A stretch of 31,468 nucleotides of DNA from a virus, in the IMG/VR virus record IMGVR_UViG_3300036772_000283, positions 1 to 31,468 of that record, one strand, 5' to 3'. The notes under the pieces were generated by a model. The model was given only the letters and a program-made list of their open reading frames with translations, did not search any database and was not told where the DNA came from. A program made the position numbers and the translations under genes. Of this stretch, positions 1-31,468 are shown piece by piece. Each line of letters starts with the position of its first letter. The first letter of the stretch is position 1.

Positions 1-2
1 TG

Positions 3-452
3 GGGATGTTCGTGTGGTGGCTGAACAATGTGCAGGGCAATCCGACGACTATCGACTTCGTCCCCACTTCTGGTGGGGAATTCTGGTATGGCGGATCGGT
101 CACTTCGGTGTTTACCGGCATCACATCCACCGCGGCGGTCGATACTATCGCGGGCGCCGGGTATGCCAGCACGGGAGCGAATGGGTCGTGTTGCTCAAAT
201 GGTTTTCTGCAATCGCCGCCTGTCACGCCAAGCCAGGCGGGAGAATTCCTGTGGGGCGCCGGGATACAGTATGGAAGTGCGCCGAGCGGCTTTGGTTCCG
301 GCTGGCATGGCTCCAACTTAGACACCGCCGCCTACTTTGGTAAGGCGGATGAATATATCTCGCAATACAATTCCACGACGCCGATTACCGCTCCTTTTCC
401 GGCGGGCAGTGGGTCGGTTTCTTGGGCGACGACTGTTGCGATCCGACCGTAA
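3..452 (+). CDS. C-terminal part of a putative virion/tail-associated protein, 5' partial
   Basis: The reading frame is open to the left edge, so the gene probably begins outside the window; an ATG at 6 is only the first methionine visible. The visible 149 residues are rich in Gly, Ser, Thr, Ala and aromatic residues with few charges, the composition of beta-rich phage fibre or appendage proteins. No catalytic motif is seen. It is followed directly (TAATG) by small plus-strand genes leading into the lysis cassette, which fits the end of a tail module. Function is inferred from position and composition only. Confidence 0.6.
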   Translation, partial: GMFVWWLNNVQGNPTTIDFVPTSGGEFWYGGSVTSVFTGITSTAAVDTIAGAGYASTGANGSCCSNGFLQSPPVTPSQAGEFLWGAGIQYGSAPSGFGSGWHGSNLDTAAYFGKADEYISQYNSTTPITAPFPAGSGSVSWATTVAIRP

Positions 453-499
453 TGGACCCGGGAGGCAGGCCGACCATCGTTGTGCCTGGGGTTCACTAA
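452..499 (+). CDS. possible 15-residue micro-ORF coupling two genes
   Basis: An ATG overlaps the stop of the upstream gene (TAATG) and the frame MDPGGRPTIVVPGVH stops one base before the ATG of the next gene. The TAATG and TAAATG junctions fit translational reinitiation. It may be a real micropeptide or just a coupling leader; no homology is claimed. Confidence 0.3.
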   Translation: MDPGGRPTIVVPGVH

Positions 500-898
500 A
501 TGGCTGCGTGCGTGACGATCGCAATCGCGTTTATGATGCTGGCCCAAGGGGCAGTGCTGGAAAGCTATTCCGATTCTGGCGGGGGGGCGGCTATGGCGGC
601 ACTTATCTGGGTGTGCGGCGAATCCCCCATCGTGGCTGGGGGAGTACTCATCGTGTCGTCGGCGATATCGATTGCCGCCTCTTTGGCAAGGGTACCGTGG
701 TTGTTGTTTCTCCAGGTGCTGATCAGCTTCGTCTACGCTGCCGGGTCGATCTCTGCCAGCCTTAATGGCGTGTATGCTGATGGGTATCCGCCAAAGGGCG
801 GATCGGCGTTCATCTTTAACGATCAAGTTGGGCTGATTACGCTCCTGTTTATCCATTCGGCAGCCGCGGCGGTGCAATTTGTCACCGATCAGGCTTAA
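500..898 (+). CDS. hypothetical multi-pass membrane protein
   Basis: 132 residues with four hydrophobic stretches at about residues 1-18, 33-62, 64-86 and 109-128, so probably an integral inner-membrane protein. It starts immediately after the micro-ORF and ends inside the leader of the next membrane gene. It lies between the tail-protein end and the lysis cassette; a role in lysis or superinfection control is possible but not shown. No recognised family. Confidence 0.65.
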   Translation: MAACVTIAIAFMMLAQGAVLESYSDSGGGAAMAALIWVCGESPIVAGGVLIVSSAISIAASLARVPWLLFLQVLISFVYAAGSISASLNGVYADGYPPKGGSAFIFNDQVGLITLLFIHSAAAAVQFVTDQA

Positions 899-926
899 CG
901 CATTTTTGCGCCGCCGCTACGGGGGC

Positions 927-1337
927 ATGGAGACGGAGTGCTGGCTCTCGCTGATCGAGATTACATGGGCCATTCCGTTGTTATTCAGCAGGACCGGCCT
1001 ATGGGACATCAGGGCGCTGCAGTTGTTTTACGATTGGGTGCCGAGCTACATCGTTTCCATCCCTTGGTTCGTGGCGGGAGGATCATCGCTCTGGGGAGTG
1101 TGGCTGTTCCTGGCGGCCGATCTTGCCGAGCCGCCGCGGTCCCCGTCGAAGAGCTGCATTATTTTGCGCCGAGTCGGGGCCACGCTGTCGCTCATTGTTT
1201 GGGCATGGATGGCCTTCAGTTCTTACCTTATCCTTGGCGCTGCGGCACCCGTGATCAGCCTATATGCCTGGTTCAGCCTGGCGTTTCTCAGAACGATGTG
1301 GTCGGCGTGGGCGGTGCAATGGCCGATCCGGACCTAA
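927..1337 (+). CDS. hypothetical multi-pass membrane protein
   Basis: 136 residues from the ATG at 927, preceded by a G-rich stretch that can act as ribosome site; a longer frame from TTG at 879 overlaps the upstream gene and is less likely. Three or four hydrophobic segments rich in Trp, Leu, Ile and Ala are visible (about residues 8-22, 38-64, 85-105 and 108-128). The 3' end overlaps the next gene by 19 bases. It is the second of two successive membrane proteins before the lysis genes. No family recognised. Confidence 0.6.
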   Translation: METECWLSLIEITWAIPLLFSRTGLWDIRALQLFYDWVPSYIVSIPWFVAGGSSLWGVWLFLAADLAEPPRSPSKSCIILRRVGATLSLIVWAWMAFSSYLILGAAAPVISLYAWFSLAFLRTMWSAWAVQWPIRT

Positions 1338-1741
1338 CGCAAAGTTGGTACGGGGCCATCGCGGCAGCCTTTTCCGCCATGGTAGGATTTCTCGGCCTTT
1401 GGCTTGTGCCGAAGTGGGCGAAGAAAACCGAACTGACGCGCACCGACAGTGCATTGACACTCGACGCCGATGTACGAGGCCGAGCCGATCTCATAGCAGG
1501 GTTTAACTTACTGTTGTTGTCTCAGCAAAAGCGAATAGAGCAGTTGGCTGAACAATTGGAGGAGAGCGTAAAGGATCGGACGAACCTTTGGACTCGCGTG
1601 GAAAAACTCACCGACCAAGTTTCCGAATGTGATAAGAAAAACTCAGAGCAGGCGATGAATCATTTTGTGGAAATGACTGCCGTCAAGACCCAGCTCAACG
1701 ATTGCCGGCGGGAGCTCGCCGACCTGAGAAATAAGCAATGA
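1319..1741 (+). CDS. membrane-anchored coiled-coil protein, spanin-like
   Basis: 140 residues starting at the ATG at 1319; the longer upstream frame runs inside the previous gene in another frame and is rejected. There is one transmembrane helix at about residues 10-30 (WYGAIAAAFSAMVGFLGLWL), then a long charged region from about 60 to 138 with heptad-like Leu/Ile spacing, suggesting a coiled coil. A short N-terminal anchor followed by a coiled coil is the architecture of inner-membrane spanins and of some tail chaperone or tether proteins. A proline-rich lipoprotein at 3205 could be an outer-membrane partner, but the genes are not adjacent, so this is only an inference. Confidence 0.6.
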   Translation: MADPDLTQSWYGAIAAAFSAMVGFLGLWLVPKWAKKTELTRTDSALTLDADVRGRADLIAGFNLLLLSQQKRIEQLAEQLEESVKDRTNLWTRVEKLTDQVSECDKKNSEQAMNHFVEMTAVKTQLNDCRRELADLRNKQ

Positions 1742-1779
1742 CGTTGTTTTGTAATCGATTTTGGGTTATATAGTAGCGC

Positions 1780-2094
1780 ATGGCAGAACCGTACACGGTA
1801 AGCAACGCGACGCTGTACTCGCTGCTCAAGACGGTTTCGTTGCAGTTGGTGACGGTTCGCGTGAACCAGACGCAGATCATCATCCAGAACCAAGTCGCAC
1901 TCAGAACGGCCGTCGCCGCGGTGCGTACCGACATCGCGGCTTTGCGCGGCGACTTGGACAGCAAAGCCGCCGCACTGGAGGCGGAACTCCTCGCGCAGGA
2001 CTTGAAGCTCGACGAGATCCTCCTCCAGGTTACCCCTCCGGAAACCGGAGACCTGAACCTCAATACCGGAATTATCACCACCACAAAGGAGTGA
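1780..2094 (+). CDS. hypothetical coiled-coil protein with ETGxLNL tail
   Basis: 104 residues. The middle (about 30-85) is helical with Ala/Leu/Val heptads and alternating charges, a likely coiled coil. The C terminus carries ETGDLNLNTGI, a motif almost repeated at the end of the next gene (ETGNLNLAGGTI). No strong ribosome site precedes the ATG. The shared tail suggests both proteins bind the same partner or share a duplicated terminal element; function unknown. Confidence 0.6.
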   Translation: MAEPYTVSNATLYSLLKTVSLQLVTVRVNQTQIIIQNQVALRTAVAAVRTDIAALRGDLDSKAAALEAELLAQDLKLDEILLQVTPPETGDLNLNTGIITTTKE

Positions 2095-2100
2095 CCTACA

Positions 2101-2424
2101 ATGGCCGACAACAAACTCACAGTCGGACAAAAGCTGACTGCTGTGATGACATTTAGCGAAGCGCCGTCGCCCGATGGTGCCCTACACTGCGATCACCCGG
2201 AGTGGGTGACGGCTTCGCTAGGCGCCGACCTGATGACGGGCGTCTATGATTGCGTCGGCGCCCCCGCGGACGGAAGCGCGGGGCTGGTGACCATCTCTTA
2301 TACCGGCACCAGCGTCGCGCCCGACGTGGGTCCGGACGTGGTGGCTCCCGGCACGATCTCGGTGACCCTGGCACCGATGGCGGAGACGGGAAACCTCAAC
2401 CTTGCCGGGGGGACGATCTCGTAA
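2101..2424 (+). CDS. hypothetical small beta-rich protein, possibly Ig-like
   Basis: 107 residues preceded by AAAGGAG nine bases before the ATG. The sequence alternates hydrophobic and polar residues with repeated V-T-I-S-Y and I-S-V-T-L strands, in the style of small Ig-like phage decoration domains. It ends in ETGNLNLAGGTI, echoing the end of the upstream protein. Six bases separate it from that gene, so they are probably co-translated. The Ig-like call is a guess from strand pattern. Confidence 0.6.
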   Translation: MADNKLTVGQKLTAVMTFSEAPSPDGALHCDHPEWVTASLGADLMTGVYDCVGAPADGSAGLVTISYTGTSVAPDVGPDVVAPGTISVTLAPMAETGNLNLAGGTIS

Positions 2425-2431
2425 GGTTCGC

Positions 2432-2629
2432 GTGAACTCCTCGCACGTCTCGGTCGGTACGGGGGCGATCAGCGCCATGGCGGCGCTGACAACGCTCCTG
2501 ACCGGCTTTCACGGCCTCGATGGCGACCACGCAGCCGCCGCGGCGTGGCTGATCTGTGCGGCGATCGGCGGGGTGGGGTCGCTCATCACGTGGTATGTGC
2601 AGCGGAAATGGCCAGAGAAAGTACCATGA
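2432..2629 (+). CDS. holin-like small membrane protein
   Basis: 65 residues from GTG at 2432, which has AAGG five bases upstream; a TTG at 2402 would overlap the preceding gene. Two hydrophobic helices (about residues 8-26 and 38-58) are followed by a short basic tail ending RKWPEKVP. Size, two helices and charged C terminus fit class II holins, and an endolysin lies 1 kb downstream in the same direction. The stop overlaps the next start (ATGA). It would form inner-membrane lesions timing lysis. Confidence 0.6.
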   Translation: MNSSHVSVGTGAISAMAALTTLLTGFHGLDGDHAAAAAWLICAAIGGVGSLITWYVQRKWPEKVP

Positions 2630-2910
2630 CGGAACCTCCGATGGCCTCACTGACTACAGCCGTTAAAAAGGCAAGTCGTGAGGACTGGATATGGCTCGGC
2701 TACTTGGCTGCGGTGGCGGGCACATTCGGCGTGCTCGAGGCCCGCGCGCTCAATCGGGGGCACGACACGCTGAGCGCGTTTATCTGGCGGGCGAACCGAG
2801 CGTGGCCACCATTTGGCTACTTATTAGGCTTCGCTACCGGCTTCCTTGTAAATCACTTCGAATGGCCTGGGCAATCTTTGGAAGAAACAGACAAGCGCGA
2901 GGGCACATGA
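2626..2910 (+). CDS. phage membrane protein of the lysis region
   Basis: 94 residues, ATGA-overlapped with the holin candidate. Two hydrophobic helices are visible, at about 23-42 and 65-82, separated by a basic segment (LSAFIWRANRAWPPFGYLLG). The pattern of a basic RxxRxxxPxG loop before the second helix and an HFEW end is common in small membrane proteins beside phage lysins; exact function is unknown. It could be a second holin, antiholin or pinholin-type partner. Confidence 0.6.
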   Translation: MTEPPMASLTTAVKKASREDWIWLGYLAAVAGTFGVLEARALNRGHDTLSAFIWRANRAWPPFGYLLGFATGFLVNHFEWPGQSLEETDKREGT

Positions 2911-3140
2911 TGTGGGAAATGAGGTGTTTTTGGATAGTTTTGATCGTGGCGGTTGGCGTGTCCGGCGCGGCCTCCGCCGTGCAAGGCGTGAATCAAGGAA
3001 CTGGTCAGCCTCTTGATCTGATTGTGCAATATCGGAGTGCTGCCGCTGCAGCTGGGACTAATGTCAACGCCGCTAGCATCCATTCGCTTGACCGTATCCG
3101 CCCCGGAAAGCAAATCGAAAAGTTTAATCTGCGGCTCTAA
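2907..3140 (+). CDS. hypothetical small exported protein
   Basis: 77 residues with a start that overlaps the previous stop (ATGATG). The N terminus MMWEMRCFWIVLIVAVGVSG followed by AASA is a convincing signal peptide or anchor, with possible cleavage after about residue 25. The mature part is short and has no recognised motif. Its place in the lysis cassette suggests an envelope role. Confidence 0.5.
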   Translation: MMWEMRCFWIVLIVAVGVSGAASAVQGVNQGTGQPLDLIVQYRSAAAAAGTNVNAASIHSLDRIRPGKQIEKFNLRL

Positions 3141-3204
3141 CCATCGTACCCTAACCATTGGAGTGCAGTAAAGCGTGGTTGACCGGCAAAAGGGAATGCA
3201 TTTC

Positions 3205-3588
3205 ATGAATAGGAAATTCGCCGTCCTCGCGCTATTGCCGTTGACGGGCTGCGCGGGTGCGGGCTCTCTACTGCCCGCGGCGGGCTCTCTACTGCAGAAT
3301 CCAAGTGGACTATCGGGAACGGCTGCGGGACTTTTTGGCCTCCCTGCGGCGACGGTAGCCTCTCAGGTGACCGCAGAGATTACCGAGATCCAGGCCGTTG
3401 CAACGTCGCTGCAGATGCTGCGGGCGCAACTCAATGGCACTCCTATCGTGGTGCCTGCGCTTCCGGTTTCGCCTGTCGTAGTGGCGCCAACTCCTATCCT
3501 AGCTCCCGTCCCAACTCCCGTCCCAACGCCGACGCCAGTTCCAGCACCTAAGCCGCCAACCCTTACGCCGCCGGCAATCCTGCCATGA
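3205..3588 (+). CDS. proline-rich lipoprotein, candidate outer-membrane spanin
   Basis: 127 residues starting at the ATG at 3205, with AGGGA nine bases before it; an upstream GTG at 3175 is weaker. The N terminus has a basic start, a hydrophobic core and the lipobox LTGC at residues 13-16, so the protein is probably lipidated. A 15-base repeat (3260-3274 and 3281-3295) encodes two AGSLL units just after the lipobox. The C-terminal 30 residues are a Pro-Thr-Val low-complexity tail (repeated VPTP units). Lipoproteins with proline-rich tails next to endolysins are typical of o-spanins. It overlaps the endolysin by ATGA. Confidence 0.7.
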   Translation: MNRKFAVLALLPLTGCAGAGSLLPAAGSLLQNPSGLSGTAAGLFGLPAATVASQVTAEITEIQAVATSLQMLRAQLNGTPIVVPALPVSPVVVAPTPILAPVPTPVPTPTPVPAPKPPTLTPPAILP

Positions 3589-4121
3589 CCGCTGCGGCCT
3601 CAATCATAGCGTCCCTCAATCAGGCCATCGGTTCGGCGAGCAGCAAAGCATTCCTGGCGGCCGTAGCGGAGGGAGAGGGCGGCACAACGTGGAATATCCT
3701 GTACGGCGGCACGATGTGGACTGGCTCAATGGCCGCGTTTCCGTCTTGGTCTGGGGTTAAGTTACGCAACGGTCTGTGGACCCACGCCGCTGGCGCCTTT
3801 CAGTTTCAGCCGGCGTCTTACGAGGAAGCCGTCAAGATTAGCGGGCGCGCAGGCTTTGAGGATCAGGATCAGATTCAGAATGCCTGGGATTATGCTAACC
3901 TGATTTTCGGCGAGCGATACGGCGTCGCAACGCTGCACGCAGTTTTGCAGGCCCAAGGAAACAGTCTTCTTCTGATCCCGACTTACCTTGGATCTATTTG
4001 GATAGGTGGCTGCGATAGCGGTTTTCCGAAGCGGTTTGTGAACAACCTGCCGCTCGTATCGTCGACGGCGGCGTCATCGGATGTTGCGTTACTTAATGCG
4101 GCTCATCTTACAGCGACCTGA
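3585..4121 (+). CDS. endolysin, GH104-like (lambda R type) lytic transglycosylase
   Basis: 178 residues. FLAAVAEGEGGTTWNILYGG (residues 23-42) resembles the N-terminal active-site region of lambda R-type transglycosylases, where a Glu follows a short helix; E29 or E31 is the candidate catalytic residue. HAAGAFQFQPASYEEA near 68-83 corresponds to the family's AGRYQ-like segment. There is no signal peptide, so export would depend on the holin. The position immediately after the lipoprotein completes a lysis cassette. A general lysozyme-like fold is the alternative; family assignment is by motif memory only. Confidence 0.75.
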   Translation: MTAAASIIASLNQAIGSASSKAFLAAVAEGEGGTTWNILYGGTMWTGSMAAFPSWSGVKLRNGLWTHAAGAFQFQPASYEEAVKISGRAGFEDQDQIQNAWDYANLIFGERYGVATLHAVLQAQGNSLLLIPTYLGSIWIGGCDSGFPKRFVNNLPLVSSTAASSDVALLNAAHLTAT

Positions 4122-4143
4122 TGGAGGCATTTGGGGATGACGA

Positions 4144-4356
4144 ATGACGAATGAAATGATCGAGGATGCCGCCAGGTTGGATTGGCTGGAACGTATAGTC
4201 AGAAAGAACGTGACGTGGATCAGTTTTGATTATGAACCGAACGACGAGGGCGAGCCAAGAGGGTTCAGGTTCGTGCGCCGTGGTTTCATTGGCGAAGCGC
4301 ATCGCAGCCTAAGATCAGCGATTGATGAGGCTATGCGTCTGGATCCAGCAAAATGA
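4144..4356 (+). CDS. hypothetical protein
   Basis: 70 residues, charged, no hydrophobic segment. MIEDAARLDWLERIV resembles small phage proteins that begin with an IxDAxRLDWLE helix and end in an R-SAIDEAM helix, often found near lysis or early genes; no function is known. It overlaps the next gene by ATGA. Confidence 0.6.
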   Translation: MTNEMIEDAARLDWLERIVRKNVTWISFDYEPNDEGEPRGFRFVRRGFIGEAHRSLRSAIDEAMRLDPAK

Positions 4357-4544
4357 AACTCGAATCCGAGCACGCGACCGTAGACAAGAGGCGGTGGAAA
4401 ATCGTGCGCACCGACAATTACACCGAGGTTCCGGGCGAGATCGTCACCGCTGACGAGGCGACCGGCGAGTGTTGCGTGATCGTCGATGGCGAGACGAAAA
4501 CTCTGAGCTTTGGGCCTCGCGGGATCAGGATCGTCGGGCGCTAG
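4353..4544 (+). CDS. hypothetical small protein
   Basis: 63 residues, ATGA-coupled to the preceding gene, predicted beta-rich (alternating WKIVRTD, EIVTAD, CCVIVDG, KTLSFG and IRIVG segments). It is the last plus-strand gene of the left arm and ends in a CTAG shared with the stop of the convergent HNH gene, so two transcription units meet here without an obvious terminator. Confidence 0.6.
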   Translation: MKLESEHATVDKRRWKIVRTDNYTEVPGEIVTADEATGECCVIVDGETKTLSFGPRGIRIVGR

Positions 4545-4945
4545 GCGCGCTCCTTGGATCCGGTAGAGTGACCGGCCGCCAGGGCGATCCTTTGCCGAGC
4601 CCGGAACACGACGCGCTCGCCTGCGGGGATGTCGCCCGAGATCGTCCACAACCGCAGAGCCATGTTCAGCGGATCGATCTGGAGCGCGGCCCAGAAGCTG
4701 AGTTCGCCGCGGTGCTGCTCGACATGGCAGGCGGTGCAGAGAGGCACAGCGTAGCGGTCGGAAGGCTTATACCCCGTGCCGCCATCCGTTCCGCAGCGCA
4801 CGTGCGCGGCCTCCGATGGGGCGGATCGTCCGCAAGCGGTACAAGACAGCTGCCGCACGAAGGCTAGGTGCTGTGCCCTCCTGCGAAGATTTGGCTTCGG
4901 CGCCCCGCGCCGGACCTCTCGCGAGATACGCGGCGGGGATCTCAT
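4541..4945 (-). CDS. HNH-type nuclease-like protein (DUF968/YbcO-like)
   Basis: 134 residues. The core reads CTACGRSAPSEAAHVR (residues about 35-50), then GTGYKPSDRYAVPLC and TACHVEQHRGE, giving a CxxC...H...CxxCHxxxH arrangement. This is the signature of phage recombination-associated HNH nucleases such as YbcO and DUF968 proteins, which cut Holliday-like or single-strand DNA next to recombinases. The ERF and YqaJ genes lie in the same operon upstream, which supports a recombination role. Its stop overlaps the convergent plus gene at CTAG. Whether it is catalytically active is inferred. Confidence 0.75.
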   Translation of the reverse strand: MRSPPRISREVRRGAPKPNLRRRAQHLAFVRQLSCTACGRSAPSEAAHVRCGTDGGTGYKPSDRYAVPLCTACHVEQHRGELSFWAALQIDPLNMALRLWTISGDIPAGERVVFRARQRIALAAGHSTGSKERA

Positions 4946-5200
4946 CTAAATGCACTCCTCGGTATCGCGAATTCCGTACCGATGTAATCGGATTTCTCTG
5001 ATTCTCGCTGGTTTGACAACGCCGTCGTCGTACCAGATATAAAAGCACGGCTTGCAGATCCTCGCTCCATGATGCCACATGGAACTGCGCCGATAGGAAA
5101 CCGGCACGCCGCAGCAATCGCATGGCTCCAATGGCATCAACTCCGGAGGAGCGTCAATGTGGTCAGTCACGATAAGGATGCCTCGGTATGGTGAATCCAT
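4946..5200 (-). CDS. small zinc-ribbon-like protein
   Basis: 84 residues. CDCCGVP (near residue 28) and ICKPC (near 49) form two CxxC knuckles about 20 residues apart, suggesting a structural zinc site. The stop (TAG) abuts the start of the HNH gene. Its 5' end overlaps the upstream gene by 34 bases. Function unknown; a nucleic-acid-binding accessory of the recombination operon is plausible. Confidence 0.65.
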   Translation of the reverse strand: MDSPYRGILIVTDHIDAPPELMPLEPCDCCGVPVSYRRSSMWHHGARICKPCFYIWYDDGVVKPARIREIRLHRYGIRDTEECI

Positions 5201-5388
5201 TCGCGAAACGCCGCTTGTGAGCAGGTTCCTCGTCCGCCTTCGCGGTCATGCGTGTTCCAATAAACGATAACGCAGCCTGGCGGATATTTATAACTTCGCG
5301 CTCCCGCGACCCGGAGATGTAAGATTTGGCGAGGAGGCGCGACGGCTTTTGGCCGCCATATTTGGCCTTCCGCTAACGGCTGGCTCAC
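5167..5388 (-). CDS. hypothetical small protein
   Basis: 73 residues from a GTG that overlaps the stop of the exonuclease gene (GTGA at 5385-5388). A longer frame from 5496 runs inside the exonuclease gene and is rejected as a shadow. The core LAEGQIWRPK...FREWI resembles small phage proteins with an xGQIWR start and a terminal WI motif; no activity is known. Confidence 0.6.
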   Translation of the reverse strand: MSQPLAEGQIWRPKAVAPPRQILHLRVAGARSYKYPPGCVIVYWNTHDREGGRGTCSQAAFREWIHHTEASLS

Positions 5389-6059
5389 GGCACGGCTCCC
5401 AAGCTGGCGCGCAGCATGTCCTTGAGTGCGGCTTTCGCTTGTGGTAAATGAACGTAGCCGGCAGTGCGGATCTTGTCTATTTCGGTTTCGATCCACTCAT
5501 TTACTCGGCGGATTTCAGCGCCTAATAGGGCGATGAAATGCTCGTCTCGCTGCACGCGAACGACGACCTTGGGGAAAATCTCGTGCCAGCAGAGAATATC
5601 GACCCATTCCCGCTCAGTGATCATCAACTGCCCTTGCAGCTGCGGCTTGTGGTGTCGCTGTGCTCGTCCGGTTATCAGATATTCCACCTGGGCAGGGGGC
5701 AGCGGGCATTTTACCTCAAGCAGGCCGTCGTCGCCGATTAGCCGATCGGGGCTGCACCCCATGATCCCGGAATCATCCGTGATGAAACCTACCTTCGTGG
5801 TTTCCTCGCCAGTGTCGAATTCGTACCAAGCAATCGCCTCTTCCTCGACAATCTGTCCGCGCTCCATCGCGGGGCTGGAATAATGCTCAAGCGGTGCCTG
5901 TAACAGCCGCTCTGCGATCAATCGGTAGGCGTAGCCTTTCCACTGTGCTGAGCGCTCACCACCTGGGGTTAGTATCCGGCTGAATTCGGAACTGGTCGGG
6001 ATTCCTAGTCTGGCGAGTTCCCACGCTGCGCTATGTTGTACACAATTAAGTATGTGCAT
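5385..6059 (-). CDS. YqaJ-type recombination exonuclease
   Basis: 224 residues from the ATG at 6059, which has AGGCGG eight bases upstream; an earlier start at 6089 lies inside the ERF gene. The lambda-exonuclease/YqaJ fold signature is visible: MERGQIVEEEAIAWYE (65-80), GCSPDRLIGDDGLLEVKCP (101-119) with D105, E115 and K117 as the D-E-x-K metal site, and QLQGQLMITE further on. It would resect double-strand ends to give 3' tails for the ERF protein encoded just upstream. The genes overlap by 14 bases, the usual exonuclease-annealase pairing. Confidence 0.85.
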   Translation of the reverse strand: MHILNCVQHSAAWELARLGIPTSSEFSRILTPGGERSAQWKGYAYRLIAERLLQAPLEHYSSPAMERGQIVEEEAIAWYEFDTGEETTKVGFITDDSGIMGCSPDRLIGDDGLLEVKCPLPPAQVEYLITGRAQRHHKPQLQGQLMITEREWVDILCWHEIFPKVVVRVQRDEHFIALLGAEIRRVNEWIETEIDKIRTAGYVHLPQAKAALKDMLRASLGAVP

Positions 6060-6894
6060 TGACTTCCGCCTTTTTAATCTGCTCCTCAAGGGTGCTGATC
6101 GCTTTTTGGTAGTCTTTGGCCGCGATTGACGCGACGGCAGCTTCGAGCGATCCGGCTTTCTCGACGCTTTGCGCTTTCATGTACTGCAGGAACTTGGGCC
6201 CGACCCGGGCCTTACCGATCAGGTCCACAATATAATCTACCTGATCCTGGCTCAGTGCGCCGTTGCCGTCGTTGTCCATGTCTTTGAACACGACGTTGAA
6301 GATCCCGGTGGTGATGTAGCGCTTCAGAAAGGTCTCGGTCGATGCTTGACCATGCAGCACGGTCTTGTTCGGAACGCCTTTCGGGCCAACGGTGTCTGGC
6401 CCAGCCTCTCGGTGAAATGTCTCGCTGTGCCCGCCCACATGGGCGACGCTGCATTTGACCCGCACGTTGCCTGTTACCAGAGGTTCCACAGTATCGTAGG
6501 ACAGCGAGAAGCCGTGCCGCAGATAGATAGGCCGAATTGCCGCGTCGACATGCTCTAGCTTCGCATAAAAGCTACGTGTCTGTGTGTTCTCCGCAGTGCG
6601 CGCTACAGGCTGGATCTCCTCTTGAGCCCGGTTCATCGCTTCGTTGTATTGAGTCGTCGCATCGCGCTCGATGAGGCGCTCCTGCAGCGCGAGCATCCGC
6701 TCCAGCCGGTCGATGTCTATTGTCGGGTCGCGTGCTATGCGTTCGATCAGCGACAGCGTAGAGGGGATGATCCCGACTTCGGTAGATGGCGGGGAACCAG
6801 TTTGACTGGGGGGCAAAGTCTGGTTCCCCGCCTCGCTCGCGACAGGGGAAGTCGCGGCGATCTCGTCGCGTGGGAGGTGCGCTTCTTCAGCCAT
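6046..6894 (-). CDS. erf: ERF-family single-strand annealing protein
   Basis: 282 residues from the ATG at 6894; upstream extension falls in the previous gene. ALQERLIERDATTQYNEAMN, then SFYAKLEHVDAAIRPIYLRHGFSLS and KRYITTGIFNVVFKDMDNDG are ERF-family hallmarks (N-terminal helix, core strand-turn, C-terminal aromatic motif). It anneals complementary single strands in phage recombination, working with the adjacent YqaJ-type exonuclease. The N-terminal 50 residues are a Pro/Ser/Thr-rich linker. Symbol given for family only. Confidence 0.85.
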   Translation of the reverse strand: MAEEAHLPRDEIAATSPVASEAGNQTLPPSQTGSPPSTEVGIIPSTLSLIERIARDPTIDIDRLERMLALQERLIERDATTQYNEAMNRAQEEIQPVARTAENTQTRSFYAKLEHVDAAIRPIYLRHGFSLSYDTVEPLVTGNVRVKCSVAHVGGHSETFHREAGPDTVGPKGVPNKTVLHGQASTETFLKRYITTGIFNVVFKDMDNDGNGALSQDQVDYIVDLIGKARVGPKFLQYMKAQSVEKAGSLEAAVASIAAKDYQKAISTLEEQIKKAEVNAHT

Positions 6895-7258
6895 CTCGGC
6901 TTTCCAGTGTCTCGTAAGCGAGATTAAATGCCTCCCGCAATTCCTCGCCAAACTGTCGCCCCTCGGGAGAAGACAAAAACATGGGCGCACTCCTAGTCCA
7001 GGCGAAAAATTCGTCTAGTACATCGCGCGTGATCGGACGTGGCTCGCGCGTCGCGGCGATCTCGTCAGCTTCGCTCGTCACGCTTTCCGCCCGCGCAGCC
7101 ATCAATGTGCCGAGTGCGGCTTTCATGCAGGCGATTTCGTGATCGGCCACTGGTTTCCTCATTTTTCCGGTTTCGACCAATTTGGGATAGACCTTCTCGC
7201 GCATTGCGATCACACGGGAGACGCAGGCGATCTGCTCGTTAAGTGTAGGTGCGTTCAT
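6887..7258 (-). CDS. hypothetical early protein
   Basis: 123 residues, helical, charged. The start MNAPTLNEQIACVSRVIAMR and a second helix around EIACMKAALGTLMAARAE match a type of small early protein common in alphaproteobacterial phages without known role; a divergent C-terminal half (from about residue 75) may be a second domain. Ribosome site GGAGG lies within the end of the upstream gene. It overlaps the ERF gene by 8 bases. Confidence 0.65.
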   Translation of the reverse strand: MNAPTLNEQIACVSRVIAMREKVYPKLVETGKMRKPVADHEIACMKAALGTLMAARAESVTSEADEIAATREPRPITRDVLDEFFAWTRSAPMFLSSPEGRQFGEELREAFNLAYETLESRDG

Positions 7259-7428
7259 ACCGTTCCTCCATCCAATACCCCCACCTGCCGCTCCAGGCTG
7301 AAAACCCGGCGCATTGCCTCGGTCAACCGATTGTCGTCGGAATCGACCAGTGCGGCGTCGAGTTCGTCCATCGCTTCGTCGAGAGCCTGCCGCATTGCGC
7401 GTTGGGCGGCATGTTGCGCGGAGATCAT
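7255..7428 (-). CDS. hypothetical small helical protein
   Basis: 57 residues, too short for common ORF cut-offs but clearly in the operon: its start overlaps the previous stop (ATGA at 7425-7428), its stop overlaps the next start (ATGA at 7255-7258), and its last codons contain the GGAGG for that gene. The sequence MISAQHAAQRAMRQALDEAM... is amphipathic, with acidic and basic heptads. No family recognised. Confidence 0.6.
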   Translation of the reverse strand: MISAQHAAQRAMRQALDEAMDELDAALVDSDDNRLTEAMRRVFSLERQVGVLDGGTV

Positions 7429-7616
7429 AAGCCTCGCACGAGGCGCGGGCGACGCGGTGTGTAGATGAGTTTTGCTGCTACTTCTCTGGCAGATTCGGCG
7501 CGAGCACGCGCGAACAATAGCGCCACCATATAAATCATGTCCTTAGCGTCGGCCCGGCGAATGATTTCGAGAGCTTCTACAGCGAGATCCGTGTCGCGCT
7601 CAGTGACTAAGCTCAT
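7425..7616 (-). CDS. hypothetical small protein
   Basis: 63 residues from ATG 7616, chosen because GGAGGG lies six bases upstream; an ATG at 7628 adding MEGE is the alternative. It has two helices, DLAVEALEIIRRADAKD and MVALLFARARAESAREVAA, and a basic tail. Coupled by ATGA to the following gene. Confidence 0.55.
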   Translation of the reverse strand: MSLVTERDTDLAVEALEIIRRADAKDMIYMVALLFARARAESAREVAAKLIYTPRRPRLVRGL

Positions 7617-7627
7617 TTCGCCCTCCA

Positions 7628-7723
7628 TCAGCCGAACACTCCCATCAGCGCCATGAGCGCAATCAGCGAGAACAGCGTAATGCCGGCAATAAATGTCCAA
7701 GCTAGAAGCATCATCGCCTCCAT
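7628..7723 (-). CDS. 31-residue single-pass membrane peptide
   Basis: The frame MEAMMLLAWTFIAGITLFSL... is almost wholly hydrophobic (about residues 4-29) and would span the membrane once. Start and stop are both coupled: TAATG with the membrane peptide upstream and TGATG with a possible start of the gene downstream. Its tight packing in the operon argues that it is translated. Role unknown; such peptides can be toxins, antiholins or regulators of host membrane proteins. Confidence 0.5.
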   Translation of the reverse strand: MEAMMLLAWTFIAGITLFSLIALMALMGVFG

Positions 7724-7806
7724 TAGAGGGGCACCAGAAAGCCATACGCGACCCAGGCGAGGGCAGCGCCAGCGGCAAAGCTCAAGATGCGCTCGAGAAA
7801 GCTCAC
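7723..7806 (-). CDS. 27-residue single-pass membrane peptide
   Basis: GTG start following a G-rich AGGAG site (seven bases upstream), then MSFLERILSFAAGAALAWVA and YGFLVPL. One short hydrophobic helix, amphipathic N terminus. Its TAA shares a base with the ATG of the second membrane peptide. It lies ten bases after the stop of the upstream gene. Low-complexity but consistent with a translated micropeptide. Confidence 0.45.
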   Translation of the reverse strand: MSFLERILSFAAGAALAWVAYGFLVPL

Positions 7807-7815
7807 CGCACGCTC

Positions 7816-7989
7816 CTATCGCTTGCGCATTTCCGTGAGAACGCGCGTTAGTTCCATGCTCTGCCGCCGCAATGCGCCGCTGTCTTTGCCATTGCCATAT
7901 GTATATTGGTCACCAGAGAGGACTTTGCGGGCGCGCTCGACGAACTCCTGCGCCATTGCGATAGCATGCATGATTTTGTCACGGTCCAT
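7816..7989 (-). CDS. hypothetical small helical protein
   Basis: 57 residues. MDRDKIMHAIAMAQEFVERA and GDQYTYGNGKDSGALRRQSM give two helices with a polar loop, the look of small alphaproteobacterial phage early proteins. No strong ribosome site (GAGG lies 12 bases before ATG). Ends with RKR then TAG, immediately followed by the AGGAG of the next peptide. Confidence 0.55.
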   Translation of the reverse strand: MDRDKIMHAIAMAQEFVERARKVLSGDQYTYGNGKDSGALRRQSMELTRVLTEMRKR

Positions 7990-7998
7990 TTTGGGGCC

Positions 7999-8301
7999 TC
8001 ATCCACCTTTCCCCGGCATCAGTATGGTGTCATGGTAAGCTGCATCCCTGATCTTCTCGTGCCGCGATATCTCCGCCTCGATCAGGTACAGGCGCGCGTT
8101 GGCGCAGCCGATCTTGTCGCTGAGTTCGTCAAACTCGCCCATGAGTTCATCTAGCTGATAGCCGATCTGCCGCTCCTCATCGCTCGATGAGGCTGAGGCG
8201 GCCATAAATGCCGCGTGGAGGTGGTGTTCTCTCGCCACCAGCGCCGCACGACGCGCCTCAAGCTCGGCGATCTCCTGGATTATGTCGGTGCGCTCGCTCA
8301 T
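7999..8301 (-). CDS. hypothetical coiled-coil protein, first gene of the early minus operon
   Basis: 100 residues from ATG 8301, with AAGGAAGGG seven bases upstream; ATG 8307 (adding MG) is an alternative. Two long helices with Leu/Ala heptads (residues 3-30 and 42-80) indicate a coiled coil. It follows directly the predicted promoter at 8329-8358 and so should be the first translated gene of the recombination operon. Confidence 0.65.
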   Translation of the reverse strand: MSERTDIIQEIAELEARRAALVAREHHLHAAFMAASASSSDEERQIGYQLDELMGEFDELSDKIGCANARLYLIEAEISRHEKIRDAAYHDTILMPGKGG

Positions 8302-8328
8302 CCCCATTCCCTTCCTTGCGATAGGAAT

Positions 8329-8358
8329 CGTATATCGTGAAAACTATCGGGATGTCAA
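8329..8358 (-). promoter_or_regulatory. sigma70-like early promoter of the minus-strand recombination operon
   Basis: Read on the minus strand: TTGACA at 8358-8353, an 18-base spacer, then TATACG at 8334-8329. The start codon of the first gene is 28 bases downstream with a good ribosome site. The spacer contains one arm of an inverted repeat (next entry), as expected for a repressed early promoter. Confidence 0.6.
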
Positions 8359-8412
8359 TCCGATTTCTTTCATGCCCAGAAAAAATTCCGGGATTCATGA
8401 TTTTTTCACGAT
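8334..8412. promoter_or_regulatory. operator-like inverted repeat in the divergent intergenic region
   Basis: ATCGTGAAAA at 8334-8343 and its exact complement TTTTCACGAT at 8403-8412 flank the early promoter; the first arm lies in the promoter spacer and touches the -10. The 59-base gap would suit cooperative binding or looping by a dimeric repressor. The region 8302-8484 holds no gene. The 9-mer ATCCCGATA in this region (minus strand, 8353-8345) recurs in the repressor/Cro intergenic at 10535-10543. Confidence 0.4.
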
Positions 8413-8484
8413 CGGTTTGACGGCCGTTTGTGGCATTGTCCGGTCAAAGGTGGGGAGCTCGTTTTATATAGGGTGGAGTAGGCG

Positions 8485-8886
8485 TTGATTTCCGCCGTCG
8501 TCGAGCAGGGAAAGACAAGCCACGTCTTATCGCGGGCCGAGAGGAGGCTGATCGAGAATCTTGAACTGCGCCGCCAGAAATGCCGGCGCCAACATTGGCG
8601 AGGCTACGCTGGGGCCGTTTGCCTGATCCTCGCCGGCTTCGGTGTTTCGTACGTTGATGGCACCGAAGTCTTTGGATTATCCGACTTACGGCTTCCGCTA
8701 GGACCGCTGCTGTTGGCGGTTATGATCACTCGCATGAAATGGGGGCATCGCGCCGCGTGGATCGGGCTCGCTCCGATGATCACCATAGCCACCCTGGAAT
8801 ACGCGGGACTGATCGTGCAAGGTCAGTTGCCGCTATGGGGCATATGCACCGTCGCGACGGGCGTGCTTATCGCCAGCCGCGCCTGA
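8485..8886 (+). CDS. hypothetical membrane protein
   Basis: 133 residues from TTG 8485 with GGTGGAG about seven bases before it. An N-terminal basic helical segment (residues 15-40) is followed by three or four membrane helices (about 40-56, 68-82, 92-107 and 112-130). It is isolated, divergent from the early operon and preceded by an AT-rich TTTATATAG. Its last residues, GVLIASRA, are encoded in a 38-base direct repeat that recurs at 10072, so its 3' end was involved in a rearrangement. Confidence 0.6.
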   Translation: MISAVVEQGKTSHVLSRAERRLIENLELRRQKCRRQHWRGYAGAVCLILAGFGVSYVDGTEVFGLSDLRLPLGPLLLAVMITRMKWGHRAAWIGLAPMITIATLEYAGLIVQGQLPLWGICTVATGVLIASRA

Positions 8887-8895
8887 TCATCCCCT
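8858..8895. repeat. direct repeat copy 1 flanking the YgjV-like module
   Basis: 38 bases identical to 10072-10112 except for a 3-base insertion (GCC) there. This copy covers the last codons of the plus-strand membrane gene and its stop. After it, CGCCAGG occurs in both copies a few bases on. Confidence 0.85.
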
Positions 8896-8942
8896 TCGCC
8901 AGGCAATACAAACTTGCCCCAATATCGGAGTAGGGTCCGTCA

Positions 8943-9488
8943 TTATATCCGAGTCCGCGACCTCATCCGCGTCGATTGGCTATGCCGCGTTAAAGTAAGC
9001 CGATGAGACGCAGCCCGGTGTTGCCAGAGCATCCCGGCAAAAGCGCAGGTAGTGGAAGCGATCCCAGGAACCGAGCCGACCACTACATTGTGCACAAACC
9101 ACGTCGCGATTGCTGCCGCGAGCCACAGGCGCAGGCGTGTTTCGTTGATTTGAAAATTGCCGATGCACACAAGCGCGAGCGCCACTGACGAGATTGCCGA
9201 GGGAGGCCCCCGCCAACTGACGAAGCACACAACCGGGATTGCGCAAAGCGAGGCTAGGTACACGCGCCTGAAGTGCGGCATATCCTCGAGCGGGATGGCG
9301 GCGGCGGCCACTGTGCCCGCTACCGTCATCAGCACCGCGCCGGTACTTATGTCCAGCAATGCGTAGTGCGCCCCCATCAACCACGATCCTGTGGTCTGCC
9401 CAAGGAGCAAGTGTGGCCGCCGGTGCAGCAACGGCCAGCTAGCGTTGATGACTACCGCGGCAACACCAAAGGCGGTCGCGATGTCCAA
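8943..9488 (-). CDS. YgjV-like inner-membrane protein
   Basis: 181 residues from a TTG that directly follows the TAA of the upstream gene. The start MDIATAFGVAAVVINASWPL, then LLLGQTTGSWLMGAHYALL and repeated short hydrophobic helices resemble the bacterial YgjV family (six or so membrane helices; function unknown). The C-terminal 25 residues are basic and Ser/Thr-rich. It is a typical accessory (moron) gene, here inside a segment bounded by direct repeats. Family assignment is by recollection of the N-terminal pattern. Confidence 0.65.
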   Translation of the reverse strand: MDIATAFGVAAVVINASWPLLHRRPHLLLGQTTGSWLMGAHYALLDISTGAVLMTVAGTVAAAAIPLEDMPHFRRVYLASLCAIPVVCFVSWRGPPSAISSVALALVCIGNFQINETRLRLWLAAAIATWFVHNVVVGSVPGIASTTCAFAGMLWQHRAASHRLTLTRHSQSTRMRSRTRI

Positions 9489-9893
9489 TTAGGAGAGGCG
9501 CCCGCTCCTCGCAAACGGCGCGTTCAACGCGATAAATTTGACAGTTCCGAAGCGCTCCAGGCTCCCCAGATCTTTCTTTAGCTGCTCGATCTTCTCGGCG
9601 TCGATTGTGAAGGTGCCGTCTTTGTTCGCGCCGCCTATGTCCGTGACATGAATACCACTGCTGCGCAGGACTTGGCGCGCATTCTTGACTTTAAGTGAGG
9701 TGACATCGATTACGGGATCGGTAACTTTCGCTGTCATAACACTTTCCCTTCCTTTCATGATCTCAGTGGCGCTGTGATCGCGTAGCAGTTCTTTGACCGT
9801 TTTGATCCGGGCCTCGACGAGCGCCGCGATGGTCAGCTCGTCTTCTATCGGCAACGGAACCGTTCCAAAACTTTCCTCAGTCGGAGAGGGCAT
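9489..9893 (-). CDS. hypothetical protein
   Basis: 134 residues from ATG 9893 (AGGA nine bases upstream). An internal ATG at 9737 is preceded by AAGGAAGGG with seven-base spacing, a stronger site that would give an 82-residue protein starting MTAKVTDPVIDV; both forms may be made. The C-terminal part contains VLRSSGIHVTDIGGANKDGT and a charged helix KIEQLKKDLGSLERF. No family recognised. Its stop is adjacent to the YgjV-like start. Confidence 0.55.
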   Translation of the reverse strand: MPSPTEESFGTVPLPIEDELTIAALVEARIKTVKELLRDHSATEIMKGRESVMTAKVTDPVIDVTSLKVKNARQVLRSSGIHVTDIGGANKDGTFTIDAEKIEQLKKDLGSLERFGTVKFIALNAPFARSGRLS

Positions 9894-10044
9894 CGGTTTG
9901 ATCCTGGAGCTTATTCATGCGTTTCACCTTGCGCCCCGCTCTGGCGCGTAGCTCGCTCTTGCATGTCAGCGCGGCATCGTGAGCGACCCTAGCCACGCCG
10001 ACCCTGTTGCAGGTTCGACACGTTAGCCGAGAATTTTCACCCAC
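9877..10044 (-). CDS. possible small CxxC protein
   Basis: 55 residues from GTG 10044: an N-terminal CRTC motif, a third Cys near 28 and a basic helix (KSELRARAGRKVKRM). It overlaps the next gene by 17 bases, as usual here. Against it: no ribosome site before this GTG, and a candidate promoter would begin transcription inside the first codons; a shorter start at 9996 (GTG with AGGG upstream) removes the Cys pair. Tentative. Confidence 0.4.
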   Translation of the reverse strand: MGENSRLTCRTCNRVGVARVAHDAALTCKSELRARAGRKVKRMNKLQDQTDALSD

Positions 10045-10060
10045 ATCTGTCACTTGTCAA
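10032..10060 (-). promoter_or_regulatory. candidate promoter of the YgjV-like module
   Basis: Minus-strand GCTTGACA (TTGACA at 10060-10055) with a weak AAAATT or GAAAAT -10 box 16-17 bases downstream. It lies just inside the second direct repeat, so the module appears to carry its own promoter. Confidence 0.4.
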
Positions 10061-10071
10061 GCACAAAACAG

Positions 10072-10112
10072 CGGGCGTGCTTATCGCCGCCAGCCGCGCC
10101 TGATCATCCCCT
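10072..10112. repeat. direct repeat copy 2 flanking the YgjV-like module
   Basis: 41 bases matching 8858-8895 with one 3-base insertion. On the minus strand it encodes the last residues of the repressor candidate (GMIRRGWRR). On the plus strand it still reads GVLIAASRA and stop, the end of the membrane gene found at copy 1, although the rest of that gene is absent here. Confidence 0.85.
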
Positions 10113-10497
10113 CGATCCCCGCCAGGTACGCATCGTCGATGGGATCGCCTGACTGCTGCCGTTCGATCAGCACGTCGTAAACATCGGCGATTGTTCCGGG
10201 CAACAGCTCGGCGCTATCCGGGTCGTTGCGCAACCCGCGCACCGCAGTTCGCGCCGCCTTCTCGAGCAGAGGCCGATCAACGGCGATCGTTGGGCCGTCG
10301 CACCCGATCAGCCGGCATAACGTCCATCCGAGACCTGCCGCAAGCTGATCGAGCTTGTTGATCTGGCGGCCCTCGACGGGACGATCGAGATACGACGCAT
10401 CAACCCTGGCCCGGGCGCAAGCCGCGTGCCGGGTTATGCGGAGCTCCGCGCAGCGGGCGTCGATCCGCTGTAGCAAAATTGCGTCCGACCACGTCAT
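10081..10497 (-). CDS. phage repressor-like helix-turn-helix protein
   Basis: 138 residues from ATG 10497 with AAAGAGG just upstream; a longer start at 10536 is unlikely. ILLQRIDARCAELRITRHAA followed by CARARVDASYLDR and KLDQLAAGLGWTLCRLIG follows the five-helix Cro/CI (XRE) pattern, with RHAACARARVDASYL as the candidate recognition segment. The C-terminal part (80-138) is helical and could mediate dimerisation; no LexA-like Ser-Lys protease motif is seen. Divergent from the Cro-like gene, it is the best candidate for the lysogeny repressor. Confidence 0.65.
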   Translation of the reverse strand: MTWSDAILLQRIDARCAELRITRHAACARARVDASYLDRPVEGRQINKLDQLAAGLGWTLCRLIGCDGPTIAVDRPLLEKAARTAVRGLRNDPDSAELLPGTIADVYDVLIERQQSGDPIDDAYLAGIEGMIRRGWRR

Positions 10498-10539
10498 TGC
10501 CTCTTTATATATACAGCGTCTCCCGAGAGTTTTCATCCC

Positions 10540-10549
10540 GATAATTATC
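10540..10549. promoter_or_regulatory. palindromic operator candidate between repressor and Cro-like genes
   Basis: GATAATTATC is a perfect 10-base palindrome in the 89-base region between the divergent start codons. It overlaps the 9-mer ATCCCGATA (10535-10543) that also occurs beside the early promoter near 8350, consistent with one regulator acting at both. Confidence 0.35.
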
Positions 10550-10551
10550 TC

Positions 10552-10580
10552 TTGTGCCCTGAATTTGATCGGGGTATTGG
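10552..10580 (+). promoter_or_regulatory. candidate promoter of the Cro-like gene, possibly leaderless
   Basis: TTGTGC at 10552-10557, a 17-base spacer, and TATTGG at 10575-10580. The ATG of the Cro-like gene begins at 10587, where transcription would start, and no Shine-Dalgarno sequence is in range. A leaderless message is therefore possible. Confidence 0.35.
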
Positions 10581-10586
10581 TTTACC

Positions 10587-10832
10587 ATGTATCGCATAGC
10601 CGAGCTCCGCCGCCTGTCAAAAGCCTACATGGCCGCGACCGACATCGCCGCGACGACGCTTTCCGAGCGTATGTCGCCGACCAACAATCGGCTGATCTAC
10701 AACCTGATGCGCGGAAAGGACATCACCGGCAAGAACGTCGAGTTGGCGTCCGACTTTTTCGATCAGAACTGGCCGGAGGATGTGCCCTGGCCGCTCGACG
10801 AGGCGCGGTGTGATAGGGGCGCAGCAGAATGA
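10587..10832 (+). CDS. Cro-like small DNA-binding protein
   Basis: 81 residues. YMAATDIAATTLSERMSPTN (residues 14-33) has helix-turn-helix spacing, and the following IYNLMRGKDITGKNVELASD, FFDQNWPEDVPWP match small HTH proteins of alphaproteobacterial phages that end in an NWPE-WP motif. It is divergent from the repressor candidate, so it probably plays the Cro-like role in the lysis-lysogeny switch. Function is inferred from context and pattern. Confidence 0.6.
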   Translation: MYRIAELRRLSKAYMAATDIAATTLSERMSPTNNRLIYNLMRGKDITGKNVELASDFFDQNWPEDVPWPLDEARCDRGAAE

Positions 10833-10838
10833 TGTCGC

Positions 10839-11126
10839 CTATTCGAGATGACGCCGCACGCGCATCACCAGCTTGCCGGCACGCCATAGCTCAGGGCCTT
10901 CGATCACGTGCGGCATGTAGCGCAAGAACCAGAACCTCGCCCACGCATCGGCTGCCAACATCAACCCCAACACCCGCCGTTCGATGCGGATCTCGTTGCT
11001 CCGATAGCGCTTCTCTCGGTGGTAGGCCATGTCGCGCTCAACCCACCACACCACCTTCCATCGACGCAGGACAGTATATTTTTTATTTGACCGGCGCCCG
11101 CGGCGTGATAGCCTGGAAGATTTCAT
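10839..11126 (-). CDS. hypothetical basic, Trp-rich protein
   Basis: 95 residues from ATG 11126. The N terminus is strongly basic (MKSSRLSRRGRRSNKKYTVL), followed by RRWKVVWWVERD and a hydrophobic helix LGLMLAADAWARFWFLRY, then a basic C terminus. It may be a nucleic-acid or membrane-associated protein; no family recognised. It converges on the Cro-like gene with six bases between stops. Its start codon lies in the left arm of the long inverted repeat at 11124-11192. The overlapping plus-strand frame is Arg/Pro/Thr-rich and is rejected as a shadow. Confidence 0.55.
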   Translation of the reverse strand: MKSSRLSRRGRRSNKKYTVLRRWKVVWWVERDMAYHREKRYRSNEIRIERRVLGLMLAADAWARFWFLRYMPHVIEGPELWRAGKLVMRVRRHLE

Positions 11127-11192
11127 GTAATCACCCAATAATGTGGCGAAATCACCATGATTTCGGTCGCATTATACTGAGTGGATTACATG
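11124..11192. repeat. long nested imperfect inverted repeat
   Basis: Three inverted pairs share a centre near 11157: CATGTAATC (11124-11132) with GATTACATG (11184-11192), ATAATG (11138-11143) with CATTAT (11170-11175), and a perfect CGAAATCA-CCA-TGATTTCG (11147-11165). Together they make an imperfect palindrome of about 69 bases in the gap 11127-11346, which otherwise has no supported gene. It may be an operator cluster, a recombination site or a replication origin hairpin. Confidence 0.75.
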
Positions 11193-11346
11193 ATAAAATC
11201 GGCCCAGATCATGAACGTAGCAGATTTTTCCAGACTATATATTATGCGACTCCGTTATTTTGCTACAAAAGACAACCGCTAAGACTATTCGTCAAGCCCC
11301 TTCCCCGTCAACGACGGATCGCCTGTGGAAAGCGGGGATATCGGGG

Positions 11347-11535
11347 ATGAATCAGCTGGATTTGTTCGCTTCGGCACCCGCGCCGCGAGTGGCGGACGTG
11401 ATTTTGCGCGAAGAGGAGCGCTTCGGTCGTGCCGATCGCAGAACCGGGCTGCCGCTAAACAATCGCTATTCCGCTCAGATCAGCGGCGATCGACTAACTG
11501 CATACGAACGTGGGTGGCGCGCAGGTCGCGCCTAA
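11347..11535 (+). CDS. hypothetical small protein, first gene of the replication operon
   Basis: 62 residues from ATG 11347, with GGGG just upstream; a longer frame from 11260 (TTG) is less likely. MNQLDLFASAPA is the short N-terminal motif (QLDLF) seen in many small phage proteins, resembling a sliding-clamp-binding peptide (QxxLF), and the end AYERGWRAGRA is common in alphaproteobacterial phage proteins. Clamp binding is an inference from five residues. Confidence 0.6.
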   Translation: MNQLDLFASAPAPRVADVILREEERFGRADRRTGLPLNNRYSAQISGDRLTAYERGWRAGRA

Positions 11536-11552
11536 ACAAGGGAGCGCCAAGC

Positions 11553-11786
11553 ATGACATGGGCCGACGGATCGATCGAGACGATGCGATGCTGCTGCCTC
11601 GCCGGCAGAAAGACCTGTTCGCCGGAAGATTGCGCGATGAATGCGCCCGGGCTCCCCCGTCACCCGCGCTTCGCGATCCTCGCTCTGATCTTGCTGGCGC
11701 TTTCCGCATCGGGGGTGCTCGCCGAGCTCTTCTGGATCTGCGGCCGCATGGTCGAGGCGATACTCGCTATCGCGTGGCCGGTTTAG
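11553..11786 (+). CDS. hypothetical small membrane protein
   Basis: 77 residues from ATG 11553 with AGGGAG about eight bases before. The N-terminal part contains CCC and two further Cys (MRCCCLAGRKTCSPEDC), followed by one or two hydrophobic helices (FAILALILLALSASGVLAEL and MVEAILAIAWPV). No family recognised. Confidence 0.5.
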   Translation: MTWADGSIETMRCCCLAGRKTCSPEDCAMNAPGLPRHPRFAILALILLALSASGVLAELFWICGRMVEAILAIAWPV

Positions 11787-11798
11787 AGGAGGTATGGA

Positions 11799-11855
11799 AT
11801 GAGCGAACTATTGGTCGCCACGGCGTATCGAGCGGCACTGCGGGCGGCGGAATGA
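11799..11855 (+). CDS. 18-residue micro-ORF with strong ribosome site
   Basis: GAGGAGG lies six bases before ATG 11799; the frame MSELLVATAYRAALRAAE ends in ATGA overlapping the next start. The strong site and overlap suggest it is translated, at least to couple expression of the following gene. Confidence 0.4.
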   Translation: MSELLVATAYRAALRAAE

Positions 11856-12061
11856 CGCCACGTATTCGCCAGCGCGACCGGGATGCCGCCGAGCGTGCCC
11901 TAGATCAGTGGGGCGCGTGGCGCAACTTCAAGGGAAGCATTGACCTTAGGGATGCGGTCGCCCACGCCATAGAAGCAGAGCGCGAACGTATCGCGAAATT
12001 CTTGGATCGGCTCAGCTATTACGACCAAGCTTACACAGTGAGGAACCAGGATGGCACGTAA
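11852..12061 (+). CDS. hypothetical small protein
   Basis: 69 residues from ATG 11852, inside a longer frame whose 5' part is a shadow of the previous gene. Charged and helical: RQRDRDAAERALDQWGAW, then AVAHAIEAERERIAKFLDRL. The second half resembles the AIxAERERIAxxL helix found in many phage proteins near Cas4/primase or GapR-like genes. Overlaps the next gene by 11 bases. Confidence 0.55.
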   Translation: MTPRIRQRDRDAAERALDQWGAWRNFKGSIDLRDAVAHAIEAERERIAKFLDRLSYYDQAYTVRNQDGT

Positions 12062-12371
12062 TCTCAAATCCAACGGACCCGGTCACAATAGCGGCGGAAC
12101 GCCGGAGAAGCCCTTTTTTGATCGACTGGTGGCCCTCAACAAGAGCATGGAGGCGCTGCGTGAGGACATCAAAGAAGTCTGCATCGAAGCCAAGGAAGCG
12201 GACATCCCAATTCAACCGCTAAAGCTGGCGGTCAAGCGCTATCTTGAGACCGAGACGGAGCGCAATGCACGTATCGGCAAAGAGGAAGAAGCCGAGCGCA
12301 TCCTGCGGGCGTTAGGCGAATTCGTGAATACCCCGTTGGGAGAAGCGGCCGTTCAATCCGCTACCGCCTAA
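12051..12371 (+). CDS. GapR-like (DUF2312-type) DNA-binding protein
   Basis: 106 residues. PGHNSG near residue 10, then a helix with LNKSMEALREDIKEVCIEAK and a second helix containing IPIQPLKLAVKRYLETETER correspond to the GapR/DUF2312 layout (IERLEEEKKxLxEDIKEVYxEAK...). Host GapR binds overtwisted DNA ahead of replication forks in alphaproteobacteria; phage homologues are common. The C terminus (70-106) is longer and more divergent than host GapR. Position just before the RuvC-like gene and helicase agrees with a replication role. Confidence 0.7.
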   Translation: MARNLKSNGPGHNSGGTPEKPFFDRLVALNKSMEALREDIKEVCIEAKEADIPIQPLKLAVKRYLETETERNARIGKEEEAERILRALGEFVNTPLGEAAVQSATA

Positions 12372-12935
12372 GTGCCCGGCATACTCGCAATAGATCCTGC
12401 CAAGACAATTGGCTGGGCTTATTGTCTGCAGCCGGGCGGTCCATTGGAGTTCAGTCACATGACATTGGGCAGCAAGGGTGCTGAGCCTGGTGAAATCGGC
12501 GGCGCCCTGGAGATGTTTTTGTGGGAGCGGCTCGATCAATTTGATGTCTCACTTATCGTCTATGAGCAGCCATATCTCTCGCCTAATTATCAGACTGCAT
12601 TCGTGCTATTGGGGCTTGGATTCACTATCGACAAAACGGCCCATCAGCGTGGCATTGAATGCCGCTCGATCATCGCGACCGAAGCAACCAAGGCGCTGAC
12701 TGGTCGCGCCAAGTTCCCGGGCAAAGACTACGCCGAGCGCCGCAAGGCAAAGAAGCTCGCGACAATGGAAGCGTGCTGGGCGCGTGGTTGGAAAGCGACT
12801 GAGGATGAGGCTGATGCTATTGCCGTTCTGCTGCTAGCCGAGGCTAAACGATACCCGGAAGCCGCGATGACACGGCCAAAGGTTCTGAAAGCGCCATCAG
12901 GTCCGCTCTTTGATAGGCGGCGGGAACATAGTTAA
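12372..12935 (+). CDS. RuvC-like Holliday junction resolvase
   Basis: 187 residues from a GTG that immediately follows the TAA of the GapR-like gene. The RNase H-fold acidic residues are visible: ILAIDPAKTIGWA (D8), LIVYEQP (E65) and EDEADAIAVLLLAEA (D145/D148). Length matches phage RuvC-like resolvases, which cut branched replication or recombination intermediates before packaging. The C-terminal 30 residues are basic and probably disordered. Confidence 0.8.
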   Translation: MPGILAIDPAKTIGWAYCLQPGGPLEFSHMTLGSKGAEPGEIGGALEMFLWERLDQFDVSLIVYEQPYLSPNYQTAFVLLGLGFTIDKTAHQRGIECRSIIATEATKALTGRAKFPGKDYAERRKAKKLATMEACWARGWKATEDEADAIAVLLLAEAKRYPEAAMTRPKVLKAPSGPLFDRRREHS

Positions 12936-13154
12936 ATGAATACAACAGTTGATGAAGTTATTCAAGTTATCCATCGAGCTATGCTTAGATGGGGACACCA
13001 TAACGCGCCCGGTTGCGTGTGTTGCATACAAGCTTCCATGATCATTGAGGAGATTATACGTGAGCTCCATGGTCGAAGTGGTGTTCGCGTTGAGGGCGGC
13101 GTGATAATCGATGGACCCAAATCCGTAGGCTTTAACGCAATCCGGGGCCGGTGA
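12936..13154 (+). CDS. hypothetical small protein
   Basis: 72 residues, starting directly after the RuvC-like stop. The first half is helical with APGCVCCIQASMIIEEIIRE in the middle (CxCC), the second a short beta-like GVRVEGGVIIDG. The HH...C.CC arrangement might bind metal. No family recognised. Confidence 0.5.
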   Translation: MNTTVDEVIQVIHRAMLRWGHHNAPGCVCCIQASMIIEEIIRELHGRSGVRVEGGVIIDGPKSVGFNAIRGR

Positions 13155-13161
13155 AGCGCGG

Positions 13162-14391
13162 ATGACGGTGCTTATCGTGCAGGGGCATGTAATGGACATG
13201 CTGCGTCGGATCGATGATGAGAGCGTGCATTGCGTGGTGACTAGCCCCCCTTATTACGGCCTTCGTTCCTATGGGACAGAGCCGCAGATGTGGGGCGGTG
13301 ATTGGGACCACAATCATGATGACAGCGAGATCTGCCGTTGCGGGCGATGGGTCGGGCACTTAGGCCTAGAACCGACGCCGGAATTATTTATCCAGCATTT
13401 GGTCGAGATATTCCGCGAGGTGCGCCGGGTGCTCCGCAAGGACGGTACGCTGTGGCTCAATATCGGGGATAGCTACGCTGCGGGGAAGACGGGCCGCGAT
13501 GACTCGGGAGATCGGGGCGGCGCGCGGTTCCACGGTCAGCCAGCGCATGCGGGCCATAAACCATCACAGCGAAAGCCGCCTACCGGAACCAAGCCCAAGG
13601 ACCTCCTGATGATCCCCTCCCAGCTGGCGCTCGCTTTGCGGGCGGATGGGTGGTGGCTGCGCAGCGAGATCGTGTGGGCGAAGAAAGCCCCAATGCCGGA
13701 GAGCTGCACGGATCGGCCAACATGCGCGCACGAGAAGGTGTTCCTGCTGACGAAATCAGCCCGGTATTTCTATGACCAGGATGCAGTTCGTGATGAGCCA
13801 ACTGGGCGAACAGATCCGATTAGCTCATTCGGGAAACCGGGGACGCCGCGGCAGGACGGGACGAGATCATATCAGTTAGACGGATCTGTTGGGCGCAACA
13901 TGCGCAACGTCTGGCACCTCGGGCCCAAGCCATTCCCCGAAGCCCACTTCGCAACCTACCCTCCCGGGATCCCACGCCGCGCCATCCTCGCCGGCACCAG
14001 CGCTAAGGGAGTCTGCCCGAAGTGTGGAGCGCCTTGGGTGCGTGAGACGAAAGTGATTGGTGGTGTGCGCGGTAGGATTATCGACACTCACGCAGACGAC
14101 GCGGTAAAGGGCAATACGCACGGCGCATCAACCTATCATGGGGCGACGCGAGCCGAGTACGAAAGCCAGAAGGTCGAGACCATCGGCTGGCGCCCCTCCT
14201 GCTCCTGCGATGCTGGCGAGCCGATTCCCGGAATGGTCCTCGATTGTTTCCTCGGCAGCGGCACAACGGCCCTTGTGGCTGATCAGCTTGGCCGAGACTG
14301 CATCGGCATCGAGTTGAGTCCACAATATGCCGCGATGGCCGCCTTAGAGACGACGCGGGGATGTTCGCTTCTATTGCGGCCGAGTGAATGA
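13162..14391 (+). CDS. DNA (cytosine-N4 or adenine-N6) methyltransferase
   Basis: 409 residues. The catalytic motif IV TSPPYYG is at residues 27-33 and the SAM-binding motif I VLDCFLGSGTT at about 359-369, followed by CIGIELSPQYAAMA: the order IV before I is the beta class. SPPY suggests N4-cytosine or N6-adenine methylation. Two Cys clusters (CRCGRW near 57 and CPKCGAPW near 282, with CSCD near 352) suggest zinc ribbons, common in phage members. As no restriction gene is adjacent, it is an orphan enzyme probably protecting phage DNA or altering host regulation. It overlaps the next gene by ATGA. Confidence 0.85.
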   Translation: MTVLIVQGHVMDMLRRIDDESVHCVVTSPPYYGLRSYGTEPQMWGGDWDHNHDDSEICRCGRWVGHLGLEPTPELFIQHLVEIFREVRRVLRKDGTLWLNIGDSYAAGKTGRDDSGDRGGARFHGQPAHAGHKPSQRKPPTGTKPKDLLMIPSQLALALRADGWWLRSEIVWAKKAPMPESCTDRPTCAHEKVFLLTKSARYFYDQDAVRDEPTGRTDPISSFGKPGTPRQDGTRSYQLDGSVGRNMRNVWHLGPKPFPEAHFATYPPGIPRRAILAGTSAKGVCPKCGAPWVRETKVIGGVRGRIIDTHADDAVKGNTHGASTYHGATRAEYESQKVETIGWRPSCSCDAGEPIPGMVLDCFLGSGTTALVADQLGRDCIGIELSPQYAAMAALETTRGCSLLLRPSE

Positions 14392-14954
14392 ATATTGCCG
14401 CTCTCTCATTAGAAATGCGCGCCGCGGGCGAGGCAATGGAGCTGCGTGACTTCGCACAACTGAGAGAGATGGGGATAACGCGGCTGATGGCCGGCATTGG
14501 GCGCGTGCGCGACGTTGGGGATGGTCTGTACGAGCCAGAGGAATCGCCGTGGGGTCATTGGCGATGGATCACGCCGGTTTTGGTGCAGTGGCCGGATACT
14601 CCGGAGAGCGAGGATCCGGAAAGCCAAATTTGTGGTCACCTCATTGACTTGGTCGCGTGGCACGAGGCGTGGCCGGAGAATTGGCTGTTGCGCATTGGGA
14701 ACGCTGCTTGGCTTGGCGCAATTGAGCCGCAACACCTTAATCCCGCGCCGGTTCAGGTGTGGCGCTCGCCGCTGTCCTGGCTGCGCGGTGGCTGCACTGG
14801 ACTCGTGCCGCTTTGCCGAGACCGCAGTGAGGTGTATTCACTGCTGATGTACTGCAGAGGTGGCCTGCGGGCAGAAGATCCAGCCCATGCCGCTCAACTG
14901 CGGCACATCCTCGAATATCCACTGGCGCGACCGCCTGTTTATGTGGGGAAGTAG
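14388..14954 (+). CDS. hypothetical protein
   Basis: 188 residues, rich in Trp and acidic residues. Notable stretches are WGHWRWITPVLVQWPDTPES, AWLGAIEPQHLNPAPVQVWR and a C-terminal HILEYPLARPPVYVG. It sits between the methyltransferase and the helicase with an ATGA start and a stop directly before the helicase ATG, so expression is coupled to both. No recognised fold; possibly a helicase accessory by context only. Confidence 0.6.
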   Translation: MNIAALSLEMRAAGEAMELRDFAQLREMGITRLMAGIGRVRDVGDGLYEPEESPWGHWRWITPVLVQWPDTPESEDPESQICGHLIDLVAWHEAWPENWLLRIGNAAWLGAIEPQHLNPAPVQVWRSPLSWLRGGCTGLVPLCRDRSEVYSLLMYCRGGLRAEDPAHAAQLRHILEYPLARPPVYVGK

Positions 14955-15842
14955 ATGCCGCGGGACGATGCGCCGTCGCCTGTCGTGGTGCCGTTCGAGG
15001 CGCCTGCCGAGAAACCAAAACAACTTCCTGCCGAGCCGATCTTTCGGCCGACGATCGCCAGCTCGCTACAGGGCGAGCCGCCTCCCAGAGATTTCATCAT
15101 AAAGGGCCTCATCCCCAAAGGCGAGCTTACCTTGTTCGCCGGCCAAGCAGACATCGGCAAGAGCTGGCTGACGCTGATGCTGATGTGCGCTTGCGCATTA
15201 GAGCGGACCTGGCTGCGGTGCAAGACGCGCAAATGCAAATCTCTCGCCGTGTTCTCGGAAGAGCCTGAAGATCAACTACAAATCAGGCGCAACCTGATCT
15301 GCAAACATTACGGTTCTGAGCCGGACGAGCTGGACGATTTCGTGAGCTGGATAGATCGCCGAACGATTGATCCGCTGATCTTCAAAGGAGCTGGCCGGTT
15401 CTCGACGAAGTGGGAGACAAGACCTCTTTGGCAGGATATTCGGCGGTACGTCCAAGAATACGGGATTGAGCTATTGATCCTCGATAACGCCACAACCGTC
15501 GCGGCATTGTACGACTCGCCCGATCACGTTAAGACATTTGTCCGTTGGCTTATCGACGAGGCGGAAAACCTAGCCATAGCCATCATCCTGATACTCCATC
15601 CACCCGCTTCCGATCAGGGCGGCGAGAAATGGTATTCTGGGACCGCAAATTGGAGAAAAGCAGCGAGGAATGCGATCGTCCTTCAGAAGTCCCCCAGGAA
15701 GGACGGAGATCCCGACTGGTGGCATGATGACGGCCGGCGCTTCCTGATAGCCCCAAAGAACAATTACCTTCCCTACGACCACTGGATGCGAAAGAAGGGC
15801 ATGTGCATCGAGTGGCGGGACGGGATGCTGCAGAGGGTATGA
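14955..15842 (+). CDS. RepA/RecA-fold hexameric helicase-like ATPase
   Basis: 295 residues. LIPKGELTLFAGQADIGKSW has a Walker A variant (GQADIGKS, residues 63-70), a strand ending VFSEEPEDQLQIRR (99-112) matches the motif 1a region of RepA/DnaB-like ATPases, and IELLILDNATT (171-181) is Walker B. A downstream ILILHPPASDQGGEKWYSGT matches motif 3 and the polar loop. It probably unwinds or loads at the phage origin. No primase domain is visible, so the host or another phage gene must supply that. Confidence 0.8.
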   Translation: MPRDDAPSPVVVPFEAPAEKPKQLPAEPIFRPTIASSLQGEPPPRDFIIKGLIPKGELTLFAGQADIGKSWLTLMLMCACALERTWLRCKTRKCKSLAVFSEEPEDQLQIRRNLICKHYGSEPDELDDFVSWIDRRTIDPLIFKGAGRFSTKWETRPLWQDIRRYVQEYGIELLILDNATTVAALYDSPDHVKTFVRWLIDEAENLAIAIILILHPPASDQGGEKWYSGTANWRKAARNAIVLQKSPRKDGDPDWWHDDGRRFLIAPKNNYLPYDHWMRKKGMCIEWRDGMLQRV

Positions 15843-16123
15843 TGCAGCCGAACCGCACGAACTCGCCTTGGACCCCCGAGCTGCAAAAGTGTGTGCTTGG
15901 CTTAGCCGGCAAGGGGATGTCGGCAACAGCCATTGCCGGCGAAGTGGGAATGACCAAGAATCAGATAATCGGCTGGTTCAACCGGCACCATATTGGCGGC
16001 TTCCGACGACCTAACCGCAAGCCATACAACGGCCCTACGACCGTTGATCGGCTGCGGGCATGGCACGACAAGATGAACAAGCTGGTGCCGCCAGAGCGAC
16101 GAATCGATCTGAGTAATTGGTGA
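15839..16123 (+). CDS. GcrA-like HTH protein
   Basis: 94 residues, ATGA-coupled to the helicase. WTPELQKCVLGLAGKGMSAT, AIAGEVGMTKNQIIGWFNRH follows the GcrA pattern (WT-ER---L--LW-EG-SASQIA--LG-VTRNAVIGK-HR). GcrA is the alphaproteobacterial cell-cycle transcription factor acting with sigma70 at methylated GANTC sites; phage copies are frequent and may redirect host transcription or act as late regulators. The C-terminal part (55-94) is basic and unlike host GcrA. Confidence 0.7.
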   Translation: MMQPNRTNSPWTPELQKCVLGLAGKGMSATAIAGEVGMTKNQIIGWFNRHHIGGFRRPNRKPYNGPTTVDRLRAWHDKMNKLVPPERRIDLSNW

Positions 16124-16609
16124 AAAGAGAAGAGAACCCGAACCCCCCGCCTCTGCATAGCAAGCGGGGATAAACCAGGACCGGCAACCTTCTCGCCCGC
16201 GCAAGCGGGTCCGAAACAAGAAACGGCCGCCCCCCGAGAATGGACTTCGGGGTATGCGATGGTATCTACTCGAATTTTGTCTGCGCGATCGCGGCGTTAC
16301 GGCGAGGTCGGGAGAAACGTTGAGGCTCCCGTTAGGGGGGAGTGGGACTTCCTTGTCTTCCTCGCCTCATCCTGATACCCCGCTAGGCGCGGTGCCTTTG
16401 CCCTGCGGGCGGCAACCTTTACCATTTACCTCCGATCTTTTCGCCCGTTCGATCTATTGCATTCAGTAAAGAAAAGTCCCCCTGGGGGGGATTTAGGGGG
16501 GCAATCAGTCCTCTCCCAATAGGTTGGATAAGTTCACACTTGGTCCCGGCCTAAGCTGCTCTCTGAGGAATTAAGAAAGCAACCAACAGTTAAGGAAAGG
16601 AAAAGGCGA
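16124..16609 (+). ncRNA. gene-free, hairpin-rich segment; candidate structured RNA
   Basis: No credible coding frame in 486 bases. Successive hairpins are visible: CCCCGC/GCGGGG (16145-16169), CCCGC-GCAA-GCGGG with a GNRA tetraloop (16196-16209), CCCCGA/TCGGGG (16232-16252), CGGGAG/CTCCCG (16309-16331), TTGCC/GGCAA (16398-16415) and CCCCC/GGGGG (16478-16488). The last is followed by GGGGGG runs and then A/G-rich leader with AAGGAAAGG before the next gene. It could be a structured RNA, a long regulatory leader or a packaging/origin site; strand is assigned by neighbours only. Confidence 0.4.
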
Positions 16610-16939
16610 ATGATCCGCCCCGTCTTACTGTGCGCCGGAGCGCTCCTCGCTGCCGTCGCAACGGCTAACGCACAGGCGCAGCTTTGCGTCAATGGGCATC
16701 CCGCGCCGCGGCGACCAGATGTAACCTACGGCGGCCTACCACCCAAACCAGGCTATGAGCGCGACCACATTATTCCCCTATGCCTCGGCGGCCCCGATGC
16801 TCGCATCAACATCCAATACCAGCCACAGTCCGAGGCCCGTCTCAAAGATGTGCGCGAACGCCACGTCTGCGAAGCAGTTTGCCGTGGCGACATCTCTCTC
16901 GATCACGCCATGGCGTTGTTCCATCGCGAATGGCCATGA
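16610..16939 (+). CDS. exported HNH-like protein
   Basis: 109 residues, with AAGGAAAGG upstream. The first 23 residues (basic start, LLCAGALLAAVATANAQA) form a clear signal peptide. The mature part has YERDHIIPLCLGGPDARINI and QYQPQSEARLKD, which follow HNH order (DH, then N, then a terminal Lys/Glu helix), with two Cys pairs (CVNG, CEAVC) that could form disulfides. This implies a periplasmic or secreted nuclease-like protein placed next to the terminase, where phages usually carry a cytoplasmic HNH. Activity is inferred. Confidence 0.7.
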   Translation: MIRPVLLCAGALLAAVATANAQAQLCVNGHPAPRRPDVTYGGLPPKPGYERDHIIPLCLGGPDARINIQYQPQSEARLKDVRERHVCEAVCRGDISLDHAMALFHREWP

Positions 16940-16940
16940 A

Positions 16941-17054
16941 ATGGGTACGATAGAGCGCAAAACTAACGCGATTGCGCGCATCCCTCTCAAACCGCTATAC
17001 CGCATTCAATGTTGGAGGTTGGAGGTTAAGAGGTGGATGGTCCTGAGTTTATAG
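16941..17054 (+). CDS. possible small protein overlapping the next gene
   Basis: 37 residues from ATG 16941, ending 22 bases inside the next gene. It is basic (MGTIERKTNAIARIPLKPLY) with no ribosome site. It may be only the leader that carries the tandem GGAGG sites used by the following gene. Confidence 0.2.
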   Translation: MGTIERKTNAIARIPLKPLYRIQCWRLEVKRWMVLSL

Positions 17055-17545
17055 CGCCAACGCCCGAGCGCGCCCGTCGCGGTGTCGAGCTTATCGAAAA
17101 GGCGATAGCCGACGATGACGGCAGGCCGGCGCAACCCTATTACGGGCCAGATCTTCTGGCGACGATGCACCGCCGCGGTTCAATTACCGCCGAAATGCGC
17201 CACGCTGGTGAAGATTTCCGTAGAGCATTCCAGAAAGCGCATGTGCCCGATTTACAATCTTCGGACCCGGCGCGTCCCTACGTATCCGGATTAGCTTTCA
17301 ATCGCACATTCTGCGACGGCGCGACATCGGCACGCGAATCGTTGTGGAAGGCGATTGATTATCTCGGCGGCCTACCCTCCGAATCGGGCTCGATAATGTG
17401 GCACGTTATCGGGCTGGAATGGACTCTGAAAGAATGGGCGCTGAACTATTCCCGCCAGCGTTTGCGCCACATCACACAGCAAACCGCCTCCGGCATTCTG
17501 ATCGGAGCGCTATGCCCCCTCGCTAAGTTCTACGGGCACGAATAA
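17033..17545 (+). CDS. DUF6456-like protein upstream of terminase
   Basis: 170 residues from GTG 17033; two GGAGG sites and an AAGAGG precede it. AEMRHAGEDFRRAFQKAHVP, then ARESLWKAIDYLGGLPSESG, SIMWHVIGLEWTLKEWA and TASGILIGAL follow the domain found in many alphaproteobacterial phage and chromosomal proteins (DUF6456). No function is established. It precedes TerS and may be a regulator or a small-terminase partner. Confidence 0.65.
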   Translation: MDGPEFIAPTPERARRGVELIEKAIADDDGRPAQPYYGPDLLATMHRRGSITAEMRHAGEDFRRAFQKAHVPDLQSSDPARPYVSGLAFNRTFCDGATSARESLWKAIDYLGGLPSESGSIMWHVIGLEWTLKEWALNYSRQRLRHITQQTASGILIGALCPLAKFYGHE

Positions 17546-17551
17546 ACCAGC

Positions 17552-17634
17552 TTGACAAAGCGATGCGCATAGTTTCTACGGTTTCGTGTTCCCTGGAACA
17601 ATCGATCGCGATTTGATTTAAATTCAAATGAGGT
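17552..17634 (+). promoter_or_regulatory. candidate promoter and palindromes before terminase
   Basis: GCTTGACA (TTGACA at 17552-17557) with a weak TTCTAC/TCTACG -10 about 16-17 bases on. Downstream are GTTCC-CT-GGAAC and ATTTGA-TTTAAAT-TCAAAT, palindromes of operator type, in the 96-base gap before TerS. TerS starts at GTG 17642 with GAGG eight bases upstream. Confidence 0.35.
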
Positions 17635-17641
17635 AATCAAA

Positions 17642-18043
17642 GTGCGTGGCGGTCCCAGAACTGGAGCGGGCCGACCCAAAGGGCCTCATACAGCACTAGC
17701 TCGGCAAAAGATGAAAGCTGTAGCGGAAGCCAAGACGAAGGCCGAAGCTGCGATCCGCGAGAAGAACCTCGAGCCATTTGACGGCGACGCGGTCGCTTAT
17801 CTCATGTCGGTCTACAAGGACACGACCAGGACGGAAGAGATGCGCATGCAGGCTGCGCAGGCGGCAGCTCCTTACGAAAGGCCACGGCTGAGCTCGGTTG
17901 ATGCCAGAGTTGACCAACGAACAACGCACCTATCTGGAGACGATCCGAGGGACGCGCTGGTCAATGCGGTCCTTCGCCAAGATTCTGCCGCCCGAGGTAG
18001 TAACGGAAGCGATCCGGAACCTAACGCCGGAACAAGGCACTGA
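17642..18043 (+). CDS. terS: terminase small subunit-like protein
   Basis: 133 residues from GTG 17642. The N terminus GGPRTGAGRPKG is the basic GAGRPK motif typical of small terminase/DNA-binding proteins, followed by a helix of KTKAEAAIREK and AAQAAAPYERPRLSSVDA, which matches the end of the usual TerS core. The last 47 residues are encoded within a 143-base overlap with TerL in another frame and are low in hydrophobics. TerS recognises packaging sites and recruits TerL. Symbol reflects role. Confidence 0.7.
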   Translation: MRGGPRTGAGRPKGPHTALARQKMKAVAEAKTKAEAAIREKNLEPFDGDAVAYLMSVYKDTTRTEEMRMQAAQAAAPYERPRLSSVDARVDQRTTHLSGDDPRDALVNAVLRQDSAARGSNGSDPEPNAGTRH

Positions 18044-19331
18044 GTTATTATACGACTGGCCGTGGCATGCTCGCCCGGAACAGCTGGCACCCGGCGAAGA
18101 AGGTTCAGCCCATCCGTGGGCCAATTGGCAGAAGTGGTTATATCTCGGCGGGCGCGGCGCGGGTAAGACGCGATCGGGATCCGAGTGGATCCGGGCCCAG
18201 GTTGAGGCTGGCGCCAAGCATGTATCGCTGGTGGGCGCGACCGTGGGCGACGTGCGTGATATTATGGTCTATGGCCCAGCTGGGCTATTGGCGGTCTCGC
18301 CGTCGTGGAACAAGCCTGTTCCTATCCTCAGCCGTCGCCGCGTGGAGTGGCGCAACGGTGCCGTTGCAACACTCTTCAGCGCTGATGAGCCCGAGCGTTT
18401 GCGTGGACATCAGCACGAGGTCGCGTGGTGTGATGAAGTTGCGGCTTGGCGATATGCCCGCGACGCCTGGGAAATGCTTATGCTCGGCCTACGGTTGGGA
18501 AACAATCCTCGGGTCGTCGTTACTACGACGCCAAAACCCGTTGATATTCTCATCGGCACCGGAGAGAACGGGCGAATGCTGGGATTACTCAACGATCCCG
18601 GATGCGCCGTAACGCGGGGCTCGAGCTTTCTCAACGAGGCCAACCTCGCGCCGACGTTTTTCACGCATATCACGCGGCAGTATCAAGGCACCCGGCTAGG
18701 TCGACAGGAACTCGAGGCCGAGATCCTTGATGATTTGGGCGGGTTGTGGTCGCGGTCACAAATCGAGGCGAGCCGTGTTAGTAAAGTTCCTGAGCTGTCC
18801 CGAATCGTCGTGGCGATCGATCCGGCGACGACTGCGGGGGAAGAGTCCGACGAAACGGGAATTGTTGTTGCGGGCAAATCCGGGTCGGAAGGTTATGTCC
18901 TCGGAGACGCGTCTGGACGATATGCCCCTCTCGAATGGGCAAAGGCCGCAATAGCATTGTATCGCCGGCATGATGCAGATCGGATCGTGGCGGAAGTTAA
19001 TAACGGCGGGGATATGGTCGAGGCTACATTGCGGATGGTCGACCAAGACATACCGTTTACCGCTGTACGGGCGAGTCGCGGAAAGGTTGTTAGAGCCGAA
19101 CCTGTCGCGGCGCTCTATGAGCAGGGTCGTGTCCATCATGTTGGGATGTTCGGCGTGCTTGAAGATCAGATGTGCGCGTTCACGCAGGATTTCGACCGGC
19201 AAGCAGCAGGGTATTCGCCCGACCGGGTGGATGCGTTGGTGTGGGCGCTGTCGGATCTGATGGTCGAGCCGGTTCCTTACGAAGGTCTCATGCGGTACTA
19301 TGAGAGCCGTAGCAGCGGGATGAATGCATAA
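17901..19331 (+). CDS. terL: terminase large subunit (ATPase and nuclease)
   Basis: 476 residues from ATG 17901. Walker A GGRGAGKT (83-90), Walker B with catalytic Glu VAWCDE (174-179) and coupling motif TTTPKP (208-213) mark the packaging ATPase; the RNase H-like nuclease follows with VVAIDPATTAGEESDETG (D307), AEVNNGGD (E365) and a late DRVDALVWAL. This is the full set for an active motor of the Terminase_6 type frequent in alphaproteobacterial phages. The start overlaps TerS by 143 bases; later in-frame starts exist (17964), so the N terminus is not certain. Confidence 0.92.
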   Translation: MPELTNEQRTYLETIRGTRWSMRSFAKILPPEVVTEAIRNLTPEQGTELLYDWPWHARPEQLAPGEEGSAHPWANWQKWLYLGGRGAGKTRSGSEWIRAQVEAGAKHVSLVGATVGDVRDIMVYGPAGLLAVSPSWNKPVPILSRRRVEWRNGAVATLFSADEPERLRGHQHEVAWCDEVAAWRYARDAWEMLMLGLRLGNNPRVVVTTTPKPVDILIGTGENGRMLGLLNDPGCAVTRGSSFLNEANLAPTFFTHITRQYQGTRLGRQELEAEILDDLGGLWSRSQIEASRVSKVPELSRIVVAIDPATTAGEESDETGIVVAGKSGSEGYVLGDASGRYAPLEWAKAAIALYRRHDADRIVAEVNNGGDMVEATLRMVDQDIPFTAVRASRGKVVRAEPVAALYEQGRVHHVGMFGVLEDQMCAFTQDFDRQAAGYSPDRVDALVWALSDLMVEPVPYEGLMRYYESRSSGMNA

Positions 19332-19333
19332 CA

Positions 19334-19582
19334 ATGGACATGACCAATCAGGATCAATTTTCGTCAGCTGAGATTGCGGCTGCGGGATTGCGCGTGGCAC
19401 TCCATGCGAAGGAAATATATAAAGTATTAATGGAAGACTTCGGCGATTTGGAAACGATCGAAGTGGTGGCGGCGCTCGGCCTGCTGTGTGTGCTATTACT
19501 TCAGAATTCCAATTTTAACGCACAAGCCAAAGAAGAATGGTTGGAGGCATTTGCTGCCTCGCTGCGCGGACAAGTACATTAG
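19334..19582 (+). CDS. hypothetical small protein
   Basis: 82 residues, starting 2 bases after the TerL stop. Mostly helical with AEIAAAGLRVALHAKEIYKV and a hydrophobic VVAALGLLCVLLLQ segment (about 48-62) that might be a membrane helix or buried core. No family recognised; no clear ribosome site, so probably coupled to TerL. Confidence 0.55.
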   Translation: MDMTNQDQFSSAEIAAAGLRVALHAKEIYKVLMEDFGDLETIEVVAALGLLCVLLLQNSNFNAQAKEEWLEAFAASLRGQVH

Positions 19583-19623
19583 TAGATGGTTGGCTCGGAC
19601 TTGCCGGATCGAGCCGATCTTGC

Positions 19624-20118
19624 ATGATTGATCGCGCTGTTATTTTGTTCTCTACTGTCGTGCTGATGACGCTATTTGGCACCACGTTCTTCAACGAACT
19701 ATACGGCGCGTCTAAAGTCAATAGCTTCAATTATGTTTACGTGACGACGCCGATTGTGTACCATGATCCCGATTCGACAATCGTGTTCGTTCCGAACGAG
19801 TCGATGCACATCGCCGCTGTAGAGGGTGCGATCAGCCTACCGGCTGTGGGAACAATAGGGCTCTATCTCGTCAAGACAGGCTTGCCTTGCCGCGATCCGG
19901 CGAGCAACGCTCCGAACGGCGTGGCGATCTTTGATCAGACGACAACGCCTCGAACGGTTTTTGATGTCAGTGGCCCCGCCGGCAAAGTCACTGCGTTGCC
20001 GCTATCGAAGGTCGCGGGCGCGCTGTCCGTGGCACCAGGAAGCATGATTTGCATGATCGACGAGACGCAGGTTGATATGACGGTGCGCGCCAACTTGACG
20101 ATCAGTCTCGGGCCGTGA
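19624..20118 (+). CDS. hypothetical protein with N-terminal membrane anchor
   Basis: 164 residues from ATG 19624 (a longer frame overlaps the previous gene). Residues 4-24 (RAVILFSTVVLMTLFGTTFF) form one hydrophobic helix; the rest is beta-like with Pro and Gly turns (VYVTTPIVYHDPDSTIVFVP and ISLPAVGTIGLYLVKTGLPC). An exported or anchored beta protein seems likely. It is the last plus-strand gene before the G-rich blocks. Confidence 0.55.
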   Translation: MIDRAVILFSTVVLMTLFGTTFFNELYGASKVNSFNYVYVTTPIVYHDPDSTIVFVPNESMHIAAVEGAISLPAVGTIGLYLVKTGLPCRDPASNAPNGVAIFDQTTTPRTVFDVSGPAGKVTALPLSKVAGALSVAPGSMICMIDETQVDMTVRANLTISLGP

Positions 20119-20309
20119 GCGCGTGAGTTTCATAAAGCGCGTTGCGTTGTGGTGAGAGGCGAAGCGTCGCGATGCGGCAAGCGGCGGCGCGGAGAGAAGC
20201 GGGGAGAGGCGTGACCGTGGCGTCGCGGTGGGTTGCGTGGAGTTGCGGAGCGCGGCGTTGCGTCGGGGAGAGGCGCGGTGCGGTGCGGCGAGCTGCGGTG
20301 CGCGGGAAA
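20119..20309. repeat. G-rich degenerate block A
   Basis: 191 bases without a credible gene, made largely of shuffled short words such as GTTGCG, GGCGCG, GAGAGGCG and GCGGTG, with strong excess of G over C on the plus strand. It follows the 3' end of the minus gene at 20310. Blocks B and C have the same style. Confidence 0.7.
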
Positions 20310-20816
20310 TTACCGCCGTCTCCTGGGTGATAGTGTGATCGCCCACTCGACAGCATTGAACACTGGGAGATCGTTGCCAGTGCCGCGCGCGACCTTCTCC
20401 AGTCGGTTGCGGGTAGCGCGCGACAGGCTTTGTTCGACTAGCTCGCGTTGTATGCAATCGGTTGCGAACCGCGCTTGGATAGCGATATCAAGGAGTTTGG
20501 TGTCGACGACATCGGCTTCGCGGCTACCGCGGACAATTTTACGGCGCGCGCCGGCGAGCCACCAGTCGCGCTGACGATTGGCGATTTGGGTGTCGTTCGC
20601 GCGGACTAGGCCAATCCGCGGGCGGACGCAGGTCCACACTTGATTATGGTCACGTTCCAGGATTTTTCTGGCGTAGATTAGAGCCGCTGAGCGTGAGTCG
20701 ATGGTCGCATTGGTTATGCGCGATAGTTCATCGTAGAGAACGCGCGTTTCCTTGGGAAGCTCACGCAGGTAGCGCACGATTGAGTCGGTCAGTTCAGAAC
20801 GGCGGAATGTCGGCAC
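20310..20816 (-). CDS. hypothetical protein in minus-strand accessory pair
   Basis: 168 residues from GTG 20816 with GAGG eight bases upstream. MPTFRRSELTDSIVRYLREL followed by RVLYDELSRITNATIDSRSA suggests an N-terminal winged-helix-like DNA-binding domain; the rest is basic (QIANRQRDWWLAGARRKIV, LSRATRNRLEKVARGTG). It could be a regulator of the accessory unit. Transcribed against the surrounding packaging genes and bordered on both sides by G-rich blocks. Confidence 0.6.
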   Translation of the reverse strand: MPTFRRSELTDSIVRYLRELPKETRVLYDELSRITNATIDSRSAALIYARKILERDHNQVWTCVRPRIGLVRANDTQIANRQRDWWLAGARRKIVRGSREADVVDTKLLDIAIQARFATDCIQRELVEQSLSRATRNRLEKVARGTGNDLPVFNAVEWAITLSPRRRR

Positions 20817-21023
20817 CTTTTAAGTCCTCTTTGGGTTTACGGGAATCGCGTTGTGTCGCGTTGCGACGCGGTGAGCGGCGGCGTGCAGCGACGTGAAGAG
20901 TGGCGTCGCGGCGTGAAGAGTGGTGGTGCGGAGGTTTCGAGGCGTTGCGTTGTGTCGCGAAGCGATGCGGCGCGATGCGCCGCGATGCGCGGGGTTGCGC
21001 TGCGCCGATCATTCAGGCGGCGG
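20817..21023. repeat. G-rich degenerate block B with 10-base periodicity
   Basis: Intergenic between the two minus genes. At 20961-21000 the sequence runs in 10-base units near CGCGATGCGC (four units with one or more changes); around it are GTCGCGTTGCG, GGCGTGAAGAGTGG (twice) and related words. No gene is supported. Confidence 0.75.
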
Positions 21024-21617
21024 CTAGGCTTCGAGAGGAGAGGCTAGCCATTCGATTTTAGTAACACGAAAGCGACCGTTGGTGCCGCCCTTTTCGGGAC
21101 GGAAACGGCCGATCCCAACAATCATGCCGGCTGACTTCACGTGTCGTTCGAAGACTTCTTCTGTTATGATGTCGTCGGTGATCGTGAATTGAGCAGTGCC
21201 TTGCCATTTGCTCCACTCTGGAAAACGGCGCACTACGCGCTTACCAGATCCGCGCACGCCATCGGCATTGGCGTTGATTTGTTTCTTCTCGGCATCGGCT
21301 GGCGTGATTGCCTTGCCGTTGCTGATCGGAATGTCGCCCTCGCAGAAGAAGCCTGAGGCAAAGAAGTTCTTGTATGTGGCGCCGCGGCGATTTGGAACTT
21401 TCTCGCCGAGCTTGTAAGCGGTCGTGTCGATCGCCTGCTTCAGTGCCATCGCCGGGATGCAGACTTGGCCGTCTTTGTTTGTTGTAGCCTTGTCGCGCCA
21501 AGTGCGCTCGTCGAAATCGTCGTGGGATTCGCGATCGAGCTTTTCGGTGTCGTGCATCGCGCTCTGCGAATAGGGCGAGCCGGGGATGTTCTCGATCCAA
21601 ACTTTACATCTACGCAT
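21024..21617 (-). CDS. hypothetical protein, RAMP-like pattern, in minus-strand accessory pair
   Basis: 197 residues from ATG 21617 with AGGAG seven to eight bases upstream. Features: an N-terminal strand (RRCKVWIENI), IPAMALKQAIDTTAYKLGEK, then YKNFFASGFFCEGDIPI, and near the C terminus VGIGRFRPEKGGTNGRFRV, a Gly- and Arg-rich loop between two strands. This order (helix after IPA, late G-rich loop before a final strand) is reminiscent of RAMP/Cas7-like ferredoxin folds, but also of uncharacterised phage proteins, and no catalytic residues are seen. Function unknown; the fold comment is speculative. Confidence 0.65.
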   Translation of the reverse strand: MRRCKVWIENIPGSPYSQSAMHDTEKLDRESHDDFDERTWRDKATTNKDGQVCIPAMALKQAIDTTAYKLGEKVPNRRGATYKNFFASGFFCEGDIPISNGKAITPADAEKKQINANADGVRGSGKRVVRRFPEWSKWQGTAQFTITDDIITEEVFERHVKSAGMIVGIGRFRPEKGGTNGRFRVTKIEWLASPLEA

Positions 21618-21900
21618 TTATTGATCTCCTGAGATGAGCAGTGCGTCGTGTTGCGCCGAGGCGTGCAGTGCGGCGTTGCGATGAAGGGCGCTGTGATGCG
21701 GCGCGGCGTGCAGCGCGGTGGCGCGGGGTGCTGTGCGGCGGCGCGCTGTGGCGTGGAGCGCAGCGGTGTGCAGTGGGGCGTTGGGGAGCGCGGCGTGGCG
21801 CGGGGCTAAGTAGCGATGCGGTGCGTGGCGCCGTGCAGAGCCGCGTAGCGGTGCGACACGTTGCGATGCGGAGTGCTGAGCAGTGAACACGGTTCCTAAT
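21618..21900. repeat. G-rich degenerate block C
   Basis: Gap between the divergent minus gene and the portal gene. Words such as GCGGCGTGCAGCGCGGTGGCGCG, broken into GTGCAG, GCGTTG, GATGCGG and GCGCGG units, recur without exact tandem copies; C is depleted relative to G on the plus strand. The frames crossing it encode only Arg/Ala/Cys/Gly or His/Ala/Thr/Pro/Arg strings, so they are not called as genes. Confidence 0.7.
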
Positions 21901-21904
21901 ACCA

Positions 21905-21934
21905 TTACATAAGGCTGTAGAGGTCAAGCGAAAA
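21905..21934 (-). promoter_or_regulatory. candidate promoter of the minus-strand accessory pair
   Basis: Minus-strand TTTTCGCTTGACC, with TTGACC at about 21928-21923, and TGGTAT about 17 bases further. The 12-mer TTTTCGCTTGAC is repeated exactly at 28194-28183, upstream of the second minus-strand accessory block. Confidence 0.4.
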
Positions 21935-21936
21935 AC

Positions 21937-23562
21937 ATGCCCCCACCTGGCGGTAGTCGCGCAGCGATAAATGTGTCGTATGGCTGGGGCCAAGTCGGCA
22001 ATCTCTCCGGCGGTCAGGACGTCACGCAGCAGTTCGCGGATCAGTTCCAGCCGGGCTCGGCGCTTTTCGCGCCATCCTTTCCGCTGGCGCCGGTCGAGCC
22101 TGAGCGAGTTCGGCTGTGGGACTACCCGGTCGGTTACAACTACATCTACACGCCGCGCTCCTATGAGCCGGTTACATTCGCCGAATTACGCGCTCTGGCC
22201 AACGCCGAAAATCTGACGCGGATGGCGATCGAGACCCGCAAGGACCAGCTCGAGGCGGTCGAGTGGCAAATCAAGCCAATCGATGAGAAGAAGGCCGCGA
22301 GCGACGCGCCGGCTCGGATCAAGACCGTCACGCAATTCTGGCGGCATCCCGATGGAGAGCGGCCCTTTGCGGTATGGCTGCGCGAACTCCTCGAGGATGT
22401 GATGGTCATCGATGCCCCATGCCTGGAGGTATTGAAGAACCGCGACGGTTCTCTGCGAGGTCTCGATGTGGTCGACGGATCGACGATCAAATTGCTGATC
22501 GATATTACGGGACGGCGGCCGACAGCGCCGGCACCAGCATACGAGCAGATCATTCACGGTCGGCCTTGGCGTTTATTGACGAGCGATGAGTTAATTTACC
22601 GGCCGCGCAACAAGCGCCCGGGGCACATCTACGGATATTCGCCGGTCGAGCAGATCATTCTGCATGTCAATATCGCGATCCGTCGACAGATCATGCAACT
22701 GAACCATTTCACCGAGGGCAATGTGCCTGCGGGGTTCATCGGCATACCGGATCTGAACCCTGAGCAGGTTGCCAAGATCGCGCAATGGTGGAACGATCTT
22801 CTCGCGGGCAACCTCGCGGAACGCACGCGCACGCAATTCCTGCCGTATTCGGCCAAGTATCAATCGCTCAAGGAGCCGCCGCTCAAAGACGATTTCGACG
22901 AGTGGTTGGCGCGCGTGGTGATGTTTTGCTTCTCGCTGCCGCCCGATGCGTTCACCAGGCAGCGGAACCGGTCGACCTCCGAAACCGCGCGGCAGACCGC
23001 TCGCGAAGAAGGCTATGCGCCGCTGTTGGGGTGGGTCAAGCGGTTGGCCGATGAGGTCATCCAGAAGCGCATGGGACACCCGGATCTTGAATTCGCGTGG
23101 GAAGAACTGCGCGAGGTCGATCCGCAAGTGCAAGGTAAGATCGAGACCGACTATGTAAGGTTCGGGGTCAAGACACCGAACGAGGCCCGGGATGGGTTGG
23201 GGTTGGAGCCGATCAAGGGCGGCGAGAAACCGATTGTGATCGCGGGCGCGACGATCGTGCTATTGCAGGATATCGAGGCGCTGTCGGATAAGGCGGTTAA
23301 TCCGCCAGAGCCGATGGTTGGTGCGCCGATGGGTCAGAGCAATGGGGCTGGTCGGGGCGGAGCAATGCCTAGCGGACGTGGCGCAGGCGGACGCGGAGAT
23401 GCCTCGGCCGGCGATAATCGCTCCCGGCCCACAGCGAAGCCCGCTGGTGCGCAGAACGGCTCGGCGGCGGACACGCGCAAGGTGGCCCTCGAACGCGAGG
23501 CCAGGCAGCTTCTGCGGCGGAGCCGGGCTGCTCCTGTAGAGGGGGTTCTAGCGTTGCGTTGA
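21937..23562 (+). CDS. phage portal protein
   Basis: 541 residues. The core has the portal order: YNYIYTPRSYEPVTFAELRA, EWQIKPIDEK, LEDVMVIDAPCLEVLKNRDG, DGSTIKLLID, YSPVEQIILHVNIAIRRQI and DDFDEWLARVVMFCFSLPPD, followed by TARQTAREEGYAPLLGWVKR. It forms the dodecameric DNA channel at one capsid vertex and binds TerL. The C-terminal 100 residues (from about 440) are Gly/Arg/Ala-rich and disordered, ending EREARQLLRRSRA. The ribosome site (AGAGG, 14 bases before ATG) is distant. Confidence 0.9.
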   Translation: MPPPGGSRAAINVSYGWGQVGNLSGGQDVTQQFADQFQPGSALFAPSFPLAPVEPERVRLWDYPVGYNYIYTPRSYEPVTFAELRALANAENLTRMAIETRKDQLEAVEWQIKPIDEKKAASDAPARIKTVTQFWRHPDGERPFAVWLRELLEDVMVIDAPCLEVLKNRDGSLRGLDVVDGSTIKLLIDITGRRPTAPAPAYEQIIHGRPWRLLTSDELIYRPRNKRPGHIYGYSPVEQIILHVNIAIRRQIMQLNHFTEGNVPAGFIGIPDLNPEQVAKIAQWWNDLLAGNLAERTRTQFLPYSAKYQSLKEPPLKDDFDEWLARVVMFCFSLPPDAFTRQRNRSTSETARQTAREEGYAPLLGWVKRLADEVIQKRMGHPDLEFAWEELREVDPQVQGKIETDYVRFGVKTPNEARDGLGLEPIKGGEKPIVIAGATIVLLQDIEALSDKAVNPPEPMVGAPMGQSNGAGRGGAMPSGRGAGGRGDASAGDNRSRPTAKPAGAQNGSAADTRKVALEREARQLLRRSRAAPVEGVLALR

Positions 23563-23583
23563 TGCGCGCCACTGTGCTATAAG
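23554..23583 (+). promoter_or_regulatory. candidate promoter of the PLP enzyme-methyltransferase pair
   Basis: TTGCGT at 23554-23559, an 18-base spacer and TATAAG at 23578-23583, seven bases before the ATG of the PLP enzyme. It overlaps the end of the portal gene, so the pair may have its own transcription; a very short or leaderless transcript would result. Confidence 0.4.
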
Positions 23584-23589
23584 ACGGCA

Positions 23590-24348
23590 ATGCAGCCGGA
23601 TGAATTGACTCCCATCGAGCAGCACGGGAATGTCTGGCTAAAGCGGGACGATCTATTCGAGTATAACGGCTGTGCTGGCGGCAAGGTCAGAACCTGTCTG
23701 ATGCTCGCCATGAAAGCCAAGGAACGAGGCATCGAAGGGCTGACAACCGCGGTCTCGCGCGATTCTCCGCAGGGCAAGATAGTGGCCACAGTAGCTCGCT
23801 CATTGGGCATGAGAGCGCGCTGCCATATCCCAAAAGTCAAGGTGCTGTGGGACAAGATAGCAAAAGCGCAAGAGCTTGGCGCAGAGCTGATCCCCCATCA
23901 GCCGTGCTACAATACCGCTCTGCGGGCGTGGTCTAAACAAGACGCGGACAGGCTCAAGTGGTTTGACATTCCATTCGGAATGGAGAGCGAGGAGGCGATA
24001 AGCCAGAACGCCAATCAAGTTAGAAACGTCCCGCGATCTGTCAGTCGCATCGTTATTCCCGTCGGATCTGGCATCACCGCAGCTGGCGTGCTTCATGGAT
24101 TGCAGCGGTTTAGCGTGGATGTTCCGGTGCTTGGCGTCGCGGTTGGCGCCAATAGAGAAAAGACACTGGATAAATGGGCGCCACTGTTTGGTTGGCGTCG
24201 TATGATGACATTAATACATGCACCGGAAGATTACCATGATCCGGTAGACGTGTCGATTGGGGGCATAAAACTGGATGAGATTTACGAAGCTAAGGCCGCG
24301 CGTTACTTGCGTCCGAACGACTTGCTTTGGATAGTGGGGACGCGCTGA
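23590..24348 (+). CDS. PLP-dependent enzyme, fold type II (ACC deaminase/D-cysteine desulfhydrase-like)
   Basis: 252 residues. WLKRDDLFEYNGCAGGKVRT (16-35) matches the conserved KRDDL...GGNKVRK segment of this family, placing the Schiff-base lysine at K32. SRDSPQGKIVATVARSLGMR occupies the usual substrate-carboxylate loop (normally SNHxxA), and IVIPVGSGITAAGVLHG is the phosphate-binding glycine loop. The protein is about 70-80 residues shorter than the bacterial enzymes and lacks the SNH triad, so the substrate is probably different. TGATG couples it to a DNA methyltransferase-like gene: a role in base hypermodification is the most interesting reading, but unproven. Confidence 0.75.
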   Translation: MQPDELTPIEQHGNVWLKRDDLFEYNGCAGGKVRTCLMLAMKAKERGIEGLTTAVSRDSPQGKIVATVARSLGMRARCHIPKVKVLWDKIAKAQELGAELIPHQPCYNTALRAWSKQDADRLKWFDIPFGMESEEAISQNANQVRNVPRSVSRIVIPVGSGITAAGVLHGLQRFSVDVPVLGVAVGANREKTLDKWAPLFGWRRMMTLIHAPEDYHDPVDVSIGGIKLDEIYEAKAARYLRPNDLLWIVGTR

Positions 24349-25328
24349 TGCCTCTGCCCGATCGGCGCGACCAACGCGCTCGCCCGTCTCGGAAGACTAC
24401 CGGCAAACTGTCGGAACTGTTCGGCATCCCGCCGTTTTCATTTTTCGATAGCCGGTCTCTTTGGTGGCAGAGCCGCAAGGCACAATGGTTCGCTACCGGG
24501 ATTAAAGGGGAGAATGGCCGCGGGGAGAATGGCCGCGCTGCGCCTGGCGGTGCTGGCAAGACCAGCGTGCTGTACCAGATCGATGCCTATTCCGATGACG
24601 GTATTATCACATCGGGTTTCGATCCTGTTCTCAGTGAGATAGTTTATCGTTGGTTTAGTCCTCCAGGAGGCTTGATCCTTGATCCGTTCTCTGGCGGCTC
24701 AACCCGCGGCATAGTGGCGAGCAAATGCGGTCGTGATTATGTGGGAATTGATCTCCGGCCGGAACAAATTCAGGCTAATCGCGAGCAGGCAGAGCGCATC
24801 TGTGACGAGCCGATGCCGAAATGGCTGGTTGGGGATAGCTCGAGGCTGGCTGATATTGTAGGCTCGATCGAGGCTGACTTTATCTTCACTTCTCCGCCAT
24901 ACGCAGGGCTTGAGCGCTATAGTGATGATGGGCGCGATCTATCGACGATGGACTATGAGACGTTTATAGTCGCCTATCGCGAGATCATCGCCAACGTGCT
25001 TTCGTTGTTGAAGCCGAACCGGTTTGCCTGTTTCATCGTCGGCGACAAGCGAGCAAAGGACGGGAATTACATCGGCCTGCCGTGGCGGACTGTAGAGGCG
25101 TTTGAGACGTTCGGCAGCAGGTTATACAACGAGGCAGTATTGATAACGCCGCCGGGATCTGTGCCGATCCGTATGCGTAAGCAGTTTGAGATGAGTCGGA
25201 AGTTCGGCAAGACGCACCAGAACGTGCTGGTTTTCGTCAAGGGCGATCCTCGCGAGGCTGCCTTGGCCATCGGCGCGCCGGAATTTCACCTGCCCAGCAT
25301 GGAGGATGATTTATTCTCGACTGCGTAA
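24348..25328 (+). CDS. DNA methyltransferase-like modification protein
   Basis: 326 residues from ATG 24348. An N-terminal region (LSELFGIPPFSFFDSRSLWW, QSRKAQWFATGIK) precedes SAM motif I LILDPFSGGSTRGI and VGIDLRPEQIQANREQA; the catalytic motif is FIFTSPPYAGLERYSDDGRD, and the end VPIRMRKQFEMSRKFGKTHQ, NVLVFVKGD is typical of a phage family of N4/N6 enzymes usually annotated as DNA modification methylase. Order I before IV is the alpha/gamma type, unlike the methyltransferase at 13162. A 15-base perfect tandem repeat (24507-24536) gives GENGRGENGR. Translationally coupled to the PLP enzyme. Confidence 0.8.
   Translation: MPLPDRRDQRARPSRKTTGKLSELFGIPPFSFFDSRSLWWQSRKAQWFATGIKGENGRGENGRAAPGGAGKTSVLYQIDAYSDDGIITSGFDPVLSEIVYRWFSPPGGLILDPFSGGSTRGIVASKCGRDYVGIDLRPEQIQANREQAERICDEPMPKWLVGDSSRLADIVGSIEADFIFTSPPYAGLERYSDDGRDLSTMDYETFIVAYREIIANVLSLLKPNRFACFIVGDKRAKDGNYIGLPWRTVEAFETFGSRLYNEAVLITPPGSVPIRMRKQFEMSRKFGKTHQNVLVFVKGDPREAALAIGAPEFHLPSMEDDLFSTA
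24507..24536. repeat. 15-base tandem repeat inside the methyltransferase gene
   Basis: GGGGAGAATGGCCGC occurs twice head to tail, preserving the frame and adding five residues (GENGR twice). It looks like a recent slippage event. Confidence 0.9.
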
Positions 25329-25457
25329 GCCAAGCACTTGCATCTCCGCAGCAATGATCTCGAAAATTTCTGTCTCGTGCATCGGTTCGCCGCGCTCCGT
25401 CAGTAAGGAGATCATGCGCGCCTTGATCCATCTTTGCAGTACGTCCTCGTGATCCAT
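25311..25457 (-). CDS. hypothetical small helical protein
   Basis: 48 residues from ATG 25457 with AGAGGAG six bases upstream, one of the best ribosome sites in the window; a longer frame up to 25631 runs through the MuF gene on the other strand and is rejected. MDHEDVLQRWIKARMISLLT then ETEIFEIIAAEMQVLGL forms two amphipathic helices. The 3' end overlaps the methyltransferase end by 18 bases, convergently. No family recognised. Confidence 0.55.
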   Translation of the reverse strand: MDHEDVLQRWIKARMISLLTERGEPMHETEIFEIIAAEMQVLGLRSRE

Positions 25458-25473
25458 AGGATACTCCTCTATC

Positions 25474-26007
25474 ATGAGAGCTCGGTTACGCAGTGCGCCC
25501 GGGCGCAACGTAGCGAAGATGCAAGCCGCCGAGCAGCGGTTGACAGAGAGGCTCGCCAGCTTCTTCGCCGCGACCGCGCAAGACGTATCGAGACAGATCT
25601 CCGTACACTTGGGGCATAACCTAGTCGGCAAGGGAAGCGATCACGCTAGTCCGGACCTCCACGTAAAGCCGGAGAACGCGATCCCGATTGACCTCCCTTC
25701 GGTCGACGTCGTCACTCAGGCGAATGTCCAGCATGTCAGCTGGGAGTTGGTGCGCGAAGGTCAGACGCAAACTACGCGGCGAAAGATCGCCATCGCCGAC
25801 CTGATCGCAACGCAGAAAGTGGTCGACCGTGAGCGTCTCGTGAAGCACATGGAGCAGCTGCGCGAGACCGGAGAACTCGACGAGAAATGGCCCCCCCTGG
25901 TATTGCGGTGGGATGGCGATTTTTTCTTGCTCTCCGGGCATCACGGCACGGTTGCGGCCAAAAGCCTCGGGTGGACCGAGATTCCGGCCGATGTTATGAT
26001 GGCCTGA
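25474..26007 (+). CDS. MuF-like N terminus fused to a ParB-like domain
   Basis: 177 residues. Residues 1-45 (AKMQAAEQRLTERLASFFAA, then TAQDVSRQIS) look like the N-terminal helix of SPP1 gp7/Mu F minor head proteins. A ParB/Srx-like domain follows from about 95 to 177: IAIADLIATQKVVDRERLVK and PPLVLRWDGDFFLLSGHHGT with AAKSLGWTEIPADV; the usual DGHHR is SGHHG here. The MuF core domain itself is absent and appears 2.2 kb downstream (28295). MuF-ParB fusions are known among phage polyvalent proteins. The gene stops at TGATCA, shared with the convergent minus gene. Confidence 0.65.
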   Translation: MRARLRSAPGRNVAKMQAAEQRLTERLASFFAATAQDVSRQISVHLGHNLVGKGSDHASPDLHVKPENAIPIDLPSVDVVTQANVQHVSWELVREGQTQTTRRKIAIADLIATQKVVDRERLVKHMEQLRETGELDEKWPPLVLRWDGDFFLLSGHHGTVAAKSLGWTEIPADVMMA

Positions 26008-26520
26008 TCATTTCACCGAGAATGGCGGATGCCAGCCGTGATCGGTGGTGTCGATCTTGTCCGGGAAAGCCACGTCCTGCTGGAAGCTATAGTTCGGGCC
26101 ATAAGAGGCGCAGGCTCCGGCCGCGGTCGGGTTGGGTGGACCTCCGATCGACCATGAGCTGATGCTGACGACCGCGTGGTTTGCTTCTGGGCCCCAGAGG
26201 GTGACGCCGTCAAACCAGGCGATCGGCGGCAATTCGCCCTTGTAGCTGACGTAAGCTTGACCCGTGCATGTGCTGTTGGCATAAAAGAACATCGTGTTAT
26301 TTTGTAGTCCGTTAGTATCGGCGAATATCAGATACCACTTGCCGCCGATCGGGCGCATCAGGGTTTCGTAAGAATTAGCGATACCGATTATCGTGTCGTG
26401 ACTGTCGTAGATACAGGGCCCCATTTCGCAGGCGAACATGAGGTTTTGCGGCTGTGCGTTAGCCGTACCGAGAGTGGCGATGAACGCGACGGGAGCGAGA
26501 AGCGTTAACCTATTGCTCAT
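26008..26520 (-). CDS. hypothetical secreted protein
   Basis: 170 residues from ATG 26520 with GGAG eight bases upstream. Residues 1-22 (RLTLLAPVAFIATLGTANAQ) are a typical signal peptide cleaved after ANA. The mature part has four Cys (MFACEMGPCIYD, NSTCTG and GACASY) that could form disulfides and repeats of short beta strands (KWYLIFADTNG and TMFFYANST). Probably a periplasmic or secreted accessory protein; no family recognised. It is the last gene of the minus-strand block. Confidence 0.65.
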   Translation of the reverse strand: MSNRLTLLAPVAFIATLGTANAQPQNLMFACEMGPCIYDSHDTIIGIANSYETLMRPIGGKWYLIFADTNGLQNNTMFFYANSTCTGQAYVSYKGELPPIAWFDGVTLWGPEANHAVVSISSWSIGGPPNPTAAGACASYGPNYSFQQDVAFPDKIDTTDHGWHPPFSVK

Positions 26521-26550
26521 GGCGAAACTCCAGTTTTCGCTGTGGGTATC

Positions 26551-26585
26551 GGAGCGGGGGTGTTCGGCACAAACGCCCTCGCTCC
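26551..26585 (-). other. strong hairpin between minus-strand genes
   Basis: GGAGCG (26551-26556) pairs with CGCTCC (26580-26585), and the inner GGGTGTT/AACGCCC extends the stem across one or two mismatches. There is no U-run, so it may be an attenuator, RNA-stability element or weak terminator upstream of the secreted-protein gene. Confidence 0.45.
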
Positions 26586-26647
26586 ACCATTTAGTAGCGT
26601 GAGAAACGATCGGTGTATGAGCTAGTTCACATTCGGGTCACCTTTTT

Positions 26648-26986
26648 TCAATACCAGTCGCTTTGTGACGTTACGATCAAGCGGCCACCGTGATCTTCTA
26701 TCAAAAAGCTGTAGCGATTGTTGCAAAGGACGGTGATCCCCTTGTGAGACCAATGAAAAATCGCAGGCTCGATGAGATGGACCCCGTCGCAGTCGTAGCC
26801 GGCCGATCTGATCACTGAAATCATCGCCTTGGCCCACTCCGGAGGCGGCGGCGGCGGCGGAGCCAGTTTGGGCTGCTCCGGCAGATACCCACTCGCAATG
26901 AGCAGGGCGGCTAACCCGGCGAGCGCGATCAGTCCGCGCTTAACCGAGAGGGAATGCGGGGTGTTGCGCACCGAATGAGCCATCAT
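26648..26986 (-). CDS. hypothetical membrane-anchored protein
   Basis: 112 residues (start at 26986 or at 26983). A hydrophobic helix at about 18-34 (GLIALAGLAALLIASGYLPE) is followed by a run of seven prolines (APPPPPPPEW) and a globular part of about 60 residues (AMISVIRSAGYDCDGVHLIE, GITVLCNNRYSFLIEDHG). The domain after the proline spacer is probably periplasmic. No family recognised. Confidence 0.6.
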   Translation of the reverse strand: MMAHSVRNTPHSLSVKRGLIALAGLAALLIASGYLPEQPKLAPPPPPPPEWAKAMISVIRSAGYDCDGVHLIEPAIFHWSHKGITVLCNNRYSFLIEDHGGRLIVTSQSDWY

Positions 26987-26988
26987 GT

Positions 26989-27192
26989 TTAGACCTTCCT
27001 GGCAATCCGGCGGTGGTCTCGCACGACGCGGTCGAGCTCACCTAAGATATCGGGGGGTGGATCCTGTGGCTCATTGCGCCGCGGTGGCGGCAGCATGTGA
27101 ATATGAAGATGAAGGTGCGTCTCGCTCTTCGGCGCGCGCTGCAGGTGCCGGAACGCGACCAGAATGAGCAAAAACCCGATGGCCGCCAACAT
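26989..27192 (-). CDS. hypothetical single-pass membrane protein
   Basis: 67 residues from ATG 27192 with GGAG eight bases upstream; longer frames are not supported. MLAAIGFLLILVAFRHLQRA is an N-terminal anchor, followed by a His-rich THLHLHIHML, a PPP stretch and a charged helix ILGELDRVVRDHRRIARKV. The histidine string could bind metal. Ends two bases before the next gene. Confidence 0.5.
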   Translation of the reverse strand: MLAAIGFLLILVAFRHLQRAPKSETHLHLHIHMLPPPRRNEPQDPPPDILGELDRVVRDHRRIARKV

Positions 27193-27386
27193 TTGGTGCG
27201 CTCCGTGGTTGAAAAGCGGGTGCCGGAGCGGCCGAGCAGCCCCGGCGGTGGGGAATGTCCTGTTTGCCGGCCGCGCCCTGATGGAAGGCAATGGCCGCCG
27301 ACGGTCGGGGTTTTCTTGAACCGCGGCACTCGCCGACTAATCCGCGTCTGGCAATCCGCCTCAGGCGGCCCCGCCAGCTGGGTTTG
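27193..27386. other. gene-free gap inside the minus-strand block
   Basis: No supported gene in 194 bases. It contains a perfect 6-bp palindrome CCGCCT-C-AGGCGG (27356-27368) followed by CCCCGCC, which could form a hairpin on either strand, and a minus-strand TTGACA (TATTGACAAACC) without a good -10. Confidence 0.4.
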
Positions 27387-27593
27387 TCAATATGCTTTTT
27401 GCATGTTTCGTTGAAAAAGCAACCATCTGCCGGCGGCTTTACGCGTAGCGAAAGTCTCGCCGTTCTCTTGCATATCGACGGCGCTCCAGCGCGACCCGTC
27501 CGGGCTGTACTTCATGACGAAGCCAAGGCTCCGCATGCTGCCGTCCAGATAGGCGAGCACCTCGTAGCCCTCGCCGTGTTTCCGATACATCAT
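27387..27593 (-). CDS. hypothetical small protein
   Basis: 68 residues from ATG 27593 (or 27590), which overlaps the stop of a 20-residue ORF (ATGATG). A longer start (27674) would run through that ORF and is not preferred. MMYRKHGEGYEVLAYLDGSM, SLGFVMKYSPDGSRWSAVDM, then TFATRKAAGRWLLFQ: a compact beta-alpha protein with KAAGRWLL helix. No family recognised. Confidence 0.5.
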   Translation of the reverse strand: MMYRKHGEGYEVLAYLDGSMRSLGFVMKYSPDGSRWSAVDMQENGETFATRKAAGRWLLFQRNMQKAY

Positions 27594-27652
27594 TCGAGCC
27601 ATAGCCAGATTCGGGCTACGGCAAACGGTAAGGTGAAAAATACGTCGGTCAT
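27590..27652 (-). CDS. 20-residue micro-ORF, hydrophobic
   Basis: ATG 27652 overlaps the stop of the upstream gene (ATGA) and has the AGGAAAG ribosome site; the frame MTDVFFTLPFAVARIWLWLE is short, aromatic and hydrophobic. Its stop overlaps the next start. It may be a membrane micropeptide or a coupling element created by the duplicated junction described in the findings. Confidence 0.4.
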   Translation of the reverse strand: MTDVFFTLPFAVARIWLWLE

Positions 27653-27858
27653 TTTGCTTTCCTCGCCCACGCATGCTTCATGACGCGTTTGATGAGGCTG
27701 ATGAGGATCGGTTTCCGCTCAAGATGAGCAAGTGCTTTTCGCGAGTCGCTCTTTATTGCCGCGAAGTCTTCTGGAGACATCTGCGGGCTGAGTATTCCCG
27801 GCTGGCTGAGTATTCCCGGCTGGCTTAGTGGACCTTGGGGGTCTTTAGGCATGGTCAT
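27649..27858 (-). CDS. hypothetical small protein with internal repeat
   Basis: 69 residues, ATGA overlap at both ends. The N-terminal half contains LSQPGI twice and then LSP, encoded by an 18-base tandem repeat (27786-27821). The C-terminal half is a basic helix ending RKPILISLIKRVMKHAWARK; the final RKAK also ends the upstream gene. No family recognised. Confidence 0.5.
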   Translation of the reverse strand: MTMPKDPQGPLSQPGILSQPGILSPQMSPEDFAAIKSDSRKALAHLERKPILISLIKRVMKHAWARKAK

Positions 27859-28151
27859 TTTGCTTTCCTCGCGCGCCGCGCCTTCATCTTGCGGCGTATG
27901 ACTTCGTTGTAAAATGGGCGCAACTCTTCGTCGGACATAGCTGATGGCGCAATGTCAGGTTTGCCGCGGGACGCGGAGAGTGATGGAGCAGATAAATCCG
28001 AATCTGGCTGTGTGGTGTCCGTGTCAGGCTTGCGGCGGGTCGGGGACCGAACACTGCTGCGAGGGCGATCGGGAGCAACCTTCGGCTTCGGACAATCCCA
28101 AGTCGCATGAGCGCCGCCGCAGTTATGGCATGTGACCCTAAGAAACGCCAT
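27855..28151 (-). CDS. zinc-knuckle-like protein, first gene of the minus-strand block
   Basis: 98 residues from ATG 28151; the frame is open to a TTG at 28187 but the intervening sequence carries repeated operator-like sites. VTCHNCGGAHATWDC gives C-x2-C-x3-H-x4-C, a zinc-knuckle variant, so nucleic-acid binding is plausible. The middle is Ser/Pro/Thr-rich; the end (ELRPFYNEVIRRKMKARRARKAK region) is a basic helix. No ribosome site is visible in front of ATG 28151. Confidence 0.5.
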   Translation of the reverse strand: MAFLRVTCHNCGGAHATWDCPKPKVAPDRPRSSVRSPTRRKPDTDTTQPDSDLSAPSLSASRGKPDIAPSAMSDEELRPFYNEVIRRKMKARRARKAK

Positions 28152-28224
28152 GTTACTAACGATGGTTACTAACGTCGCTGTCGTCAAGCGAAAAGTTATT
28201 AACGCGAGCAGAAAAGTTATTAAC
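28152..28224. promoter_or_regulatory. four GTTANTAAC sites at the divergent junction
   Basis: GTTACTAAC at 28152-28160 and 28165-28173, GTTATTAAC at 28195-28203 and 28216-28224. Each unit is a near-perfect palindrome (GTTA-N-TAAC). The last two lie in a 16-base direct repeat GAAAAGTTATTAACGC (28190-28205, 28211-28226). The array surrounds the TTTTCGCTTGAC -35 candidate of the minus-strand block and abuts its first start codon: probably binding sites of a regulator. Confidence 0.55.
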
Positions 28225-28294
28225 GCTGCCTGACGACATCCACTACCACCGCGCCGACGCGATCCTGACCCAGGTCGACCTCGGCGACTGGTCG

Positions 28295-28855
28295 GTGTTG
28301 GTTGACCCTACGGAGGGAGAGCTGTCGGTGATCTACGCCGACGGTCTAAGCACGGGACTGCCGTTGGTCGGCTTGGACGTCAATCTCGACCAGGCCAACG
28401 AGCGCTCTGTCAACTGGGCCCGCGATAGAGCCGCGAGCCTCGTCACGCAGATCGAGGAAAACACCCGCGACATGTTGCGGGACACGGTCGCCCGGGCAAT
28501 CGAGGAAGGCTGGTCGGCGGACGAACTGGCGCAAGAGATTGCCGGATCCATCGGGTTCAGCGACGAGCGGGCGCAAACGATAGCTCGGACCGAAATCATC
28601 GCGGCTAACAACCAAGGCAACCTCGCGGCATACAAGGACGCGGCGAGCCAAGGCATTGCGATGCAAAAGGAATGGATCACTGCCGGTGACGATCTGGTCT
28701 CGGAAGACTGCGCAGAAAACGAGGATGCGGGAGCGATCGACGTAAATGATGATTTTCCTTCTGGAGATGACGCTCCGCCTGCTCATCCAAATTGTCGCTG
28801 CGCTGTGGCTCCGGTGGTGAGTGACGAATCCGACGATCAGGACAGCTCTGAATGA
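28295..28855 (+). CDS. MuF core domain (minor head/morphogenesis protein), N-terminally truncated
   Basis: 186 residues from GTG 28295, the first possible start. The MuF/SPP1 gp7 hallmarks are ERAQTIARTEIIAANNQGNL, EWITAGDDLVSEDCAENEDA, DFPSGDDAPPAHPNCRCAV. The same frame is open back to 28160 and still reads protein-like sequence (DDIHYHRADAILTQVDLGDW) from about 28232, with no ATG, GTG or TTG before 28295. So the true N terminus was probably supplied by the fragment at 25474, and the gene has been split. It may still be made from the GTG as a shortened minor head protein. Confidence 0.75.
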   Translation: MLVDPTEGELSVIYADGLSTGLPLVGLDVNLDQANERSVNWARDRAASLVTQIEENTRDMLRDTVARAIEEGWSADELAQEIAGSIGFSDERAQTIARTEIIAANNQGNLAAYKDAASQGIAMQKEWITAGDDLVSEDCAENEDAGAIDVNDDFPSGDDAPPAHPNCRCAVAPVVSDESDDQDSSE

Positions 28856-29088
28856 TGGTCATTGCATTCCCGCCGAGAACATACAGCGCGAAATCTTTCG
28901 TAGCCGGGTGTTTTCAAGTATCCGGGACTCTGGATGGATACATTGATTTAGCGATTCCGGAAGGCGGGACTTACGTTCTCGATATTGACGAAGTGAAAGT
29001 GTTGCGGGACGCCCTGACTGGCGCGCTGGATGATGTGCGGGCGAATTGCCTGTACGAGAGAGACGCGCTTTTGGAGAAACCCCGATGA
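28852..29088 (+). CDS. hypothetical small protein
   Basis: 78 residues, ATGATG overlap with the MuF stop. Beta strands GYIDLAIPEGGTYVLDIDEV followed by a helix KVLRDALTGALDDVRANCLY. Position after the MuF gene suggests a head-module accessory; function unknown. Confidence 0.55.
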   Translation: MMVIAFPPRTYSAKSFVAGCFQVSGTLDGYIDLAIPEGGTYVLDIDEVKVLRDALTGALDDVRANCLYERDALLEKPR

Positions 29089-29255
29089 TCGAGATTCTGT
29101 TTTGGGTGCTGATGATCCTATCGGTCGTGTTGCACCCGTGGCCTAATTCGCCAGTGGCTTCGTGGCCGTGGGCGGGTGGCATTGTGCAATTCCTGCTGTT
29201 TCTGTGTCTCGGGCTGGCTGTGTTTGGTTTTGGTCTGCATGGCAGGGCGCTCTGA
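29085..29255 (+). CDS. small two-helix membrane protein
   Basis: 56 residues from ATG 29085 (ATGA overlap). Two hydrophobic helices, IEILFWVLMILSVVLHPW and GGIVQFLLFLCLGLAVFGF. It lies inside the head operon, unusual for a membrane protein. No family recognised. Confidence 0.5.
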   Translation: MIEILFWVLMILSVVLHPWPNSPVASWPWAGGIVQFLLFLCLGLAVFGFGLHGRAL

Positions 29256-29512
29256 TGGAATTCAAGGATATTCCGGGGCAGCCTATCCGGCATAGGCAGG
29301 CGGTTGAGGCAACCGTGTTGCTAGCCTGCGCACACTGCCGAGCGCCCGGGGTTTACAAGGATCACGAGAGCATCCGCGACGGCTGGCCTGGCTGCTATGT
29401 CCCGTCAGATGATCCGCGTCTCGGCCAATCGGTTGGTCCGATCTGCCCTCACTGCGGCGAGAACCGACCCGACGGCAAGCATCTAGGCATAATTTGGCAC
29501 AATGGAGGTTGA
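29255..29512 (+). CDS. small zinc-ribbon protein
   Basis: 85 residues from ATG 29255, sharing a base with the previous stop (TGATG). LLACAHCRAPG (near 26-36) and GPICPHCGENR (near 62-72) are two CxxC knuckles 36 residues apart. A small rubredoxin-like or zinc-ribbon fold is likely. No family recognised. Confidence 0.6.
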   Translation: MEFKDIPGQPIRHRQAVEATVLLACAHCRAPGVYKDHESIRDGWPGCYVPSDDPRLGQSVGPICPHCGENRPDGKHLGIIWHNGG

Positions 29513-29514
29513 AA

Positions 29515-29802
29515 ATGTCAACGCTAACTTATCGGGTTCACAGTGTAGTTCCAGGACAGCAGAGCACGAAAGTCGAATTCGAAGGCGCGATGGTCGATGC
29601 GTCGATCCCATCGCTCGAGGTCGAACTTACCTGGGACACCAAAGACGGTCGTGATCACGGGTCGATGACCTTACGCGGAGTAGGCAAGGATCTCGGCTGG
29701 ATGAAAGACACGTTCGTTCAAGACGGCGAGGTACTGGTCAATTTCGCCAAAGTCGAGAATGCGGAGAAAGTCGAGGATACGGAGACGCACTCTACCGAAT
29801 GA
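29515..29802 (+). CDS. hypothetical head-module protein
   Basis: 95 residues from ATG 29515 with GGAGG six bases upstream. Beta-rich N terminus (TLTYRVHSVVPGQQ, KVEFEGAMVDASIPSLEVEL) and an acidic tail (VENAEKVEDTETHSTE). The size, strands and acidic tail fit small structural or chaperone-like proteins. It overlaps the glycosyltransferase start by ATGA. Confidence 0.55.
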   Translation: MSTLTYRVHSVVPGQQSTKVEFEGAMVDASIPSLEVELTWDTKDGRDHGSMTLRGVGKDLGWMKDTFVQDGEVLVNFAKVENAEKVEDTETHSTE

Positions 29803-31127
29803 ACGATATCGAGCTTCCCGATCAGCTCGAATGGTATCGCGAAGCTAATCGCACAGCGGCCGAACTCATCCGCGCCCGCAAACCGCTCGCTGCTGAAATC
29901 ATCCTGAAACGGGCCTTGGCAGTTCATCCGCAATATTACGAATTGTGGGCGAATCTCAGCACGGCGATCTGGACACAGCGTCGCTATGAGGAAGCGCGGG
30001 ACGCTGCTACCCGAGCGCTCGAAATTGCCCCGAACTCGCATCTTGCCCACGCCAATATGGGGCTGATCTGCGAAGGTCTTGGGGAATTCGAGGCGGCCGA
30101 AACACATTTCCAAAAGGCTCTGGCCGACGCGCCGGATTACCTGACGGCGCGTTGGGATTATTCGCTATTGCAGCTTGGCCACGGCGACTACAAGCGGGGC
30201 TTCGAGGAATACGATTTCCGTATCGCACACCAGCGCGAGCGCGACGGCAACAAGACTTACCGCAGATTTGCATTGCCGGAATGGCAGGGCGAGGATCTGA
30301 CCGGAAAGTCTATCCACATCGAGGCCGAGCAAGGCGTTGGCGACACGCTGTTCTTTGCGCGATTTCTGCCGTGGCTGGCATCGAAAGCTGCGCGAGTGAC
30401 GGTCTGCTTTAGTCATCTCGTAACCCCGTTGTTGTGGGGATATCGCGAGATCGTTGAATTCGTGCCGATGGCGACGCCGCTGCCAGACGTCGATTATCAC
30501 GCATTTATCGGCTCGATCCCGCGCTTCTACTTTCGCGAGAACGATGCGGCGCCGCTTGACCCCGGCTATATCAGCAAGCGGATCGATCCCTGTACGCATT
30601 TTCGCATTCCCGAGCCCGGTGCGCGTCCGGCGTTCAAGATCGGGATTGCATGGACCGGCAACCCGAACCAAGAGCGCAACGACGAGCGCACGATCCCGCT
30701 GCGCCAATTGCTGCGCGTGGCCGAAGACCCGCGGGTATGGCTCTACGGGCTGCAGGTCGGCTCACCATGCCGCGAGCTCTACGAGCTCGGTGCCGGCGAA
30801 ATCGTGTGCGACCTAAGCGCGGAACTCGAAGAGCACGGGTTTGTCGGGACTGCCGTCGCGATCCAGCAATGTGATCTGGTCATCACGTGCTGCACATCGA
30901 CGGCGCACATCGCGGGCGCGCTCGGCAAGCCGTGCTGGGTGTTGCTGTGCAAGGATCCCTATTGGATATGGGGTTATAGCGATAGCACCACATCGCCGTG
31001 GTATCCGAGCATTCGATTGTTCCGACAGAAAGCCCCAAGCGAGTGGGCTCCCGTTATCACCGAGGTCAAGCAGGCCTTGGCTGAGAGAATTGTCCGATCT
31101 TTACCGGACTGTAGATCGGCAATTTGA
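29799..31127 (+). CDS. TPR-repeat glycosyltransferase (GT9/heptosyltransferase-like)
   Basis: 442 residues, ATGA-coupled. Residues about 8-110 contain TPR-like pairs (AAEIILKRALAVHPQYYELW, EARDAATRALEIAPNSHLAH, AAETHFQKALADAPDYLTAR). The second part has GKSIHIEAEQGVGDTLFFAR, the GxGD motif of GT9-type enzymes, then FKIGIAWTGNPNQERNDERT and IPLRQLLR, and a late CDLVITCCTSTAHIAGALGK. This fold transfers sugars to lipids, proteins or DNA bases. In a head operon it may glycosylate a virion protein. Start and length (TPR plus GT) match bacterial TPR-glycosyltransferases. Confidence 0.8.
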   Translation: MNDIELPDQLEWYREANRTAAELIRARKPLAAEIILKRALAVHPQYYELWANLSTAIWTQRRYEEARDAATRALEIAPNSHLAHANMGLICEGLGEFEAAETHFQKALADAPDYLTARWDYSLLQLGHGDYKRGFEEYDFRIAHQRERDGNKTYRRFALPEWQGEDLTGKSIHIEAEQGVGDTLFFARFLPWLASKAARVTVCFSHLVTPLLWGYREIVEFVPMATPLPDVDYHAFIGSIPRFYFRENDAAPLDPGYISKRIDPCTHFRIPEPGARPAFKIGIAWTGNPNQERNDERTIPLRQLLRVAEDPRVWLYGLQVGSPCRELYELGAGEIVCDLSAELEEHGFVGTAVAIQQCDLVITCCTSTAHIAGALGKPCWVLLCKDPYWIWGYSDSTTSPWYPSIRLFRQKAPSEWAPVITEVKQALAERIVRSLPDCRSAI

Positions 31128-31161
31128 ATCCCTCGACTTTCGGCAATAGGAGACTTTAGAG

Positions 31162-31468
31162 ATGGCCAATGCCAGCGTAGCAACCGTTACCGGCCGGACG
31201 ATCATCTGGCGCCGTATGACTGGTAACGGCTCTGAGCCAAAAAACATCAAATGGGGCACCGGGTCGGTAACCGCCTCGGCGGCGCCCGACGTCGCACTCT
31301 TTACGCCAGCCACCGAAACTGGGGTCGCTGGCACGTCCACACTGGTCAATACGTCGGCCGCGTGGGCATTGGGCGATACCTATCAGGTCACCGGCACCCT
31401 TACCTGTTTGGTGACTACGAAGACGATTACCGAGATGATCCTCTCGGACACCACGACTTTGTCGGGCA
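31162..31468 (+). CDS. putative virion protein, 3' partial
   Basis: Runs from ATG 31162 (GGAGA and AGAG upstream) to the window edge: 102 residues visible. WGTGSVTASAAPDVALFTPA then TYQVTGTLTCLVTTKTITEM resembles the phage protein family with the pattern WGTG...AADTALxxE...TYQVxGTxTxxxxxTITExGxF, found in head or tail-fibre modules. Ala/Thr/Ser-rich, no membrane segment. Probably structural. Confidence 0.65.
   Translation, partial: MANASVATVTGRTIIWRRMTGNGSEPKNIKWGTGSVTASAAPDVALFTPATETGVAGTSTLVNTSAAWALGDTYQVTGTLTCLVTTKTITEMILSDTTTLSG

Follow-up and report, generated by a model that had tools for sequence, protein, structure and literature searches.

One of the closest described systems can be found in Synechococcus phage S-B43, where CmoA makes carboxy-SAM for CmoX as part of a 5-carboxymethylcytosine system (PMC12783734). 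In this CmoA/CmoX/CmoY system a phage DNA methyltransferase homologue, which often has a ParB neighbour, transfers a handle that is not a methyl group, and a further enzyme tailors the transferred group.

A different set of related enzymes occurs in phages that hypermodify thymidine. Lee et al. (2021, NAR) are said to have described PLP-dependent decarboxylases that trim the amino acids attached to 5-hmdU, and the PLP enzymes of phages ViI and M6 that are related to the one discussed below are ones we take to be decarboxylases. For the Ackermannviridae, the conserved genes of 5-hmdU transformation are listed as including a PLP enzyme (PMC6336734), and the SN1/M6 cassette has one as well (PMC9476957).

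The locus described here couples a PLP enzyme to a SAM-dependent transferase. Judged from sequence comparison, the pair very probably forms a phage module for DNA-base hypermodification. It lies in a virus record of 31,468 bases (the window). Two genes on the plus strand, P0001 (252 aa, 23590-24348) and P0002 (326 aa, 24348-25328), overlap as TGATG, just as the initial annotation had read them. The same annotation placed the pair between portal and MuF genes, and this placement holds: the flanking genes (21937-23562 and 28295-28855) both match the portal-MuF profile phrog_2662. The promoter that it suspected at the portal end was not borne out. No sigma-70-like promoter was found there, and the single match obtained, inside the methyltransferase gene, is no more than chance would give.

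The interval from portal to MuF holds about 4.7 kb of cargo, comprising the PLP gene, the transferase, a ParB-like ORF and others. The ParB-like ORF (25474..26007, plus strand) is a putative separate protein with weak support only (Pfam ParBc_2 E 0.0054, under the cut-off; phrog ParB-like E 0.0055-0.006). Elsewhere in the window, P0003 (13162-14391) is a DNA methyltransferase of another type (phrog_67; N6_N4_Mtase E 2.2e-35), and counting it the phage may carry two DNA-modifying enzymes. At the contig end (29799-31127) there is a protein of 442 aa that carries TPR repeats and whose C-terminal part has no known function.

P0001 (23590..24348, plus strand) is assigned to the SPQ subfamily of fold-type II PLP enzymes from Pfam, an AlphaFold2 model and a PDB fold match. 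It is a member of the PALP family (PF00291, E 4.3e-15, 56.3 bits against a curated cut-off of 35), and its model has the type II fold with a mean pLDDT of 96.1. The nearest solved fold is 1j0a, an ACC-deaminase homologue (Z 24.2; 249 residues superposed at 2.5 A); for D-cysteine desulfhydrase, Z is about 23.8. The nearest folds, among them D-cysteine desulfhydrase, ACC deaminase and TrpB, are those of elimination and replacement enzymes. ACC deaminase and D-cysteine desulfhydrase share with P0001 a common fold (Z 22-24) and the position of the Schiff-base lysine. However, identity in the structural alignment is only 21-26%, and P0001 has 252 residues and an SPQ loop where these enzymes have about 325-340 residues. 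Membership of TIGR01275 (ACC deaminase/D-cysteine desulfhydrase) was rejected at 44 bits against a curated cut-off of 289.4, and the Ser-Asn-Gln/His catalytic loop of those enzymes is likewise missing from P0001, being replaced by Ser59-Pro60-Gln61.

The residues expected of a PLP enzyme are in place. Lys32 (codon 23683..23685, plus strand), the predicted Schiff-base lysine, is K in 190 of 192 relatives and a gap in the other 2. The predicted phosphate loop Gly159-Ser160-Gly161 (24064..24072, plus strand) is kept in 192, 189 and 187 of the 192, respectively. In the motif Tyr232-Glu233-Ala234-Lys235 (24283..24294, plus strand), the tyrosine and lysine occur in all 192 and position 233 is E or D. 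With the PALP and fold matches, these residues bear out the initial annotation, which had called the protein ACC-deaminase/D-cysteine-desulfhydrase-like, with K32 and a phosphate loop. It had also read the substrate loop as PQGK in place of SNH. The loop does diverge, but the place of the cellular Ser-Asn-His/Gln is better assigned to Ser59-Pro60-Gln61 (23764..23772, plus strand), a substrate/cofactor loop typical of the subfamily. Relative to the Ser-Asn-His of cellular D-cysteine desulfhydrase, the serine is retained and the asparagine has become proline.

Among 192 PLP domains, two loop types can be distinguished: Ser-Pro-Gln, found in the window and in phages Pam4, Vincenzo and ViI, and a Gly/Ala-rich type with YDAK. 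The equivalent of Ser59 is S in 77 of the 192, and the Gly/Ala-type loop occurs in more than half. The family includes orf00226/Vi01_182 of Salmonella phage ViI (Vi01), MONT_41 of Glutamicibacter phage Montesquieu and, at a greater distance, the M6-like SN1_023. These belong to the same fold-II family as P0001, share the invariant residues R19, D21, K32, S160, Y232 and K235, and like P0001 stand in a phage DNA-modification gene context. Their partners differ: the PLP enzymes of ViI, M6 and Montesquieu accompany 5-hmdU kinases and aGPT-PPlase-type transferases acting on thymidine, whereas P0001 accompanies a SAM-dependent transferase. The Montesquieu gene sits in a thymidine-hypermodification operon without a transferase of the P0002 type as neighbour. 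In the window, none of the proteins examined was recognised as the product of an hmdU gene.

In a rooted tree of the PLP enzymes, from which two outgroup rows in wrong reading frames (L188 and L194) were left out, there are three phage clades, and that of the window is a separate third one (91/92). The transferase-linked enzyme of Vincenzo groups with those of ViI and Montesquieu (99/89). The SN1 (M6-like) enzyme groups with the second loop type (99/96), on a long branch that makes its placement unsure.

P0002 (24348..25328, plus strand; 326 aa) is a SAM-dependent DNA transferase with a methyltransferase fold, assigned from Pfam, phrog and an AF2 model. It matches N6_N4_Mtase (PF01555, E 2.1e-18) and phrog_12517 (E 5.9e-95, residues 16-309), and the model (pLDDT 83) is a Rossmann methyltransferase. 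Since the best structural matches are the tRNA guanine-N2 methyltransferases aTrm11 and TrmN (Z 18-19), the fold does not tell which base is the target. The initial annotation had pointed out a SAM motif I and TSPPYAG, and both are present. The first is DPFSGG at residues 112-117, within the ten residues DPFSGGSTRG at 112-121 (24681..24710, plus strand; Arg120 at 24705-24707). The second spans residues 181-187 and contains the predicted catalytic motif IV, SPPY (182-185; 24891..24902, plus strand).

P0002 is a clear member of the ParB-linked phage DNA methyltransferases (phrog_12517, phrog_498), with which it has the PPF...W...RK linker and the PPY motif in common. Where these are mostly annotated as plain adenine methyltransferases, P0002 is coupled to a PLP enzyme; it has no fused ParB domain and carries SPPYAG instead of CPPYAD. 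Nearly all relatives have CPPYAD or something similar, and the cysteine of CPPY is present in 219 of 221 rows without a SAM-decarboxylase link. Residues 17-58 (24396..24521, plus strand; phrog_15396 "ParB-like" match at 18-66, alignment A1) correspond to the linker that in relatives leads from an N-terminal ParB domain to the transferase; the fused domain itself is absent from P0002, which begins at the linker. Within this linker, at 24507-24537, a 15-base unit (GGGGAGAATGGCCGC) is duplicated perfectly in tandem, which gives ENGRGENGR in the protein. With SPPYAG, a missing ParB domain and a duplication in the linker, the window transferase may be a copy that is degenerating or one that has become specialised.

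Compared with CmoX, a C5-cytosine enzyme that uses carboxy-SAM and carries SPPC, P0002 is of the N6/N4 type with PPY. CmoX was rejected as the parent of P0002 on this motif (SPPC against SPPY). No CmoX structure is among the sequence or fold matches listed for P0002, which does not by itself exclude such parentage. No CmoA-like protein was recognised among the window ORFs scanned, which were a part of the ORFs in a record that may be a fragment.

Evidence that the two enzymes belong together can be provided by observing how often, and in what arrangements, they occur side by side. Searching with P0001 alone by tblastn gave 12 phage records; a single-protein scan of IMG/VR with it gave no matches, its peptide patterns being too specific. 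The PLP-side scans were therefore queried with subfamily alignments of the SPQ type and of the second type, a mixed PLP alignment being too diverse as a query. Without any transferase information, they returned 160 viral loci (80 of each type). By the criterion of the initial annotation itself, its reading would have failed had the PLP homologues come largely from outside phages without ever adjoining the methyltransferase. What was seen is the reverse: the transferase stands beside the PLP enzyme, is fused to it or is interrupted by it in 147 of the 160 viral loci. For the second type it is present in 78 of 80, with 75 directly downstream, and for the SPQ type in 69 of 80 (33 inserted, 12 end-fused, 16 adjacent and 8 further off). 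Downstream neighbours number 84, and in 67 of them the overlap with the transferase is exactly 4 nt.

The 33 insertions occupy essentially one site, which falls after SAM motif I and before the PPY motif, at about residue 156 in P0002 numbering. In P0002, the equivalent site falls at about residues 155-157 (24810..24818, plus strand), and in nearly all 33 insertions it lies at profile position 273-278. An example can be found in Pseudanabaena phage Pam4, where a single protein of 829 aa consists of ParB, the first half of the transferase, the PLP enzyme and the second half of the transferase. Erythrobacter phage ZS04 has the same kind of insertion with a more divergent PLP domain, and in R6L the split match pattern suggests a similar one. 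Mycobacterium phage Vincenzo and Microcystis phage Mae-JY30 have a transferase gene followed by a PLP gene. In a literature search, the pairing and the domain insertion were nowhere described, although an earlier mention in Iyer et al. 2013 or Lee et al. 2018/2021 is not excluded.

Starting instead from an alignment of the transferase, a scan of IMG/VR and GTDB genomes found a PLP gene or domain in 53 of 160 loci, on viral contigs and in prophages. This is a lower bound, as the flanks in these collections are short and the PLP-less loci were not restricted to long ones. The loci are not independent samples, and some contigs are near-copies of one another. On the transferase tree (264 rows, less than 90% identity within a label), parsimony counts 43 changes of the PLP label, at least 11 of them on well supported branches, so gains or losses of the PLP link have happened many times. 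PLP-linked and PLP-less transferases do not differ in motif I (DPFAGGSVRG) or motif IV (CPPY), and thus show no difference that would point to a changed donor.

Some loci show other arrangements. In three loci without a PLP gene (L056, L060 and L096), the transferase is closely followed by a QueC-like PP-loop ATPase, possibly another tailoring partner; its Pfam E is 3.8e-05 in L056 and 0.002 in L096. SPQ-type PLP genes also occur on large-phage contigs (L211, L229, L241, L249, L259, L272 and L276) with no transferase within the available flank. Their neighbours resemble helicase and polymerase genes, and in L241 a NUDIX gene lies directly upstream.

A sister clade of the transferase has a different partner. 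In ZRG1 and P2559S, a SAM decarboxylase gene directly follows the transferase gene, and a scan for this type gave 80 loci, of which 73 have a SAM decarboxylase immediately after the transferase and none has a PLP enzyme. In this clade (IMG/VR loci L360-L439; L014 and L015), the transferase is translationally coupled to the SAM decarboxylase in the same 73 of 80, and the self-cleavage motif ESH is present in all 58 SAM decarboxylases retained for the profile. Motif I changes with the partner: Arg120 is replaced by Phe and Gly117 by Asp in 43 of 43 SAM-decarboxylase-linked rows, while Arg120 is kept in 122 of 123 PLP-linked rows. Such a change would be expected if the donor had lost its carboxylate, and by this comparison the sister clade may put aminopropyl groups on DNA from decarboxylated SAM. 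A caution is that for some phage SpeD homologues the substrate is ornithine or arginine and not SAM (PMC10407285). The window transferase was excluded from this clade, having DPFSGGSTRG where the clade has D[CTV]FAGD[ST]VFG; no SAM decarboxylase gene adjoins the pair in the window.

In the initial annotation, the pair was suggested to attach a methyl or an amino-acid-derived group to the DNA of the phage. Coupling of the PLP enzyme to the transferase, together with the relatives in thymidine-hypermodifying phages, supports this, with the chemistry remaining inferred. Most likely, the group that the pair puts on the bases of phage DNA bears an amine and is not simply a methyl. That the substrate of the PLP enzyme is attached to DNA is inferred from where its domain is placed within the transferase and from the use of the family on DNA-attached groups in hypermodifying phages; it is on balance the favoured reading, by no great measure. 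The group proposed is the 3-amino-3-carboxypropyl (acp) part of SAM, because a SAM-dependent transferase has no other amino acid to supply by itself. Donation of aminocarboxypropyl groups by SAM is known (PMC10491745). That the attached group is acp and that the PLP enzyme decarboxylates it can only be inferred tentatively.

In the proposed mechanism, the transferase would reach DNA, in most relatives via its ParB domain, with SAM bound at motif I. It would then flip out a base and modify it through the PPY motif, moving acp to the base instead of, or besides, a methyl. The acceptor would probably be an exocyclic amine, judged from the PPY motif. The PLP enzyme would next form a Schiff base with the DNA-attached amino acid and decarboxylate it. 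The result would be an aminopropyl base, positively charged and resistant to host nucleases. In the sister clade the order would be reversed, with SAM decarboxylated first and aminopropyl then transferred, giving the same product. As a whole, a hypermodification module working by acp transfer and subsequent decarboxylation is the best explanation available, though it falls a little short of being probable, and there are no activity, product or virion-DNA data for it. What comparison of the genes and proteins does show is that the two genes are coupled, how the families are related, that active-site residues are conserved and that motif I co-varies with the SAM decarboxylase.

Several points count against acp transfer followed by decarboxylation, and other explanations draw on the same evidence. 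About two thirds of the near transferase relatives have no PLP gene in the available flank and have the same motifs, so plain methylation is possible for the family, and an arginine that holds the carboxylate of SAM is equally suited to methyl transfer. The pair could then be an ordinary adenine or cytosine methyltransferase serving anti-restriction, accompanied by a PLP enzyme whose task is to remove or produce some small metabolite of use during infection. P0002 does belong to PF01555, and 107 of 160 transferase loci lack a PLP gene, within short flanks. Yet 33 insertions at one site and 12 end fusions fit poorly with an enzyme of free metabolites, and this explanation is regarded as quite improbable. 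The insertions also disfavour, without excluding it, the other suggestion of the initial annotation, that the pair removes a limiting metabolite. Insertion between motif I and motif IV admits another interpretation. In alpha-class DNA methyltransferases, the recognition domain lies between these two motifs, and the PLP domain could be a non-catalytic module for specificity or dimerisation that replaces the target-recognition domain. However, Lys32, the GSG loop, Tyr232 and Lys235 are retained in nearly all 192 relatives and many copies are separate genes, which leaves a non-catalytic role very improbable.

If the PLP domain is catalytic, its reaction can be read in more than one way. Fold-II enzymes usually catalyse eliminations and replacements, which counts against decarboxylation; the decarboxylase role of the ViI and M6 enzymes itself rests on what Lee et al. 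are said to have described. Instead, the PLP enzyme might make aminoacrylate from serine or a similar compound and add it to a base that the transferase has methylated or primed. The nearest folds (D-cysteine desulfhydrase, ACC deaminase and TrpB) are of this kind, and Ser59 stands at the position of the serine of the cellular enzymes. This serine is not generally needed, because more than half of the family has the Gly/Ala-type loop and S is found in only 77 of 192; the decarboxylase activity attributed to the ViI and M6 relatives also speaks against beta-replacement, for which the chances are again poor. Alternately, the PLP enzyme could act before the transfer, using SAM, or some other free amino acid, to make a modified donor for the transferase, as CmoA does for CmoX. 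That precedent combines a modified SAM with ParB neighbours (PMC12783734), and the sister clade couples the same type of transferase to SAM decarboxylase. But motif I with Arg120 is unchanged between PLP-linked and PLP-less transferases and altered in the SAM-decarboxylase clade, and the PLP relative of Montesquieu lies in its thymidine-hypermodification operon without such a transferase as neighbour. A pre-transfer role is unlikely, though it deserves to be kept in mind. For action on DNA-attached acp, it remains a further difficulty that the window transferase is itself an outlier in motif IV (SPPYAG against CPPYAD).

The component enzymes are of known kinds. Their pairing would extend phage DNA hypermodification by a variant whose chemistry stands a fair chance of being new. 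It may even represent an undescribed route, a suggestion that is still doubtful, in which a "methyltransferase" moves the amino-acid or aminopropyl part of SAM to a base and has acquired convergent partners, a PLP decarboxylase acting after the transfer or a SAM decarboxylase acting before it. If true, hypermodification would gain a third entry, next to the hydroxymethyl-pyrimidine and carboxymethyl-cytosine routes. Phage and prophage genes for transferases of this family usually bear the annotation of an ordinary adenine methyltransferase. Should the PLP enzyme or SAM decarboxylase take part in the reaction, an undescribed amine-bearing DNA base would be present in many phages of Proteobacteria, Bacteroidetes, cyanobacteria and actinobacteria.
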